From assembly GCF_008838325.1 (NCBI RefSeq), contig NZ_CP042829.1, positions 1,178,001 through 1,242,000 of the forward strand: a DNA stretch of 64,000 nt, written 5' to 3'. Below the pieces are notes generated by a model. It did not search any database, was not told the origin of the DNA, and worked only from the letters and a program-made list of their open reading frames with translations. Made by a program: the position numbers and the translations under genes. Positions 1 to 64,000 of this stretch are shown piece by piece; positions within the stretch are counted from its first letter, which is position 1, and each line of letters starts with the position of its first letter. This stretch comes from Tepidiforma bonchosmolovskayae. Its GTDB lineage: Bacteria; Chloroflexota; Dehalococcoidia; Tepidiformales; Tepidiformaceae.

Positions 1-1
1 A

Positions 2-1468
2 TTGCTCCCGGAAAGCGATAATCCGCGCGAGGCCTGCGGCGTCTTCGGGGTGTTCAGCCCCGGCGACGACGTCGCAAGGCTGACGTTCTATGGGCTGTAT
101 GCCCTCCAGCACCGGGGCCAGGAAAGCGCCGGCATCGCCACCAGCAACGGGGAAGACTTCAGCCTCCGCACGGGCATGGGCCTCGTCGCGCAGGTGTTCG
201 ACGAGGAAGACCTCGCCTACCTGAAGGGCCACATCGCCATCGGCCACACGCGCTACAGCACGGCGGGCGGTTCGCTCGCCTGCAACGCGCAGCCGATCGT
301 GGTGCACGACCTGGAGACGGGCGACCCGATCGCCCTCGCCCACAACGGCAACCTGACGAACGTGGATGTGCTGCGCGAGGACCTCGAAGCGCAGGGCATC
401 GTCTTTGAATCGACGGCCGACTCGGAAGTCATCGCCCACCTGTTCGCGATTGCGCCGGGGCGCACCTACGAGGAGCGGTTCCACTACGTGATGCGCCGGA
501 TCGAGGGCGCCTACAGCGTAGTGATGATGACGAAGGACCGGCTGTTTGCGATGCGCGACCCGATGGGCGTGCGGCCGCTCTGCCTGGGGCGGCTCGACGG
601 CGGCTGGGTCGTGGCCTCGGAATCGTGCGCGCTGGAGCACCTCGGCGTGCCGATGGAGCGCGAGGTCCAGCCAGGCGAGGTGATCGTGATCGACGAGCAC
701 GGCCCGGCGAGCTTCTTCCCGGTGGCGCCGGCCCGGAAGCGCGCGATCTGCACCTTCGAGTACACCTACTTTGCCCGCCCCGATTCCCGGATTGGCGGGC
801 AACTGATTTACCCGGCCCGCGAGGAGATGGGCGCCACGCTGGCGCGCGAGCACCCGGTGGAGGCCGACATCGTCATCGGCGTGCCCGACTCGGCGACGCC
901 GGCGGCGATCGGGTATGCGCGGGCCTCGGGCATCCCCTACCGCGAAGGCCTGGTGAAGAACCGGTACGTCGGGCGGACGTTCATCCAGCCCGACCAGCGG
1001 ATCCGCGAGGCGGGCGTCAGCCTGAAGTTCAACGCGCTCAGCGACGTGCTCGCCGGCAAGCGGGTGGTGCTCGTCGACGACAGCATCGTGCGCGGGACGA
1101 CGACGCCGCGGGTCATCCAGCTCCTGCGGCGGGCGGGCGCGAAGGAAGTGCACATGCGGATCACGACGCCGCCGATCGTCTCGCCGTGCTTCCTCGGTGT
1201 GGACATGGCGACGAAGGCGGAGCTGATCGCGGCGAACCATTCGATTGAGGAGATCCGCCAGCACATCGGCGCGGACTCGCTCGGCTTCCTGAGCCTCGAG
1301 GGGCTGAACCGGGCGACCGGGCAGAACCCGGAGGACCTCTGCAACGCCTGCTTCACCGGCATCTACCCGCTGAACGTGCAGATGCAGATGGAGCGGCTCG
1401 AAGCGGAGCGCGGGCGGGAGCCGGCGCTGGCGGCAGCCGAGAGCCTCCACCGGGCCGGGCGGCCGTAG
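2..1468 (+). CDS. purF: Amidophosphoribosyltransferase (glutamine PRPP amidotransferase)
   Basis: This enzyme catalyses the first committed step of purine synthesis, making phosphoribosylamine from PRPP and glutamine in the cytoplasm. The catalytic cysteine is residue 12 in EACGVFG. The 11 residues before it match the length of the cleaved propeptide of the B. subtilis-type enzyme. A PRPP-binding motif, VVLVDDSIVRGTT, lies near residue 355. Cysteines in ICTFEY, SPCFLG and LCNACF match the four ligands of the 4Fe-4S cluster of the oxygen-sensitive class. The reading frame opens with TTG at the very edge of the window, so the true start could be that TTG or lie upstream. The C-terminus is complete. 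Confidence 0.95.
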   Translation: MLPESDNPREACGVFGVFSPGDDVARLTFYGLYALQHRGQESAGIATSNGEDFSLRTGMGLVAQVFDEEDLAYLKGHIAIGHTRYSTAGGSLACNAQPIVVHDLETGDPIALAHNGNLTNVDVLREDLEAQGIVFESTADSEVIAHLFAIAPGRTYEERFHYVMRRIEGAYSVVMMTKDRLFAMRDPMGVRPLCLGRLDGGWVVASESCALEHLGVPMEREVQPGEVIVIDEHGPASFFPVAPARKRAICTFEYTYFARPDSRIGGQLIYPAREEMGATLAREHPVEADIVIGVPDSATPAAIGYARASGIPYREGLVKNRYVGRTFIQPDQRIREAGVSLKFNALSDVLAGKRVVLVDDSIVRGTTTPRVIQLLRRAGAKEVHMRITTPPIVSPCFLGVDMATKAELIAANHSIEEIRQHIGADSLGFLSLEGLNRATGQNPEDLCNACFTGIYPLNVQMQMERLEAERGREPALAAAESLHRAGRP

Positions 1469-1534
1469 CCGGGCCCCTGCGCCGGGCCGAGGGCGGGTAG
1501 CAGGGCCGGCGGCTGCTCGCGTAAGGTGGAAGGG

Positions 1535-2233
1535 ATGGGCATCCTTGCCGAAATCCGGGAGGACATCCGCGCGGCCATGGCGCGCGACCCTGCGGCGCGC
1601 TCGGCGCTGGAGGTTGTGCTCTTCTACCCCGGCTTCCACGCACGGCTGGCGCACCGCCTGGCGCACGCCCTGCACCGGCGGGGCGTGCCGCTCATCCCGC
1701 GCGGCATCATGCACCTCGCGCGGTTCTTCACCGGCATCGAAATCCACCCCGGGGCGCGGATCGGGCGGCGGTTCTTCATCGACCACGGCATGGGGGTCGT
1801 CATCGGCGAGACAGCCGAAATCGGCGACGACGTGACGCTTTACCAGGGCGTGACCCTCGGCGGCACGAGCACGCGCCGGGTGAAGCGCCACCCCACGCTG
1901 CGCGACCGGGTGACCGTCGGCGCCGGCGCGAAGGTGATCGGCGCAGTCGAGATCGGCGAAAACGTGCGGATCGGCGCCGGCAGCGTGGTGGTCACCAACG
2001 TGCCGCCGAACGCGACGGTCGTCGGGGTGCCGGGGCACATCGTCGCGTTCCACGATGATTCGAACGGAGCGATTCAGCGACTGCCAGACCCGGAGTGGGA
2101 GCGGCTGAACGACCTCGACCGGCGGCTCGACGAGCTGCGGGCGCAGATTGCGCACCTCGAAGAGCACCTCGCGCAGCTGCACGGCCGCCACCACGACGGG
2201 CAGGAAGCGCCGGGAACGGCGGCCGAGCGCTGA
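1535..2233 (+). CDS. cysE: Serine O-acetyltransferase
   Basis: The protein transfers acetyl from acetyl-CoA to serine to make O-acetylserine, the carbon skeleton for cysteine. Left-handed beta-helix hexapeptide repeats fill about residues 60-170, including the [11 protein letters not shown] and YQGVTLGG segments typical of the active site. The 232-aa length and short N-terminal helical part match the Gram-positive EpsC/CysE form. The C-terminal tail (residues 175-232) is charged and probably coiled. I chose ATG 1535 over GTG 1526 because TAAGGT at 1522-1527 could serve either as a -10 box seven bases upstream or as a weak ribosome-binding site. The downstream small gene overlaps the stop as TGATG. 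Confidence 0.92.
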
Positions 2234-2403
2234 TGGGCTGGGAGGAGCGGGCGCGGAAGCTGGAGGCGCGGCGCCGGCGGATGCCGGTCAGCGGCCGGGG
2301 GCTGCTGACCGTGCTGCCGCTCGCCGAGCGGAAGCGGCTGGAGCGGCTGGCGAAGCAGCGGGGAAACGGCCGGCCCGGGCGGAAGGGCCCGAAACGCGCC
2401 TGA
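2233..2403 (+). CDS. Small basic protein of unknown function
   Basis: This 56-residue protein is rich in Arg and Lys, beginning [16 protein letters not shown] and ending GRKGPKRA. No family is recognised. Its ATG overlaps the cysE stop codon (TGATG), so translational coupling is likely. The run of basic residues could bind nucleic acid or ribosomes, but that is only suggested by composition. It ends 26 bases before lysA. Codon use (G/C in third positions) resembles the neighbouring genes, which supports it being real. Confidence 0.6.
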   Translation: MGWEERARKLEARRRRMPVSGRGLLTVLPLAERKRLERLAKQRGNGRPGRKGPKRA

Positions 2404-2416
2404 CCGGGGCCGCTGC

Positions 2417-2422
2417 TAGACT
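2417..2422 (+). promoter_or_regulatory. -10-like hexamer TAGACT for lysA, leaderless start
   Basis: TAGACT ends seven bases before the ATG of lysA, and there is no Shine-Dalgarno sequence between. The transcription start would therefore fall on or next to the start codon. The same word at the same distance precedes the metal ATPase (43746) and the 46124 gene. Confidence 0.55.
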
Positions 2423-2429
2423 CGAGCAC

Positions 2430-3710
2430 ATGGACCTTGCGCAGTACCCCCTCCACGCGCTCGCCGAGCAGGTGGGCACCCCGTTCTACTTCTACGACGC
2501 GGCGATCCTGGACCGGAAATTCGCCGAGCTTGCGGCGATCACGTCCGGGCCGGGGCTGCACTGCCGGTACGCGGTGAAGGCGAACCCGGCACGGCCGGTG
2601 CTCGAGACGGCGCGCCGCCACGGGCTCTGGATCGATGCGGTCAGCGGCAATGAGGTGCTCCGGGCGAAGGCGGCCGGCTTCCCGATGGGCCACGAGCCGC
2701 CCGTCGTGATGTACACGGCGGATGTCTTCCGCGACAACGCGCTCCGGGTGGTGCTGGAGGAGGGGATCCTGCCGAACGTCGGCTCGCCGGGGATGATCCG
2801 GGAGCTGGCGGAGGCCGGGTACCGCGGCCCGATTGCGATGCGGATCAACCCGGGCTTCGGACACGGGCATGTACAGGCGTGCGACACCGGCGGGCCGTCC
2901 TCGAAGCACGGCATCTGGTACGAAGACCACCTCGCGGCGAAGCGGATGGCCGATGAGGCGGGCTTCCCGGTGGTGACGCTGCACGCGCATGTCGGCACGG
3001 GGCCGCAGATCCGCGAGTTCGACGAGAACATGAAGAAGCTCATCGCGCTGTTCGCGCACCTGCTGCCGCACTACCCGGAGGTGACGGCGGTGAACCTCGG
3101 CGGGGGCATCCCCCACCCGTACCGGCCCGGGGCGCCGGCCTACCCGCTCGAGGAGTACGGCGCGCTCCTCGCCGACGGCGTGCGGCAGCTGACGGCGGCG
3201 GCGGAGCGGCCGATCGGCATCGAAATCGAGCCGGGGCGGTATCCCGTGGCCGGCATGGCGCTGCTCGTCGCCCGGGTGACCGACGTGAAGGCGACTCGGA
3301 CGAATGAAAAGGGGCCGGGGCACCAGTTCATCATGTGCGACGCGGGATTCAACGACCTCGTGCGGCCGGCGATGTACGGCTCCTACCACCACATCTCGAT
3401 CGTCGGGAAGGGGGCCGGGCGGGAGCCGGAGCCGTTCGTGGTCGCCGGCCCGCTCTGCGAGAGCGGGGACGTCTTCACGCGTGACGACCGGGAGCTGCTG
3501 CAGCCGCGCCCGCTGCCGCGGCCCGAGCCCGGCGACCTCCTCGTGCTGCACGATGCGGGCGCCTACGGGGCGGCGATGTCGTCGAACTACGTGTCGCTGG
3601 GGCGGGTGCCCCAGGTGCTGTGGGAGAACGGGAGCGCGCGGCTGATCGCCCGGCGGGAGACGTTCGAGGACCTCGTGCGGCGGGAGTGCGACGAGCCGAT
3701 CGCGCTCTGA
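2430..3710 (+). CDS. lysA: Diaminopimelate decarboxylase
   Basis: This fold-type III PLP enzyme decarboxylates meso-diaminopimelate to lysine. The PLP lysine is K50 in YAVKAN. Other family motifs are HAHVGTG, the phosphate-binding NLGGGI, EIEPGRY, the CESGD motif that supplies the partner active-site cysteine, and the C-terminal GAYG. The 426-residue length is normal. The upstream open frame is longer, but the homologous region begins at ATG 2430, just behind a leaderless-type -10 box. The gene converges on the response regulator gene, whose stop lies six bases away. Confidence 0.95.
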   Translation: MDLAQYPLHALAEQVGTPFYFYDAAILDRKFAELAAITSGPGLHCRYAVKANPARPVLETARRHGLWIDAVSGNEVLRAKAAGFPMGHEPPVVMYTADVFRDNALRVVLEEGILPNVGSPGMIRELAEAGYRGPIAMRINPGFGHGHVQACDTGGPSSKHGIWYEDHLAAKRMADEAGFPVVTLHAHVGTGPQIREFDENMKKLIALFAHLLPHYPEVTAVNLGGGIPHPYRPGAPAYPLEEYGALLADGVRQLTAAAERPIGIEIEPGRYPVAGMALLVARVTDVKATRTNEKGPGHQFIMCDAGFNDLVRPAMYGSYHHISIVGKGAGREPEPFVVAGPLCESGDVFTRDDRELLQPRPLPRPEPGDLLVLHDAGAYGAAMSSNYVSLGRVPQVLWENGSARLIARRETFEDLVRRECDEPIAL

Positions 3711-3716
3711 GCGGGG

Positions 3717-4403
3717 CTACTCGGCCGCAGGGGCGGCCTTCCGGGCATCGGCGACGAGGCGGTAGCCGACGTTCCGGACCGTCTCGATGAAGGCGTGGCC
3801 CCGGATTTCGATCTTGGCGCGGATCCGCCGGATATGGACGTCGACGGTGCGGGCTCCGCCGAAGTAGTCGTAGCCCCAGACGCGGTTGAGGAGCTGCTCG
3901 CGGGTGAAGACCCGGCCAGCGTTCATCGCGAGGAAGCGGAGGAGTTCGTACTCCTTGAAGGTGAGGACGACCGGCTCGTCGTCGACCGTGACGCGGTAGT
4001 TCGTGAGGTCGATGGCGAGGGCGCCGCAGCGGATGATGTTCTCGGCATCGACGCCGTGCTTGCGCCAGAGGGCGCGCTCGATCCGGCGGGCCAGCTCTTC
4101 GGGAGGCGCCGAGAGGAGGACGAAGTCGTCGACGGGGAGGTCGGGCGTGATCCGGTCGAGCCCGTCCGGGGGCACGAGGGCGAAGAGGATGACGCCGTTT
4201 TCGCCGTAGGCCCCGGCGATGATGGAGAAGGCGGCGGGGGGGATATCGCGGAAGTCGAGGACGGCGACATCGATCCGGTTCTGGAGTTCGTCGGAGGCGA
4301 GGCGCTCGGGGGCGATGACCGGGGCGTTGAAGCCGGCGCGTTCGAGTTCGGCGCCAAGGCGGGCAGCATCGGGACGGCGAGTCACGAGGAAGACGGTGCG
4401 CAT
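3717..4403 (-). CDS. OmpR/PhoB-type response regulator with atypical receiver domain
   Basis: Residues about 125-220 form a winged-helix DNA-binding domain of the OmpR class, with LTFKEYELLRFLAMN, TREQLLNRVWGYDYFG and the RTVDVHIRRIRAKI recognition region. The N-terminal half has the length of a receiver. A possible phosphoacceptor is D50 in VAVLDFRD. The usual acidic pair near residues 8-10 is missing, because the segment reads FLVTRRPD. Control by phosphorylation is therefore doubtful. The gene lies 86 bases downstream of a histidine kinase on the same strand. A TATACT hexamer in the gap suggests it also has its own promoter. Confidence 0.85.
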   Translation of the reverse strand: MRTVFLVTRRPDAARLGAELERAGFNAPVIAPERLASDELQNRIDVAVLDFRDIPPAAFSIIAGAYGENGVILFALVPPDGLDRITPDLPVDDFVLLSAPPEELARRIERALWRKHGVDAENIIRCGALAIDLTNYRVTVDDEPVVLTFKEYELLRFLAMNAGRVFTREQLLNRVWGYDYFGGARTVDVHIRRIRAKIEIRGHAFIETVRNVGYRLVADARKAAPAAE

Positions 4404-4489
4404 GCCGGAGGTGTCCCCTTACCCGGGCCAGTATACGCCCGGCCCCGGGGGCGCCGGCCGGGCCGCCGATGAAATCCGTGTGAAATCTG

Positions 4490-6274
<1,785 letters not shown>

Positions 6275-6295
6275 GAGGGGCCGGTCCCGCTGGTT

Positions 6296-6314
6296 TTCGC
6301 AAATTCTTTACGAA
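6296..6314. promoter_or_regulatory. 19-bp near-perfect palindrome between divergent kinase and cobB genes
   Basis: TTCGCAAA, three bases, then TTTACGAA form a palindrome with a single arm mismatch, in a locally AT-rich pocket. On the minus strand a TTGCAA (-35-like) and TAAAGA/AAGAAT (-10-like) overlap it. This is the arrangement of a repressor or response-regulator operator for the kinase promoter. The regulator is unknown. Confidence 0.5.
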
Positions 6315-6392
6315 ATCACCGCCCGTTGCAAGCGCAATCAAGGACGGGCGGCGGCGTGGCCCGGGAGGACCGGGGCGTGCGAGGATGGCGCC

Positions 6393-7727
6393 ATGACGGA
6401 GCTCCCGCGGGTGGTGGTTGCCGCGCCGGGTTCGGGCGCGGGCAAGACGACGGTCACCATGGCGCTGATCGCCGCGCTGCGCGCCGCCGGCGAGCGGGTG
6501 CAGCCCTTCAAGGTCGGGCCGGACTACATCGACCCTTCCCACCTCGCGGCGGCGGCGGGCCGGCCCGCGTTCAACCTCGACACCTTCTTCCTCGCGGCCG
6601 CGCAGGTGCGCGGGCTGTTCGCCCACGCGATGCGGGGCGCGACGGTCGGCGTGGTGGAAGGCGTGATGGGCATGTTCGACGGGCGGAGCGGGGCGGGCGA
6701 GGCCGGTTCGACGGCCGATGCCGCCGCCGCGCTGGGCGCGCCCGTGGTGCTCGTGGTCGATGCGGCAGGAATGGCCGGGAGCATCGCCGCGGTGGCGCGC
6801 GGGTTCGCCGACTTCGACCCCCGGGTGCGGGTCGGCGGGGTGATTGCGAACCGGGTCGGTTCGGAGCGGCACGCGGAGCTGCTCGGGGAGGCGCTCGAGG
6901 CGGCGGGGCTGCCGCTGCTCGGCTGGCTGCCGAACGACCCGGCGGTCGCCCTGCCGGGCCGCCACCTCGGGCTGGTGCTGGCGGGCGAGGCCGCCCCGGC
7001 GCCGGAGGCGCTCGCCCGGGCCGCGCAGCAGATCGATGCCGGGGCAGTGCTGCGGCTGGCGCGGGGCGCCGGGCCGCTCCCTGCGCCGGCGCCGGTCTTC
7101 CCGGGGCGGCAGCCGGGGCGCATCCGGCTCGCGTGGGCCGAGGATGCGGCATTCCGCTTCACCTACCCGGAGACGCGGGAGCTGCTCGAGCGGCTGGGGG
7201 CGGAGATCCTGCCGTTCAGCCCGCTGGCCGATACGGCGCTGCCGGCGGCCGATGCGCTGTACATCGGCGGGGGCTACCCGGAACTCCACGCGGAGGCGCT
7301 GGCGGCGAACCGGCCGATGCTGGAGGCGATCCGGGGGTTCCGGGGGCCGGTGCTGGCGGAGTGCGGCGGATACATGTACCTCGCCGAGGCGCTCGAAACG
7401 GAGGGCCGGCGGTACCCGATGGCCGGGCTTGCGCCCGGGGTCGCGCGGATGGCCGACCGGCCGGTGCTGGGCTACCGGGATGTGGTTGCGCTCGCCGCAA
7501 GCCCGGTCGCGGAGGCCGGCTGGCGGCTGCGGGGGCACGAGTTCCACTATGCGCGGCTGGAGCCGGGCAGCCGGCCGGCCTGGCGGCAGGCCGACGGTAC
7601 GGCCGTCGAGGGCTTCACGGACGGGCGGGTGCTGGCGAGCTTCATTCACCTCTACCTGCTGGCGCGGCCGCGGGCGGCGGAGCGGTTCATCGCGGCGGGC
7701 GAACGGGCGCGGGCTGCGGCCGGCTGA
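6393..7727 (+). CDS. cbiA/cobB: Cobyrinate a,c-diamide synthase
   Basis: The enzyme amidates the a and c side chains of cobyrinate (or hydrogenobyrinate) using glutamine and ATP, in corrinoid synthesis. The P-loop APGSGAGKTT is at residues 10-19, followed by PFKVGPDYIDP, a family hallmark. The C-terminal class I glutamine amidotransferase domain has its nucleophile at C324 in LAECGGYMYL and a C-terminal histidine in GHEFHY. At 444 residues it is complete. No other corrin gene and no cobalamin riboswitch is seen nearby. A weak -10-like GAGGAT ends six bases before ATG. Confidence 0.93.
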   Translation: MTELPRVVVAAPGSGAGKTTVTMALIAALRAAGERVQPFKVGPDYIDPSHLAAAAGRPAFNLDTFFLAAAQVRGLFAHAMRGATVGVVEGVMGMFDGRSGAGEAGSTADAAAALGAPVVLVVDAAGMAGSIAAVARGFADFDPRVRVGGVIANRVGSERHAELLGEALEAAGLPLLGWLPNDPAVALPGRHLGLVLAGEAAPAPEALARAAQQIDAGAVLRLARGAGPLPAPAPVFPGRQPGRIRLAWAEDAAFRFTYPETRELLERLGAEILPFSPLADTALPAADALYIGGGYPELHAEALAANRPMLEAIRGFRGPVLAECGGYMYLAEALETEGRRYPMAGLAPGVARMADRPVLGYRDVVALAASPVAEAGWRLRGHEFHYARLEPGSRPAWRQADGTAVEGFTDGRVLASFIHLYLLARPRAAERFIAAGERARAAAG

Positions 7728-7832
7728 ACCGGGGCCCGCGCGGCGGCCGCTCGGGGAGGCGCTGGAGGGAGCGGCAGGGAGTTCCCCGATTCGCGCCGCG
7801 CCCGGGGCTGACGACGATCAGCGTGCAGAGCA

Positions 7833-7852
7833 GCCGCCCCTCCGGGGGCGGC
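7833..7852 (+). terminator. GC hairpin between cbiA and the chemoreceptor
   Basis: An 8-bp perfect stem (GCCGCCCC/GGGGCGGC) has a four-base loop. No T-run follows, so it may be a weak terminator for cbiA or a structured leader of the chemoreceptor mRNA. Confidence 0.4.
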
Positions 7853-7891
7853 CGTCCTGTGCAACGCACAGCAAGGGGGTAGTCAACCATC

Positions 7892-9877
7892 GTGAAGCTC
7901 TCACTCTCGGCGAAACTGTTCGGCGGGTTCGCGCTGGCCGTGGTGCCGGCCGTGGCGATTGCGGTCGTCGGCTGGACGCGCATCGATGCGGCGGCGAAGG
8001 ACGAGAAGCGGCTGGCCAGCGAAGGCGTGCAGGCGACGATGCACATCACGGAGGCGCGGCGCGGCTTCGAGGTCGGCATCGCGAAGGCGGGGCTGCTGGC
8101 CTACACGACGGAGCCGGCGGCGTTCATGAAGCTCCGCGAGGAGATTTCCCAGAACCTGGGGCGCGGCTCCGAGCAGTTCCGCGGGCTCGAGGAGCACATC
8201 ACCACTCCCGAGGGCCGTGCGAAGTACGCGGAGGCGCAGACCGCCGTGGCCGCCTTCGAGGAGTTCGCCGCGAAGTACGGCGAGGCGCTGGACAAGAAGG
8301 ACTCGGCCGCGCTGCTGAAACTTGCCGAGCAATCGCCGACGGTCATCGGCGAGATGAACGCAAAGCTCAGCGCCCTGAACGAGTACGTGGGGCAGCATGC
8401 CGACAAGGTCGCGGCCGACGGGCAGGATGCCGCCAACCGGGCGAAGCTGCTGATGGCGGTCCTCGGCGTGGTCTCGGCCGCCGCGGCCGGGGGCGTCGGG
8501 TTCTTCATCGCACGGCGGGTCGTGGCCGGGGTCAACGCCGCGACGGAGGCGGCCCACCGGATCGCCCGCGGCGAGACGGACGTCGAAGTCGAGGTCCGCT
8601 CGAACGACGAAATCGGGGAGCTGGCCCGGGCGTTCGCCGAGATGACGGACTACCTGAAGGAGATGGCCGCCGCGGCCGCGGCCGTCGCGAACGGCGACCT
8701 GACCTCGCAGGTGCGGCCGCGCGGCGAGGGGGATACGCTCGGCACGGCGCTGAACGGCATGGTGACGAACCTGCGCGAGATGATCGGCAATGTCCGGGAG
8801 GGCGCTGCAGCGATTACGGAGGCGGCCGAGGCGCTGCGCGGCTCATCGGACCAGATGGCGACGGCGACCGGGCAGATTGCGAACGCCATCGACGAGGTGA
8901 CGCGGAGCGCGGTCTCGCTCAGCGGGCTCTCGCAGGAGAGCGCGCGGGAGGTGGAGCAGCTGGCGAGCGGCTCGCAGCAGCTGGCTTCGACGGCGGCGAC
9001 CTCGGCCGATTCGGCGAAGCAGTCGCGCGTCGTGGCGGCCGAGATCGGCGAGCGGATCCAGGCCGTGGCGGCGGCATCGGAGGATGTGGCCCGCGCGGCG
9101 GAGGAGTCGCGGCTGGCGGCCCAGCGGGGCCAGGAGGCCGTGGCCCAGGCGTTCGCCTCGATGGAGTCGATCGCGGCGGCGGTGGAGCGCGCCTCGAAGA
9201 CGGTGGACCAGCTCGGCGAGTACGGCCAGCAGATCGGCGACATCGTGAAGGCGATCGACGAAATCGCCTCGCAGACGAACCTGCTGGCGCTGAATGCGGC
9301 GATCGAGGCCGCGCGCGCCGGCGAGCAGGGCCGCGGCTTCGCAGTGGTGGCCGAGAACGTGCGGTCGCTGGCGGAGCGGGCGAGCGCCTCGACGAAGGAG
9401 ATTGCCGGGCTCATCGCGAAGGTCCAGCAGGGCACGCAGGAGGCCGTCCAGGCGATGGCTGCCGGGGTGCGGGACGTCGAGGCCGGCCGGGGCATCACCA
9501 GCGAGGCGGGCCGGGCGCTCGATTCGATCATCGCCTCGGTGCAGGAGTCGGCCGTGCGGATGCAGCAGATTGCGCGCGACGTGCAGGGGCTGGCCGCGGG
9601 GGCGGAGCGGATCGTGGCCTCGGCCGACCAGATTGCGACGATGGCCGGCGAATCGGCGGCGGGCGCGAACAGCATGGCCGCAGCCACGAGCCGCGTGACC
9701 GACGCCATCATCCAGGTCTCGGCGACGAGCGAGGAGACGAGCGCCTCGGCGGAGGAGGTTTCGGCCTCGACGGAGGAGCTTTCGGCGCAGGCCCAGGAGC
9801 TGGCCGCAACAGCGAGCCAGATGCGGGAGCTGGCCGAATCGCTCAATGCGGCCACGGCACGGTTCCGGCTGGCCTAG
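7892..9877 (+). CDS. Methyl-accepting chemotaxis protein
   Basis: This 661-residue transmembrane chemoreceptor has TM1 at about 9-30, a helical extracytoplasmic sensor at about 31-185, and TM2 at about 188-210. HAMP-type linkers extend to about 300. The long coiled-coil signalling domain contains the conserved hairpin tip around [19 protein letters not shown]. The start is GTG, with AAGGGGGT about eleven bases upstream. It would signal to a CheA-CheW complex, but no che genes lie in this window. A second chemoreceptor with a near-identical hairpin lies at 41520-43562. The ligand cannot be told from sequence. Confidence 0.93.
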
Positions 9878-9904
9878 CCGGCGCGGGTCGCGGGACACCA
9901 GCGC

Positions 9905-9930
9905 GCGGGGGAGCCGGACGGCTCCCCCGC
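9905..9930 (+). terminator. Intrinsic terminator-like hairpin after the chemoreceptor
   Basis: A perfect 11-bp stem (GCGGGGGAGCC/GGCTCCCCCGC) with a four-base loop lies 27 bases after the stop codon. A short TTCGCGTT follows rather than a long T-run. This is common in GC-rich genomes. Confidence 0.7.
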
Positions 9931-9967
9931 TTCGCGTTCCGGAGCAGCGCGCCGCAGCCCGCGGGCG

Positions 9968-10165
9968 TCAGGGGTGGTAGAGGGCGACGAGCCGGCCGGG
10001 GAAGAGGGCGCGGGCGCGCTCGAGCGCCTCGCAGGCGGAGGCTTCGGTGCCCAGGCCGAGCGGGATCCAGTGCTGGCACGGGCCTCCCGGGCCGGCGACC
10101 AGCTGGACGATCCAGCCCGTCTCCGCGAGCCGGACGAGGACACAGGCGCCGATGATACCTTTCAT
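9968..10165 (-). CDS. Small protein of unknown function
   Basis: This 65-residue frame begins MKGIIGACVLVRL and ends LVALYHP. It reads as a compact alpha/beta domain with no signal peptide or recognised motif. There is no clear ribosome-binding site. It follows the GerW-like gene on the same strand after about 96 bases that hold nothing recognisable. Support comes from coding-like composition and from filling an otherwise empty gap, so it could be spurious. Confidence 0.45.
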   Translation of the reverse strand: MKGIIGACVLVRLAETGWIVQLVAGPGGPCQHWIPLGLGTEASACEALERARALFPGRLVALYHP

Positions 10166-10261
10166 AAGGTCAGGATGCTTCGCCGAGTGCGAACAAACGG
10201 CGAACGAACGGCCGGAATATCCGGGCCATTCTTCCGAAAAACCCGGACGGGGGTTGAACGG

Positions 10262-10681
10262 TCAGCCGCGGAGGAGCTTCGCGAGGCCGCGGAGGGTGAG
10301 CCAGCCGGCGAAGGCGCCAGCGAGGACGAGCGGCACAAGCGAGGCAGGGTCCTTGATCCGGTGGAAGGTGGCCTGGCCGTCCTGGATTTCGATGTAGCCG
10401 ACGGGGCTGGCCATCACGCCGCCTCCGCCGCCCGAGCCTTCACCGATTTCGCCGGTTTCGCTGCCTTCTTCAATGCCGCGGCCGCTGCCGCCGCCGAAGC
10501 CCCAGCGGACCTTCGCGACGGGGATGACCGTGACGCCGTCGCGGTCGACCGGGTCGCCGAAGACGGCGCTGGCTGAGGCGTGGAGCCCGAGCCGGCTCGC
10601 GAGGCGCTCGATGAACGAGGCGGAGGCGCTGGAGGCGGCTTCCTGGGCTTCGCGGAGAACGCGGGAGAGGTCGTCGGTCAT
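10262..10681 (-). CDS. GerW/YtfJ-family protein
   Basis: The 139-residue protein shows the family pattern: a helical start (LSRVLREAQEAASSASA), then VFGDPVDRDGVTVIPVAKVRWGFGGG, a glycine-rich stretch, and VMASPVGYIEIQDG. It ends in a hydrophobic C-terminal helix (about 118-135) that may anchor it in the membrane. In Bacillus YtfJ/GerW is needed for spore germination, but homologues are widespread in non-sporulating bacteria, so sporulation must not be inferred. It lies 90 bases downstream of infA on the same strand. Confidence 0.85.
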   Translation of the reverse strand: MTDDLSRVLREAQEAASSASASFIERLASRLGLHASASAVFGDPVDRDGVTVIPVAKVRWGFGGGSGRGIEEGSETGEIGEGSGGGGGVMASPVGYIEIQDGQATFHRIKDPASLVPLVLAGAFAGWLTLRGLAKLLRG

Positions 10682-10771
10682 GGGCTGTACCTCCCGACGG
10701 GGATGCCGCCCATGGTGCGCCGCCGGGAGAAGGCTGGCAAGCGGTGCGGGCCGGCAGGCGGGGTACGGGGC

Positions 10772-10990
10772 TTACTTGAAGCGGTAGGTGATGCGGCCGC
10801 GGGTGAGGTCGTAGGGCGAGAGTTCGACGAGGACGCGGTCGCCGGTGAGGATTTTGATGTAGTTCTTGCGGATTTTGCCGCTGATGTGGGCGAGGACGAG
10901 GTGGCCGTTGGCCAGCTCGACCCGGAAGGTGGCGTTGGGGAGGGGCTGGGTCACGACCCCTTCGACTTCAATGCCGTCGTTTTCTGCCAT
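10772..10990 (-). CDS. infA: Translation initiation factor IF-1
   Basis: This 72-residue S1/OB-fold protein shows the IF-1 signature: [52 protein letters not shown]. It binds the 30S A site during initiation. The ATG at 10990 has the ribosome-binding site AGAAGGAG five bases upstream, which rules out a longer N-terminal extension of the frame. It is not within a ribosomal-protein operon here. Its neighbours are the RRM protein gene upstream and the GerW-like gene downstream. Confidence 0.96.
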
Positions 10991-11035
10991 GGGGGCTCCT
11001 TCTGCGCGTGGCGCGGGCGGGGTGGAGGGAATGGA

Positions 11036-11067
11036 CCAGCGGGCGGAGGAGGTCCCCCGCCCGCTGG
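11036..11067 (-). terminator. Hairpin between the RRM gene and infA
   Basis: A perfect 11-bp stem (CCAGCGGGCGG/CCGCCCGCTGG) with a ten-base loop lies 55 bases after the RRM stop codon. It probably ends or attenuates the RRM transcript. The downstream T content is low. Confidence 0.55.
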
Positions 11068-11121
11068 CTGGTTGGTGTGCCGGGTGCTGCGCCATTCCCG
11101 CCTGGCGCTGCGGCGGGCGGA

Positions 11122-11481
11122 TTAGAAGCGGCGGTTGCCGGAGTAGCCGCCGGAGCGGCCGCCGCCGAAGCCGCCGGAGCGGCCGCCGCCGTAGCCGCCC
11201 GAGCCGCCGCCGTAGCCGGAGCCGCCGCGCGGGCGGTCTTCGCGGGGGCGGGCCTCATTGACGATGAGGGTGCGGCCGCGGAGCTGGCTGCCGTTCAGGG
11301 CGTTGATGGCGGCTTCCGCCTGGGCGCGGTCGTCCATTTCGACGAAGCCGAAGCCGCGGGAGCGGCCGGTATCGCGGTCGGTGACGACCTGGGCGGAGCG
11401 GACTTCGCCGTGGGCCGCGAAGGCGGCCTGGAGGTCGGTGTCCGTGGTTTCGTAGGAGAGATTGCCGATGTAGAGCTTCAT
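11122..11481 (-). CDS. RRM-domain glycine-rich RNA-binding protein
   Basis: The 119-residue protein holds one RNA-recognition motif (residues 1-80), with RNP2 LYIGNLSY at the N-terminus and RNP1 RGFGFVEM near residue 45. A C-terminal tail of about 35 residues is made of GGY/GGR/GGF repeats. This architecture is that of the cyanobacterial/bacterial Rbp family, often cold-induced, acting on RNA structure or transport. The start is ATG 11481 with AAAGGA about ten bases upstream. The long upstream intergenic region could carry a temperature-responsive leader, but I see no defined motif. Confidence 0.9.
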
Positions 11482-11699
11482 GTAGTGCAGGTCCTTTCGC
11501 TGCGTGTGCGTCGATGTGGCGAGCCGGCCGGGGGCACGAACGATCACCTGCGACGACTCACGACAGACCAGCGGGAAAACGGAACCTGCGAGAGGAAGCG
11601 AAAGGGAGCGTGCTTTGGGCCTGCGGCGGGGGTTTCCCCCGTGCCACGTGAGTAACGTACCACATGGCGCGGGGGATGGAAAGCGGAGGGGGAGGGAGG

Positions 11700-11867
11700 A
11701 GGGAGGAGGGAGCCCCGCTGCACCGCCCGGCCGCCCCGAGGGAGGAGCTTGGAGCCCGGAGTGAGTGGGAACGGCGCGTCTGATCGTTCAGCCTCCGGGC
11801 TCCAACCTTCCAGCTTCGCCCTCCTCCCTCGGCGGGGGGAAGGGAGGTGCGGGGCGCCCTCCTCCCT
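11700..11867. repeat. Dispersed G-rich inverted-repeat element, copy 1
   Basis: In the 420-base gap between the RRM gene and panC lies an element whose ends are inverted copies: 11700-11718 against 11849-11867, 19 bases with one mismatch. An inner perfect 13-bp inverted repeat joins 11749-11761 and 11793-11805. The right half (11793-11867) is about 90% identical to 26534-26609. A short CCTCCC-TT-GGGAGG hairpin follows at 11861-11874. No coding potential is credible here. Confidence 0.75.
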
Positions 11868-11901
11868 TGGGAGGGGCTGGGAAGCGGGGCGGGGTACGCG
11901 C

Positions 11902-12798
11902 TCAGGCGAGCTCGATGTTGTCGAGCAGGCGGGTGGCGCCGAAGCGGACGACGAGGGAGAGGAGCGCCGGGCCGGCGACCGTGCCGTCGAGCTCTTCGAG
12001 CGTTTCGTCGTCGGCGAGGGAGACGTACTCGAGTGCGGCGAGCGGTTCGCCGGCGATGACCTCGCGGACGATGCGGCGGAGCGTTTCGGCGTCGCGCTCG
12101 CCGGCGGCCCAGGCGGCGGCGGCGGCATCGAGCGACCGCTTGATGACGGGCGCGGCGGTGCGCTGCTCCGGACTGAGGTAGACGTTGCGCGAACTCATGG
12201 CGAGGCCGTCGGGCTCGCGGACGATGTCGCAGGGGACGATCTCGACCGGGAGGTCGAGGTCGCGCACCATGCGGCGGATGACGCGGAGCTGCTGGGCATC
12301 CTTCCGGCCGAAGTAGGCGCGGGTGGGGCTGACCGCGTTGAACAGCTTCAGGACGACCGTGGCGACGCCCCGGAAGTGGCCGGGCCGGGCGGCGCCTTCG
12401 AGCCGGCGGGTGACCTCTTCGACGGTGACGTAGGTCTGGTAGCCGGGCGGGTACATCTCGGCGGCGGAGGGCAGGTAGACGGCGTCGACGCCGGCCTCGC
12501 GGAGGAGCTGGAGGTCGCGGACTTCGTCGCGGGGGTACCGTTCGAAGTCCTCGCCGGGGCCGAACTGGGTGGGGTTAACGAAGATCGAGACGACGGCGAG
12601 GGCGTTCTCAGCTTTGGCGCGCCGGACGAGGGCGAGGTGCCCTTCGTGGAGGTAGCCCATGGTGGGCACGAAGCCGAGGTCGCCGGGGTGGTCGCGGCGC
12701 CAGCGCTGCATGGCGGCCGGCGTGGTGAGCACCACCGGCCCCGGCGAGCCAGCCGGCGCACCCGTGTTGCGGAAATCGGCGTCGTTCGGGCGGGCCAT
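11902..12798 (-). CDS. panC: Pantoate-beta-alanine ligase (pantothenate synthetase)
   Basis: The enzyme joins pantoate and beta-alanine with ATP to give pantothenate. It belongs to the nucleotidyltransferase superfamily: PTMGYLHEGH (HIGH-like), FVNPTQF, FGRKDAQQL and the KMSKS-like MSSRNVYL. The 298-residue length is slightly long because of an N-terminal extension of about 20 residues before VVLTT. It is the last gene of the panD-panB-panC order, 12 bases after panB. Confidence 0.95.
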   Translation of the reverse strand: MARPNDADFRNTGAPAGSPGPVVLTTPAAMQRWRRDHPGDLGFVPTMGYLHEGHLALVRRAKAENALAVVSIFVNPTQFGPGEDFERYPRDEVRDLQLLREAGVDAVYLPSAAEMYPPGYQTYVTVEEVTRRLEGAARPGHFRGVATVVLKLFNAVSPTRAYFGRKDAQQLRVIRRMVRDLDLPVEIVPCDIVREPDGLAMSSRNVYLSPEQRTAAPVIKRSLDAAAAAWAAGERDAETLRRIVREVIAGEPLAALEYVSLADDETLEELDGTVAGPALLSLVVRFGATRLLDNIELA

Positions 12799-12810
12799 GG
12801 CAGCGGGCGG

Positions 12811-13653
12811 CTAGCCGGCCTGGGCGAGCTCGGCGAGGGTGGCTTCGTCCATCTCGAAGCTGTGCTCGGCCGTGGGGAAGGCGCCGCCTTCGACCTCGTC
12901 GATGTAGGCGCGGACGGCCTCGCGGATGGCGGCGCCGAGGACGGCGTACCGCTTCGCGTGCTTGAGCGGGCGGCGGTCATCGTAGATGCCGAGCATGTCG
13001 TGGAGGACCTGCACCTGGGCATCGCAGTGGGGGCCGGCGCCGATGCCGATGGTGGGGATGGAGAGCCGCTCGGTGACCATGCGGGCGAGCGGCGCGGGGA
13101 TCGTCTCGAGGACGACGGCGAAGGCGCCAGCATCCTCGAGGGCGCGGGCATCGGCGATGAGCTTCGCGGCGGCGGCGGGCGTCTTGCCCTGGACTTTGTG
13201 GCCGCCGAACTGGTTGACGGACTGCGGGGTGAGCCCGAGGTGGCCCATGACCGGGATGCCGGCTTCGACCATGCGCCGGACGAGGGGGACGATGTGGCTG
13301 CCGCCTTCGAGCTTGACGGCGGTGGCGCCGCCCTCCTTGAGGAGGCGGCCGGCGTTCCGCATCGCCTCGTTCGGGTCGGCCTGGTAGCTCATGAAGGGCA
13401 TATCGGCGACGACGATCGCCTTCTCGGTGGCGCGGACGACCGCCCGGGTGTGGTAGACGATGTCGTCCATGGTGACGGGCACGGTGGAGTCGTAGCCAAG
13501 GACGACGGAGCCGAGGGAGTCGCCGACGAGGATGATGGGGATGCCGGCCTGTTCGACGAGGCGGGCGGTTGGGTAGTCGTAGGCGGTGATCATGGCGAAC
13601 CGCCGCCCCTGGGCCTTCCATTCCTTGAGCTTGTGGATCGAGAGCCGTCCCAT
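12811..13653 (-). CDS. panB: 3-methyl-2-oxobutanoate hydroxymethyltransferase
   Basis: This TIM-barrel enzyme adds a hydroxymethyl group from methylene-THF to ketoisovalerate, giving ketopantoate. Diagnostic motifs are MITAYDYPTA, VGDSLG (Mg ligand Asp), VVADMPFMSY, VKLEGG, GHLGLTPQ and IGIGAG. At 280 residues it has normal length. The start is ATG 13653, where homology begins. It is sandwiched between panD and panC on the same strand, so the complete beta-alanine plus pantoate route is encoded except panE/ilvC. Confidence 0.95.
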   Translation of the reverse strand: MGRLSIHKLKEWKAQGRRFAMITAYDYPTARLVEQAGIPIILVGDSLGSVVLGYDSTVPVTMDDIVYHTRAVVRATEKAIVVADMPFMSYQADPNEAMRNAGRLLKEGGATAVKLEGGSHIVPLVRRMVEAGIPVMGHLGLTPQSVNQFGGHKVQGKTPAAAAKLIADARALEDAGAFAVVLETIPAPLARMVTERLSIPTIGIGAGPHCDAQVQVLHDMLGIYDDRRPLKHAKRYAVLGAAIREAVRAYIDEVEGGAFPTAEHSFEMDEATLAELAQAG

Positions 13654-13690
13654 GGCCCGGATGCCCCTCCTTCGCGCGGTGGGCGCGTGG

Positions 13691-14095
13691 TCAGCCGGCG
13701 GCGCCGGCGAGTTCGCGCGGGTTGTGGCTGTACCCGTCGCCCGCTTCGACGCTGACGATGCGGTTGGCTGCATCGACGAACACCCGGCGGGGCGCGATGG
13801 TGCGGGCCTCGGCCTCCTCCAGGTGCTGGTACGCGATGATGATGACGATGTCGCCGCGGTGGATGAGATGGGCGGCTGCGCCGTTGACGCAGATTTCGCC
13901 GGAGCCGCGTTCGCCGCGGATGGCGTAGGTTTCGAGGCGGGCGCCGTTGGTGACATCGACGACGTGGACCTGTTCGTAGGGGAGGATGTTGGCGGCCTCC
14001 ATGAGGTCCGGGTCGATGGTGATGGAGCCCTCGTAGTCGAGGTTGGCGCCTGTCACGGTGGCGCGGTGGATTTTGCCGCTCATCATGACGCGCAT
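13691..14095 (-). CDS. panD: Aspartate 1-decarboxylase proenzyme
   Basis: This pyruvoyl-dependent enzyme makes beta-alanine from aspartate. The proenzyme is cleaved at G23-S24 in YEGSITID, and the serine becomes the pyruvoyl group. It also shows KIHRATVT, the [21 protein letters not shown] segment and GDIVIIIAY. The ATG at 14095 has GGAGGGGG about eight bases upstream. It is the promoter-proximal gene of panD-panB-panC, separated from panB by 37 bases. Confidence 0.95.
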
Positions 14096-14350
14096 GTGCT
14101 GTCCCCCTCCGGCGTGCCGCCGGCCGTTCAACAACCGTCCCCGCATCGGCGCGAGCGAGGCGGGGACGAACGGGGGTCGTGCGGGGGCGCTGGGGCGCTG
14201 TTCCGGCTCAACTTCCCGGTCCGTACCGGCCACGCGGGTCCAGGCGGACGCTCGTTGAACGTGCAGGCGGATTCGATGGCTGGGCTCGACGTCCGTGATG
14301 GATCGCCGGCGCCCTGATCGTTTCGATCCGGCGAAGCGTTGTCAAGAGGG

Positions 14351-14381
14351 CGGCGGCCCGGGAGCTGGTGCCGGGCCGCCG
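14351..14381 (-). terminator. Intrinsic terminator of the hemerythrin-like gene
   Basis: A perfect 11-bp stem (CGGCGGCCCGG/CCGGGCCGCCG) with a nine-base loop begins nine bases after the stop of the gene at 14390. On the minus strand it is followed by CCTCTTGAC, a short T-containing tail. Confidence 0.7.
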
Positions 14382-14389
14382 CGGGCGGG

Positions 14390-14881
14390 TCAGCCGGCTT
14401 CGCCGATATCGCGGTGGGTGGTTTCGAAGACGAGCTGGGTGAGGCGGTTGTGATGGCGGGCGAGCGCCATTTCGAGGAGGATGGCCTGCTCGCTGAGCTC
14501 AATCATCTTCCAGATATCGACGTCGCCGGGGGCGCTGGCCTCTTCGACGAGCTCGTCGATCTTGCGGCTGAAGAGTTCGTGCTCCTCGCGCTGCTGGTCG
14601 ACTTTGGGCAGGAGCCGGGGTTCGAGGGATTCCGCGCGGTTGAGGGGCGAATCGGGGAGTTCGGCGCTCCAGATGTGGTGGCGGATGGCCGAGCGGGCAT
14701 CGGCGACCGCCTGGCGGAAGGCGGCCTGCCAGGCCTGGGGCCGGCTGGCGTGGAAGGGGAGCCGGGCCGCCTGGCGGAGGAGCTCGCGCGCCTCCGCGAG
14801 GGGGTCGCGGATGGTGAAGATGGTGCCGTCCGGTTCGACCGGGGCAAAGGTGCCGGAATACGAGGTGGATGTCGTGGCCAT
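14390..14881 (-). CDS. Hemerythrin-like four-helix protein downstream of a c-di-AMP riboswitch
   Basis: The 163-residue protein is almost entirely alpha-helical. Its His/Glu/Asp spacing recalls HHE hemerythrins: ARSAIRHHIWSAE, ESLEPRLLPK, REEHELFSRKIDEL and LLEMALARHHNRLTQLVFE. If metal is bound it could sense or carry oxygen, NO or iron, but I cannot confirm that all ligands are present. It has a strong ribosome-binding site, AGGAGGT, six bases before ATG 14881. Its leader holds a predicted ydaO-yuaA riboswitch, so expression probably follows c-di-AMP level. The family assignment is tentative and the gene itself is well supported. Confidence 0.7.
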   Translation of the reverse strand: MATTSTSYSGTFAPVEPDGTIFTIRDPLAEARELLRQAARLPFHASRPQAWQAAFRQAVADARSAIRHHIWSAELPDSPLNRAESLEPRLLPKVDQQREEHELFSRKIDELVEEASAPGDVDIWKMIELSEQAILLEMALARHHNRLTQLVFETTHRDIGEAG

Positions 14882-14954
14882 TGCGTACCTCCTGTAGGCC
14901 GTCGTGGGGCCGTGCGCCGGCGATGGACCGGGGCGCGGCCTGTGCGGATTCCTG

Positions 14955-14977
14955 GGAGGGCCTGGGCGCTGCCCTCC
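14955..14977 (-). promoter_or_regulatory. Alternative hairpin of the riboswitch expression platform
   Basis: GGAGGGC and GCCCTCC form a 7-bp stem with a nine-base loop directly after the ydaO-like aptamer. The 5' arm overlaps the 3' strand of aptamer helix P1 (14967-14975). The two structures therefore exclude each other, as expected for a ligand-controlled switch. Confidence 0.5.
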
Positions 14978-15120
14978 GAACGCCTGCGGGGTTAGCTGAC
15001 GGGTTCGGCGTCGGAAGTCGCCTATGCGCGCGCTCGCGCAATACACCCCAAGGGTTGGTTCCCCCGCCCCCGCCAGCGGCGGGGTTCGGCACCAGCTACC
15101 GTACCACACAGGGTCAAGCG
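14966..15120 (-). ncRNA. Predicted c-di-AMP riboswitch (ydaO-yuaA class)
   Basis: Reading on the minus strand, the leader contains the class hallmarks in order: GTGCCGAACCC, GGGGGAACCA, TTGGGGTG and, near the 3' end, GCCGAACCCGTCAGCTAACC followed by GCAGGCG. The last block is the most conserved part of the ydaO-yuaA family. Helix CCGACGCC/GGCGTTCGG encloses it. A terminal P1 can form between 15110-15120 and 14967-14975. It lies between the end of cysS and the hemerythrin-like gene, all on the same strand. I could not run a covariance search. Confidence 0.8.
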
Positions 15121-15169
15121 CTGTGCAACGCCGGGCCTGTTTCGGAGGGGCGCGGGACGGGGGCGCCGG

Positions 15170-16543
15170 CTACCGTTCGCTCCAGGTGGTGCCGTCGGCG
15201 CTGTCCTGGAGTTCGATGCCGAGGCTGGCGAGGCGCTCGCGGATCCGGTCGGCGAGGGCCCACTGCTTTGCGGCGCGGAGTTCGGCGCGGATTTCGACGA
15301 GGAGGTCGATGAACGGGGCGGCTGCGAGGGACCGGGCGGCCGGTGCCTCGAGGGTGAGCCCGAGGACGCCGCACAGCTCGCGGAGCGTGGCCCGCGCCGG
15401 GCCGATGTCGGCGCCGGCGGCAGCCGCGCGGTTGATGTCGCGGGCGAGTTCGAAGAGGGCCGCGAGGGCGCGCGGGGTGTTCAGGTCGTCGTCCATCGCC
15501 TCGATGAAGCGGGCGCGGACGGCCTCGTGGTCGATGTCAGCGGGGGCGCTGCCGCCCTCGGCGGAGGCGGCGTGGCGGAGCCGCTCGGCGCCGGCGCGGG
15601 CGGCTTCGAGCGCCTCTTCGGAGTAGGTGACCGGGCTGCGGTAGTGACTGGTAATGACGAAGAGGCGGAGGGCATCGGCGCCGTACCGGTCGAGGGCCTC
15701 CTGGATGGAGACGAGGTTGCCGATGGACTTCGACATCTTTTCGCTGCCGAGCTGGAGGAGGGCGTTGTGCATCCAGATGCGGGCGAAGGGGGCTTTGCCG
15801 GTGTAGGCCTCGGTCTGGGCGATTTCGTTCGTGTGGTGGGGGAAGATGAGGTCCATCCCGCCGCCGTGGATGTCGATCTGCTCGCCGAGGGTTTCGAGGG
15901 CCATGGCGGAGCATTCGATGTGCCATCCGGGGCGGCCGGGGCCCCACGGGCTCTCCCAGCTCGGCTCGCCGGGCCTGGCGGCCTTCCAGAGGGCGAAGTC
16001 GAGCGGGTCGTCCTTGTGCTCCGTGGGGTCGACGCGGGCGCCGGCGCGGAGGTCATCGATATCGCGGCGGGAGAGGGCGCCGTAGCGCTCGGCGCCGAAG
16101 GCGCGGACGCGGTAGTAGACGTCGCCGCCGGAGGCGTAGGCGTAGCCTTTTTCGATGAGCCCCTCGATGAAGCGGATGATCTGGGGTATGACCTGCGTCA
16201 CGCGGGGGTAGACGTGGGCGGGGAGGACGTTCATCGCCCGGAGCTGGTCGAGGTACTGGGCGATGTTCCGCTCGGCGAGCTCGGCCATGGGGATGCCGAG
16301 GCGGTTGGAGCGCTCGATCAGCTTGTCGTCGATATCGGTGAAGTTCTGGACGTGGCGGACGGGGATGCCCCGCCAGTCGAGGTAGCGGCGGAGGGTATCG
16401 AAGACGATGGCGTGGAGGGCGTGGCCGACGTGGGCTTCGGAGTAGGGGGTGATGCCGCAGACGTACATGCGGACGACGCCGTCCTCGCCGACGGGCGGGA
16501 GGAGGTCTTTCCGTGTACCGGAGAGCGTATCGGTCAGCTGCAT
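15170..16543 (-). CDS. cysS: Cysteinyl-tRNA synthetase
   Basis: This class I synthetase charges tRNA-Cys. Zn-binding and HIGH-region residues are seen as MYVCGITPYSEAHVGHA; the catalytic KMSKS is at about residue 270, preceded by WMHNALLQLGSE. FPHHTNEIAQ, a Zn-site segment, is also present. The length of 457 residues is normal, with a DALR-like anticodon-binding C-terminus. The frame extends far upstream, but ATG 16543 is where the family begins. The c-di-AMP riboswitch and the hemerythrin-like gene follow on the same strand. Confidence 0.96.
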   Translation of the reverse strand: MQLTDTLSGTRKDLLPPVGEDGVVRMYVCGITPYSEAHVGHALHAIVFDTLRRYLDWRGIPVRHVQNFTDIDDKLIERSNRLGIPMAELAERNIAQYLDQLRAMNVLPAHVYPRVTQVIPQIIRFIEGLIEKGYAYASGGDVYYRVRAFGAERYGALSRRDIDDLRAGARVDPTEHKDDPLDFALWKAARPGEPSWESPWGPGRPGWHIECSAMALETLGEQIDIHGGGMDLIFPHHTNEIAQTEAYTGKAPFARIWMHNALLQLGSEKMSKSIGNLVSIQEALDRYGADALRLFVITSHYRSPVTYSEEALEAARAGAERLRHAASAEGGSAPADIDHEAVRARFIEAMDDDLNTPRALAALFELARDINRAAAAGADIGPARATLRELCGVLGLTLEAPAARSLAAAPFIDLLVEIRAELRAAKQWALADRIRERLASLGIELQDSADGTTWSER

Positions 16544-16852
16544 GGCGCGGCCCCCAGCGAAGCTTCGACCAGTGTAGCGGAGGCCCGGCTGACCGCATTC
16601 CGGGGTGCGTCGGGAGGAAATCGTGGAAATCGCGGGCATGACTGATGGTGGCCGGAGTATTGCCTGTTTGCGGGGAGCTGTGCGAACCTCAGGGTCACCC
16701 TTGGCGGGGTGATGAGGTGCGTTGGCCCCGGCCCGGATTCCCCGGTCCGCTGTTGCGCCCCGGGCGAACGCACCGAGACTGCCTATGGGAAACGAGAAAC
16801 GCGTGGAGACCGCCGCGTGACGGCCCGGCTCCCGGAGGGGCCGGTGCGCGTC
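16544..16852. other. Divergent intergenic region with a structured + strand leader
   Basis: The 309 bases between cysS and the lysozyme-like gene hold two nested + strand hairpins. TCACCC/GGGTGA lies around 16694-16712, and a perfect 8-bp helix joins 16716-16723 (GGTGCGTT) to 16767-16774 (AACGCACC). They look like a structured 5' leader, but I could not match them to any riboswitch class. No gene is seen. Confidence 0.45.
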
Positions 16853-17797
16853 ATGAGCAGGCTCGCAGCGTGGGCCGACTACGGCCTTGCCGTGGCCTTC
16901 GCCCTGTGCCGCCGGGTTCGCGTGCCTGTGGCGCCGCGTGCTGGCCTGCTCGAGATGGCCTTCGAACCGGCCTGCGCCGCCGAGGCGGCGCCCGTTGGGC
17001 CCCGGCGGTATGGGGCCGGGCCGGCTGCGCCGGCGGCGTTCCCCGGCCCGCGCTGGCACGAACCGGCGCCCCGGGCGGTTCGGCAGCCGTGGTTCGTGCG
17101 GCCGGCCGAAGTGGCGATGCTGACGCTCTCCTTCTTCCTCGCGGCGCACCTGTTCGGCGGAGGCACGCCCGAGGCGCGCGCCCCGCAGGTGAGCTTTGCG
17201 CTGGTGCCCTCTGTGAGCCGGCCAGCGCCGGCGCGCGTGGTTGAGGTCCGCCCGACCGTGCCGGCAGCGGCAGAGCCAACCCCGGAGGCTGCCGCACCGG
17301 CCGAACTTCCGAAGCCCGCGCCGGCGCCTGCAACGGGCGACGCTGCCGCCTCGGGCGTGGCAGCTGAGCCGCCGGCCGCCCGGGCGCCTGAACCGGAGGC
17401 CCCGGCAGCAGCGCCGGTGGGCCAGCCGATGCCGGCGCCGGCGCCTCCGGCCCCGCCGGCGCTCTCGCCGACCGCGGCGAACCTCCCGCGGCTGACGTAC
17501 GCGCAGGTCATCGCCTTCGCGATTGAAGCCGGCTGGCCGGCCGAGCTGACGGATGCGGTGGCGCGGGTGGCCTGGTGCGAGAGCAGTTTCCGGCCCGACG
17601 CAGTCGGATACATGGCGTACGGACTGATGCAGGTGACGCCGCTCTGGTTCGAGTACGCGGGGATTCCGTTTGAGCGCTGGTCGGACCCGGTGGCGAACCT
17701 GAAGGCGGCGCTGGCGGCATTCCGGTACAGCGAGGCGCAGGGCCACAGCCCCTGGGCGGCCTGGACCTGCAAGCCGGAGGCAATCACGATCCCGTAG
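16853..17797 (+). CDS. Membrane-anchored lysozyme/transglycosylase-like protein
   Basis: The 314-residue protein has an N-terminal cytoplasmic part, one membrane segment at about residues 88-104 (VAMLTLSFFLAAHLFGG), and a Pro/Ala-rich linker to about 215. Its C-terminal lysozyme-like (SLT-type) domain has VARVAWCESSF, whose Glu is the probable catalytic acid, then YGLMQVTP and WAAWTC. It probably cleaves peptidoglycan on the outer face of the membrane. The start is uncertain: ATG 16853 is chosen, but GTG 16844 sits closer to the GGAGGGG at 16834. Similar secreted hydrolases are often riboswitch-controlled. Confidence 0.8.
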   Translation: MSRLAAWADYGLAVAFALCRRVRVPVAPRAGLLEMAFEPACAAEAAPVGPRRYGAGPAAPAAFPGPRWHEPAPRAVRQPWFVRPAEVAMLTLSFFLAAHLFGGGTPEARAPQVSFALVPSVSRPAPARVVEVRPTVPAAAEPTPEAAAPAELPKPAPAPATGDAAASGVAAEPPAARAPEPEAPAAAPVGQPMPAPAPPAPPALSPTAANLPRLTYAQVIAFAIEAGWPAELTDAVARVAWCESSFRPDAVGYMAYGLMQVTPLWFEYAGIPFERWSDPVANLKAALAAFRYSEAQGHSPWAAWTCKPEAITIP

Positions 17798-17843
17798 GGG
17801 ACGGGCTGGCGGGGGACGAGGAGTAGCGGCATCCTAGCCGGCA

Positions 17844-19085
17844 GTGAGCACGCCAGCGGGCGGGGGCACCCGGGCAGCGGATGACCGCCTCCGCGCGCGT
17901 TTGCGCCCGGCAGGGCTGGCTGCGCACGCAGGGCCGTTCCTCTTCGCGGCGGGGCTGCTCGCGCTGCTGGCGGCGGCGACGCGGCTGCGGCTCGAGGGGA
18001 CCGTCGAGTTCGCCGACCCCGGCTGGGACCGCCACTACTACCTCCAGGCCGCGCGCGACGGCCCCTGGGACTTCCACATCGCGCCCTACTGCTGGCGGGT
18101 GCTGGTGCCGCTCGCGGCCTGGGCATCGCCGCTGCCGCTCCAGTGGAGCTTCTTCGCCATCGCGGCGGCGGCCCTGGCAACTGCGGGAGCCGCGCTCTGG
18201 ATGCTCCTCCGCGAGGAGGGACTGCCGGCGCCGCTGGCGGCGGCCGGGGTGCTGCTCATGTTCTCGGCGGGCTGGGGCGTGCGCTACCAGGTGGCAGATT
18301 TCTGGCTGCCGGACGCGGCCGCAACCGCGGCGATCGTGCTGGCGATGCGGTTCGCGCGGCAGGGACGGGCGCGCGCGTTCGCGCTGACGCTGCTGGCCGG
18401 CGCGCTGGCGAAGGAGGTAACCCTGGCAGCGGCGCCGCTGGCGCTGACCCTTGCGCCGACCACCGCCCCGCTGCGGGTGCGGGCGCTCCGGGCGGCGGCG
18501 ATGACGGCCCCGGCCGTCGCGGCGTCCCTCGCGGTGCGGCTCGCGATCCCGGCCTGGAACGACGACACGGCCTACATCGCCTCGCTCCCGCCGGTCATCG
18601 CCCGGTTCCCGGAGATTGTGGCGAACTACCACTACCCCGACCTGCTCCGCGAGGTGGGCTGGAACGGGCGGGTCCGCGGGTTCGACCGCAGCCTGGCGGA
18701 GGCGCTGACGACGCGGACGTTTGGCCCTCTGATGCTCCTGCTGGCGGCGGCGGGAGCGATGGCCCGGCCCGGGCTCGCGCTCCGGCTGGCGCCGTTCACG
18801 GCGCTGGTGCTTGCCCAGCTGCTGGTCGCGCACGATACGGAGCGGCTGATCGCCTTCGCGGCGCCGGCCGCAGCGTGGCTGGCCGCTGTGGGCGCCGCCG
18901 AACTCTGCCGCCGCGGGTGGGTCTCGCCGGCCCAGGTGACGGTCATCGCGGGGGGCGCCTTCGCGCTGGCGCTTGCGGCGGGGAGGGATACGTTCGCCCT
19001 CGAGTTCCCGGCGCAGGCAGCGCTGGCCTGCACCTCGGCGCTGGCTCTCGGGGCGGTGCGGCTGCGGGTCAGTCTTCGAGGATGA
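17844..19085 (+). CDS. Polytopic membrane protein, possible GT-C-type glycosyltransferase
   Basis: This 413-residue protein has about 9-10 hydrophobic segments beginning at residue 30. An early loop contains FADPGWDRHYY, the position at which many GT-C mannosyl- or arabinosyltransferases carry catalytic acids. No specific family motif is certain. The start is GTG without a convincing ribosome-binding site. The 3' end overlaps the end of the dodecin gene on the other strand by 17 bases. The glycosyltransferase idea rests on topology and the acidic loop only. Confidence 0.6.
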   Translation: MSTPAGGGTRAADDRLRARLRPAGLAAHAGPFLFAAGLLALLAAATRLRLEGTVEFADPGWDRHYYLQAARDGPWDFHIAPYCWRVLVPLAAWASPLPLQWSFFAIAAAALATAGAALWMLLREEGLPAPLAAAGVLLMFSAGWGVRYQVADFWLPDAAATAAIVLAMRFARQGRARAFALTLLAGALAKEVTLAAAPLALTLAPTTAPLRVRALRAAAMTAPAVAASLAVRLAIPAWNDDTAYIASLPPVIARFPEIVANYHYPDLLREVGWNGRVRGFDRSLAEALTTRTFGPLMLLLAAAGAMARPGLALRLAPFTALVLAQLLVAHDTERLIAFAAPAAAWLAAVGAAELCRRGWVSPAQVTVIAGGAFALALAAGRDTFALEFPAQAALACTSALALGAVRLRVSLRG

Positions 19086-19272
19086 AGGTGACCTTCATGT
19101 TGACGCGGTATTCCTTGATGGCGCCGTCTTCGACGCTGACGGTCTGCTCCTGGACCCAGGCGCCTTTGACGTTGCGGAGGGTCTTGTTCGCCCGTTCGAT
19201 GCCGACCTTGATGGCGTCTTCGAACGAGACGGGCGAAGCAGCGGTGATTTCGGTGACGCGTGCGACGGACAT
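19069..19272 (-). CDS. Dodecin, flavin-binding protein
   Basis: This 67-residue beta-alpha-beta-beta protein of the dodecin family assembles into a hollow dodecamer that stores FMN/riboflavin (or CoA). Conserved features are VARVTEITAASPVSFEDAI, GIERANKTLRNVKGAWV (the Trp that stacks on flavin) and the C-terminal EYRVNMKVTFIL. The ribosome-binding site GGAGGTG is five bases before ATG 19272. The last 17 bases overlap the neighbouring gene tail to tail. Confidence 0.93.
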   Translation of the reverse strand: MSVARVTEITAASPVSFEDAIKVGIERANKTLRNVKGAWVQEQTVSVEDGAIKEYRVNMKVTFILED

Positions 19273-19404
19273 GACGCACCTCCACGTGGGATGCCCGCAC
19301 CATAGCACACTGCATTGCAGGCCGGCGTGCCCTGAATGGCGCATCGGCAGTGGGCCAGAAGGTCCGGACCGCGCCGGTGGACGGTAGCGCACGCGGCTGC
19401 GAGA

Positions 19405-19518
19405 CTGGCGACCGAACCGAAGGGGAGTAGCCCCGGCGCGCGTCATCGACATGCTCCCGCTGCGGCGGGCGGTGGCGCGGCCCGGCTGAAGGGCCGGGCG
19501 GGTGAGACTTTCGGCCAG
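19405..19518 (+). ncRNA. Predicted manganese riboswitch (yybP-ykoY class)
   Basis: The region carries the two most conserved blocks of the class: GAAGGGGAGTAGCC at 19419-19432 and GGGTGAGACTTTCGGCC at 19500-19516. Between them are a TCATCGAC segment and a GC-rich arm. Helix P1 forms between CTGGC..CGAA (19405-19416) and TTCGGCCAG (19510-19518). The downstream gene is a GDT1-family cation exporter, a standard partner of this riboswitch. The class senses Mn2+ and turns the gene on. Confidence 0.85.
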
Positions 19519-19529
19519 CACACCATGCT

Positions 19530-19569
19530 GTGTGCCGGCCGAGGGTGCTCCCCGAAGCGGCCGGCACAC
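19530..19569 (+). promoter_or_regulatory. Expression-platform hairpin of the manganese riboswitch
   Basis: A perfect 11-bp stem (GTGTGCCGGCC/GGCCGGCACAC) with an 18-base loop ends one base before the AGGAG ribosome-binding site at 19571. It could block ribosome access or act as a terminator when Mn2+ is low. Confidence 0.6.
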
Positions 19570-19582
19570 GAGGAGCTTCGTG

Positions 19583-20152
19583 ATGTCGGCGTTTTTCGTT
19601 TCGACGGTCCTGATTTTCGCTGCTGAGCTGGGCGATAAGTCGCAGCTCGTGGCGCTCTGGTTCGCGACGCGGTACCGGTGGTGGCTGGTGCTCGCAGGCG
19701 TGAGCACGGCGACGCTCGTGGTGCACCTGGGGTCGGTCGCAATCGGCCTGGCGTTCGATGAGCTGCTCCCGGAGCGGGTGGTGCTCACCGTGGTGGGCCT
19801 TTCGTTCTTCGGGTTCGCGCTCTGGAGCGTGCGCGGCGACCGGTTGGACGAGGAGCCGGGCGAGCCGCGGCTGGGCGCGCGGTTCGGCGCCTTCGGCGTG
19901 GTGACGGCGGCTTTCTTCCTCTCGGAGCTGGGGGATAAAACGATGCTGGCCACGGTTTCCCTCGCCGGGCGCGAATCGAGCGCCGTCGGGGTGTGGCTCG
20001 GCTCGACGTTGGGGATGGTGCTCGCCGATGCGGTGGCGATTGCGGCCGGTGTGCTGGCCGGCAAACGGCTGCCGCAACGGGCGATCGCCGTGGTCGCGGC
20101 GCTGCTCTTTGTCGCCTTCGGCAGTGCGGCGCTGTGGCAGGCGTGGCGGTAG
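19583..20152 (+). CDS. GDT1/TMEM165-family divalent cation (Mn2+) exporter
   Basis: This 189-residue membrane protein has six predicted helices arranged as two homologous halves. Each half carries the family signature E-x-G-D-K-[ST]: ELGDKSQ near residue 15 and ELGDKTM near residue 115. These acidic residues form the cation path. Members (UPF0016, cyanobacterial Mnx, yeast Gdt1) export Mn2+ or exchange Ca2+/Mn2+ for protons. The ATG has AGGAG seven bases upstream. Placement behind a Mn2+ riboswitch makes manganese efflux the likely role. Confidence 0.9.
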   Translation: MSAFFVSTVLIFAAELGDKSQLVALWFATRYRWWLVLAGVSTATLVVHLGSVAIGLAFDELLPERVVLTVVGLSFFGFALWSVRGDRLDEEPGEPRLGARFGAFGVVTAAFFLSELGDKTMLATVSLAGRESSAVGVWLGSTLGMVLADAVAIAAGVLAGKRLPQRAIAVVAALLFVAFGSAALWQAWR

Positions 20153-20155
20153 CGG

Positions 20156-20896
20156 CTACCCGCGGCGGCGGATGGCGACCGCGGAGAGGGCGATGGAGCC
20201 CGCGGCGAAGAGGGCCATCGCGGCGAGCGAGGCGCCGAGGTGCGTGCCCGGGAGGTCGGTAACCGTGGCGCGGACGGCGTCGGCGGCGTAGCTGGGCGGC
20301 GCGAAGCGGGCCGTTTCGCGCAGGAGCGCCGGGAGCTGCTCGCGCGGCATCAGGACGGGCGCGAAGAAGAGGACGTAGAAGATGATGAGCTGCGTGGCCG
20401 CGTTGGTGACCTGCTGATGGGGCGAGTAGACGGCGAGGGCGATGCCGACCCCGGCGAGCGAGGCGATGCCGAGCACGATGACCGCGGGGAAGAGGGGGCT
20501 GAGCTGGAGGGCGATGCCGTAGTGCCAGGCGCCGAAGAGGAGGCAGAAGACGATGCCGGGGAGGGCCATGAGCCCGACCACGGTCACAAGGGCGAGGAGG
20601 TACGCCTCGCGGCTGATGGGCATGGCGAGGAAGTAGTCGAGCCGCCCTTCGTGCTTCGACTGAGCGAGAATCTGGGGGAGCATCACGAGGCCGATGGTCA
20701 CCAGCCCCTGGGTGGCGGTCCCGGTGATGATGTAGAGGGCCGTCTGCTCGCGGATGTCGGGGATGAGGTAGCCGAAGCCGAGGACGAACCCGAGGGTGAA
20801 CCCGGCCTGGATGACAGCGACCATGGGCACTTCGGCGCGCATGCTGCGCAGCTCCATGGAGACGAGGTCGCGGTACTGGCGGAGGAAGGCGGTCAC
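20156..20896 (-). CDS. ABC-2-type transporter permease
   Basis: The 246-residue membrane protein has six hydrophobic helices and the loop ILAQSKHEGRLDYFLAMPISREAY, characteristic of ABC-2 permeases that contact their ATPase partner. Its start codon (GTG 20896) overlaps the stop of the upstream ATPase gene as GTGA, so the two are translationally coupled. The substrate is unknown. Such exporters handle drugs, lipids, polysaccharides or peptides. It ends four bases after the stop of the convergent GDT1 gene. Confidence 0.88.
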   Translation of the reverse strand: MTAFLRQYRDLVSMELRSMRAEVPMVAVIQAGFTLGFVLGFGYLIPDIREQTALYIITGTATQGLVTIGLVMLPQILAQSKHEGRLDYFLAMPISREAYLLALVTVVGLMALPGIVFCLLFGAWHYGIALQLSPLFPAVIVLGIASLAGVGIALAVYSPHQQVTNAATQLIIFYVLFFAPVLMPREQLPALLRETARFAPPSYAADAVRATVTDLPGTHLGASLAAMALFAAGSIALSAVAIRRRG

Positions 20897-21843
20897 GCGC
20901 GGGCTCCTGCGGGAAGAGGTGCGGAGCCGCCGGGCGCGGCCGGGGCCATGGCGGCAGCGTAGATGTCATCGAGGGTGGGCGGGCCGATGCGGAAGTCGAG
21001 GACGTCGCCGGCGGCCCGGAGCCGGGCGAGCCAGGCGGCGACGGCGGGCAGGTCGGCGGCATCGAAGAGGCAGGAGGAGGGGCCGTCCGGCGCCAGGGCG
21101 GGGTGCGGGGCAAGCGGCCGGGCGGCGGTGACCTCGAGGCGGAGCCGCTCGGTGACGAGGCCGCGCAGGGCGGCGGGCGAACCCTCGCGGATGATCCGGC
21201 CGGCGTTCATGATGGCGAGCCGGTCGATGACGCGCTCGGCTTCGGCGAGGTTATGGGTCACGAGGAGGATGGTCGCGCCCCCGCGGCCGAGCTCGGCGAT
21301 GAGGTCCCAGAGCACCGCGCGCCGGAGGGGGTCGACGTCGTTGGTGGGCTCATCGAGGACGAGGAGGCGCGCGGGGGCCGCGACGGCTGCAGCGAAACCG
21401 GCCAGGCGGCGGACGCCGCCCGAGGCCGCGTGCATGGCGGTGTTCCGGAAGGGGCCGAGGTCGAGCCGCTCGACCAGGCGGGCAGCGGCAGCCCGCGCCT
21501 CGCGGGGCGGGACGCCCCTGAGGCGGGCCGCGAACTCGATCGTCTCGGCGACGGTGAGCGACTGGAGGTCGAAGCTGCCCTGGGGGAGGAAGCCGATGTT
21601 GCGGCGGGCGAAGCCGGGGTCGGCGACGATATCGACGCCGTCGAGGGTGATGCTGCCGGAGGTGGGCCTGGCCAGCCCGAGGAGCTGGCGGACGAGGGTG
21701 GTCTTGCCGGCGCCGTTCGGGCCGAGCAGGGCGAAGACTTCGCCCGGGAAGAGGTCGAGGCAGACGTGGTCGTTGGCGAGGGTGCCGTTCCGGTACCGCT
21801 TGACGAGGTCGCGGACGCTGAGGACCGGCGGCAGCGGGGTCAC
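20893..21843 (-). CDS. ABC exporter ATP-binding protein
   Basis: The 316-residue ATPase has Walker A GPNGAGKTT (about residue 45), Q-loop LPQGSF, Walker B LLVLDEPT, and the H-loop VTHN. The signature motif reads AASGGVRRL instead of LSGGQ, a tolerable but unusual variant. The C-terminal extension (230-316) is typical of ABC-2 exporter ATPases. The start GTG overlaps the end of the upstream 98-aa gene, and the stop overlaps the permease start, giving a tightly coupled three-gene operon. Confidence 0.9.
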   Translation of the reverse strand: MTPLPPVLSVRDLVKRYRNGTLANDHVCLDLFPGEVFALLGPNGAGKTTLVRQLLGLARPTSGSITLDGVDIVADPGFARRNIGFLPQGSFDLQSLTVAETIEFAARLRGVPPREARAAAARLVERLDLGPFRNTAMHAASGGVRRLAGFAAAVAAPARLLVLDEPTNDVDPLRRAVLWDLIAELGRGGATILLVTHNLAEAERVIDRLAIMNAGRIIREGSPAALRGLVTERLRLEVTAARPLAPHPALAPDGPSSCLFDAADLPAVAAWLARLRAAGDVLDFRIGPPTLDDIYAAAMAPAAPGGSAPLPAGARA

Positions 21844-22136
21844 CTGGCGGACTCCGAGCGGGCGGCAGTGCGGGTGAGCAGGTCCTCGATGGCGTCGAGT
21901 GCGGCCGCGACGGCCTCCGGGTCGGCGCCCGCGCGGGCGGCGGCGGCGGTCGCGAGGCCGCGGAGGTCGAGGTCGCGGGCGATGTCGCGGAACGCCATGG
22001 CGGTGAGGAGGCCGGCGGACGCGCGGTCGACGAGTTCGTCGAAGGGCGGGACGGAGCCGCCGTGGCGGGCGGCTTCGATGAGGGTGCGGGCGAAGCCGAG
22101 GAGCAGGTCGAGCGGCCGGGGATCTTCTGCGGACAT
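21840..22136 (-). CDS. Small helical protein leading the ABC exporter operon
   Basis: The 98-residue protein is predicted to be all helical and acidic-to-neutral, with an Ala/Arg-rich second half (DLRGLATAAAARAGADPEAVAAAL). No clear helix-turn-helix or known domain is recognised. It is the first gene after a strong promoter and overlaps the ATPase start (GTGA). It may be a regulator or an accessory subunit of the exporter. GGAGGTG lies about five bases before ATG 22136. Confidence 0.65.
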   Translation of the reverse strand: MSAEDPRPLDLLLGFARTLIEAARHGGSVPPFDELVDRASAGLLTAMAFRDIARDLDLRGLATAAAARAGADPEAVAAALDAIEDLLTRTAARSESAR

Positions 22137-22156
22137 TCTTCACCTCCGTGTGGCAG

Positions 22157-22184
22157 ATCTTAAGAATTACCTTGAGGAAGTCAA
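22157..22184 (-). promoter_or_regulatory. Sigma-70-type promoter with overlapping inverted repeat
   Basis: TTGACT and TAAGAT are separated by 16 bases in an AT-rich pocket. The -35 box lies inside CTTGA-N5-TCAAG, and TCTTAAGA covers the -10 box. Both palindromes look like operator sites. Transcription would start only about ten bases before the ribosome-binding site of the 98-aa gene. Confidence 0.7.
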
Positions 22185-22253
22185 GAATAAATTTCGCTCA
22201 TGAGGGCCGACGAGCCCGGCGAACGTTAGGCAGGGCTGGCGTAGGCTTCTCCC

Positions 22254-23492
22254 ATGCCGGGGGCAGCGAGCCGGGGCAGATTCGGCGAGGTGGCGCGCTA
22301 TTTCCTTCGCCTGGGGTGCATCGCCTTCGGCGGGCCGGCGGCGCACGTCGCCATCATGCGGCGCGAGCTGGTGGACGAACGGCGCTGGCTGAGCGACCGG
22401 GAGTTCCTCGACATGCTCGGGGTGACGAACCTCATCCCCGGCCCGAATTCAACGGAGATGACGATGCACCTCGGCTACCGGCGGGCGGGGCTGGCCGGGC
22501 TGTGGGCCGGGGGGCTGCTCTTTCTGCTGCCGGCGGTCGTCATCGTGACCGTGCTCGCCTGGGCGTATGTGCGCTACGGTTCGACGCCGGCGGGCGAAGG
22601 GGTGCTGCTGGGGGCGCAGCCGGTGGTGCTGGCGATCATCCTGCAGGCCGCCTGGGGGCTGACGGGCGCGGCCTTCCGCGGGCTGGAGTCGTTCGGGGTC
22701 GTCGTCGGCGTGCTGCTCCTGGCGCTGGCCGGCGTCAGCGAAGTCGTGCTCGTGCTGGGCGCCGGGGTGTTCACGGCGCTGCTCTGGTGGTTCATCCGGC
22801 TGCTGGCCCGGTCGAGCCGGCGGTCGCTGCCGGAGCTGCCGCGGGCGGGCCAGCACCCGTGGGCGCTGCCGCGTCCACGCCGCGGCCGGAGTGACCGCCA
22901 GCGTGCGTGGCTGCCGCTCGCGCCGGCGGGCCCGGCGGCTGTTTCCGCTGCGGCCGGCGCGGCGGGCGCGACCACGGCCGGCATCTTCCTCGGCTTCCTG
23001 AAGATCGGCGCGGTGCTCTACGGCAGCGGGTATGTGCTCGTGTCGTTCATGCGGGCCGAGTTCGTCGAAGGGCGCGGCTGGCTGACCGAGCGGCAGCTGC
23101 TGGATGCCATCGCGGCCGGGCAGGTGACGCCGGGCCCGCTCTTCAGCTCGGCAGCCTTCGCGGGCTACGTGATGGACGGGCTGCCGGGGGCGCTGGCGGC
23201 CTCGGCCGGGATCTTCCTGCCGTCGTTCCTGCTGGTGATGGCGGCCGCACCGCTCGTTCCGCGGCTGCGCTCCTGGCAGCCCGGCAACGCCTTCCTCGAC
23301 GGGGTGAACGCGGCGGCCTGGGCGCTCATCCTGTTCGTGGGGGTCACCCTCGCTGGCGAGGTGCTCGACGGCTGGTTCACGTCGGTGCTGTTCGCGGCGG
23401 CGCTGGTGCTTGCCATCGGGACGCGGCTGAACACGGCGTGGCTTGTGCTCGGGGGCATCGCCTGCGGGCTGGCGTACACGGCAATCGGCTGA
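22254..23492 (+). CDS. chrA: Chromate transporter ChrA family
   Basis: The 412-residue membrane protein consists of two homologous halves, each with a CHR domain. Hallmarks are FLRLGCIAFGGPAAHVA and NLIPGPNSTEM in the first half, and FLKIGAVLYGSGYVL and GQVTPGPLFSSA in the second. A basic, Arg-rich cytoplasmic linker (about 188-220) joins the halves. Family members expel chromate by a proton- or sulfate-linked mechanism, though the physiological anion may differ. TAGGCT ends six bases before ATG, a leaderless-type start. Confidence 0.92.
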   Translation: MPGAASRGRFGEVARYFLRLGCIAFGGPAAHVAIMRRELVDERRWLSDREFLDMLGVTNLIPGPNSTEMTMHLGYRRAGLAGLWAGGLLFLLPAVVIVTVLAWAYVRYGSTPAGEGVLLGAQPVVLAIILQAAWGLTGAAFRGLESFGVVVGVLLLALAGVSEVVLVLGAGVFTALLWWFIRLLARSSRRSLPELPRAGQHPWALPRPRRGRSDRQRAWLPLAPAGPAAVSAAAGAAGATTAGIFLGFLKIGAVLYGSGYVLVSFMRAEFVEGRGWLTERQLLDAIAAGQVTPGPLFSSAAFAGYVMDGLPGALAASAGIFLPSFLLVMAAAPLVPRLRSWQPGNAFLDGVNAAAWALILFVGVTLAGEVLDGWFTSVLFAAALVLAIGTRLNTAWLVLGGIACGLAYTAIG

Positions 23493-23507
23493 GCCGCCGG
23501 GCCGGGG

Positions 23508-24047
23508 TCAGCGCTCGTTGGCGCGCATCTTCCAGTAGTCGCTGAGGGCGGTGCGGATCACCTCGATGGCGCGTTCGCGGCCTTCGAAGGGGTCGACCAC
23601 CACTTCCTTCTCTTCGAGCACCTTGTAGTCGATGAAGAACCGCTGGATCTCGGCGACGAGGTGCGGCGGCAGGTCTTCGAGCTTGCGGACGTGGCTGAAG
23701 GCGGGGTCGTGGGCGTGGACGCCGAGGATCTTTTCGTCGGCCTTGCCGCCGTCCCGCATGTGCATGACGCCGACGGGACGGACGTAGACGAGGGTCAGGG
23801 GGACGACCGGCTCCTGCCCAAGGACGAGGACATCGAGCGGGTCGCCGTCGTCGCAGAAGCTGCGGGGGATGAAGCCGTAGTTCGCCGGGTAGCGGACCGA
23901 GCTGGAGAGCACGCGGTCGAGCTTGAGGATGCCGCTCTTCTTTTCGAGCTCGTACTTGTTCTTGCTGCCGGCAGGAATTTCGATGACGACGGGGAGTTCG
24001 GTTTCGATCCGGTCGGGGTCGACGGCGATATCGTGCCAGGGGTGCAT
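23508..24047 (-). CDS. ppa: Inorganic pyrophosphatase (family I)
   Basis: This enzyme hydrolyses pyrophosphate to phosphate and pulls biosynthetic reactions forward in the cytoplasm. It carries the metal-binding signature DDGDPLDVLVLG, the KNKYELEKKSG and YPANYGFIP segments, and the C-terminal FIDYKVLEEKEV region. The 179 residues are a normal length. The start ATG 24047 is set by homology; the frame is open further upstream without family match. Confidence 0.95.
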   Translation of the reverse strand: MHPWHDIAVDPDRIETELPVVIEIPAGSKNKYELEKKSGILKLDRVLSSSVRYPANYGFIPRSFCDDGDPLDVLVLGQEPVVPLTLVYVRPVGVMHMRDGGKADEKILGVHAHDPAFSHVRKLEDLPPHLVAEIQRFFIDYKVLEEKEVVVDPFEGRERAIEVIRTALSDYWKMRANER

Positions 24048-24162
24048 GGGCGCGCAGCTCGCAGTGGAGGGATGCCCCGAGTGTCGCACCGGGGGCTGCA
24101 GGGCGCGAGTGACGTGACAGGCACCGGTTGGAGCTGCGGGCGCGCCCGTCCACTGTGGCGGC

Positions 24163-24759
24163 ATGACGACGATTGCTGACCTCCGCGCGCGCATGCGCAT
24201 CGACCTGCAGGACCCCGACGGCGACCGGTGGAGCGACGCCGCGCTCGAACGGCACCTGCGCCGGGCCATTGCCGAACTCTCGCGGGCGGCCCCGCGGGAG
24301 GAGCGGGTGACGCTGGCGACATCGCCGGGGAGCCGGGAGCTGGACCTCTCGGGCATCGCCGGGCTGATCGGCGTTGACCGGGCGGAGTACCCGTCGGGCA
24401 GCGAGCCGCCGGCTTTCCGGCAGATCACGGTATACGGCGCGGTGCTCCGCCTGGAAGACGGGCCGCTGCCGGACGGCTCGCCGGCGCGGCTCTGGTGCCG
24501 GCTGGTGCACGAGGCCGACGCCAGCGGGTGCACGCTGCCGGCTGCGCTGGAGGACGTGGCGGTGCTGGGGGCGACGGCGTTTGCGGCGGCGGAGGCGGCG
24601 AGCGGCACGCTGGAGCAGCTGACGCTGAACCCGGGAACGGCGGCTGGCTACGCCTCGCTGGCGCGCGAGCGGGAGACGGCCTTCCGGCAGCTGCTGCGGG
24701 AGCTGGGCGGCCGGGGCCGGCTGCGGGCGGGGCGGGTGCGGGTGGAGGCGGCTGGCTAG
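24163..24759 (+). CDS. Phage head-tail connector-like protein
   Basis: This 198-residue protein begins TTIADLRARMRIDLQD, followed by RWSDAALERHLRRAIAELSRAAP. That pattern resembles adaptor/connector proteins of tailed phages and phage-like particles, and the middle part is beta-rich. No other phage gene is adjacent; neighbours are ppa and an ABC-F ATPase. The 3' end overlaps the ABC-F gene by four bases, tail to tail. The assignment rests on pattern memory, so alternative functions remain possible. Confidence 0.55.
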   Translation: MTTIADLRARMRIDLQDPDGDRWSDAALERHLRRAIAELSRAAPREERVTLATSPGSRELDLSGIAGLIGVDRAEYPSGSEPPAFRQITVYGAVLRLEDGPLPDGSPARLWCRLVHEADASGCTLPAALEDVAVLGATAFAAAEAASGTLEQLTLNPGTAAGYASLARERETAFRQLLRELGGRGRLRAGRVRVEAAG

Positions 24760-26327
24760 CCCTTCCGCAGGTGGAGGAGCTCGCGCACGCCGAGGTCCTT
24801 CACTTCGTACACGCGGGTGGCGACCCCTTCGACGATGCCCGGGTCGTGGCTGGCGCAGAGGATGGTGCCGTCATACGCCTGGAGCGCCTCGAGCAGCTTC
24901 CGCCGGGTCGTCCGGTCGAGGTGGTTCGTCGGCTCGTCGAGGAGGAGCACGTTCGTGGGCTGGAGGAGGAACTTCGCCAGCGCCACCCGGCTCCGTTCGC
25001 CGCCGGAGAGCACCGCAATCGGCTTGAAGACGTCGTCGCCCTTGAAGAGGAACTGGCCGAGCACGGTCCGCAGGCGCACCTCCGGCTCGTGCGGCGCGAC
25101 GGAGCGGACCTCTGCGAGCACGGTGCGGTCCATGGCGAGGGCCTCGTCCTGGTGCTGGTCGTAGTAGCCGAAGCGGGCGCGCTCGGCCCATTCGACGACC
25201 CCTTCGGTCGGGCGGATGAGCCCGGCGGCAATCTTCAGCAGGGTGCTCTTCCCGCTGCCGTTCGGCCCCACGAGCGCGACCTTCTGGCCCCGCTCGATGT
25301 GGAGGTTCACATCGACGAGGACGATGTGGTCGCCGTAGGCGTGGCTCACGTGCCTGAAGACGAGAACATCGCGCTCGGTGCGGCCGTGGGCGGCGATTTC
25401 GAAGTGGACCTCGGCATCCTTCTTCGGGCGCTCGATCCGCTCGATGCGGGCGAGCTGCTTTTCGCGTGATTGCACCTGGGCCGCCTTCGTGGCCTTTGCC
25501 CGGAACCGCTCGATGAACCGCTCCTGGCGGGCGATCTCCCGCTCCTGCCGGGCGGCGGCCTGGTCGAGCGCCTGGAGGCGGGCCGCCTTCTGCTTCTGGA
25601 AGGCGGTGTAGTTGCCGGTGTAGCTCTCGATGGTGCGGTCGCGGAGGTCGAGGATGCGCGTGGCGAAGCGGTCGAGAAACTCGGCGTCGTGGGTGACGAC
25701 GAGGATGGCGGCGTTCCACTCCTTGAGCTCTTCGGCGAGCCAGTCGCGGGCGCGGGCATCGAGGTGGTTGGTCGGCTCATCGAGGAGGACGTTCTCCGGG
25801 CGGCGGACGAGGACTTTCGCGAGGGCGATGCGCATCTGCCAGCCGCCGGAGAACTCGCCGCAGCGCTTCTGCCAGTCGGCGGGTTCGAAGCCGAGGCCGT
25901 CGAGGACGCGGCCGATGCGGGCTTCGATGCGGTAGCCGTCGAGGGCGTCGAACTGTTCGAAGAGGCGGGCCTGCTCGTCGACGAGGGCATCGAGGTCGCC
26001 CTCGCCGGCTTCGATGGCGGCGGCGACGCGGGCGAGTTCGCGTTCGATGGCGGCGGCTTCGGGGAAGGCGCGCCAGAGCTCCTGGAGGAGGGTGTTGCCG
26101 TCGTCGAGGCCGGCTTCCTGGCGGAGGTAGCCGAGGTCGCCCCCGCGGTAGCCGGCGCGGCCGGCATCGGGCGCTTCGAGGCCGGCGATGAGGCGGAGGA
26201 TGGTTGACTTGCCGGCGCCGTTCGGGCCGACGAGGCCGACGCGCTCGCCCTCGCTGACGACGAAGGAGACGTCACGGAGGATTTCGCGGCCTCCGAAGGC
26301 TTTGGAGACGGACTCGCAAAAGAGCAT
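24756..26327 (-). CDS. ABC-F family ATPase (ribosome-associated)
   Basis: This 523-residue soluble protein has two ABC domains and no membrane part. Walker A motifs GPNGAGKST and GPNGSGKST, signatures FSGGWQMRIALAK and LSGGERSRVALAK, and two LLDEPTNHLD Walker B/D-loops are present. A basic coiled linker (about 245-310) between the domains is the P-site tRNA interaction motif of ABC-F proteins. Members act on the ribosome as translation factors or antibiotic-resistance proteins. The subfamily (EttA, Uup, YdiF/YkpA) is not certain, and the linker suggests the YdiF type. Confidence 0.93.
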   Translation of the reverse strand: MLFCESVSKAFGGREILRDVSFVVSEGERVGLVGPNGAGKSTILRLIAGLEAPDAGRAGYRGGDLGYLRQEAGLDDGNTLLQELWRAFPEAAAIERELARVAAAIEAGEGDLDALVDEQARLFEQFDALDGYRIEARIGRVLDGLGFEPADWQKRCGEFSGGWQMRIALAKVLVRRPENVLLDEPTNHLDARARDWLAEELKEWNAAILVVTHDAEFLDRFATRILDLRDRTIESYTGNYTAFQKQKAARLQALDQAAARQEREIARQERFIERFRAKATKAAQVQSREKQLARIERIERPKKDAEVHFEIAAHGRTERDVLVFRHVSHAYGDHIVLVDVNLHIERGQKVALVGPNGSGKSTLLKIAAGLIRPTEGVVEWAERARFGYYDQHQDEALAMDRTVLAEVRSVAPHEPEVRLRTVLGQFLFKGDDVFKPIAVLSGGERSRVALAKFLLQPTNVLLLDEPTNHLDRTTRRKLLEALQAYDGTILCASHDPGIVEGVATRVYEVKDLGVRELLHLRKG

Positions 26328-26350
26328 GGGGACAGGGCGAGGGTAGCAGA

Positions 26351-26462
26351 GGGAGCGGGGAGCGGGGAGCGGGGAGCGGGGAGCGGGGAACGGGGAGCGG
26401 GGAGCAGGGAACGGGGAGCGGGGAGCAGGGAACGGGGAGCGGGGAGCAGGGAACGGGGAGCG
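26351..26462. repeat. Tandem heptanucleotide array, unit GGGAGCG, 16 copies
   Basis: Sixteen consecutive 7-base units fill this stretch without interruption: ten GGGAGCG, three GGGAGCA and three GGGAACG-type triplets plus one further GGGAACG. Units 8-16 form a 21-base higher-order repeat (GGGAGCA GGGAACG GGGAGCG) three times. It lies between divergent genes (ABC-F and the flavoprotein). It is strongly G-rich on this strand and could form G-quadruplex structures. Confidence 0.9.
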
Positions 26463-26488
26463 GGTGTGGCGGGTGCGTTCGTCCTGTC

Positions 26489-26551
26489 AAGCTCCAACCT
26501 CCAAGCTTCAAGCTCCAAGCTTCAAGCTCCAAGCTCCGGGCTCCAACCTTC
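26489..26551. repeat. Tandem heptanucleotide array, unit AAGCTCC, 9 copies
   Basis: Nine 7-base units run in register: AAGCTCC four times with AAGCTTC, AACCTCC, GGGCTCC and AACCTTC variants. The array runs directly into the dispersed hairpin element at 26534, which shares its last units. It has a different unit from the array at 26351. Confidence 0.85.
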
Positions 26552-26609
26552 CAACTCCTCCCTCCTCCCTCGGTGGGGAGGAAGGGAGGTGCGGGGCTCC
26601 CTCCTCCCT
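26534..26609. repeat. Dispersed G-rich hairpin element, copy 2
   Basis: This 76-base segment is about 90% identical to 11793-11867. It can fold as CCTCCCTCCTCC against GGAGGAAGGGAGG. A further partial copy of its last 19 bases follows at 26630-26648. Together with the heptamer arrays it occupies nearly all of the 362-base intergenic region upstream of the flavoprotein gene. Confidence 0.75.
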
Positions 26610-26689
26610 GGGGGCGGAACCGGGGCCGGGCGGGGCTCCCTCCTCCCTCCCGGGGGGCTATCATCCGCGGTGCAGCGCGGAGGTGACGT

Positions 26690-28288
26690 ATGACTGGACG
26701 CCGGAGCTTCTGGGCCTGGGGGCTCGAAGCAGAGGAACCGACCAACGAGCAGCGGCAGCAGGCCGCAGCCCGGCTCTCGGCGCGGTACGGGGTGCCGGTC
26801 GAGGCGCCGCCGGTGCCCCGTATCGAGCAGGTGCAGCTCCGGCCGCCGCGCATCGCCCCGCCGGCGGCGCTGGCCGCCATCTGCACGACCGACACGCACG
26901 AGCGGGCCGCCCACCACTACGGCAAGAGCTTCCGCGACATCGTCCGGGCGTTCCGGTGCGAATTCCCGAACCCGCCCGACGTGGTCGCTTTCCCCCGGAG
27001 CGAGGCGGAGGTCGCGGCCGTGCTCGAGTGGTGCGCGGAGGCGAACGCGGCCGCGGTCCCCTACGGCGGCGGCTCGTCGGTGGTGGGCGGCGTCGAACCG
27101 CCGGCCGGCGACCGGCCGGTGGTGAGCATCGACCTGCGGGAGCTGAACCGCGTGCTGGAGGTGGACCCGGTGTCGCGGGCGGCGCGCATCCAGGCCGGCG
27201 TCCTCGGCCCGGCGCTGGAGGAGCAGCTCCGCCCCCACGGGCTGACGCTGCGGCACTTCCCCCAGAGCTTCGAGTGGTCGAGCCTCGGCGGCTGGATTGC
27301 GACCCGCTCGGGCGGGCACTACGCCACCAACCATACCCACATCGACGACTTCGTCGAATCGGTGCGGATGATCACGCCGCGGGGCCCGTGGGAGTCGCGG
27401 CGGCTGCCCGGCTCGGGTGCCGGGCCGACCCCCGACCGGCTGGTCATCGGCAGCGAGGGCACGCTCGGCATCATCACCGAGGCGTGGATGCGGCTGCAGG
27501 CCCGGCCGCGGTTCCGCGCCTCGGCGGGCATGCTGTTCGCCACCTGGGAAGCCGGGTACGAAGCCGCCCGGCGGGTCGTCCAGGCGAAGCTCTGGCCTGC
27601 GAACTGCCGGCTGCTCGACCCCGCCGAAGCCGAGGCCGCGGCGGGCGGCGACGGCCTGCACGCGCTGCTCATCCTCGCCTTCGAATCGGCGGAGGTGCCG
27701 CAGGGGCCGTTCCTGCAGGAGGCGGTGCGCATCATGCGGGAGTGCGGCGGGGAGGTCGATGCCGCCGGCATCCGCGTCTCCGACGGGAAGGACGACGGCG
27801 AGGTCGGGCGGCAGGGCGCCGTCGGCGCCTGGCGGAATGCGTTCATCCGGGCGCCGTACCAGCGGAACCTGACGGCCGGCACCGGCGTCGTGGGCGATAC
27901 CTTCGAAACCGCGATTACGTGGGACCGCTGGCCCGAGTTCGACCGGCTCGTGCGCGAAAAGGTGGGCGCAGCGATCGCGGCCGCGGGCGGCGGGAGCCTG
28001 ACCTGCCGGTTCACGCACGTCTACCCGGACGGGCCGGCGCCGTACTACACGTTCCAGGTGCTCGGCAAACCGGGCGGCGAGCTGGAGACCTGGGCTGCCA
28101 TCAAACAGGCCGCGAGCGACGCCGTCATCGCCGGGGGCGGGACCATCACGCACCACCACGCCGTGGGGCGCGACCACATGCCCTGGTACCGCCAGCAGCG
28201 GCCGCCGCTCTTCGCCGAGGCGCTGCGCGCGGTGAAGGCGGCGCTCGACCCGCAGGGGCTGCTCAACCCCGGCATCCTGGTCGACTGA
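26690..28288 (+). CDS. FAD-binding oxidoreductase, alkyl-DHAP synthase-like
   Basis: The 532-residue flavoprotein is of the vanillyl-alcohol-oxidase superfamily. The N-terminus has RSFWAWG, seen in alkyldihydroxyacetonephosphate synthase relatives. The FAD-binding PCMH domain (about 95-275) has VAFPRSEAEVAAVLEW, PYGGGSSVVGG and GSEGTLGIITEA. The C-terminal part has the triple histidine ITHHHAVGRDH and ends DPQGLLNPG. Bona fide members make ether-lipid precursors, but most bacterial relatives are uncharacterised. A ribosome-binding site, GGAGGTG, precedes the ATG. Downstream lie a ferredoxin and a lipid kinase on the same strand. Confidence 0.85.
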   Translation: MTGRRSFWAWGLEAEEPTNEQRQQAAARLSARYGVPVEAPPVPRIEQVQLRPPRIAPPAALAAICTTDTHERAAHHYGKSFRDIVRAFRCEFPNPPDVVAFPRSEAEVAAVLEWCAEANAAAVPYGGGSSVVGGVEPPAGDRPVVSIDLRELNRVLEVDPVSRAARIQAGVLGPALEEQLRPHGLTLRHFPQSFEWSSLGGWIATRSGGHYATNHTHIDDFVESVRMITPRGPWESRRLPGSGAGPTPDRLVIGSEGTLGIITEAWMRLQARPRFRASAGMLFATWEAGYEAARRVVQAKLWPANCRLLDPAEAEAAAGGDGLHALLILAFESAEVPQGPFLQEAVRIMRECGGEVDAAGIRVSDGKDDGEVGRQGAVGAWRNAFIRAPYQRNLTAGTGVVGDTFETAITWDRWPEFDRLVREKVGAAIAAAGGGSLTCRFTHVYPDGPAPYYTFQVLGKPGGELETWAAIKQAASDAVIAGGGTITHHHAVGRDHMPWYRQQRPPLFAEALRAVKAALDPQGLLNPGILVD

Positions 28289-28353
28289 GCGGCGGGCGGC
28301 GCCGATTCGGCGGTGCTGTCTCGTTCGATGAGGAGCGCCTACGATCGGGGGCG

Positions 28354-28725
28354 ATGAACGAACACGAGGCACGGCTCGCTGCGGCCCGCGAGGCGGCGCA
28401 GCAGCGCGAGATCGGGAGCTACGAGCGCCACATCTTCCTCTGCACCGGGCCGGATTGCTGCACGCCCGAGGAAGGGCAGCGCGCATGGGAACGGCTGAAG
28501 TCGCTGGCGGCGAAGGTGAACCGCACGCCCGGCGCGCCGAAGCTCTACCGGACAAAGGTCGGCTGCCTGCGCATCTGCGCGGCGGGGCCGACGGGCGTGG
28601 TCTACCCCGAGGGGACCTGGTACGCGTGCCTGACGCCGGAGAACCTGGAGCGGGTGGCGGCCGAGCACCTGGTCGGCGGGCGCGAGGTGGAGGAGCTGGT
28701 CATCGGGCGGAACCCGCTCGGGTGA
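28354..28725 (+). CDS. Thioredoxin-like [2Fe-2S] ferredoxin
   Basis: This 123-residue protein has the thioredoxin-like ferredoxin pattern: FLCTGPDCCTPEEG near residue 30 and KVGCLRICAAGPTGVVYP near 75. These supply four cluster cysteines plus an extra one. It could pass electrons to or from the upstream flavoprotein, 65 bases away. TACGAT ends eight bases before the ATG, and no ribosome-binding site is seen, so it may be leaderless. Confidence 0.88.
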   Translation: MNEHEARLAAAREAAQQREIGSYERHIFLCTGPDCCTPEEGQRAWERLKSLAAKVNRTPGAPKLYRTKVGCLRICAAGPTGVVYPEGTWYACLTPENLERVAAEHLVGGREVEELVIGRNPLG

Positions 28726-28804
28726 GCCGGGGCCGCGGCCGATGCCGCGCGGCAGGCGCCCGGCGGTATACTCTCGGGGCTGCCCGCCCCGGGCATCCCT
28801 CCCC

Positions 28805-29770
28805 ATGACCGAGGTCCGCACCGCCACGATACTCGTGAACCCCGCGGCCCGCGGGGTCGCGCGGCGGTTTGATGCTGCGCGGGCGGTCGGGCAGCTCGAG
28901 ACGCGCGGCGTGGCGGTCCGGCTGGAGGTGCCCGGCTCGCCCGGGGAGGCGATCGCGGCGGCGCGGGCTGCGGCCGGGCGCGGCGACGACCTCTGCTTCG
29001 TGGTCGGCGGCGACGGCACGCTCCGGCTGGCGGCCGAAGGGCTCGCCGGGAGCGCGACCGCGCTGGCCGCCATCCCGGCCGGCACGGTGAACATCTGGGC
29101 GCGCGAGGCGGGCATCCCCCGGGAGGTGCCGGCCGCAATTGACGCCCACCTGGCCGGGCAGACGGCGGCAATGGACCTCGGCCGGGCCGACGGGCACGCC
29201 TTCCTGCTGATGGCCGGCATCGGCTGGGATGCCGAGATCGCCGCCGGGGTGAACCCGCGGCTGAAGCGCGCAGCGGGCGACATCGCCTACATCCTGAACG
29301 CGCTCGTCCACCTGCCGGCGCTGCGGACCCACCCGGCGCGCTGGCGGGCCGACGGCCGCGCCTTCCGCGAGCCGCTCGCCTGGATGGTCCTGGGGAACAC
29401 GCGGCTGTACGGCGGCCGGGTCCACCTGACGCCCGGGGCGCGGGTCGACGACGGCCGGCTCGATATGGTCGCCTTCTGCCCGCACGGCCCTGGCGAAACG
29501 CTGGCGATGGCCGTCCGCGTGCTGGCGGGCCGGCGCGAGGGCCGGCACGTGGTCACCGGGCGGTACGCGGAGGTCGCGGTCGAGACCCCGGGGCTGCCGG
29601 TGCAGCTCGACGGTGACACCGTCGGCGCGACGCCGATGACCTTCCGGGTCGAGCCCGGCGCGCTGCGGGTGCGGGTGCCGGCGGGGCCGCTCCCTGCGCT
29701 CTGGGGCGGCAGCCCGGGCGGCGATGCGGCCCCTCACACTCCCCCGTTTTCGGGCAGGGGCGTAGGCTAG
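28805..29770 (+). CDS. Diacylglycerol kinase-like lipid kinase
   Basis: The 321-residue protein belongs to the DagK/YegS/BmrU family, with VNPAARG near the N-terminus, the nucleotide-binding VVGGDGTLRLAAEGL at about 63-77, and IPAGTVNIWAREAG. The C-terminal beta-sandwich includes GGRVHLTPGARVDDGRLDMV. Members phosphorylate diacylglycerol or other lipids at the membrane. A TATACT at 28767-28772 is a likely -10 box with a 30-base leader. It follows a flavoprotein with alkyl-DHAP-synthase resemblance, which hints at lipid metabolism. Confidence 0.88.
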   Translation: MTEVRTATILVNPAARGVARRFDAARAVGQLETRGVAVRLEVPGSPGEAIAAARAAAGRGDDLCFVVGGDGTLRLAAEGLAGSATALAAIPAGTVNIWAREAGIPREVPAAIDAHLAGQTAAMDLGRADGHAFLLMAGIGWDAEIAAGVNPRLKRAAGDIAYILNALVHLPALRTHPARWRADGRAFREPLAWMVLGNTRLYGGRVHLTPGARVDDGRLDMVAFCPHGPGETLAMAVRVLAGRREGRHVVTGRYAEVAVETPGLPVQLDGDTVGATPMTFRVEPGALRVRVPAGPLPALWGGSPGGDAAPHTPPFSGRGVG

Positions 29771-29775
29771 GCGGC

Positions 29776-30015
29776 ATGAGCATCCGCGTGAAATGGTTCC
29801 CGACGCTGGTGAAGCGCACCCATTCGAAGCAGCCCGAGACGACGGTCGAGTGGCGCGAGGGGCTGACTCCGCTCGCAATCTTCACCGGCGAAGGCTTTTC
29901 GGAGGTTGACGCCGAGGCGGTGATGGTCATCGTGAACGACGCGCAGGCATCGATGACGACCGGCCTCCGTGACGGCGACCGGGTCGAGTTCCTCGTCAGC
30001 ATCCAGGGCGGTTAG
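29776..30015 (+). CDS. Ubiquitin-like sulfur-carrier protein (MoaD/ThiS-like)
   Basis: This 79-residue beta-grasp protein ends in the GG doublet (VEFLVSIQGG) that is adenylated and thiocarboxylated in MoaD, ThiS and related carriers. It begins SIRVKWFPTL, as in MoaD-like proteins. No moaE, thiG or E1-like partner is present in the window, so the sulfur acceptor is unknown. TAGGCT ends seven bases before the ATG. The stop overlaps the convergent kinase gene by four bases. Confidence 0.8.
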   Translation: MSIRVKWFPTLVKRTHSKQPETTVEWREGLTPLAIFTGEGFSEVDAEAVMVIVNDAQASMTTGLRDGDRVEFLVSIQGG

Positions 30016-32297
30016 CCGCCGGCCGCTGCGCCGTCCGTGCCCTCGGGGGGCGCCACGGGAAGGAGGATGCGGAAGGTGCTGCCGCGGCCTTCCTCGCTCT
30101 CGGCGTCGAGCCAGCCGCCGTGGGCCCGGACGATGCTGAGCGAGGTCGAGAGGCCGAGGCCGGTCCCCTTGCCGATCCCTTTCGTCGTGAAGAAGGGGTC
30201 AAAGATCCTGCCGAGGATCTCGCGCGGGATGCCGGTGCCGGTATCAGCGACGGCAACCTCGTGGTAGAGACCGGGCAGGACACCCCGCCGCGCCCAGAGC
30301 GGGTCTTCGCCGATGCGGCGGGCGGTGCGCGTAATGCGGATGACGCCGCCTTCGGGCATGGCGTCGCGGGCGTTGAGGAGCAGGTTGAGGAGCACCTGCT
30401 GCAGGCTGCTGAACTCGCCGATGACCGTGTCGTCGCCGGGCTCGGAGCGGACGACAAGCTGGATGGCGGGCGTGAGGGTGCGGCGCACGAGGGCCGCGGT
30501 CTCGTCGAAGAGGCGGCCGAGGGAGACCCGCTCCCGGGCGGCGATGCCCGGCCGGCTGAACGAGAGGAGCTTCCGGACGAGGTCGGCCCCCCGCTGGCCG
30601 GCGAGCGAGGCGTCGTCGAGGTAGGCGCGGAGGGGGCTGTCGGCCGGGAGCTCCGTGCGGACGAGGTAGAGGTTGCCGAGGATGGTCGTCAGGAGGTTAT
30701 TGAAGTCGTGGGCGATGCCGCCCGCGAGCACGCCGAGGCTCTCGAGCTTCTGGGCCTGGAGCAGCGCCAGCTCGGCCTTCCGCCGCTCGGCGGCGTCGCG
30801 GGCCGAGCCGATGATGCGCACGCAGCGGCCGGCTTCGTCGAAGATGGGGGTCAGGTGGGTGACCACCTCCAGCCGGTAGCCGGGCCGCTCGATGACGTTC
30901 TCGTACTCGATCGGGCCACCGGCGGCCTCGGCCTGGCGGTACCGCTCGATGGCGCGCTCCGCGGCTGCGGGCGGGAGGATCTCGTCGATGCGGCGGCCGA
31001 CCAGCTCGCCGAGCGGGCGCTGCAGCATCTCGGCGGTGCGCTGGTTGGCGAGGCTGATCCGGTAGAGGCCCTCGCCCTCCTTCTCGGCGACCCAGATGGC
31101 GTCGCTCGTGCCTTCGACAACGGCGCGGTAGTTCGCCTCCGATTCGGCGAGGCGGCGCTCCTGTTCGCGCCGCCGGCTGAGGTCGCGCGACCAGCCGACG
31201 ATCCGGCGGACGACGCCGTCGGGCCCCGGGACCGGGGTGAGCGTTGTCCCGACATCGAACGGGCGGCCGGCCCAGGTGCCGGCGAATTCGTACTCCACCG
31301 GCCTGCCGCTGGCGGCGGCCTGCCGGTAGTGCTCCTCCCGCTGGCGGGCGCCTTCGGGCGTCAGGTAGCCGGCAGCGGCCAGCTCGGCCGAGGTTTTCCC
31401 GAGGACGTCGGCCGGCTCGACGCCGGCCCCGCGGCAGTAGGCGCCGTTCACGAAGGCGAGGCGCCACTCGCCGGCGTCGTCGCGCTCGGCGATCCACATG
31501 GCGTCGCGGACCGATTCGACCACGACACGGTAGAGCGCCTCGACCTTCCGCTGCTCGGTGACATCGCGCACCCAGAGCTGGACCGCGGGCTCGCCACCGT
31601 AGACGGTCGGACCGGCGACGGTTTCGACGCGGATGACGGCGCCGTCGCAGCAGATGAACTCCTCTTCGGCCACCCCGACCGCTTCGCCGGCGGCGAGACG
31701 GCGCATCCGCTCGCGGACGAGGTCGTGGTACGCCGGGTGGACGAACTCCAGCACCGGGTGCCCGACGAGGTCGGAGGCGTCGCGGGCGTGCATCAGGCGC
31801 AGGGCTGCCGGGTTGGCGTAGACCACCACGCCCCGCTGGTGGATGGCGATGGCCTCGGGGTTCCCTTCGATGAGGCGGCGGAAGCGCTCCTCGCTCTCGC
31901 GGAGGGCGGCTTCGGCTGCGACCCGGCCGGTGATGTCGGTAACCGTGCCGATGTAGCCCACGCGCTGGCCGGCGGCGTCCTCCAGGGCGACCGCCTGGAC
32001 GAGCACCCAGGCGACTTCGCCGCCGGGGCGAACGACCCGGTACTCCACGCGCAGGGGGCGGTCGGCTGCTATCGCCTGGCGGCTCGCCTCGATGACGCGC
32101 GGCCGGTCCTCGGGGTGGACGGCATCGAGGTGTCCGTAGCCGAGCGCCTGCTGAGGGGTCTGCCCGGTGAGCGCGCACCACCGACGGTTGACGCGGGTGC
32201 ATGCGCCCTGCAGGTCGGCCTGGAAGAGGCCGTCCGGGAAGAGGTCGAGCGCGAACAGCGCATCGAGCCCGGCGTTGCCGGGATGCTCGTCGGTCAT
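30012..32297 (-). CDS. Four-PAS sensor histidine kinase
   Basis: This 761-residue cytoplasmic kinase has four PAS domains at about 10-130, 135-250, 255-380 and 385-510, the first two followed by TDITGR and RDVTEQ motifs. The phosphoacceptor box GGIAHDFNNLL follows near residue 530. The ATPase domain has NARDAMPEGG, DTGTGIP and GKGTGLGL. There is no transmembrane segment and no receiver. No response regulator is adjacent. The gene downstream of its promoter region is the HDOD-GGDEF cyclase. The third PAS is preceded by MWIAERDDAGEW, suggesting duplicated PAS units. Confidence 0.9.
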   Translation of the reverse strand: MTDEHPGNAGLDALFALDLFPDGLFQADLQGACTRVNRRWCALTGQTPQQALGYGHLDAVHPEDRPRVIEASRQAIAADRPLRVEYRVVRPGGEVAWVLVQAVALEDAAGQRVGYIGTVTDITGRVAAEAALRESEERFRRLIEGNPEAIAIHQRGVVVYANPAALRLMHARDASDLVGHPVLEFVHPAYHDLVRERMRRLAAGEAVGVAEEEFICCDGAVIRVETVAGPTVYGGEPAVQLWVRDVTEQRKVEALYRVVVESVRDAMWIAERDDAGEWRLAFVNGAYCRGAGVEPADVLGKTSAELAAAGYLTPEGARQREEHYRQAAASGRPVEYEFAGTWAGRPFDVGTTLTPVPGPDGVVRRIVGWSRDLSRRREQERRLAESEANYRAVVEGTSDAIWVAEKEGEGLYRISLANQRTAEMLQRPLGELVGRRIDEILPPAAAERAIERYRQAEAAGGPIEYENVIERPGYRLEVVTHLTPIFDEAGRCVRIIGSARDAAERRKAELALLQAQKLESLGVLAGGIAHDFNNLLTTILGNLYLVRTELPADSPLRAYLDDASLAGQRGADLVRKLLSFSRPGIAARERVSLGRLFDETAALVRRTLTPAIQLVVRSEPGDDTVIGEFSSLQQVLLNLLLNARDAMPEGGVIRITRTARRIGEDPLWARRGVLPGLYHEVAVADTGTGIPREILGRIFDPFFTTKGIGKGTGLGLSTSLSIVRAHGGWLDAESEEGRGSTFRILLPVAPPEGTDGAAAGG

Positions 32298-32381
32298 GAC
32301 AGCGCGCCCTCCGCCAGCGCACTGCGTAGCGTAGCGTGATTCTCGCCAGCGCAGCTCGGGGAATTCCCTGAATTTTCCTGG

Positions 32382-33863
32382 TCAAAACCGGGATGACACT
32401 TCATCGCCGGCGGCGCGCACGCAGTTGCGGCCGGCGCGCTTCGCCTCGTAGAGGGCGAGGTCGGCCTCTTTGATCAGCCACTCGGGCGTCATCAGGGCAT
32501 CGGCGCGGTAGGCCGAGACGCCGAAGGAGGCGGTGACGGGGATCTCCTGGCCTGCGGCCTCGATCGGCCGGGCGGCGAGGGCCGCGCGGACGCGCTCGGC
32601 GCTTTGGACGGCGCCCTCGAGCGGCGTCGACGGGAGGACGACGACGAACTCCTCGCCGCCGAAGCGGGCGAGGAGGTCAGCATCGCGGAGGTGGGCGCGC
32701 ATCCGCTGGGCCACGCCGCGGAGCACTTCGTCGCCGACGAGGTGGCCGTAGGTGTCGTTGAGCTGCTTGAAGTGGTCGAGGTCGACGAGGAAGAGGCTGA
32801 GCGGGGTGCCGTAGCGGGCGGCGAGGCGGAAGTGCTCTTCGAGGAATTCGTGGAAGTGGCGGCGGTTCGCCACGCCGGTGAGGACGTCGGTGGAGGCCTG
32901 CTGGATGAGCTGCTCGCGCTCGGCCTGGAGGGCGGCGTTTTCGCGCTCCGACTCGATGGTCAGGCGAAGGAGCGCTTCGTTGGCGCGGGCGAGCACCTCC
33001 TCGGGTTCGAGGCTGCTGGACGGGATATCGAGGGTGGCGCCGAGGGCGGCCCCGCTGGCGAGCCCGTCGGCAACCAGCTCCTCGGCGGCCTCGGGCGGCA
33101 GGCCGAGCCGCTGGCAGGCGGTCCGGAGCTGGCCGAGCCGTTCGCCGGGGTGCTCGCCGAGGATGACATCGGCCCCGGCGCAGCCGGCGTGGACACACAT
33201 CACGAGCTGGGCCGTTTCGAGCGGGGCCGCGTCGGGGTCGGCGGCGTGGCGGATGGCATCGACGAGGGCAGCCGGCAGGTTCCAGCGCTCGGCAAGGCTC
33301 GCCCCGACGCGGCTGTGGTCGACGCCGAACCGTTCGAACTCGCGGGCGCGGAGGAGGTCGACGTCGCGCCCGGCCTCGCTGGCGAGAGCGCGGTAGTCAT
33401 CGCCGAGGGCGGATTCGAGCGCGATGACGCCGAGGAGGTGGAAGAGGCCGCCGAGGAACGCCTCGTCTGCGGTGCGGAGACCGGCGCGGACGGCGACGCC
33501 GCGCGCGACGACGCCGGCGTAGAGGCTCCGCTGCCAGAGCCAGGTGTGGTCGAAGCCGGCGCCCTGGCGGGCACGCAGGTCGGTGACGAGGGTGAAACCG
33601 AGGGCGAGCGTCTTGACGGTGCGCAGGCCGAGGATGAGGACGGCATCGCGCACGCGGGAGATGGAGCGCGGGCGGCCGTAGAAGCCGGAGTTGGCCATGC
33701 GGAGGACGCGGGCGGCGAGCGCGGGGTCGCGCTCGATCATGGCGCCGAGTTCGTCGAGGGAGACGTCGGGGCGCTGGACCAGCTCGATGACGCGGACCGC
33801 CACCGCGGGGATGGTGGGCAGCCGTTCGGACTGCATGATGCGCTCGAGCGGGGAGGGCGGCAT
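32382..33863 (-). CDS. HDOD-GGDEF diguanylate cyclase
   Basis: The 493-residue protein has an N-terminal HDOD domain (about 10-210: LPTIPAVAVRVIEL, IERDPALAARVLRMANS, ILGLRTVKTLALG), a linker, and a C-terminal GGDEF domain with DVLTGVANRR, LVDLDHFKQLNDTYGH and the active-site GGEEF at residues 402-406. The product-inhibition site RxxD (RDAD) is five residues before it. The protein should make c-di-GMP from GTP and be inhibited by it. It lies next to a histidine kinase on the same strand. The HDOD input is unknown. Confidence 0.92.
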   Translation of the reverse strand: MPPSPLERIMQSERLPTIPAVAVRVIELVQRPDVSLDELGAMIERDPALAARVLRMANSGFYGRPRSISRVRDAVLILGLRTVKTLALGFTLVTDLRARQGAGFDHTWLWQRSLYAGVVARGVAVRAGLRTADEAFLGGLFHLLGVIALESALGDDYRALASEAGRDVDLLRAREFERFGVDHSRVGASLAERWNLPAALVDAIRHAADPDAAPLETAQLVMCVHAGCAGADVILGEHPGERLGQLRTACQRLGLPPEAAEELVADGLASGAALGATLDIPSSSLEPEEVLARANEALLRLTIESERENAALQAEREQLIQQASTDVLTGVANRRHFHEFLEEHFRLAARYGTPLSLFLVDLDHFKQLNDTYGHLVGDEVLRGVAQRMRAHLRDADLLARFGGEEFVVVLPSTPLEGAVQSAERVRAALAARPIEAAGQEIPVTASFGVSAYRADALMTPEWLIKEADLALYEAKRAGRNCVRAAGDEVSSRF

Positions 33864-33996
33864 GGCGGCGCGGGCTCCTGTCCGAAGCGTAGCGGAGCCG
33901 CGGGGGCTCCGACGTGGGTATCGGCACGCGGGCGGCCGCTCGCGAGGGATTTCCGGCCAAAAATCGGGAAGAGCCCGTAAGGGGGAAGCGGCCCGC

Positions 33997-34002
33997 TATA
34001 CT
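33997..34002 (+). promoter_or_regulatory. -10 box TATACT upstream of the small-peptide operon
   Basis: TATACT lies about 45 bases before the ATG of the 36-aa peptide gene. The surrounding sequence, including AAAAATCGGG, is less GC-rich than the flanks. No convincing -35 is seen. Confidence 0.55.
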
Positions 34003-34047
34003 GGGAGTCCCGGCTGGCAATACTCCTGGGGCAACGGGAGAGCGACG

Positions 34048-34158
34048 ATGAAGTATGGCCAAAAATCGTTCGGTGTTCCGCTGTTCAGTGTCCACGTGAA
34101 CGCCCTGGTCGACGCGTGGGGCAACTGCACGCCGGCCGTCCGCGTGCGGTGGTTTTGA
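34048..34158 (+). CDS. 36-residue peptide of unknown function
   Basis: ATG 34048 has GGGAGA about seven bases upstream. The peptide begins MKYGQKSFGVPLF and ends RVRWF. It is aromatic-rich, with one cysteine and a basic, Trp-Phe C-terminus. Codon choice (AAA, TCG, GGT, GTT) is more AT-rich than in neighbouring genes. It ends 13 bases before a small membrane-protein gene with its own GGAGAGAG site. It could be a leader, a secreted or modified peptide, or a membrane-active peptide, but no family is recognised. Confidence 0.45.
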   Translation: MKYGQKSFGVPLFSVHVNALVDAWGNCTPAVRVRWF

Positions 34159-34171
34159 CGGAGAGAGTTGG

Positions 34172-34480
34172 ATGTGGGACCTCCGCCGATGGCTCACGCC
34201 TCTGCCCCCGACGCCAGGGCAACTGGCCCGGTTTGGGACTGCCGTCTTTTTCGCCTACGTCCTCCTTCTCACCGGCATGGACGGCATCGACAGGCTCTTT
34301 GGCGGCGACGGCTGGTTCACCGCCCCCGCGGGTGACGATGCCTCGCTCTTCGCCAATTTGGCGGCGCGGCTCGCCATCGCGGGCCTCACGGTCCTGAGCG
34401 GAACGCTCCTGGGCTGGCTCATCGGCTTCCTCCTCCTGCTCGCTCGAAAGCTCGAGGCGGAGCTCCTCAAGCGGGCCTGA
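34172..34480 (+). CDS. Small membrane protein of unknown function
   Basis: This 102-residue protein has two predicted membrane helices at about 23-41 and 66-92. A short outer loop containing GGDGWFTAPAGDDASLF joins them, and the tail is charged (RKLEAELLKRA). The ATG is preceded by GGAGAGAG with six-base spacing. It appears to be co-transcribed with the 36-residue peptide upstream. No family is recognised. Confidence 0.65.
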   Translation: MWDLRRWLTPLPPTPGQLARFGTAVFFAYVLLLTGMDGIDRLFGGDGWFTAPAGDDASLFANLAARLAIAGLTVLSGTLLGWLIGFLLLLARKLEAELLKRA

Positions 34481-34590
34481 GCCCCGCTTCGGCCGGGCGG
34501 ACCCCGGGCCGGGGCCCGCGCGGCCGTTGCGCGCCCGGCGGTGCTGCCGCAGGCTCCCGGTACAACCACCTCGACAGGAGCCTCCCCTGT

Positions 34591-35001
34591 ATGGCCAGCG
34601 TCGAACCGCCCCCCGGGGCCCTCACCGGCAATCGCCGCCACCGCCGCATCGCCTACCGGTGCGCGTTCACCGAGCCGCTCGCCCACACCGGCGCGCCCTA
34701 CCTCGTGGAGGGCATCTACCGGGACCCGGAGGGCGAGCGGATCGGTCCCGTCTTCACCAACGAGGACCCGCCGGAGGAGTTCCTCGTCCTCCCCGATGAG
34801 GAGATCCCCCTCGTCCACGTGGAGGCGGCCCTCGATGCCGACCACCGCGTCGCGAGCGACGAGCAGGTCGTCGGGCTGCTGTTCGACCCGCAGGAGCAGG
34901 TGCCCCCGGGCGTCGAAGAGAACGGCGAGCGGTGGGACAACGGCGAGCTGGTGGTCTACACGTTCGAATCCGACGACGAGGCGCTCGAGGCGCAGTACTG
35001 A
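34591..35001 (+). CDS. Acidic hypothetical protein
   Basis: The 136-residue soluble protein is strongly acidic, with many Glu/Asp in the second half (VEENGERWDNGELVVYTFESDDEALEAQY, cited in pieces: EENGERWDNGE and FESDDEALE). It is predicted mostly beta, with no signal peptide. It begins after an AGGAGC site about eleven bases upstream. No domain is recognised. It converges on the phage-like gene pair downstream. Confidence 0.6.
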   Translation: MASVEPPPGALTGNRRHRRIAYRCAFTEPLAHTGAPYLVEGIYRDPEGERIGPVFTNEDPPEEFLVLPDEEIPLVHVEAALDADHRVASDEQVVGLLFDPQEQVPPGVEENGERWDNGELVVYTFESDDEALEAQY

Positions 35002-35013
35002 GCCGTGAGCGCG

Positions 35014-35223
35014 CTACCAGGCGGCGATGACCACGGCATCGGCCGGGTGATGGTGGTCGCCGGTTTCGACGAGGACGCGCCGGCCGGGCGTCAGCTCGGC
35101 GGCGGGGAGGGCGCGGCTCACGGCGACCCCGGCCACGAGCGCGGTCGGCGAGCCGTCGAGGCGGAGGGCGGCCGTCCAGGTGGCGGCATCGAAGGCGAGC
35201 AGGCGGCCGCGGCGGAGGGCCAT
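35014..35223 (-). CDS. Small beta-rich protein paired with the phage-tail-like gene
   Basis: The 69-residue protein reads as a small beta-barrel: RRGRLLAFDAATWTAALRLDG, VAGVAVSRALPAAEL, PGRRVLVET, ADAVVIAAW (motifs quoted separately). Its ATG overlaps the stop of the upstream 648-aa gene (TGATG), and an alternative GTG lies one codon earlier. Such small barrels often follow tail genes in phage-like clusters, which is inference from memory rather than a match I could compute. Confidence 0.6.
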   Translation of the reverse strand: MALRRGRLLAFDAATWTAALRLDGSPTALVAGVAVSRALPAAELTPGRRVLVETGDHHHPADAVVIAAW

Positions 35224-37169
35224 CACCCCGCCTCCCCGAGCGCGAGCCGGCTCTCGAACGCGAGCCCGGCGCGGTAGCTGATGTCGATGCCGAGGACGCG
35301 GTACGCTGCGGGCGCCGGGCCGGCGAGCGGGTGGGCGCAGGTCACGACGTCGTACAGCTGCAGCCCGGCGTGGAACGGGATGCGCGCCCGCGCGAGGACC
35401 GGGCCGCGGCGCAGCCGGGCGAGCAGCCGCTCCGCGAAGGCGGCGGCCAGCGGATCGCTCGCCGCTCCGAGTTCGCGGCGGAGGATGAGCGCGGGGCCGT
35501 CGCGGAGGAGGTCGGCGCCGCGGTACGCCTCGGCGACGCGGCCGTCGCCCTGGACCCGGACCCAGGCGGGGAGCGCCCGGGCCGCCGGTTCGAACGCGAG
35601 GAGGGGGTGGCCGCCCTCGCCGAGGAGCGCCGCCGGCGGGTCGCCGGGGGAGAGGCCGCAGATTTCGAGGCCGGATTCCGCGCGGAAGGCGTCGGACGTC
35701 GGTTCGAGCAGGCGGAGCGCGGCCGCGAGCGCCGGTTCGCCGGCCTGGATGACGAAGGCGGCCGTTTCGGTCGTCCAGGCACCGGAGGGCGGGAGGTCGG
35801 CCGCGGCCGTGACGGGCAGCCCGGCGCGTGCCGCCAGCCAGGCGACCGCCTCGCCGCGGGTGGCGCCGGCCGGCGCGGCCCAGCTCGCCGGGGCGCGGTA
35901 GGCCGCGAGCCGCTCCCAGGGGCCGTCCACCCCGAGGCGGACCGACTGCACGCCGCCCGCGCGGCGGCGGACGGCGCGGGCAACCGTCCCGCGGAGGACG
36001 AGGCCGTACTCGGGCGCGCCGCCGGGGCCGGAGCGGTAGCCGAAGCTGACTTCCACACCTGCGCCCGGCCCGAGGAGCGGCTCCGCCCCGGCACGGCCAT
36101 CGCGGTCGTCGAGGTCGAGCTCCCCGGCCGAGGCCGCCGGGCCGAGCGTCCAGCGGAGGGCGCGCAGCCGGTCAGAGACGTCGAGCAGATCGCCGAGCGG
36201 GGCTGCCCTGCGGGAGGTCGGCGAGGCAGCGACCAGCTGCGCGGCGTCGGCGGCGAGGGCGAGGCCGAACGGCGCCCCGCCGGCCAGCGGCACAGGCTCC
36301 GACCAGGGCGCCAGCGCCGCGGTCACCGCCTGGGCGACCATGACGCGGGTCTCCGCCACCGGCCCGGTCCGCACCTCGCGGAAGGCGGCAACCGGGAGGT
36401 TAGCGGCGGCCGCGCCGGGCCGGTCGAAGGCAACGCCGCCGAGGGCGTCGGCGCGGGCGATGACCGCGGGGCCGAACCAGGCGTTGGCGGGCAGGGTGCC
36501 GTCGCCCATCACGTGGGCAGCGGCGAGGGCGTCGCCGGAACCGGGCGCGGTGCCGGTCACGATGAGGTGGTAGTCGTTCGGGATGTGGACCGCGGCGAGG
36601 CCAGTAATCGTGCTCCAGGCCGCGGAGGCGGTCCAGGCGGTGCCGGAAGCGGCCCAGGTGCCGGCCGTCCGGCGGAGCCGCTTCACCGGCGGGGCCGTGC
36701 CGACGGTGTAAAAGGCGCAGAGGTTGCCGTTCGACTGGCGGCCGGCGAGGGCGAGCGCACCGATGGCGCCGCTTTCGGTCACGCGGGTGACGGGCGCCGA
36801 CCAGGTGAGGCCGTCATCGAACGAGCTGAGCGTGCGCAGCGCCGCGCCGTCGGCGAAGGCGATGACGGCTTCCCCGGGGACAGCCGCGAGGGCGACCGGC
36901 GCGCCAGCGGGCAGCGCGGCGAGCGGCGCCGACCACGCGCCCCAGGCGCGCCGGACCCGGAGGGCGCCGCCGTCGTTCACGGCCTGGAGGGGCGTGCCGG
37001 CCGCGGAGAGAGCCAGGGCGTGGGGCGCCTCTGTGCCGGGCATGGCAATGGGCGGTCCGAAGGCGAGGAGGGCGATGGCGGCGCGCCGCCGGGAAAGGAT
37101 GACGCGGAGCGCCGGCCGGCGGCGGGCGCCGGACTGGTGGGCGAGGAGCGATGGCGGAAGGGTGCGCAT
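35223..37169 (-). CDS. Large phage-tail/baseplate-like protein
   Basis: This 648-residue protein has an N-terminal half (about 45-310) with repeated beta-sheet blades and one Asp-box-like SFDDGLTWSAPV, as in beta-propellers. The C-terminal half (about 320-648) begins DVSDRLRALRWTLG and continues with GELDLDDRDG, PGAGVEVSFGYRSG and VLRGTVARAVRR, resembling phage tail-hub or baseplate proteins. No lysogeny or packaging genes surround it. The composition matches the host, which argues for long residence. The function is unproven: structural part of a phage-like particle or a domesticated adhesin. Confidence 0.55.
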   Translation of the reverse strand: MRTLPPSLLAHQSGARRRPALRVILSRRRAAIALLAFGPPIAMPGTEAPHALALSAAGTPLQAVNDGGALRVRRAWGAWSAPLAALPAGAPVALAAVPGEAVIAFADGAALRTLSSFDDGLTWSAPVTRVTESGAIGALALAGRQSNGNLCAFYTVGTAPPVKRLRRTAGTWAASGTAWTASAAWSTITGLAAVHIPNDYHLIVTGTAPGSGDALAAAHVMGDGTLPANAWFGPAVIARADALGGVAFDRPGAAAANLPVAAFREVRTGPVAETRVMVAQAVTAALAPWSEPVPLAGGAPFGLALAADAAQLVAASPTSRRAAPLGDLLDVSDRLRALRWTLGPAASAGELDLDDRDGRAGAEPLLGPGAGVEVSFGYRSGPGGAPEYGLVLRGTVARAVRRRAGGVQSVRLGVDGPWERLAAYRAPASWAAPAGATRGEAVAWLAARAGLPVTAAADLPPSGAWTTETAAFVIQAGEPALAAALRLLEPTSDAFRAESGLEICGLSPGDPPAALLGEGGHPLLAFEPAARALPAWVRVQGDGRVAEAYRGADLLRDGPALILRRELGAASDPLAAAFAERLLARLRRGPVLARARIPFHAGLQLYDVVTCAHPLAGPAPAAYRVLGIDISYRAGLAFESRLALGEAG

Positions 37170-37237
37170 GCCGCCACGCTGGCAGGGCCGTGCGGCAGCG
37201 CCAACCGGGGGCCGTCACCCCCGGGCGGCCAGGCGCC

Positions 37238-38629
37238 TCAGGTGCGGGATGCCGCGGCCGAGCGGGCCGTTTCGAGCCCTTCGTCGGCGCTCTTCGGCGC
37301 AGGGAGCAGGAGGAGGTAGGCCGACCCGAGGAGCCCGGCCATGATCGAGGCGGCAAGAATGCCGATCTTCGCCTCGTCGAGGTGGGCCGGGTTGTCGAAG
37401 CTGAGGCCGGCGATGAAGAGTGCAACCGTGAAGCCGACGCCGCCGATCATGCCGGCGCCGAGGACCTGGCGGAAGTTCGTATTGGCCGGGAGCTGGGCAA
37501 GCCCGAGCCGGACGCAAATCCAGCTCGTGAGGAAGATGCCGATCGGCTTGCCGAAGACGAGGCCGAAGGCCACCCCGAGGGTGACCGGGCTCGAGAACGC
37601 CGTCCGGAGCATCTCGCCGGAGACGGCCACGCCCGCGTTCGCCAGGGAGAAGATGGGAACGATGAGGTAGGCCGTCCAGGGGGCGAGCCGGTGCTCCAGC
37701 CGGTCGAGCGGGCTCTCCATCCCGCTCACGAGGTCCTCCATCTGGGCGAGGGCCTCCTGCATCCGGTCGTGGTCGCCGTCGGCGCGGGCGAGGGCGTACT
37801 CGGCCTGGAGGCGTTCCATCGTCGCGTCGTAGTCCGCGCTGCTGTAGTAGGGGCGCGAGGGCGTGAGCATGGCGAGGATGACGCCAGCGATCGTGGCGTG
37901 GATGCCGGACTTCAGCATCGCGGCCCAGAAGAGCACGCCGAGGAAGACGTACGGCCCGATGGCGCGCACACCCCCGCGGTTGATGACGAGGATGATGAGC
38001 AGGACGAGCAGTGCCCAGCCAATCGCCTCAAGCGAGAGGGATTCGGTGTAGAAGACGGCGATGACGATGATGCCGCCGAGGTCGTCGGCGACGGCAAGGG
38101 CGAGGAGGAAGACCTTGAGCGGTGTCGGCACCCGCTTGCCGAGGAGGGTGAGGACACCGACGGCGAAGGCGATGTCGGTCGCCATCGGGATGCCCCAGCC
38201 GTGCGACGTCTCCCTGCCGGCGTTGAAGGCGGTGTAGATGAGGGCCGGGCCGAGCATGCCGCCGAGGGCTGCCGCCACGGGGAGGATGGCGCGCCGCGGG
38301 CTCGAGAGTTCCCCGGAGACCAGCTCACGCTTGATTTCGAGGCCGACGACGAAGAAGAAGAGCACCATCAGGCCGTCGTTGACGGCGTGCCCGAGGTGCT
38401 GCTCGATTTTGAACAGGTGGAGGTCGAGGGCGAGCTCCGTCTCCCAGAGGCTGTAGTAGCTGTGGTCCCAGGGCGAGTTCACCCAAATGAGGGCGATGAT
38501 GGCGCCGATGAGGAGGACGATGCCGCCCGAGGCTTCGATGGCGGCGAACCGCTGGGCCGGCTGCACGAAACGCCGGACAACGAAGCGGCGGCCGTGGCCG
38601 CCGATCAGCTCGTCGATTGCTCGTAACAC
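37238..38629 (-). CDS. nhaA: Na+/H+ antiporter NhaA
   Basis: This 463-residue antiporter has 12 expected helices. The paired aspartates of the ion site are in LALAVADDLGGI near residue 190, and MATDIAFAVGVL near 155 also matches. The N-terminus (EASGGIVLLIGAIIALIWVNS) and GMIGGVGFTVALFIAGLSF near the end are typical. An inserted cytoplasmic helical loop of about 50 residues (PYYSSADYDATMERLQAEYAL and on) lies between helices VIII and IX, as in several Gram-positive NhaA. The start GTG-TTA is unusual in this genome and may be misplaced. It exports Na+ and controls pH. Confidence 0.93.
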   Translation of the reverse strand: MLRAIDELIGGHGRRFVVRRFVQPAQRFAAIEASGGIVLLIGAIIALIWVNSPWDHSYYSLWETELALDLHLFKIEQHLGHAVNDGLMVLFFFVVGLEIKRELVSGELSSPRRAILPVAAALGGMLGPALIYTAFNAGRETSHGWGIPMATDIAFAVGVLTLLGKRVPTPLKVFLLALAVADDLGGIIVIAVFYTESLSLEAIGWALLVLLIILVINRGGVRAIGPYVFLGVLFWAAMLKSGIHATIAGVILAMLTPSRPYYSSADYDATMERLQAEYALARADGDHDRMQEALAQMEDLVSGMESPLDRLEHRLAPWTAYLIVPIFSLANAGVAVSGEMLRTAFSSPVTLGVAFGLVFGKPIGIFLTSWICVRLGLAQLPANTNFRQVLGAGMIGGVGFTVALFIAGLSFDNPAHLDEAKIGILAASIMAGLLGSAYLLLLPAPKSADEGLETARSAAASRT

Positions 38630-38730
38630 GTCGGATGTAGCCTAGGGCGTTCGAAGCTGCAGTCAACGGGGGCCGCGGCCGTCCCCCTGCAGCTTCCGCG
38701 TGCCCGCGGCGGGCCGTACCATCGCCCCCC

Positions 38731-40125
38731 ATGGGGCCGCGCATCCTCATCCTCGCCCGGGGGTACCTCGGCAGCCACATGTCCGCGCCGGGCATCCGCG
38801 CCACGGCCCAGGCCCGCGTCCTGGCCGAGCACGTGCCGGGCGCGCGGGTCACGCTCGCCGGGCCGAACGAGGACTACGAGCAGCCGGCCGACGGGGCCTA
38901 CCGGGTGACCCGCTGGAGCGCCCGCAACCTCCTCCAGCTCACGGCGGCGCACGACGTGGTCATCAGCTCGATGCTGCCGCCGCATATCGCCATCTTCTAC
39001 CCGTGGAAGCGGTACGTGGTGGACCTCTTTTCGCAGTACGCGATGGAGTGGATGGAGGTGGGAATGCAGCACTACGAGGGGCGCCACCGCGACGCCTGGG
39101 CCGAGCGCACGCGGGCCGTGCTCGGGATGCAGCTGACGCTCGCCGACTTCATCCTCACCTGCAACGAACGCCAGCGCGACAGCTACATCGGGATGATGAC
39201 CTCGCTCGGGCTGATCTCGCCGCGGGTCTACGAGGCCGACCCCACCCTGCGCCGCTACATCGACTCCGCGCCGCACGGCATCCGGCCCGAGCCGCCCATC
39301 CCGGGGGAGCGGGTGCTCCGCGGGGTGCGGCCCGGCTTCGGCGAGCACGACCGGATCATCCTCTGGAACGGCGGCATCATCCAGTGGTACGACCCGGCGA
39401 CGCTCATCGAAGCGCTCCGACTGTTGAACCGCGACGACGTGAAGCTGCTCTTCCTCGGCGCCTCCTACCCGGGCATCCGCGAACTCGGCAAGGGCGTCCG
39501 CTTCCAGGATGCGAAGGCGATCGCCGCCCGCAACGGCCAGCTGAACCGGACCATCTTCTTCGAGGAGGGCTGGGTCTCCCACGAGGAGGCGAAGCAGTAC
39601 GTGCTCGAGGCCGATATCTCGGTCTGCACCTACTTCGACAACATGGAGACCCGCTACAGCCATCGCACCCGGTTCGTCGACCTGATCTGGGGCGAGCTGC
39701 CGTTCATCTGCACCCACGGCGACGTGCTGGCTGAGGAGGTGGCGCAGGAGGGCTGGGGGCTCGTCGTGCCCGAAGGGGATGCGCCGGCGCTCGCGCAGGC
39801 CATCGCGAAGCTGCTCGACGACCGCGAGTTCTATACCCGCTGCAGGGCGAACCTCGCCGCCGCCCGGCCGCGCCTCCAGTGGAGCGCAACGATGAAGCCG
39901 CTCATCCGCTTCTGCATGGAAACCGGCGAGCCGGTCTCGCCGAAGTGGGAGCGGCTGCCCGGGCTGGCTCAGCGGCTGACCGCCTACACCGCGCGGCGCG
40001 CCGTCTTCAACTTCTTCGACCGGAAGCTGAAACAGCGCTCGGAGCGGCTCGAGGCAGCGGAGAAGAAAGAGCGGCTCCGGCAGGAGCGGCTGGCGCGCTT
40101 CGCCGGCGGGGGGAGCGTGAAGTGA
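38731..40125 (+). CDS. GT4-like glycosyltransferase A
   Basis: The 464-residue GT-B-fold protein has an N-terminal acceptor domain (SHMSAPGIRATAQARVLAEH) and a C-terminal sugar-nucleotide domain with ILWNGGIIQWYDPATLIEAL, FFEEGWVSHEEA and a later LEADISVCTYFDNMETRYSHRTR in place of the usual E-x7-E. Its C-terminus is a charged coiled tail. TACCAT ends eight bases before ATG. Its stop overlaps the start of the paralogue behind it as GTGA. The products are probably cell-surface polysaccharides or glycoconjugates, but the acceptor is unknown. Confidence 0.85.
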   Translation: MGPRILILARGYLGSHMSAPGIRATAQARVLAEHVPGARVTLAGPNEDYEQPADGAYRVTRWSARNLLQLTAAHDVVISSMLPPHIAIFYPWKRYVVDLFSQYAMEWMEVGMQHYEGRHRDAWAERTRAVLGMQLTLADFILTCNERQRDSYIGMMTSLGLISPRVYEADPTLRRYIDSAPHGIRPEPPIPGERVLRGVRPGFGEHDRIILWNGGIIQWYDPATLIEALRLLNRDDVKLLFLGASYPGIRELGKGVRFQDAKAIAARNGQLNRTIFFEEGWVSHEEAKQYVLEADISVCTYFDNMETRYSHRTRFVDLIWGELPFICTHGDVLAEEVAQEGWGLVVPEGDAPALAQAIAKLLDDREFYTRCRANLAAARPRLQWSATMKPLIRFCMETGEPVSPKWERLPGLAQRLTAYTARRAVFNFFDRKLKQRSERLEAAEKKERLRQERLARFAGGGSVK

Positions 40126-41429
40126 AGATCCTCGTCCTTTCGCGGGCAGCGGTCGGGCCGCGGATGGCCTCGCCGGGCGTGCGGGCCTACCAGCTTGCGG
40201 GGGCGCTCAGCCGGGCCCTGCCGGAGGCGGAGATTACCCTCGCCATCCCCGGCGACCGCGGGGAGGTCGCCCCGCCGGGCCGGACGGTCCGCATCCAGCC
40301 CTACGCCACGAACGCCGACGCCGTCTTCCTCGCAGGCCAGCACGACGTGGCGATTTCGCGGAACTTCCCGCCGCAGTTCATCCGGCTGATGGGCAAGACC
40401 CGGCTCGCGCTCGATGGGTTCACGCCGCTCTTCATCGAGTGGATGGAGCTCTCGGAGCGGGACATCCTGCCGAAGTGGCGGCGGACGTGGATGGCCTCGA
40501 ACCGCTGGTACCTGAACATGCAGCTCACGATGGCGGACTTCATCTTCTGCGCCGACGACCGCCAGCGGGACCTCTGGATCGGCATGATGATGGCGCTCGA
40601 CCTCGTACCGCCCTCGGTCTACGCGCGCGACCCCTCGCTCCGGCAGTACATCGACGTGGTGCCCTACGGGGTGCCGTCGCAGCCGCTGCGCCCGAAGGGG
40701 CCGGTGCTCAAGGGGGTGGTGCCCGGCATCGAGCCGGGCGACCGGGTGCTGCTCTGGAACGGCGGCATCACCGAGTGGAACGACACCGGGACGCTTCTCC
40801 GCGCGATGGCCCTGCTCGCCGCGCGCCGGCCGGAGGTGAAGCTCGTCTTCATGGGCGTGAACCACCCCGATTTCGCCTTCGGGCCGAACGCCGGGGTCAC
40901 GCGGCAGACGATCGAACTGGCGGAGGAGCTGGGGCTGCGCGGCAGGACGGTGTTCTTCCTCGAAGGCTGGGTGCCCTACGCCGAAATCGACAGCTACCTC
41001 GCGGAAGCCGACGCCAGCGTCTGCCTCGGCTACGAAAATCTCGAGGCCCGCTTCGCCTTCCGCACGCGGTACGTCGACCTCTTCCGGGCGCGGGTGCCGC
41101 TCCTCTGCACCCGCGGCGATGTGCTGGCCGAGCGGGTGGAGCGCGAGCCGCTCGGCCTCACCGTGGCGGAGCGCGACGTGGAGGCCGTCGCTGCGGGAAT
41201 CGAGCGGCTGCTTGATGACGAGCCCTTCCGGGAGCGGTGCCGCGAGAACCTTGGGCGCGTCGCCGCCGAGCTCTCGTGGGATGCGGCCGTTCGGCCGCTG
41301 GTCGACTTCTGCCTGCGGGACAGGAGCGTGGCGCTCCCGGCGCGGCAGCGGCAGCTCCGGGCGCTGGTGCGCGGGGGCATGTACGTCGGCCTGAAGAAGG
41401 CCTGTAAGAGCCCGCCGCTCCACCTGTAG
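40122..41429 (+). CDS. GT4-like glycosyltransferase B (tandem paralogue)
   Basis: The 435-residue protein is clearly homologous to the preceding one. Shared blocks include the RDLWIGMMMAL / DSYIGMMTSL region, YIDVVPYGV / YIDSAPHGI, LLWNGGITEWND and FLEGWVPYAEI. It starts at GTG 40122 in a four-base overlap with gene A, so the two enzymes are likely made in equal amounts. No third glycan gene lies nearby. The paralogues probably act in sequence on one substrate or as a complex. Confidence 0.85.
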   Translation: MKILVLSRAAVGPRMASPGVRAYQLAGALSRALPEAEITLAIPGDRGEVAPPGRTVRIQPYATNADAVFLAGQHDVAISRNFPPQFIRLMGKTRLALDGFTPLFIEWMELSERDILPKWRRTWMASNRWYLNMQLTMADFIFCADDRQRDLWIGMMMALDLVPPSVYARDPSLRQYIDVVPYGVPSQPLRPKGPVLKGVVPGIEPGDRVLLWNGGITEWNDTGTLLRAMALLAARRPEVKLVFMGVNHPDFAFGPNAGVTRQTIELAEELGLRGRTVFFLEGWVPYAEIDSYLAEADASVCLGYENLEARFAFRTRYVDLFRARVPLLCTRGDVLAERVEREPLGLTVAERDVEAVAAGIERLLDDEPFRERCRENLGRVAAELSWDAAVRPLVDFCLRDRSVALPARQRQLRALVRGGMYVGLKKACKSPPLHL

Positions 41430-41465
41430 CGGGGGCGCGGGCCGGGTTCGCCAACGCAAACAAAT

Positions 41466-41491
41466 GGGGGAGCGGCCGCAGCCGCTCCCCC
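41466..41491 (-). terminator. Bidirectional terminator hairpin between glycosyltransferase B and chemoreceptor 2
   Basis: GGGGGAGCGG and CCGCTCCCCC form a perfect 10-bp stem with a six-base loop. On the minus strand it is followed by ATTTGTTTG, a good T-rich tail for ending the chemoreceptor transcript. On the plus strand it follows the glycosyltransferase stop by 36 bases. Confidence 0.75.
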
Positions 41492-41519
41492 TGGAGCACC
41501 CGGTGCCCGGTCCGGGGGC

Positions 41520-43562
41520 TCAGCCCTGGGCGAGGCGGAACCGGCTGGCAGCCTCGGCGAGCGCCTTCGCGAACTCGCGCATCTGGCTCGCGGTTGCCGC
41601 CAGCTCCTCCGACTGCGCGGAGAGCTCTTCAGTGGAGGCCGAGACCTGCTCGGCCGAGGCGGAGGTCTGCTCGGAGGTCACCGAGACCTGGGAGATGACC
41701 ATCGCGACCCGCTCGGTGCCGGAGGCCATCTCGGCGGCGCCGGCGGCCGAATCGCGGCTCACCTGGGCGATCGCCTCCGTCGCTTCGACGATGCGGCCCG
41801 CGCCCCGGGCGAGCTCCTGCACCTCGGCGGCCACCTCCTTCATCCGGTCGGCGGCCGACTGCACGGCGCCGATGATCGCCTCGAGCGACTGCCCGGCGTG
41901 CTGGGTGATCTCCCGGCCGCTGGTGACATCGCGGACGCCCTCAGCCATGGCGGCCACGGCCTCGCGGGTTCCGGCCTGCACCCGCGCGATGAGGTCGGCG
42001 ATTTCGCGGGTGCTCGCCTTGGAGCGCTCGGCGAGGCCGCGGACGTTCTCAGCGACGACGGCGAAGCCGCGGCCCTGCTCGCCGGCGCGGGCGGCCTCGA
42101 TCGCGGCGTTGAGGGCGAGCAGGTTCGTCTGGCTGGCGATCTCGTCGATCACCTTCACGATGTCGCCGATCTGCTGGCCGAGCCGGCCGAGCTCGTCCAC
42201 CCGCTCCGAGGCGCGGCCGACGGCAGCGGCGATCGACTCCATCGCTGCCACGGCCTGGCCGACGGCCTGCTTGCCCTGGAGGGCGGCCTCGCGCGTCTCC
42301 TCGGCGGCCTTCGCCACATCGAGCGAAACTTCGGAGGCGTGGCTGATCCGCTGGCCCATCGCCTCGGCCTCGCGCTGGCCGGCAGCGGCCGACTCGGCGC
42401 TCGACTGTGCGCTGGCGCTGAGCTGCTGCGAGCCGGCGGCGAGCTGGGTCACCTCGTGGGTGCTGTCCTGGGCGAGGGTGTTCAGGGTGACCGTCGAGGT
42501 CGTCACCTCGTTGATCGCCTGGGCGATCTGGCCCGTGGCGGCGGCCATCTGGTTCGACGATTCCTCGAGCTGGGCCGAGGCCGCGAAGATCGCCTGGGCG
42601 TTCTCCTGCACCGTGCCGACCAGCGCGGACAGGCTTTCCACCATTTCGCGCAGGGCGCGGCCGAGGGCATCCTGCGGCCCGCGCGGCTGCACCCGCACAT
42701 CGAGGTTGCCGTCGGCGACCTCCTTCGCGACGCCGACCATCTCGCGCAGGTAGGCCGTCATGTTCTCGAACGAGCGGGCCATCCGCCCGAGTTCGTCCTT
42801 CGACTGGATATCGACCGCAACCTCGACGTCGCCCTGCGCGATCCGGTCGGCGGCGTCGGCGGCCTTGCGGGCGGCGCCGGCGATCGAGCGGGCGAGCACC
42901 CAGGCCCCGCCGAAGCCGAGGATGATGGCGACTACCGTGAGCCCGATGAGCAGTATCCGGGCATCGGCGGCGGCCGCGTCCATCTGCTTCGCGGCTTTCG
43001 CTGCCTGCTCGGCGTTGTAGCGGGCGAGGAGGTCGAGGTTGTCGTTCAGCCGCTGCGCATCGGATTCGATCTGCGATGCGGTGATGACGGCGCCGACCTG
43101 GTCGCCCTTCGCTGCCTGGTCGAGGACGGAGGTGCGCCCGGCGACGACCCGCTGGGCGAGCTCTTCGATCATCACGAAGAGGTCGGCTTCGTCCTTCGAG
43201 TTGATGGTCGCGCGGTAGTTCTCGAGCTCCTGCTGGGCCTTCTGGAGCCCCTCCTTCGAGGATTCGACTGCGCGGGTGCGCTGGCCGGACTCGGCCGCGA
43301 GGAGCGCCTTCTTCTCGTCGCGTGCGCTGGCGTTGAAGTAGCGGATCGCCATCGCCGAGTGCTGCACGCCGAGGGTGTTCTTCCGGTACATCTCGTCGGC
43401 GCGGCTCGCCGCCCGGTCGAGCTGGTAGATGCCCATCGCGGCGACAATCGCCATCAGGACGAGGACGACAACGAATCCGCCGAGGATCTTGTGCACCAGG
43501 CGGAGATTGGTGATGACCCGGGGAACCCGGATGAACCGTGGCCGCACAACACGCAGCTGCAT
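41520..43562 (-). CDS. Methyl-accepting chemotaxis protein 2
   Basis: This 680-residue chemoreceptor has TM1 at about 24-45 ([21 protein letters not shown]). A helical extracytoplasmic sensor of the four-helix-bundle kind follows, then TM2 at about 204-226 and a HAMP domain ([27 protein letters not shown], quoted here in part: [10 protein letters not shown] and SKDELGRM). The signalling hairpin around [17 protein letters not shown] is like that of the first chemoreceptor. ATG 43562 is chosen for its AGGAGG site nine bases upstream. A longer frame upstream lacks support. Confidence 0.93.
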
Positions 43563-43745
43563 ACCTGGGAGCCTCCTGTCGCTGGCGCTGCCCGCGCCCG
43601 TAACACTGTGTTCATCATCGTTTGCGTAAATTCGACGGCCGCACGGGAGGATCACCTAGGGAGCGGGCCGGTTGCCACTACGGTGCGGGCGCGAAGACAC
43701 CAGTTAGCGCGCGCCCAGGGCGCGCGGGGCGCCGCGGCCGGCGCG

Positions 43746-43751
43746 TAGACT
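43746..43751 (+). promoter_or_regulatory. -10-like hexamer TAGACT for the metal ATPase, leaderless start
   Basis: TAGACT ends seven bases before ATG 43759, with no ribosome-binding site between. The position supports ATG 43759 rather than GTG 43756 as the start. A GC-rich palindrome at 43709-43725 lies upstream. Confidence 0.5.
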
Positions 43752-43758
43752 GGCCGTG

Positions 43759-46113
43759 ATGCGACGGCGGCGGCTCACCCGGCTCCTTGCGCTCCGCGAA
43801 CTCCGGCTTCCCGCGGCGGCGCTTGGCGGCACCGCGCTGGGCGGCGCGCTCTTCCTCGCCGGGTACGGGCTGCTGGCCGATGCCGCCTGGGCCGCGACGG
43901 CGCTCGCCGGGCTGGTGCCCGCCCTGCGCGAGATGGCGGCCACCATCCGGGCCCGCCGCCCGGGCGTCGACGTGGTGGCCGTGCTCGCCATCGCTGGCGC
44001 GCTCGCCCTCGGCGAAACCCTCGCCGCGGCCGTCATCGGGGTGATGCTGGCCACCGGGCAGGCGCTCGAAACCTACGCCGGCGGGCGCGCCGAACGGGAG
44101 CTGACCGGTCTCCTGGCGCGGGCGCCGCGCCTGGCCCGCCGGATCGCGGGCGACGCCGTCGAGGTCGTCCCTGCCGAAGCGATCCTGCCCGGCGACCTCC
44201 TCCTCGTCGCCACAGGCGACACCGTACCCGTGGACGGCGCCGTCATCAGCGGGCAGGCGCTGCTCGACGAATCGGCGCTGACGGGCGAGAGCCGCCTCGT
44301 GGAGCGCCGGACCGGCGAGCGGGTTGCCTCCGGCGCGGTCAATGCCGGTTCGCCCTTCCGGCTGCGGGCCGTGGCGACGGCCGCAGAGAGCACGTATGCC
44401 GGCGTCATCCGCCTGGTCGAGGCGGCCCGCGCCTCGCGCTCGCCGATGACGCGGCTGGCCGACCGGTACGCGGGGCTCTTCGTCCCGGTGGTGCTGGTCA
44501 CGGCCGGGGCCGCCTGGGCGTGGAGCGGCGACCCGGTCCGGGGGCTGGCGGTGCTCGTCGTGGCGACGCCCTGCCCGCTCATCCTCGCTGCGCCGATTGC
44601 GATTGTGGCCGGCATCTCCAGGGCCGCCGGCCGCGGGGTGGTCATCAAGGGCGGCGGCGCCCTCGAAACGCTCGCACGGGTACGGGTGGTCTTCTTCGAC
44701 AAGACGGGCACGCTCACGGCCGGGATGCCGCGGCTCGAACGGGTCCTGGCGGCATGGGGCGGGATCGACGAAAACGAGGCGCTCCGGGTCGCCGCGAGCC
44801 TTGCCCAGGCCTCGGGCCACATCATGTCGGAGGCGCTCGTCCGGGCCGCGGCGGAGCGCGGGCTGCCGCTTTCGCTTCCGGGCGAGACGCGGGAAGAGCC
44901 GGGCATGGGCCTCGAAGGCACGGTGGAAGGCCGCCGCGTCCGTCTCGGCCGGCTCCCGTGGGCCTGCGCCGGCGAACCCTCGCCCGGGGCGCTGAGGCTG
45001 CAGCGGCGGGCGCTCCGCTATGGCGGTTCGGCCACGTTCCTCGCGATCGACGGGCACCTGGCGGCGGCGTTCGCCCTCGAAGACCCGGTGCGGCCCGAAT
45101 CGGGACGGGTGGTGCGGACGCTCCGGCGGCTCGGCATCCGCGAGACGATCATGCTCACGGGTGACCACCCGGGCCTCGCCGAGATGGTCGGCGCCTCGCT
45201 CGGCATCGACCGGGTGCTCGCCGGACTGACGCCCGCGGAGAAGGTGGAGCAGGTGGCGGCGCGGGCCGGCGCCCCGGCCGCGATGGTCGGCGACGGCATC
45301 AACGATGCGCCCGCGCTGGCCGCGGCCGATGCCGGCATCGCCATGGGAGCGCGCGGCGCGGCCGCCGCCGCCGAGGCCGCCGATGGGGTGATCATGGTCG
45401 ACCGGCTGGACCGGCTGGTCGAGGCGCTGCTCGTCGCCCGGGCTGCCCGCCGGATCGCCGTCGAGAGCATCGTGCTGGGGATGGGCCTCTCCTTCGCGGC
45501 GATGGGCTTCGCGGCGGCCGGGCTGATCCCGCCCGCGGCGGGCGCGCTGCTGCAGGAGGGCATCGATGTGGCGGCGATCCTCAACGCCCTGCGGGTGCTG
45601 GGCTGGCAGCCGCCGCGGCCGGGGAAGGCGGTGCCCCCGGAGGTCTTCGCGGCCCTGCTCGAGGGACACCGGGAGCTGGCGGCGGTCGCCGCGGAGCTGC
45701 GCACCCTGGCGATGGAGCTGGACGCCCTGCCGCCGGGCAGCCTCGCTGAGCGGGCGGCCGCGGCGGTCCGCCGCCTCGAAGCGACCGTCGTGCCGCACGA
45801 GCGGCTCGAGGAGCGGGACGTCTACCCCGCGCTCGCCGCGGCGCTCCCCGGGCCCGACCCGCTTGCCGCGCACAGCCGGACGCAGGCAGAGCTCTTCCGG
45901 CTGGTCCGCCAGCTCGAGCGGCTGGCCGCCGACCTCGGCGCCGGCGAGGGCGCGCTCGACCCGGAGGACATCGCCGACCTGCGGCAGCTGCTCATCGGCA
46001 TCGCCACGCTCCTGCGGCTCAACCTCGCGCAGGAGGAGGACCTCGCCGCCCTGCTCGGGTGGGAGGGCGCCGAGACTGGCGCACCTGCCCCTGCCGGCGC
46101 TCCCGCGCGGTAG
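43759..46113 (+). CDS. P1B-type metal-transporting ATPase with C-terminal hemerythrin-like domain
   Basis: The 784-residue pump has TPCPL (metal-binding C272) in a transmembrane helix, DKTGTLT with the phosphorylated D314, TGDHP and GDGINDAPAL near residue 512. The T-P-C motif and a C-terminal helical domain from H637 onward, with HERLEERDVYP and HSRTQAELFRL, match the P1B-5 class, thought to export Ni/Co/Fe. The nucleotide-domain motif normally SxHPL reads SGHIMSEAL. The soluble N-terminal metal-binding domain is lacking. The gene's TAG stop forms part of the next gene's promoter hexamer. Confidence 0.88.
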   Translation: MRRRRLTRLLALRELRLPAAALGGTALGGALFLAGYGLLADAAWAATALAGLVPALREMAATIRARRPGVDVVAVLAIAGALALGETLAAAVIGVMLATGQALETYAGGRAERELTGLLARAPRLARRIAGDAVEVVPAEAILPGDLLLVATGDTVPVDGAVISGQALLDESALTGESRLVERRTGERVASGAVNAGSPFRLRAVATAAESTYAGVIRLVEAARASRSPMTRLADRYAGLFVPVVLVTAGAAWAWSGDPVRGLAVLVVATPCPLILAAPIAIVAGISRAAGRGVVIKGGGALETLARVRVVFFDKTGTLTAGMPRLERVLAAWGGIDENEALRVAASLAQASGHIMSEALVRAAAERGLPLSLPGETREEPGMGLEGTVEGRRVRLGRLPWACAGEPSPGALRLQRRALRYGGSATFLAIDGHLAAAFALEDPVRPESGRVVRTLRRLGIRETIMLTGDHPGLAEMVGASLGIDRVLAGLTPAEKVEQVAARAGAPAAMVGDGINDAPALAAADAGIAMGARGAAAAAEAADGVIMVDRLDRLVEALLVARAARRIAVESIVLGMGLSFAAMGFAAAGLIPPAAGALLQEGIDVAAILNALRVLGWQPPRPGKAVPPEVFAALLEGHRELAAVAAELRTLAMELDALPPGSLAERAAAAVRRLEATVVPHERLEERDVYPALAAALPGPDPLAAHSRTQAELFRLVRQLERLAADLGAGEGALDPEDIADLRQLLIGIATLLRLNLAQEEDLAALLGWEGAETGAPAPAGAPAR

Positions 46114-46116
46114 ACT
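46111..46116 (+). promoter_or_regulatory. -10-like hexamer TAGACT overlapping the ATPase stop codon
   Basis: The TAG stop of the metal ATPase is the first three bases of TAGACT, which ends seven bases before ATG 46124. This is the same spacing as at lysA and the ATPase itself. Confidence 0.5.
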
Positions 46117-46123
46117 GCCCGGC

Positions 46124-46552
46124 ATGGAATTCGACTACGCCCTCCTCGCCGACCACGCCGAAGTCATCAACGGGAAGCTCTACCTGATGGGCGGCGGCTG
46201 GGACGTGCGCCACGCGCCCCAGGCGCCGGCTCGCGCCCAGTTCGCCGTCGCCCTCGGCATCCGCGTCGCATGGGAGGAGACGAACCTGCCGATCGCCCTG
46301 CGCCTCGCGCTCGAAGACGATGACGGCGCCGAGCTGCTGCGGGTCGACGGGCAGATGCAGGTCGGCCGGCCGCCGCAGCTGCCGCCCGGCTCCAGCCAGC
46401 TCTCGGCCACGGTGGTGGTGATGCAGGTGGAGCTGCCGCGGTTCGGCGGGTACCGGGTGCGGGCCACGGCGACGGGCCCGGGCGGGTCTGTCATCGACAA
46501 GGCGCTGCCCTTCCGGATGGTCCAGGCCGGCCCGCCGGCGCAGCCGGCGTAG
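46124..46552 (+). CDS. DUF6941-like beta-sandwich protein
   Basis: The 142-residue protein begins DYALLADHAEVINGKLYLMGGGWD, quoted in part as DYALLADHAEVINGKLY. That opening resembles a family of small beta-sandwich proteins of unknown function (DUF6941). It is soluble, with alternating strands and a final VIDKALPFRMV. Its promoter overlaps the end of the metal ATPase gene. The function is unknown. Confidence 0.7.
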   Translation: MEFDYALLADHAEVINGKLYLMGGGWDVRHAPQAPARAQFAVALGIRVAWEETNLPIALRLALEDDDGAELLRVDGQMQVGRPPQLPPGSSQLSATVVVMQVELPRFGGYRVRATATGPGGSVIDKALPFRMVQAGPPAQPA

Positions 46553-46569
46553 CGGGCCGGGCCGCAGCG

Positions 46570-47073
46570 CTACTCGGCGACCATGAACGCCCAGCCGACC
46601 GCCTGCTTTACCTGGGCGTTCGGGTTGAGCGGGTCCTGCACCACGAGCGCGGCCTCGTGGCGGCCCGGTGTCAGCCCCTCGGGCGGGGCGTAGCAGACCC
46701 GGCCGTTCTTCGGCGCCTCGCGGGTGGGGATGACCCACGTGAGCTTATCGGTGACCTCGACGCCGTCGACCGCCATGCGGAACCACTGGCCGTACTGCGG
46801 GGTGCCGTCGAAGCTGACCTCGGCGCAGATGCCGCCCGGGTTGGCCGGGTTCGGCGAGCGGGTCGCGGCCTGCGACACCGTCGTGCCGTGCTCCGGGTAG
46901 ACCTTCAGGATGTTGCCGCCGAGCTTCGGTGCGGGGCCGAACTGGCCGTAGTCGGGCGTGGGCGTCGGCGTCGGGACCGGGTCGGGGCCGTCGCCGCAGG
47001 CGGCCGCCGCGAGGAGGACGGCCGGGAGCGCGAGCGCGAGGAGGGTGCGGCGGAGGGGCGGCAGGGGGTGCAT
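46570..47073 (-). CDS. Lipoprotein of unknown function
   Basis: The 167-residue protein has a signal peptide (about 1-25) with lipobox LAAAACG, followed by a Pro/Thr linker (VPTPTPTP). The mature part is a beta-sandwich with an Ig-like or big-domain look: ILKVYPEHGTTVSQ, ICAEVSFDG, and GRHEAALVVQDPLNPN. It is likely anchored on the outer membrane-facing side. TACCTT ends seven bases before ATG. No specific family is recognised. Confidence 0.75.
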   Translation of the reverse strand: MHPLPPLRRTLLALALPAVLLAAAACGDGPDPVPTPTPTPDYGQFGPAPKLGGNILKVYPEHGTTVSQAATRSPNPANPGGICAEVSFDGTPQYGQWFRMAVDGVEVTDKLTWVIPTREAPKNGRVCYAPPEGLTPGRHEAALVVQDPLNPNAQVKQAVGWAFMVAE

Positions 47074-47185
47074 CGGACCGAAGGTACCAAACGGGACCCC
47101 AGCGGGGAACGTGCCACCTTTCCCTTGGCGTTCCGCGCGCGGCCGGGCAGCTTCGCAGGCGAGAACCCGAACCCGGAGGTGCCCG

Positions 47186-47548
47186 ATGGACCCGAACGAC
47201 CCCGCCCGCGACGACCTCGTGCTCGAACTGGAGGAGCTGCAGGCGCAGCTCGCGGAGCGCGACGAGGCGCTGGCTGCAGCCCGCGCCGCCCACGACCGCG
47301 CCGTCGCCCGCCTGCGGGAGGCGCTCCTCGCGAGCGAGCCGGCGCTCGACCCGGCGCTGCTCAGCGGGTCGACCGTCGAGGAGGTGGAGGCGAGCTTCGC
47401 GGCGGCAAAGGAGACGCTGGCGCGCATCCGTGAGGCGGTGCGGCGGGAGGCCGCGGCCGCCATCCCGGCCGGTTCGGCGCTGCGGCAGCCCGGCCGGGCG
47501 GCGCTCTCCCCGCTCGAAAAGATCCGCGCCGGGCTGAGCGGGCGGTAG
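47186..47548 (+). CDS. Coiled-coil protein resembling a phage scaffold
   Basis: The 120-residue protein has a long N-terminal coiled coil (ELEELQAQLAERDEALAAAR). Then comes DPALLSGSTVEEVEASFAAAKETLARIRE, quoted in part as LLSGSTVEEVEASFAAAKE, and the C-terminal LSPLEKIRAGLSG. The coil plus short helical tail is the pattern of head-scaffold proteins in tailed phages and phage-like particles. GGAGGTG precedes the ATG. No capsid, protease or portal gene is adjacent. The scaffold reading is tentative, though the gene itself is convincing. Confidence 0.6.
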   Translation: MDPNDPARDDLVLELEELQAQLAERDEALAAARAAHDRAVARLREALLASEPALDPALLSGSTVEEVEASFAAAKETLARIREAVRREAAAAIPAGSALRQPGRAALSPLEKIRAGLSGR

Positions 47549-47549
47549 C

Positions 47550-48209
47550 TCAGCGGGCGTCGAGACGGCGGAGCACGGCCATCACCACGGCATCGAGCGA
47601 ATCGAGCGAGGGATCGGCGTGGACCGCCTCCTCGACCCAGCGGCGGGCCTCGGCGCGGCTGTAGCCGAGGCCCGCGATCGCTTCGGCGGCATCGGCGAGC
47701 AGCCGCTTCTCCTCGAACTCAGCCGCCTCGACCGGCCGTTCGACGCCTGCATCCTGGAGCGCGGCCTCGGCCACGACGCGGCCGCGGAGGGTCGCGATGA
47801 TCTTGTCGGCGGAGCGCGGGCCGATGCCGGGCAGGCGGGCGAGCGCGGCCCGGTCTTCCTGCTCAATCGCCCGGGCGATGGTGGAGACCGAGACGTTCAT
47901 CGCCTTCACGGCCTTCGCCGGGCCGATCCCTTCGACCATGGTGAACTTGCGGAAGAAGTCGCGCTCGGCCCGGCGGAGGAAGCCGACGAGGACAGGCGTC
48001 GGGTTGTTGGCGGTGACGTGGTAGAAGATGTGGAGGCCGAGTTCGGGGCCTTCGCCGGCGGCGAGGTCGGCCTCGCCCGCGAGCGCGGTCAGCTCGGGCC
48101 AGAGGGCGATGGGCACAAGGATTTCGAAGCGCACGCCGTGGACGTCGAGCTCGACGAGGGGGCCGGCGATATCCATCCGCGCGAGCCGACCCCTGAGGTG
48201 CGTGATCAT
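47550..48209 (-). CDS. ruvA: Holliday junction helicase subunit RuvA
   Basis: RuvA binds four-way DNA junctions and loads the RuvB motor. The 219-residue protein has the N-terminal OB domain (ITHLRGRLARMD), two helix-hairpin-helix motifs (VEGIGPAKAVKAM and LPGIGPRSADKIIATL) and the C-terminal RuvB-contacting domain (LADAAEAIAGLGYSRAEA). CATACT lies eight bases before ATG, so the gene may be leaderless. It is divergent from mutM with about 57 bases between. ruvB and ruvC are not in this window. Confidence 0.95.
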   Translation of the reverse strand: MITHLRGRLARMDIAGPLVELDVHGVRFEILVPIALWPELTALAGEADLAAGEGPELGLHIFYHVTANNPTPVLVGFLRRAERDFFRKFTMVEGIGPAKAVKAMNVSVSTIARAIEQEDRAALARLPGIGPRSADKIIATLRGRVVAEAALQDAGVERPVEAAEFEEKRLLADAAEAIAGLGYSRAEARRWVEEAVHADPSLDSLDAVVMAVLRRLDAR

Positions 48210-48266
48210 CGGGCGCCAGTATGCCACGGGTGGCGCGAGCGGGGCCGCCGGTTCGACAATCGGAAC

Positions 48267-49127
48267 GTGCCCGAGCTCCCCGAAGTCGAGACCATCCGCC
48301 GCGACCTCGCGCCGCTGGTCACGGGGCGCACCATCGTCGATGTCGAGGTCGACCCCGGGACGATTCACCTGCTCGCCGGGGTGCCGCTCGAGACGCTCCG
48401 GGCCAGCCTCGCCGGGCGGACGATCCGGTCGCTCGGCCGGCGCGGCAAGTACCTCCTCTTCGAACTGGACGACGGCCGCTGGTGGGCCGCCCACCTGCGG
48501 ATGACCGGCCGGCTCGTCTGGCGGCCGCACGATGCCCCGCCCGAGCCGTACGAGCGCGCTCGGGTCGTCCTCGATGACGGCCACGACCTGCGCTGGAGCG
48601 ACCTGCGGAAGTTCGGCACGTGGCGGGTCCACGCCTCGGCCGACGAGGTGGTGGGCCGGCTCGGCCCGGAGCCGATCGACCCCGGGCTCACGGCAGCGCA
48701 GTTCCGCCGCGTCTTCGAAGGGCGGACCGCTCCGGTGAAGGCGGTCCTGCTCGACCAGCGCCGGTTCGCCGGGCTCGGCAATATTTATGTCGATGAGGCG
48801 CTCTTCGCCGCCCGCATCCGGCCGGATACGCCGGCGGGCCAGCTCTCCCGCGCGGCCCTCGGCCGGCTCTACCGCGCCTGCCGGGAGGTGCTGGAGCGGG
48901 GGATCGCGCACCGCGGGGCGAGCTTCCGCGACTACGTCGACGGGCAGGGGAACGAAGGGCGGCAGCACATGTTCGTGCAGGTCTTCCGGCGGACGGGGAA
49001 GCCGTGCTACGCCTGCGGCACTCCGATCGAACGAAGCATCGTCGGCGGCCGGGCCACGCACTACTGCCCGCGCTGCCAGCGCCCCGCCCGGCGGCCGCAG
49101 CGGAGGGAGGCCAGGCGTGCTGGCTGA
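48267..49127 (+). CDS. mutM: Formamidopyrimidine-DNA glycosylase
   Basis: This base-excision repair enzyme removes 8-oxoguanine. The catalytic proline is residue 2 in PELPEVETIRRD. H2TH and LDQRRFAGLGNIYVDEALF are present. The C-terminal zinc finger has CYACG and YCPRC. The GTG start at 48267 is required so that Pro is residue 2 after Met removal. It overlaps the next gene by 11 bases. GACAAT ends six bases before the start. Confidence 0.95.
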   Translation: MPELPEVETIRRDLAPLVTGRTIVDVEVDPGTIHLLAGVPLETLRASLAGRTIRSLGRRGKYLLFELDDGRWWAAHLRMTGRLVWRPHDAPPEPYERARVVLDDGHDLRWSDLRKFGTWRVHASADEVVGRLGPEPIDPGLTAAQFRRVFEGRTAPVKAVLLDQRRFAGLGNIYVDEALFAARIRPDTPAGQLSRAALGRLYRACREVLERGIAHRGASFRDYVDGQGNEGRQHMFVQVFRRTGKPCYACGTPIERSIVGGRATHYCPRCQRPARRPQRREARRAG

Positions 49128-50022
49128 CCCGCAGGATGTGGCGCGCGTGCTCGGGCTGCCGCCCGGGAGCGAGCCGGCGTACGAGCCGCTGGGCGAGGCC
49201 CCGGGCGCGCCGGAGCGGTGGAGCGCAGGCGGGCGGGCCGTCATCGCCCGGCGCCCGGTGACCGACGAGGCGGCGCACAACCACGCCGCGGTCTTTGAAG
49301 CGCTCGCCCGGGCCGGGTTCCCGCACATCCCCCGGCTGCTCGGCTTCTCCGGCCTCGCCACGCTGGAGGAGGAGGTGCCGGGGCTGACCGCGCTGCAGGT
49401 GGAGCCGCCGCCGGGTTCGGCCGCGGCGGCGGTCGCCGCGCTGGCCGCGCTCCACGCCCTGCCGCTGCGCGAGGGGCTCGACTGGGAGAAGCCGCCGGCG
49501 GAGCTGCTCCCGGGGGCTCCGCCGCCGCTCTACCGCCTCGGCTTCGCGGCGCAGGAGCGGGAGGCCGCCGCGCCGGGGTTCGCCGCCGCCCGGGAGGCGC
49601 TGCTGGCCGGCCCGTTCGGGTTCGCGCACCGGGCGGCGACCGCAGCGAACCTCCTCCTGGCGCCCGGGCGGGCGTGGCTGGTGAACTTCGGGGCCGCCGG
49701 GTTCGGCCCCCAGCTCTTCGATGTCGCGGCGTTCCTCCTCACGAGCGGGCTCGATGCGCCGGCCCGGCGGGTCCTCGCCATGGAGTACGCCCGGCTGCGC
49801 GGGTTTGACCCGGAGGCCACGGCCGACCTGGTCGACCTTGCCGGCATCGCCTGGGGCGTGGAGGAGCTGCTCTGGCTGCCGCGCCGCCAGGTCGAGGCCC
49901 TCGGCGACGACGCCGCGCTGGCGGCGCTCAACCTCGCCGCCGTCCGGATCGAACGGGGGATGCGCGAACCGGCGGGCAGTGCGCCCGCGGCTGCGGCCAT
50001 CCGCCGGGCGCTCTGGGGGTAG
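49117..50022 (+). CDS. Degenerate aminoglycoside-phosphotransferase-like protein
   Basis: This 301-residue protein has the size and order of APH/choline-kinase-fold enzymes: HIPRLLGFSGLATLEEEVPG, LAALHALPL, then a catalytic-loop-like FAHRAATAANLLLAP and LVNFGAAGFGP. In active members these loops read HxDxxxxN and xxDFxxxxxG. Here both aspartates are replaced (Ala and Asn), so it is probably a pseudokinase. The start is GTG with GGAGGGAGG six bases upstream, overlapping mutM by 11 bases. The substrate and role are unknown. Confidence 0.65.
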   Translation: MLADPQDVARVLGLPPGSEPAYEPLGEAPGAPERWSAGGRAVIARRPVTDEAAHNHAAVFEALARAGFPHIPRLLGFSGLATLEEEVPGLTALQVEPPPGSAAAAVAALAALHALPLREGLDWEKPPAELLPGAPPPLYRLGFAAQEREAAAPGFAAAREALLAGPFGFAHRAATAANLLLAPGRAWLVNFGAAGFGPQLFDVAAFLLTSGLDAPARRVLAMEYARLRGFDPEATADLVDLAGIAWGVEELLWLPRRQVEALGDDAALAALNLAAVRIERGMREPAGSAPAAAAIRRALWG

Positions 50023-50062
50023 CCCGCTCCGGCGACGGCCATCCCGTGCCGATGATCCCGGT

Positions 50063-50791
50063 ATGCTCCGCAAGCTCCCGTGGGTGGTGCTGGCGCTCCT
50101 CTTTTTGAGCACGGCCCGCTGCTACACGGCCGACCTCGCCGCCGGCGTCGCCGGGGTGCCCGTCGTCGGGCCGATGCTCGTGCCGCCGCCGGCGACGCCG
50201 GCCTATGTGCAGGCGATCGGCACCCCGGCGCCCGTCGAGCTCCCGGAGGCGGATGTCGCAGCCTGGTTCCCGGCCGAAGGCGGCTGGAAGGGGGTCCCGC
50301 CGGCGCAGTGGCAGGCGATGGCGCTCGCTGCCGCCGCGGCCGGGACGCCCGCCGGCTGGGCCGAACTGTGCGCGAAGGCCTCCGCCGCAGCCGGGGCCGA
50401 CCGGGCCGCCGCTCCCCTGCCCGGCGCGCTCGCCTGCAGCGACGACCCGGCGCTCACCTCCGTGCAGCGGGTCGCGCTCCAGCTCTTCGACCTCCGGGCG
50501 GCGCTCGGGCTCTGGCTGAACGGCGCCCCGAACGGCTCCATCGGCGCCATCCAGGCGCGCCAGGGCGGCCTCCGACTGCTCTGCGCGACCACGGCGCCGG
50601 GCCGGCTCGACCCCGCGGCGCTGGCCGCCGCGTGCGGGAAGGGGCTCGATGCCGCCTACCTCGCCGGCGACGGCGCCGCCACGATGGCCGCCGTCGAGGA
50701 GGCATACGCCGGGCTGGCGGCCGCCATCGCCGCCGCCGACCCGACGGTCGAGGGCGAGCCGGCCACCTACGGAGCGCAGGCCGCCCCCTGA
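50063..50791 (+). CDS. Secreted or membrane-anchored protein of unknown function
   Basis: The 242-residue protein has an N-terminal hydrophobic signal (LPWVVLALLFLSTARCY) with a cysteine at residue 20 that could be a lipobox. A low-complexity Pro/Ala linker leads to an alpha-helical domain rich in Ala with four cysteines (ELCAKA, ALACSD, RLLCATT, AAACGKG). The spacing of cysteines suggests two disulfides outside the cell. No family is recognised. GATGAT ends six bases before ATG. Confidence 0.65.
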   Translation: MLRKLPWVVLALLFLSTARCYTADLAAGVAGVPVVGPMLVPPPATPAYVQAIGTPAPVELPEADVAAWFPAEGGWKGVPPAQWQAMALAAAAAGTPAGWAELCAKASAAAGADRAAAPLPGALACSDDPALTSVQRVALQLFDLRAALGLWLNGAPNGSIGAIQARQGGLRLLCATTAPGRLDPAALAAACGKGLDAAYLAGDGAATMAAVEEAYAGLAAAIAAADPTVEGEPATYGAQAAP

Positions 50792-50837
50792 CCCGCGTAG
50801 AATGGCGGCCCACCCGCCCGCCGCGAGGAGCCGCCCG

Positions 50838-50894
50838 ATGACCGCGTTCGCCAGCACGGCCGTCACCCCGGTGCAGCGCACGGCGGAGGTGTAG
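50838..50894 (+). CDS. 18-codon upstream reading frame before the methyltransferase-like gene
   Basis: ATG 50838 follows a GAGGAG site and opens an 18-residue Thr/Ala/Val-rich frame. Its stop is two bases before GTG 50896 of the next gene. The frame contains the ribosome-binding site of that gene, so translation here could couple or block it. It may be only chance. Confidence 0.3.
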   Translation: MTAFASTAVTPVQRTAEV

Positions 50895-50895
50895 G

Positions 50896-51744
50896 GTGGG
50901 CGGGAGAGCGCGCACGGCGGCGGGCTGGCTCGAGCGGACGCTCGCCGGGCCGGCGCTCGTCCAGGCCCTGGCCGCCGCGGCGCGGCTCGGGGTCTTCGAC
51001 CTCGTGCGCGACCAGCCCCGCTCGGCGCTCCTCCTCGCCAGCACCGCCGGGGTCCATCCTGAAGGGCTCGCCCGGCTGCTCCGGGCGCTCGCCGCGGCCG
51101 GGGTGCTCGCCCCCACCGGGGATGGCCGCTTCGGCCCGACGCCAGTCTCCGACCTGCTCTGCCGGGACGCGCGCGGGCCGCACCGGGAGCGGCTGCTCGC
51201 GCTCGCGAACCTGGAGTGGGATGGCTGGGCCGGCCTCCTGCAGGCCGTGGAGACCGGCCGCCCGGCCCACGTCCTGCCCGGCGCCGACGAGGAGCTCCCC
51301 CCGGGTGCGGCGGCCGGCGTGCTCCGCCGGGCGCTGGGCGGCGCGGCGCCGGCCATGGTCTTCGGCGGCGAACGGTTCCGGGCGTGGCTGGCGGCAGAGC
51401 AGGTCCCCGGGCCGGGCGCCGGGCCGCCCGCCTGCGCCGCCGGCGGGGGGCTCTCTGCGCGGGACGATGCCGGGGCGCTGGCCGAACTGGCGGCCGTCCA
51501 CGCGGCGCTTCCCCCGGGCGGGCGGGTGCTCCTGGTCGAACCGGTGCTGTCCGCGGACCCGGCCGCCGGCCTCGACCTCGCGCTGCGCGACCTGCGCCGG
51601 CTCGCGCTCGGGGCCGGACGCTACCGCACGGCGGAGGAGTGGCAGCGGCTGCTGGAGCGGGCCGGGCTCCGCTTCGAGGAGCTGCAGCCGGTGCGCGGGG
51701 CCGGGGGCTGGGCCGTGCTCACGGCGAGCCGGGGGCTCGTGTAG
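50896..51744 (+). CDS. Degenerate O-methyltransferase-like protein
   Basis: The 282-residue protein has the helical dimerisation domain of class I O-methyltransferases: LGVFDLV, STAGVHPEGLARLLRAL, GVLAPTGDGRFGPTPVSDLL. The C-terminal end (ALPPGGRVLLVEPVLS; YRTAEEWQRLLERAGL) also fits. Between them, where the SAM-binding DxGxGxG motif should lie, the sequence is FGGERFRAWLAAEQV with no such motif. It may not bind SAM. The start is GTG with GGAGGT five bases upstream. Confidence 0.65.
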   Translation: MGGRARTAAGWLERTLAGPALVQALAAAARLGVFDLVRDQPRSALLLASTAGVHPEGLARLLRALAAAGVLAPTGDGRFGPTPVSDLLCRDARGPHRERLLALANLEWDGWAGLLQAVETGRPAHVLPGADEELPPGAAAGVLRRALGGAAPAMVFGGERFRAWLAAEQVPGPGAGPPACAAGGGLSARDDAGALAELAAVHAALPPGGRVLLVEPVLSADPAAGLDLALRDLRRLALGAGRYRTAEEWQRLLERAGLRFEELQPVRGAGGWAVLTASRGLV

Positions 51745-51894
51745 CACGAAGACGCCCTGCGTTCCGGCCGTCCACCCCGCGGTCACCGGTCGGTCACCGG
51801 CCGGGGGCGTCACCCCGGGAGCGGCCCGTGCCATAGGACCGGCAAGGAGGACACGACTCCCTGCCGGGGCACCCCGGGAGAGAGGCTGGACCGC

Positions 51895-53850
51895 ATGAAC
51901 TTCACACGGCGCACACTGCTCGGCCTGTGCCTCGCCGCAGGCCTCGCGGCAGCCGCCGCCTGCACCGATGCCGTGCCCGGGGGCAGCGGCGCCGGGCCCG
52001 CTGCCGCCCCCGGGCCGCTCCTCTTCGGCATCGGCATCCACATCGAGCCGATGGGCACCACGGCCCAGGGCTTCTCCACCGGCGGCCCATCCGGCACCGG
52101 CGCCGCCATCGACTACAACCGGCCGGACGCCTTCGCCCGCGCGGCCGCGGACATCGAGGCCGTCGCCGCGATCGTGGAGCACCACGGCGGCACGTTGACC
52201 GTCCAAACGCAATCGCCGTTCACGACGACGGCGATCGCAACCGGGTCGACCGTGCTCGCCGACCTCGAGGAGCGCGGCCACGAAGTGGGCCTCCACTTCC
52301 ACGAGGACGCGCATCTCGGCAAGGATTCCTCCAGCGTGCCGGTCGAGACCTGGTGCGCCGTGATGGCGGAGGAGATCGGCTACATCCGGCAGGCCGGCGT
52401 CGAGCGGGTGGAATACTGGAGCGGCGGCAATCTCTTTCCCGGGGTGTTCGAGGCCGCCGCCTGCGCCGGCCTCTCGGTGAACAGCGACTGGAAAAACCCG
52501 CGGACGCAGACGACCCCGGCGGAGATCGCCGGCACGGTCCCCTGGCGGCCGGCGGGCGGCACCGATGGCAGCGATTTCTCGGCCTTCCTGGCGCACGACC
52601 CCGACGGGCCGGTCGTCTTCCTCCCCGAGGGCAGCTACGACCGCACCGATTACGCCTCCGGCCGGCGGACGAGCAGCGACGAGGAGTACTTCGCCTACCT
52701 CGCTGAGCGGCTCCGGGCTTCGGTGGAGAGCGCCGTGCCGGGGACCGTGAACGTCTTCCACTTCACTATCCACCCCGGCGAGTTCCGCGGGGCGCCCGGC
52801 ACGAGCGAACCGTTCGCGCTGATCGACCGGTTCCTGGCGGAGGTGGTCGACCCGCTCGTCGCCGAAGGGAAGGTGCAGTGGGCGACCTACAGCGAGATGG
52901 CCGCGGCCTACGAAGTGTGGGAGGAGGCCCACCCGGGCCAGGACGCCCGCACCACCGCCCCGGCCGCGACCGCCACCGCCGCGACGGCCGCTGCTCCGAC
53001 AGCAGCCGCCCCGGCAGGGCAGCCGACCCGCCCCGCCCCGGGCGGCCAGGCGCCCGGCCAGCAGCTGCCCGGCACGGTGCGGCCCAACCTCGCCTACCCC
53101 ACCGAGGGCGGCACGCAGCCGTTCGACCTCTACCTGCCCGAGCGCCAGAACGGCGCGCTCATCGTCTACGTGCACGGCGGCGGCTGGACCTCGGGGACAC
53201 GGCGGCCCGGCCAGCTGACCGACCTCTTCGCGGAGCTGCTCCGGCGGGGGTACACGATCGCCGCGATTGACTACCGGCTCGCGCCGCAGTACCCCTTCCC
53301 TGCCCAGTCGGTCGACGTGGCGAACGCGGTGGCGTACCTGAAGGCGCACGCGGCCGAGTACGGCATCGACCCGGCCCGGGTCGGGCTGATCGGCGGGAGT
53401 GCGGGCGGCCACCTGGTGGCGCTCCACGGCACGACCGGCGGGCAGGGGTTCGTCACCATCGGCGGCGATGCGGGCGTGGCCGCAGTCGTGGACCTCTACG
53501 GCCCGGCCGACCTCTCGGACGAGTTCCCGGGCGCGAGCGCGGCTATCCTGCAGACGGTGTTCGGCGCCTCCAGCCGCTCCGACCCCGTGGTCCGGGCGGC
53601 GAGCCCCATCACCCATGTCTCGGCGGGCGACCCGCCGTTTCTCCTGGTCCACGGCGAGGAGGACCCCCTGGTGCCGATTCAGCAGAGCGAGGAGTTCGCA
53701 GCCGCGCTCCAGGCGGCGGGAGTCGAGGCGACGCTTGTGCGGGTGGCGAACGCCGGGCACGGGTTCGTGCCGGAGGGCGGGCAGCCGAGCCCCTCGGGGG
53801 CGGAGCTGACCCGGATCATGGCCGACTTCTTCGACGCCCACCTCCGCTGA
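51895..53850 (+). CDS. Two-domain lipoprotein: polysaccharide-deacetylase-like plus carbohydrate-esterase-like alpha/beta hydrolase
   Basis: The 651-residue protein has a signal peptide with a twin arginine (FTRRTLLGL) and lipobox C23. Domain 1 (about 40-345) resembles NodB-type deacetylases: EVGLHFHEDAH and FHFTIHPGEF. An Ala/Thr/Pro linker (about 350-390) leads to domain 2, an alpha/beta hydrolase with HGGG at 427-430, nucleophile S502 in GGSAGG, D590 and H622. Fused enzymes of this type deacetylate or de-esterify polysaccharides on the cell surface. The natural substrate is unknown. Confidence 0.8.
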   Translation: MNFTRRTLLGLCLAAGLAAAAACTDAVPGGSGAGPAAAPGPLLFGIGIHIEPMGTTAQGFSTGGPSGTGAAIDYNRPDAFARAAADIEAVAAIVEHHGGTLTVQTQSPFTTTAIATGSTVLADLEERGHEVGLHFHEDAHLGKDSSSVPVETWCAVMAEEIGYIRQAGVERVEYWSGGNLFPGVFEAAACAGLSVNSDWKNPRTQTTPAEIAGTVPWRPAGGTDGSDFSAFLAHDPDGPVVFLPEGSYDRTDYASGRRTSSDEEYFAYLAERLRASVESAVPGTVNVFHFTIHPGEFRGAPGTSEPFALIDRFLAEVVDPLVAEGKVQWATYSEMAAAYEVWEEAHPGQDARTTAPAATATAATAAAPTAAAPAGQPTRPAPGGQAPGQQLPGTVRPNLAYPTEGGTQPFDLYLPERQNGALIVYVHGGGWTSGTRRPGQLTDLFAELLRRGYTIAAIDYRLAPQYPFPAQSVDVANAVAYLKAHAAEYGIDPARVGLIGGSAGGHLVALHGTTGGQGFVTIGGDAGVAAVVDLYGPADLSDEFPGASAAILQTVFGASSRSDPVVRAASPITHVSAGDPPFLLVHGEEDPLVPIQQSEEFAAALQAAGVEATLVRVANAGHGFVPEGGQPSPSGAELTRIMADFFDAHLR

Positions 53851-53858
53851 GGGGCGGC

Positions 53859-55097
53859 TCAGGCGCGCCAGAGGGCGTCGATCGGCAGCGCGCAGAGCCG
53901 GTCGCCGGCGGGCAGCGGCTCGGGCGCGGGCGAGAGGACGGCGCCGGCCGCGAACCGGGGGCCGAGCTCGTCGCGGAGGGCGGCGAGGGCGCGGAAGTCG
54001 CGGCGCGACGGCCGGGCGGCAGCCTTCACTTCGAGGGCGGCGACCCGGCCGTCCGGCGCTTCGAGGACGAGGTCGATTTCGAGGCCGCCGTAGGTGCGCA
54101 GGTAGGCAACGGAGGGGCCGGTGGCGCTCCAGGCCGCCTGCTTCCGCACCTCGCCGACGACGAACGCTTCGAGCAGCTGGCCGGCGGCCTCGGGCACGAG
54201 CGGGACGCGGGCGGCGGCCGCCTCGGGGAGGGCGGCGGTCAGGCCGGAATCGGCGAGGTAGAACTTCGGGCTCTTCGTGAGCCGCGCCGAGAAGTTCGTG
54301 GACCAGGCCGGGAGCGGCGCGAGCAGGTAGAGCGTCTCGAGGTGGCGGAGGTAGCGGGAGACGGTCGAGACAGGGAGCTGGAGGTCCTGGGCGAGGCCGG
54401 CCGCGTTGGCGACGCTGCCGACCCTGCCGGCGAGCAGGCGGAGGAGCGCCGGGAGCGCGTGGACGTGCTCGATCGCGCTGAGGTCGCGCAGGTCGCGGCG
54501 GATGATGGTATCGAGGTAGGAGGCGAACCAGCGGCGGCGGCGCGCGGGCGAGGGCCGGCCGACGACCTCCGGGTAGCCGCCGACCTCGGCGCGGCGGAGG
54601 TACTCCTCGCGGGAGAGGGCGGAGGGCGGGAGGGCGCCGGGGAGCTCGCCGGCGAAGAGGGCATCGATGAACCGTTCGCGGGTGCCTTCGAGCTCGCCCT
54701 GGCTGAGCGTCTGGAGTTCGAGGATTTCGACGCGGCCGGCGAGGGAATCGGCGACCTTCGGGAGGGCGAGGAAGTTGGCCGAGCCGGTGAGGAGGAAGCG
54801 GCCGGGGCGGTTGTCGGCATCGACCGCCTGCTTGATGGCGAGGAGGAGCTCGGGCAGGCGCTGGGCCTCGTCGATGACGAGCGGCTGGAGGTCGGCCTGG
54901 CGGACGAAACCGGCCGGGTCGGCGCGGGCGAGGTCGAGGGTGAGCGGGTCATCGAGGGAGAGGTAGCGGCGGCCGGTCGCCTCGGCGAAGGCCCGGGCGA
55001 GGGTGGATTTGCCGCACTGGCGGGGGCCGGCGAGGTAGACGACGCGCGTATCGCTGAGGGCTTCGCGCAGGAGGGGCTCGATGTTCCGCCGGTACAT
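53859..55097 (-). CDS. AAA ATPase with DUF4143 domain
   Basis: This 412-residue ATPase of the AAA_14/DUF4143 family has Walker A GPRQCGKST (about 25-33), Walker B LQPLVIDEAQRLPELL, and sensor motif FLLTGSANF. DUF4143 starts near 200 (RRDLRDLSAIEHV), and a PD-(D/E)xK-like end reads GLEIDLVLE and ALEVKAA. These are common, poorly understood proteins, possibly DNA-binding. TAAGAT ends seven bases before ATG (TAAGAT, TTCCGCC, ATG). A 25-base inverted repeat lies just upstream. Confidence 0.92.
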   Translation of the reverse strand: MYRRNIEPLLREALSDTRVVYLAGPRQCGKSTLARAFAEATGRRYLSLDDPLTLDLARADPAGFVRQADLQPLVIDEAQRLPELLLAIKQAVDADNRPGRFLLTGSANFLALPKVADSLAGRVEILELQTLSQGELEGTRERFIDALFAGELPGALPPSALSREEYLRRAEVGGYPEVVGRPSPARRRRWFASYLDTIIRRDLRDLSAIEHVHALPALLRLLAGRVGSVANAAGLAQDLQLPVSTVSRYLRHLETLYLLAPLPAWSTNFSARLTKSPKFYLADSGLTAALPEAAAARVPLVPEAAGQLLEAFVVGEVRKQAAWSATGPSVAYLRTYGGLEIDLVLEAPDGRVAALEVKAAARPSRRDFRALAALRDELGPRFAAGAVLSPAPEPLPAGDRLCALPIDALWRA

Positions 55098-55104
55098 GGC
55101 GGAA

Positions 55105-55110
55105 ATCTTA
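55105..55110 (-). promoter_or_regulatory. -10-like hexamer TAAGAT for the AAA ATPase gene
   Basis: On the minus strand TAAGAT ends seven bases before ATG 55097, with no ribosome-binding site, giving a leaderless-type start next to the inverted repeat. Confidence 0.5.
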
Positions 55111-55218
55111 CCACGGCGTGACGAATTTTCGCGCACAGGACGGCCGTGCCGCGCCCACAGCGGGGCCACAGGGGGCAAATCGCCGCCGGTGAATGCGCGA
55201 AAATTCACCACAGCGTGG
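55111..55218. repeat. Pair of 25-base inverted repeats (108-bp element)
   Basis: 55111-55135 and the reverse complement of 55194-55218 agree at 21 of 25 positions. The inner 13 bases (GAATTTTCGCGCA) are identical. 58 bases lie between the arms. The AT-rich core stands out in this genome. It could be a paired operator or a miniature inverted-repeat element. Confidence 0.6.
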
Positions 55219-55233
55219 CTGAAATTCCGTCAC

Positions 55234-55659
55234 TCAGCGGGCAGCTGCAAGCCCGCCGTCCTCCGCCATCCGCTCCAGCAGGTAGCGCACCACCCGCCCC
55301 GTCCGGTCCATCCCCGCGCTGCAGTGCACCAGCACCGGCTTCGGCAGCTCAAGGAACGCCCGCCAGGCCGCTTCGTACTGCTCCGGGGTGTACGGATGGG
55401 TGAGCTGGTCCAGCGTCGGCAGGTGGAACACCTCGAAGCCGCTCCGCCGGTAGCGCTCCAGCAGCCCCTCCGGCGCAGCCTTCCGGTAGAGCCAGAGCTG
55501 GTCGTTCCCGATGAGGCACATAATCGACCGGATCCCGAACCGCCGCGCCTCCGCTATCCAGCGGTCGACCGCCTCGTCGTGGACGGTCAGCTCCGGCCCG
55601 GGGGCATAGCCCGGCCGCGGGCTCGTCGCAAGCAGCCCTTCGATCACCCAGTTCGGCAT
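55234..55659 (-). CDS. Dual-specificity/tyrosine phosphatase-like protein
   Basis: This 141-residue protein carries the phosphatase P-loop HCSAGMDRTG, with nucleophile C113 and R119, near the C-terminus. The N-terminal half has WIAEARRFGIRSIMCLIGNDQ, as in dual-specificity phosphatases. The short length makes it a minimal enzyme. The target (protein tyrosine, or another phosphomonoester) is unknown. It lies between the AAA ATPase and a fatty-acid-type hydratase. Confidence 0.88.
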   Translation of the reverse strand: MPNWVIEGLLATSPRPGYAPGPELTVHDEAVDRWIAEARRFGIRSIMCLIGNDQLWLYRKAAPEGLLERYRRSGFEVFHLPTLDQLTHPYTPEQYEAAWRAFLELPKPVLVHCSAGMDRTGRVVRYLLERMAEDGGLAAAR

Positions 55660-55727
55660 CTTTCCAGTAGTCTACCCCGCAGCCCGGACACGGTCCGGGT
55701 CCGAACGTCCACTGCGAGGAGCACCCC

Positions 55728-56531
55728 ATGGCCGCCAGCTACACCCACCTCCGGGTCGACATCACCGACGGCATCGCGCTGGTCACCCTGGACCGGCCGG
55801 AGGTCTACAACGCCACGAACGACGTCCTCCACGGCGAGCTGACCCGCATCTGGCGCGACCTCGACGCCGACCCGGCCGTCCGCGTCATCGTCGTCACCGG
55901 CGCCGGCGACCGCGCCTTCTCCGCCGGGGGCGACCTCGGCGACATCGAAGCCCGGGCCGCCCTCCCCGCCGAGGAGCGGTTCGAAGCCGTCGTCCGGGTG
56001 ATGAAGGAGGCCGAGGCGATCGTCTACGAGATGGTGAACTGCGAGAAGGTGATCATCTCGGCGATCAACGGCGTGGCCGTCGGCGCCGGGCTGGCCGTGG
56101 CGCTGATGGCCGATATCTCGATCATCGCCGAGGAGGCCCGTCTCACCGACGGGCACGCCCGCCTCGGCGTGGCCGCCGGCGACCATGCGGCGATCATCTG
56201 GCCCCTCCTCTGCGGCATGGCGAAGGCGAAGTACTACCTCCTCACCTGCGACTTCATCGACGGGCGGGAGGCGGAGCGGATCGGGCTGGTGAGCCGCTGC
56301 GTCCCCCGGGCCGAGCTGATGCCCGAGGCGATGCGGATCGCCCGCCAGCTCGCCGACGGGCCGCAGCACGCGCTCCGCTTCACGAAGAAGGCGCTCAACC
56401 AGTGGCTCCGGCTCGGCGGGATTACGGCCTTCGACTACTCGCTCGCGCTCGAAATGCTCGGCTTCTTCTCCGCCGCGCCGGCCGAGGGCGCCCGGGCCAT
56501 CCAGGAGAAGCGGCCGCCGCGCTGGGGATAG
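55728..56531 (+). CDS. Enoyl-CoA hydratase/isomerase family protein
   Basis: This 267-residue crotonase-fold protein has [15 protein letters not shown] near the N-terminus, then [13 protein letters not shown] (oxyanion-hole GG). The region with active-site glutamates is [26 protein letters not shown]. The usual EVRLG form is only partly kept. It hydrates enoyl-CoA or carries out a related isomerisation. The substrate is not clear. Confidence 0.85.
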
Positions 56532-56611
56532 CCGGCGCCGGGGGCGCTGTCGCAGCCGCAGGCGAGCCGGTAGGATGGCGCCACCGATCCCCCTCCTTCC
56601 CGGAGCTGCGT

Positions 56612-57463
56612 GTGCTGCCGATCAAACGCCTCGACCATATCTCCATGGCCGCCGCCGACTACCGCGCCCAGGCTGCGAAGCTGGAGCGGCTGCTCGGCTT
56701 CAAGTACCTCCACGACTGGGAGGCCGGCCCCGGCCAGGATTTCGAAGGGTGCGTCTCCCAGGTGCGGGGCACCGGCATCGAATTCGAGGTCATCGCCCCC
56801 GCCACGCCCGACTCCTTCGTCCAGAAGTTCCTCGACCAGAACGGCCCGGGCCTCCACCACATCACGATGGAGGTGGAGGACATCCACGCCGCCGCGGCCG
56901 AGCTGGAGCGGCTCGGGATCACCCCCTTCGGCGGGGTCCAGGACGACGGCTCGTGGTACGTGACCTACATCCACCCGCGCGACAGCGGCGGCATCCTCTG
57001 GCAGCTGTTCGTCGCCCACCGGCCGGCGCCGGAGGTCGACCGGAACGCCGGCGGCGGCACCGTCGACCTCCAGCGGATGGACCACGTCTCCATGGCCGTG
57101 CCCGACCTCGACCGGCAGGTCGCCTGGCAGGAGCGGGTCTTCGGCATGGAGGTCATCTCCCGCTGGGAGGACGGGCACCTGGGCTACCGCGGCGCCGAGC
57201 TGACGATCCCGGGCAGCCTGCTCAAGTTCGAAATCATCGCGCCCACCCGGCCCGACAGCTTCGTGCAGAAGTTCATCGAAAGCCGGCGGCCGGGCATGCA
57301 TCACATCACCTGCGAGGTCGCCTCAGTCGACCGGGCGGTGGAGGCGCTGCGGGCCGAGGGGATCGAGCCCTGGGGCGGCATCATCGAGAACGACTGGAAG
57401 CGCCACACCTTCATCCACCCGCGCGATTCGGGCGGGGTGCTCATCCAGCTCTTCGAGGAGTAG
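56612..57463 (+). CDS. Two-domain VOC (glyoxalase/dioxygenase-fold) protein
   Basis: The 283-residue protein consists of two homologous VOC modules of about 140 residues. Each has a DHxSMA start, an HHIT motif, and IHPRDSGGxLxQLF near its end. The histidines and final acidic residues fit a divalent-metal site in each half. Duplicated VOC proteins include extradiol dioxygenases, HPPD and methylmalonyl-CoA epimerase relatives. The repeat in HHIT and IHPRDSGG is strong evidence of internal duplication. It starts at GTG 56612 with GGAG six bases upstream. Confidence 0.85.
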   Translation: MLPIKRLDHISMAAADYRAQAAKLERLLGFKYLHDWEAGPGQDFEGCVSQVRGTGIEFEVIAPATPDSFVQKFLDQNGPGLHHITMEVEDIHAAAAELERLGITPFGGVQDDGSWYVTYIHPRDSGGILWQLFVAHRPAPEVDRNAGGGTVDLQRMDHVSMAVPDLDRQVAWQERVFGMEVISRWEDGHLGYRGAELTIPGSLLKFEIIAPTRPDSFVQKFIESRRPGMHHITCEVASVDRAVEALRAEGIEPWGGIIENDWKRHTFIHPRDSGGVLIQLFEE

Positions 57464-57469
57464 GCAGGA

Positions 57470-57907
57470 CTACGCGAGCGACCGGGGGCGCCGCTCGACG
57501 AAGTCGAGGATCCGCCACCGGCGCGGGGTGATCGTGATGCGGACCTGCCGCTTCACACGCAGCCGGGCGAGGTAGGCATCGGCCGCCGGGCCGAGGAACC
57601 GCCGGACGATCTCCGGGTACTCGGGGGCCATCCCGTCGACGTCCTCCACCGCGGCGTCGCCGTCGACGAGAAGGACGCGGTAGGGCGGCCGTTCGGTATC
57701 GATGGTGAACGCGACCTTCGGCCGGGCGCGCAGGTGGGCCACCTTCTCCGCCTTCGGCCCGGTGATGACGGTGAACCGGCCGCCGGCGAACCGCCACCAG
57801 ATGGGCACGACCCGCGGCTGGCCGTCGGCGGCGACGTAGGCGAGCCGCATCAGGGGCGGCTGCTCGAGCAGCGCGCGGACGACCGGGTCATCGGCTGGAA
57901 ATTCCAT
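57470..57907 (-). CDS. Pyridoxamine 5'-phosphate oxidase-like flavin protein
   Basis: This 145-residue split-barrel protein has MRLAYVAADGQPRVVPIWW, VITGPKAEKVAHLRARPKVAF and RVLLVDGDAAVED, the pattern of F420- or FMN-dependent PNPOx-like reductases. Without structural data the cofactor is open. TACCCT ends eight bases before ATG 57907, arguing for this start rather than GTG 57925. It is convergent with the VOC gene. Confidence 0.85.
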   Translation of the reverse strand: MEFPADDPVVRALLEQPPLMRLAYVAADGQPRVVPIWWRFAGGRFTVITGPKAEKVAHLRARPKVAFTIDTERPPYRVLLVDGDAAVEDVDGMAPEYPEIVRRFLGPAADAYLARLRVKRQVRITITPRRWRILDFVERRPRSLA

Positions 57908-57949
57908 CGGCGCGGAGGGTAGCACGCCAGCCGCCTGCCCGGCGAACGG

Positions 57950-58999
57950 CTACGCTTCCCGCGGGAAGGGCACCGGCGGCACCGCCGGGGCGACTGCGAC
58001 CGTCTCGCCGGGGGCGGCCAGCTCGCTCGAGGGGGCCGTCATCGCCAGCCGGACGCCCCCGACCTCGAGGTCGAGCCGGGTGACCGCGCCCTCGAAGCGG
58101 AGGGCGACGACCCGCGCCGGGACCCCGCCCTCGCGGATGCGGAGCCACTCGGGCCGGATGAGGAGGTCGCAGGGGCCGCGGAACGGCCGCGCCAGCCGCA
58201 CCTGCCCGAGCGCGCACGCGGCGAACGGCCCGTGACCCTCGCCCGGCAGGAACTGGGCATCGCCGCCGTAGCCGGCCGCCGCTCGGGCCGCGGGCTCAAA
58301 GTAGAGGGCGCGCGGCGCCGCAACCTCGATGATCGCGCCGGCGTCCATCACCGCGATCCGGTCGGCGATCGCCATCGCATCGGCCCGGTCGTGGGTGACG
58401 AGCAGGGCGGTCATGCCCTCCGCCCGGAGGATGGCGGCGACTTCGTCGCGGACCTGGACGCGCAGGCCGGCATCGAGGTTCGAGAACGGCTCATCGAGGA
58501 GGAGGACGCGGGGCCGCGGCGCGAGGGAGCGGAGCAGGGCGACCCGCTGCTGCTGGCCGCCCGAGAGCTGGTGCGGGTAGCGGCCGCCGAGCCCTTCGAG
58601 GTGGGCCATCCGGAGCAGCTCCTCCACCCGGCCACGCTCCTCGCGCTTCAGCCCGTAGCCGATGTTCCCTGCGACGGTCAGGTTCGGGAAGAGCGCATAC
58701 TCCTGGAAGACGAGGCCGACGGAGCGCCGGTGGGCCGGGACGTGGTGCGCGGGGCTTTCGATGACCTGCCCTGCGAGGCGGATTTCGCCGGCGGCCACCC
58801 GTTCGAAGCCGGCGACCGCCCGGAGGAGCGTCGTCTTGCCGCTGCCGCTCCGCCCAAGGAGGGCGACGAGTTCGCCCGGCGCAAGGGCGAGGCTGGCCCC
58901 GCGGACAGCGCGGAAGCGGCCGTAGCAGACATCGACGCCGGAAAGCGCGAGGGCCTCGGCAGCGGGCGCGGGCGCGGGTTCAGGATTCGAGGGTCGCAG
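57950..58999 (-). CDS. fbpC: Fe(III) ABC transporter ATP-binding protein
   Basis: The 349-residue ATPase has Walker A GRSGSGKTT, Q-loop VFQEYALFPNLTV, signature LSGGQQQRVALLRSL and Walker B VLLLDEPFSNLDA. The C-terminal regulatory domain (about 245-349) has the TOBE-like LLIRPEWLRIREGGVPARV. No ATG, GTG or TTG lies in frame before Walker A except far upstream. A CTG at 58999 has GGAGAGG five bases upstream and is proposed as the start. It overlaps the permease gene by 20 bases. Last gene of fbpA-fbpB-fbpC. Confidence 0.9.
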   Translation of the reverse strand: MRPSNPEPAPAPAAEALALSGVDVCYGRFRAVRGASLALAPGELVALLGRSGSGKTTLLRAVAGFERVAAGEIRLAGQVIESPAHHVPAHRRSVGLVFQEYALFPNLTVAGNIGYGLKREERGRVEELLRMAHLEGLGGRYPHQLSGGQQQRVALLRSLAPRPRVLLLDEPFSNLDAGLRVQVRDEVAAILRAEGMTALLVTHDRADAMAIADRIAVMDAGAIIEVAAPRALYFEPAARAAAGYGGDAQFLPGEGHGPFAACALGQVRLARPFRGPCDLLIRPEWLRIREGGVPARVVALRFEGAVTRLDLEVGGVRLAMTAPSSELAAPGETVAVAPAVPPVPFPREA

Positions 59000-60575
59000 G
59001 GTCGCCTCTCCAGGCCAGGACCACGAGGGGGATGAGCGCCAGCCCGACGAGCACCAGCGCGGGCAGCGCAGCACCAGCATACAGGGCATCGGAGGTTCGG
59101 CCCCAGATGAGCCCGGGCAGCGTCTCGAACCCCGGCGGCGAAAGGAGCAGCGTGGCCGGCAGCTCCTTGAGGACGGTGAGGAAGACGAGCGCGGCCGCGG
59201 CGCCCATCCCCGGGCGGGCCAGCGGGATGGTGACGGTGGCGAGCACGCGCAGCGGCGGCCGCCCGAGCGACGTGCCGGCCTCCTCCAGGCGCGGCGGCAG
59301 GCGGAGGAGGTTCGCCCGCAGCGCCGAGAGCGCGTTCGGCACGAAGAGCACCAGGTACGCGAAGAGCAGCATCCAGGTCGTCTGGTAGAAGGCCTGCGCG
59401 TAGCGGATGCCGAAGAAGACGAGCGAGAGCGCCACCACCAGCCCGGGGAGGGCGTGGGTGAGGTAGGCGACCTGTTCGAGCAGGGAGGCGCCGGCGCCGC
59501 CGTAGCGCGCCGCGAGGATCGCGAGCGGCAGGGCGAGGGCGACCGTCAGCGCGGCCGCGGCCAGGCCCATGGTCAGCGAGTGGCGGGCCGCCTCGCCGAT
59601 ACCGGGGAAGTTCGCGCCGACCTGCAGGCCGCGGACGAGCCAGTAGCCGAGCACCCCGAGCGGCAGGGCGAGCGAGGCGAGGACAACGAGCGCGAGGAAG
59701 CCGATGGCGGGCCAGCGCCACCGCCCGAGCGGCACCGGCCGCGGCGGAGCGGTCCGCCGCGACGCCCGCCCGCCGGCCCGCCGCCGCACCGCCATCTCGG
59801 CGACGAGGATGACGGCCGCCACAGCCACGAGGACGCAGGCGAGGACCGCCGCCCGGGTGCGGTCGAAGCTGGACTGGTACTCGAGGAAGATGTCCCGCGT
59901 GAAGGTGTTGTAGTTCAGCGTGGAGACGCCCCCGAAGTCGCTCAGCACGTAGAGGACGACAAGGAGGAGGCCGGCCGCGATCGCCGGGGCAAGCCCGGGC
60001 AGGACGATGCGGAAGAAGGTGGGCCAGGGCGGCACGCCGAGCGAGCGGGAGGCCTCCTCTTCGGCGACGCTGGCCGTCGCGAGCGCCCCCCGGAGGACGA
60101 GGTAGACGTAGGGGAAGCTGGTTGCGGTCAGCGTGTAGGCGGCGCCCCAGAGCCCGTAAATCTCGGGAAGGCGCTCCACCCCGAGCGGTTCGAGCCAGCC
60201 CTGGAGCACCCCTTTCGGACCCAGGAATTCGACGACCGTCATCCCCATGACGTAGGAGGGGATGGCGAGCGGCGCGGCCATCAGCACCGACCAGGCCCGG
60301 CGGAAGGGGAGGTCGGTGCGGGTGGTGAGCCACGCCGCCGGCAGGGCGACGACCACGCAGGCGACGGCCACCACCAGCGAAAGCTGGAGCGAGCGCGCGA
60401 GCAGCGGCCAGGCGGCATCGCGCAGCACCTCCTCCCAGGGGGCCCAGCCGCGCTCGGTGCTCCGCCGGACCAGGTACCACGCCGGCACTAGCGTGGCGGC
60501 AACGACGGCGAGCCCCGGCGGCCAGAGGGCCAGCGGGGCTCGCGACGCCGGGCGGCGGAACGGGAGGGCAGCCAC
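58980..60575 (-). CDS. fbpB: Fe(III) ABC transporter permease
   Basis: The 531-residue protein has two fused permease units, with about 12 helices and two EAA loops (EEEASRSLGVPPWPTFFRIVLPG near 190 and EEAGTSLGRPPLRVLATVTIPLA near 465). The duplicated structure is standard for ferric iron FbpB/SfuB. GTG 60575 lies 15 bases after the fbpA stop. It forms the membrane channel with two copies of the ATPase. Confidence 0.92.
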   Translation of the reverse strand: MAALPFRRPASRAPLALWPPGLAVVAATLVPAWYLVRRSTERGWAPWEEVLRDAAWPLLARSLQLSLVVAVACVVVALPAAWLTTRTDLPFRRAWSVLMAAPLAIPSYVMGMTVVEFLGPKGVLQGWLEPLGVERLPEIYGLWGAAYTLTATSFPYVYLVLRGALATASVAEEEASRSLGVPPWPTFFRIVLPGLAPAIAAGLLLVVLYVLSDFGGVSTLNYNTFTRDIFLEYQSSFDRTRAAVLACVLVAVAAVILVAEMAVRRRAGGRASRRTAPPRPVPLGRWRWPAIGFLALVVLASLALPLGVLGYWLVRGLQVGANFPGIGEAARHSLTMGLAAAALTVALALPLAILAARYGGAGASLLEQVAYLTHALPGLVVALSLVFFGIRYAQAFYQTTWMLLFAYLVLFVPNALSALRANLLRLPPRLEEAGTSLGRPPLRVLATVTIPLARPGMGAAAALVFLTVLKELPATLLLSPPGFETLPGLIWGRTSDALYAGAALPALVLVGLALIPLVVLAWRGDPATLES

Positions 60576-60590
60576 CCGGTGAGGCTCCGG

Positions 60591-61679
60591 CTACTGCAGG
60601 GCGCCGACCCTGCGGAGGAGCGCCAGCGTCCCCTGCAGGTCGTCGAGGTCGGAGAGGTCGATGGCCGGCGGCTTCAGGGTCTCCAGCGCGGGCAGGCGCG
60701 GGTCGGCCTTCATGCCGGTCACCAGCGGGTACTCGTAGGTCTGCTCGACGAAGTACTTCTGGCCGGCCTCCGAGAGGAGGTAGTCGATGAACGCCCGGGC
60801 GGCCGGCTTGTTCTTCGAGGACTTCAGGATGCCCACGCCGGCCACGTTGACGAGGGTGCCGGGGTCGCCGGCAGCGGTGTAGTGGTTCCGGGCGGCGAAC
60901 CCTTCGCCCTGGTCCTTGATGAAGCCCCAGAGGTAGTAGTGGTTGACGAGGCCGAGCTTCACTTCGCCGGCGGCCACGGCCGCAACGATCGCCTTGTTGT
61001 CCTTATAGACCTTCACGTCGTTGGCGACCATGTCCTTCAGCCACTTCTCGGCGGCGGCATCGCCTTCGAGCTTGCGGAAGGCCGTGACGAACGCCTGGAA
61101 GGAGCCGTTGGTCGGCGCCCAGCCGACCTGCCCCTTCCACTTCGGGTCGGTCAGCTGCTTCACCGAGGACGGGAGCTCGGACGCCTGCACGGCGGTGGGG
61201 TTGTAGACGATGACGCGCGCCCGGCCGGAAACGCCGACCCAGGAGCCGTCTTTCGCGCGGTAGGTCGCGGGGACCTTCGCGAGCGTTGCCTCGGGCAGCT
61301 TCTCGAAGAGGCCGGCCTTCGAAATCGCGCCGAGCGCGCCGGCATCCTGCGGGAAGAAGACATCGGCGGGCGAGGCGGAGCCCTCTTCGGCGAGCAGGGT
61401 GGCGAGCTGGGCCGAATCGCCGTACTTCACGTTGACCTGGATGCCGGTCTCCTTCGTGAACTGTTCGAAGAGCGGCTTCACGAGCGATTCGCCGCGGCCG
61501 GAATAGACGGTGATGGAGCCGGACGGCTTCGGCGTGGCCGTGGGCGAGGCGGCGGCCGTGGCGGCGCCGCCGGAGTCGGCCGCGGGCGTGGTGCCGTCAT
61601 CATCATCGCCGCCGCAGGCCGCGGCGATGAGGGGGACGCTGGCGAGCACCAGGAGGAAGAGGAGACGCAGGAGCTTCAT
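60591..61679 (-). CDS. fbpA: Fe(III) ABC transporter substrate-binding lipoprotein
   Basis: This 362-residue lipoprotein has lipobox C22 in IAAACGG and a Thr/Ala linker. A class II binding protein domain follows: ITVYSGRGESLVKPLFEQF, DVFFPQDAGAL, GRARVIVYNP, and VNHYYLWG with the tyrosine pair that binds ferric iron. It captures Fe(III) outside the membrane. It is the first gene of the fbpA-B-C operon, driven by a promoter overlapping an iron-regulator box. It is normal in length and complete. Confidence 0.93.
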   Translation of the reverse strand: MKLLRLLFLLVLASVPLIAAACGGDDDDGTTPAADSGGAATAAASPTATPKPSGSITVYSGRGESLVKPLFEQFTKETGIQVNVKYGDSAQLATLLAEEGSASPADVFFPQDAGALGAISKAGLFEKLPEATLAKVPATYRAKDGSWVGVSGRARVIVYNPTAVQASELPSSVKQLTDPKWKGQVGWAPTNGSFQAFVTAFRKLEGDAAAEKWLKDMVANDVKVYKDNKAIVAAVAAGEVKLGLVNHYYLWGFIKDQGEGFAARNHYTAAGDPGTLVNVAGVGILKSSKNKPAARAFIDYLLSEAGQKYFVEQTYEYPLVTGMKADPRLPALETLKPPAIDLSDLDDLQGTLALLRRVGALQ

Positions 61680-61721
61680 AGGGCTGAGCGATGCCTCACT
61701 GAGAGAAGTGTCACACGCGCC

Positions 61722-61750
61722 AGATTAGGTATGCCTAACTTTGGTGTCAA
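61722..61750 (-). promoter_or_regulatory. fbpA promoter (TTGACA, 17 bp, TAATCT)
   Basis: A consensus -35 TTGACA and a -10 TAATCT are 17 bases apart. This is the best sigma-70-type promoter in the window. It faces fbpA with about 40 bases of leader. The spacer and -10 box lie inside the iron box. Confidence 0.8.
61725..61743 (-). promoter_or_regulatory. IdeR/DtxR-like iron box over the fbpA promoter
   Basis: On the plus strand the site reads TTAGGTATGCCTAACTTTG, 14 of 19 positions matching the DtxR/IdeR consensus TTAGGTTAGCCTAACCTAA. Its core TTAGG-N4-CCTAA is a perfect palindrome. It overlaps the -10 box and the spacer, so an Fe(II)-loaded DtxR-family repressor should shut down fbpABC when iron is plentiful. 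Confidence 0.72.
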
Positions 61751-61833
61751 ATCGGGGCTGCATCGGGAGCTTCGCTGCGGCAGCGGGAAATTGCGCAGGC
61801 GCCTACGCACTCGCCACCGCGGGGCGGCGAACC

Positions 61834-61839
61834 TATAAT
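61834..61839 (+). promoter_or_regulatory. -10 box TATAAT of dnaN
   Basis: A consensus TATAAT lies 38 bases before the dnaN ATG. No clear -35 is seen. A small GATCCG/CGGATC hairpin lies in the leader. Confidence 0.6.
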
Positions 61840-61877
61840 CACGGCGGATCCGCGAAACGGATCAGGCGGGTGAACAC

Positions 61878-63026
61878 ATGAAAGTCCAGGTCCTCCAGGA
61901 AAACCTCCAGCGCGGCCTCGCCATCGTCGGCAGGGCCGTGGCCACCCGGGCCACCATCCCGATCATCTCGAACGTCCTCCTCCAGACCGAGGACGGCAAG
62001 CTCCGGCTCGCCGCGACGGACCTCGATATCTCGATCGTCGCCTGGGTGGGCGCGAAGGTGGATGAGCCGGGCGCGACGACCGTGCCGGCCCGCCTGATCA
62101 GCGACTTTGTGGCGAACCTGCCCGCCGCCACCGTTTCGCTCGAGGCGCCGGCGAACGGCCGCCAGCTCCGCATCGAGTGCGCGCGGAACGATTCGACCGT
62201 CAACGCCATGGACCCGGCCGACTTCCCGCGCGTGCCGGAGATCCGGGACGGCGTGGCCGTGCGGTTCGACCCGAAGGCGCTCCGCCGGGCCATCGAACGG
62301 GTGGAGTTCGCCGCCGCCAGCGACGATTCGCGGCCGGTGCTGACCGGCGTCCACATGAAGAGCGACGGCCCGCGGCTCACCCTCGCCGCCGCCGACGGCT
62401 TCCGCCTGGCCGTGGCCGATATCCAGCTGGAGGAGTCGCCGGCGGAGACGATCGAGGTGATCGTGCCGGCGCGGGCCCTGCGCGAACTCTCCCGCCTCAT
62501 CGGCGATTCGACCCTGCCCGTGGAGATGCGCATCAACCCGCAGCGCTCCCAGGTGCTGTTCGAGTGGGACGACGTCCAGATGGTGTCGCAGCTCATCCAG
62601 GGGACGTTCCCGAACTACAACCAGCTCATCCCCGCGCAGTTCAACACGCGCGTGATTGTGGATGTCGACGAATTCAAGCGGGAGGCGCGCATCGCCGCCA
62701 TCTTCGCGCGCGACGGGAGCGGCATCATCCGGCTGATCATGACGCCGGGCGAGGGCGGCATGCCAGGCCAGCTCAGCATCAGCGCGCGCGCCGACGAAGT
62801 GGGCGGCAACGAAGGCAAGCTCGACGCGGTGGTGGAGGGCGATGCCGCGAAGATCGCCTTCAACAGCCGGTACCTGCAGGACGTGCTGAACGCGATCGGC
62901 GGGGGGCGGGTTGCCCTGGAGATGACGAGCCCCTCGGCGCAGGGCGTCTTCCGCCCCGTGGACGAAAACGGCACCCCGGAGCCGGGCTACGTCCACGTGG
63001 TGATGCCCATGTTCGTCCAGTGGTGA
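61878..63026 (+). CDS. dnaN: DNA polymerase III beta subunit (sliding clamp)
   Basis: This 382-residue protein forms the processivity ring of DNA polymerase III. Three repeated clamp domains are seen: MKVQVLQENLQRGLAIVGRAV at the start, AIERVEFAASDDSRPVLTG type motif near 145 (here VEFAAASDDSRPVLTGV), and the end YVHVVMPM with the last hydrophobic residues that bind partners. The 5' leader has a TATAAT box. dnaA, recF and gyrB are not next to it here, so it need not mark the origin. Confidence 0.96.
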   Translation: MKVQVLQENLQRGLAIVGRAVATRATIPIISNVLLQTEDGKLRLAATDLDISIVAWVGAKVDEPGATTVPARLISDFVANLPAATVSLEAPANGRQLRIECARNDSTVNAMDPADFPRVPEIRDGVAVRFDPKALRRAIERVEFAAASDDSRPVLTGVHMKSDGPRLTLAAADGFRLAVADIQLEESPAETIEVIVPARALRELSRLIGDSTLPVEMRINPQRSQVLFEWDDVQMVSQLIQGTFPNYNQLIPAQFNTRVIVDVDEFKREARIAAIFARDGSGIIRLIMTPGEGGMPGQLSISARADEVGGNEGKLDAVVEGDAAKIAFNSRYLQDVLNAIGGGRVALEMTSPSAQGVFRPVDENGTPEPGYVHVVMPMFVQW

Positions 63027-63038
63027 GGGGGCGGGGGG

Positions 63039-63647
63039 CTAGCGGGCGACCTCTTCGGGAGTCCCGCCGAGGTCGTCCAGCTCCTCCATCCGCGCGGCAT
63101 TGCGCCGGATCGCGAGGAGCGTCGCCGGCTCGGCCAGGCCAGCTTCCTCGAGGATGTCTCCACGCATTGCGGCGGTGAGGTCGGCCAGGGCGCTCATCAC
63201 CCTTTCGCCATCGAGCGCGGCGAGGCGCCCATCGGCGAGGCCTTCGAGCAGGCCGCGGAGCACGGCATCGAATTTGGCGACGACTTCGGCGCTGCCCACG
63301 ACGGCAAGCTTGTGGTTGAGCACGCGGAGTTCATCAATCAGCCGCGGTTCGAGTGCCTCGGCCTGGACGATCCGCGCGACGGTTTCGATGCACGCCATGT
63401 AGATGTCGCTCTTCTGCTGGAAGACGAGGACGCGTCCCTCCTTCCGGAGTTCGAGCTCGGTTTGCCGGTTGAGGAGGGCGGCGGTGAGGATGATGGTGGC
63501 CACGGCGCCGAGGAAGATGAGCACCATTTCCTGGGCGTAGGGGACGTACTCGCCGGCCAGGTAGAGCTCGCGGAAGGCGATATAGGCGAGCCCGGAGCCG
63601 AGGGCGAGGGCAGCGAGGTAGAGGAGGTCGCGCCTGCGGAACGACAC
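63039..63647 (-). CDS. Membrane protein of unknown function with cytoplasmic helical domain
   Basis: The 202-residue protein has two predicted membrane helices at about 8-26 and 40-60 (LLYLAALALGSGLAYIAF and MVLIFLGAVATIILTAALL). A long alpha-helical cytoplasmic part follows (EVVAKFDAVLRGLLEGLADG, EEAGLAEPATLLAIRRNAARM). GTG 63647 is preferred because AAGGGAG lies six bases upstream. It is convergent with dnaN, 12 bases away. No family is recognised. Confidence 0.7.
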   Translation of the reverse strand: MSFRRRDLLYLAALALGSGLAYIAFRELYLAGEYVPYAQEMVLIFLGAVATIILTAALLNRQTELELRKEGRVLVFQQKSDIYMACIETVARIVQAEALEPRLIDELRVLNHKLAVVGSAEVVAKFDAVLRGLLEGLADGRLAALDGERVMSALADLTAAMRGDILEEAGLAEPATLLAIRRNAARMEELDDLGGTPEEVAR

Positions 63648-63751
63648 GTGGAGCTCCCTTGCGACGGACTGACCGATACGGTACGGCGGGAGGGCCGCTC
63701 CGCGCACGGGGGCGGGGGAGGGGCGGGCAGGGTGGGGGCAGGTGCCGGGCC

Positions 63752-64000
63752 TCACGGCCGCCGGTGGGTGCCCGTCAGCTCGCCGGCGGCGATGGCGTGC
63801 CGGGCGAGCGCCCGCTCCACCTCGCCCCGCGAGGCGCCGGGGCCGGCCGGGAGCGGCGCATCGAGCGCATAGACGAGGAAGCGGTAGCGGTGCTCCTTGC
63901 CGCGCGGCGGACAGGGCCCGCCGTAGCCCAACCGACCGAAATCGTTCTTCCCTTCAACCGTCCCCTTCGGCATCCCGCCGCCGGGCGATGCCCCGGCCTC
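63752..64000 (-). CDS. YbhB/PEBP-family protein, partial
   Basis: The C-terminal part of a phosphatidylethanolamine-binding protein-like (YbhB/YbcL) gene runs off the right edge. It includes GYGGPCPPRGKEHRYRFLVYALD, quoted in part as GGPCPPRGKEHRYRF. That motif precedes the final strands of the family's fold. The frame stays open to base 64000. The start lies outside the window. Confidence 0.88.
   Translation of the reverse strand, partial: EAGASPGGGMPKGTVEGKNDFGRLGYGGPCPPRGKEHRYRFLVYALDAPLPAGPGASRGEVERALARHAIAAGELTGTHRRP

Follow-up and report, generated by a model that had tools for sequence, protein, structure and literature searches.

We analysed a stretch of 64,000 nucleotides from Tepidiforma bonchosmolovskayae, called the window below. 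On its minus strand, a gene for a 163 amino acid long protein (P0001) follows a leader that belongs, with near certainty, to the ydaO/yuaA class of c-di-AMP riboswitches (Rfam: RF00379). The aptamer starts 68 nt past the end of an upstream cysS-like open reading frame and ends 85 nt upstream of the P0001 start codon (ATG at 14881). In Table 1 we list the features of the locus.

Table 1. Features of the riboswitch leader and of the gene behind it (window coordinates)
Feature	Position	Strand	Basis
Promoter -10-like TACGGT (TAnnnT), 13 nt upstream of P1	15098..15103	-	family leader comparison
c-di-AMP (ydaO/yuaA) riboswitch aptamer	14967..15101	-	RF00379, cmscan
P1 5' strand	15088..15091	-	cmscan alignment
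Pseudoknot loop strand CUUCCGA	15011..15017	-	pairs with 14979-14973; covariation across family leaders
P1 3' strand	14981..14984	-	cmscan alignment
Pseudoknot 3' strand UCGGAGG, also Shine-Dalgarno-like	14973..14979	-	pairs with 15017-15011
Expression-platform hairpin GGAGGGC(9)GCCCUCC	14955..14977	-	leader sequence and folding
Shine-Dalgarno AGGAGG	14888..14893	-	sequence; conserved in homologues
Gene of a 163 amino acid four-helix-bundle protein (P0001), probably hemerythrin-related by transitive homology	14390..14881	-	open reading frame, homologues, model

The leader matches RF00379 over the full length of the model (positions 1-134, not truncated) with 83.1 bits (E-value 7.8e-18; gathering cut-off, 38 bits), and this is the single above-threshold Rfam match of cmscan in the whole window. 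An earlier note on this DNA had proposed a ydaO-yuaA riboswitch here from core motifs; the covariance search agrees, and the quoted motifs are all located in the leader: GTCAGCTAACC at 15000-14990, the flanking CGAACCC and GCAGGCG, GGGGAACC and TTGGGGTG. The conserved core GCCGAACCCGUCAGCUAACCCCGCAGGC fits the RF00379 consensus and most of the core of the crystallised aptamer. With the class the leader shares, besides the full-length match, the core GUCAGCUAACC, the P1 stem and a pseudoknot between a loop and the 3' strand. This pseudoknot has been described for the crystallised 108-nt ydaO aptamer, whose sequence contains an equivalent 3' strand (PMC5393176); the loop/3'-strand complementarity of our leader is also visible in that sequence. 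Binding of the ligand is predicted from class membership.

Is the ligand available? The Tepidiforma genome (2.75 Mb) has seven RF00379 riboswitches and a gene for a CdaA-type diadenylate cyclase (271 amino acids; PF02457, E-value 2.4e-43), so c-di-AMP is very likely made in the host cell. Transcription of the leader probably starts from a promoter of its own, near the 5' end of the aptamer. In 28 of 54 family leaders a TAnnnT motif precedes P1 by 11-14 nt, compared with 0-3 leaders in other upstream windows, and the motif is found in all 12 listed leaders of the 163 amino acid gene family. The local copy, TACGGT, is not a consensus sigma-70 site, and a scan of the leader for sigma-70 consensus promoters gave no match.

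The P0001 family is, on solid grounds, a new and conserved client of a known riboswitch class. Homologues of P0001 are present in 31 of 61 related genomes; the nearest named relative among the genomes compared is Tepidiforma flava (83% protein identity). For 12 of the 13 closest homologues, the start codon follows an RF00379 riboswitch at a distance of 47-94 nt. The distance is 242-307 nt at L021, L022, L025, L026 and L035, and 610 nt at L024. Because the related genomes have only about five riboswitches per 3 Mb, chance is excluded as the source of this linkage. The gene had been called an unusual client for the class, and we agree: in contrast to known members of the class, the client is not a K+ transporter, an osmolyte system or a cell-wall hydrolase. 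The gene occurs without an adjacent riboswitch at L020, a close homologue, and in the homologues of genus g13. In a phylum-wide sample, relatives of P0001 are found in just one other family (L142, L144), also without a riboswitch. At L024, the riboswitch is followed by a gene of approximately 150 amino acids (L002 type) and then by the P0001 homologue in an operon-like order, which suggests that the two client proteins work together. A second paralogue in the Tepidiforma genome (G000:C1:1422275-1422700; L145) has no riboswitch nearby and lacks the His residues of helices C and D.

The 3' end of the aptamer and the expression platform compete for the same nucleotides. The pseudoknot pairs covary in the 58 leaders of the family (CUUCCGA/UCGGAGG, CUUCGAA/UUCGAAG, CUCCCAA/UUGGGAG, CUCCCU/AGGGAG and others). 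The 5' arm of the hairpin has 5 nt in common with the pseudoknot 3' strand, and an overlap of at least 3 nt recurs in 50 of the 58 leaders. We calculated how often permuted partners reach the observed pairing scores, a test that is inflated by the relatedness of the sequences: the pseudoknot partners outscore 5000 of 5000 permutations, and for the hairpin 19 of 5000 reach the observed score. Since the strand UCGGAGG is common to both, hairpin and pseudoknot are mutually exclusive. The earlier note had paired this hairpin against the P1 3' strand and saw in it a plausible on/off mechanism. The hairpin (GGAGGGC/GCCCTCC) exists and the two exclusive structures make such a mechanism plausible, but the competitor is the pseudoknot strand and not P1. 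Pairing of the P1 3' strand (GGCG) with CGCC at 14968-14965 is possible in this leader; we dropped it since it is absent in L012-L014.

The 3' arm of the hairpin (14961-14955) is a potential anti-Shine-Dalgarno sequence; 10 of 12 leaders have CCUCC there, the complement of the Shine-Dalgarno. In the ligand-free state, GGAGGGC would pair with the downstream GCCCUCC and leave the Shine-Dalgarno freer (ON). Binding of c-di-AMP would make the aptamer close the pseudoknot with UCGGAGG; the hairpin would then be blocked and its CCUCC arm released to pair with AGGAGG, turning translation OFF. We infer ligand binding and the OFF polarity from the riboswitch class, and sequestration of the Shine-Dalgarno from the pairing just described. 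A translational OFF switch is the most likely mode of control because the CCUCC arm can pair with the Shine-Dalgarno and a search of the leader for intrinsic terminators found no terminator-like site, a further difference from the ydaO/yuaA class. When 12 leaders of this gene are folded, the mean Shine-Dalgarno accessibility is 0.41 unmasked, 0.31 with the pseudoknot strand masked to mimic the bound state, and 0.42 with a mask on other windows. The predicted folds pair CCUCC with GGAGG in about half of these leaders; L010, L011, L017 and L018 show no sequestration, and L019 shows the reverse.

A related arrangement is found in the nlpC riboswitch of Corynebacterium glutamicum: c-di-AMP represses translation of that gene, and an exchange of CTCC/GGAG pairings has been hypothesised (PMC9960051). 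Neither leader has a canonical terminator, both have an upstream GGAG and a CUCC arm complementary to a GGAG ribosome-binding site, and translational OFF control, here inferred, would be shared as well. The two differ in phylum and client; moreover, the upstream GGAG in our leaders is the pseudoknot strand of the aptamer, and the exchange could be compared in 58 leaders. The Shine-Dalgarno exchange, which for nlpC is so far only a hypothesis, can be studied by comparison in this natural set of leaders.

The modest shift in accessibility and its unevenness among leaders would also fit a riboswitch that works by Rho-dependent or another non-intrinsic form of transcription attenuation instead of hiding the Shine-Dalgarno. 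For a riboswitch of Streptomyces coelicolor, reduced transcript or terminated products have been reported (PMC9960051). Within the Tepidiforma genome, a sibling riboswitch (L006; G000:C1:943469-943601) precedes a gene for a 72 amino acid zinc-ribbon protein, and its leader contains a stem with a U7 tract after it. Transcriptional control therefore probably exists in this genome, and transcriptional and translational versions of the riboswitch may coexist there. We nevertheless consider attenuation unlikely at this locus: the leader is short, has no terminator-like site, and carries the hairpin arm complementary to the Shine-Dalgarno that recurs in most of the 12 leaders.

What does the riboswitch control? 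The AlphaFold2 model of P0001 is a four-helix bundle (pLDDT 83.6, pTM 0.76) with helices at residues 29-39, 48-73, 88-116 and 123-155. Searches of Pfam and NCBIfam give no above-cut-off match for P0001, including the hemerythrin HHE domain (PF01814), and NCBIfam offers no consistent family. A profile of the P0001 subgroup has no match among solved structures (best E-value 0.27), Foldseek with the model has no PDB match at E-value ≤ 0.001, and no relative is found in the viral collection. VIA-align lists bundles of the FAT, vinculin and cytochrome-b562 types, with no hemerythrin named among the matches shown, an outcome that weighs neither for nor against a relation to it. One candidate family, Bestrophin_2, was dropped as a sub-cut-off helical match (best E-value 6.5e-4, 5 of 16 members; P0001, 14.4 bits against a cut-off of 27).

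A path to hemerythrin leads through intermediate homologues. The subgroup of P0001 (g1) and another one, g2, are homologues by profile comparison with hhalign (probability 98%, E-value 1e-14). The g2 member L031 matches nearly the full PF01814 domain with an E-value of 5e-5, at 24.2 bits just under the cut-off of 25.3, and the g2 profile aligns with hemerythrin at 73% probability, against 22% for a reversed control. The g1 profile itself scores below its reversed control. We compared P0001 with the ligand pattern of hemerythrin, i.e., His on helix A, HxxxE on helix B, His on helix C and HxxxE/D on helix D. Three of the His positions, those of helices B, C and D, align with His69, His101 and His143 of P0001. 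Across 24 diverse homologues His69 never changes and His101 hardly ever does. P0001 and its close homologues have another residue in place of the helix-A His and lack both +4 carboxylates of the HxxxE motifs. Together, these comparisons make hemerythrin ancestry probable but indirect, do not support a standard diiron site and leave a three-His metal site possible.

The earlier note had gone further and predicted a hemerythrin-like four-helix protein that links c-di-AMP to oxygen, NO or iron. The predicted four-helix fold, the near-threshold score of L031, the alignment of g2 with hemerythrin and the three aligned His residues are what a functional diiron client would have in its favour. Yet handling of O2, NO or iron is unsupported because only these three His remain of the hemerythrin ligands, and P0001 has no significant match to the Pfam hemerythrin family; we regard such a client as very unlikely. 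One may also ask whether the bundle is related to hemerythrin at all. The top VIA matches, FAT and vinculin-tail bundles with Z-scores of about 12-13, are at a level that helical bundles reach through shape alone, and g1 alone aligns with hemerythrin no better than its reversed version does. An unrelated bundle with an incidental His pattern is unlikely, however, given the clear homology of g1 to g2, which does reach hemerythrin, and the conservation of His69 and His101.

The reading we prefer, with a probability of roughly 0.6, is that a c-di-AMP riboswitch represses translation of a small four-helix protein, conserved in the family, of probable hemerythrin descent and without the standard diiron ligands. 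Our best guess is that the cell makes P0001 at low c-di-AMP and that this small protein binds metal or serves as a scaffold. A search of open-licence papers found none that combines "c-di-AMP riboswitch" with "hemerythrin", nor one that combines Tepidiforma with a riboswitch.

We are interested in the other clients of this riboswitch in the Tepidiformaceae. Among the clients of 58 riboswitches, the recurrent orthologous groups are a zinc-ribbon protein of approximately 60 amino acids (15 clients), the P0001 family (14), an MFS transporter (8), a 72 amino acid zinc-ribbon protein (7), an uncharacterised protein of approximately 160 amino acids (6) and a SulP permease (3, recognised by eye in the sequences), with the reservation that client start codons were picked automatically and small groups may be incomplete. 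A glycosyltransferase-like protein is also found among the clients. The commonest client (L072-L091, L004) has an aromatic and basic N-terminus (WWRR), a zinc ribbon (CPEC...CPGCH) and a C-terminal end PEWRYG/FG. It is tempting to hypothesize, tentatively and with more doubt than confidence, that the c-di-AMP regulon of this family differs from the known ones in being made up of two small zinc-ribbon families, MFS and SulP transporters, the protein of approximately 160 amino acids and a hemerythrin-derived bundle. An osmotic and cell-wall messenger would then have come to control metal-site proteins, by way of a pseudoknot strand resembling a Shine-Dalgarno sequence. The comparison outlines a c-di-AMP regulon for a little-studied lineage of Chloroflexota and ties uncharacterised clients to a known signal.

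A true hemerythrin domain is also encoded in the window. The frame of a P-type metal-transporting ATPase (43756-46113, plus strand, 785 amino acids) has it at its C-terminus (45652-46041; PF01814, 44 bits, above the cut-off).
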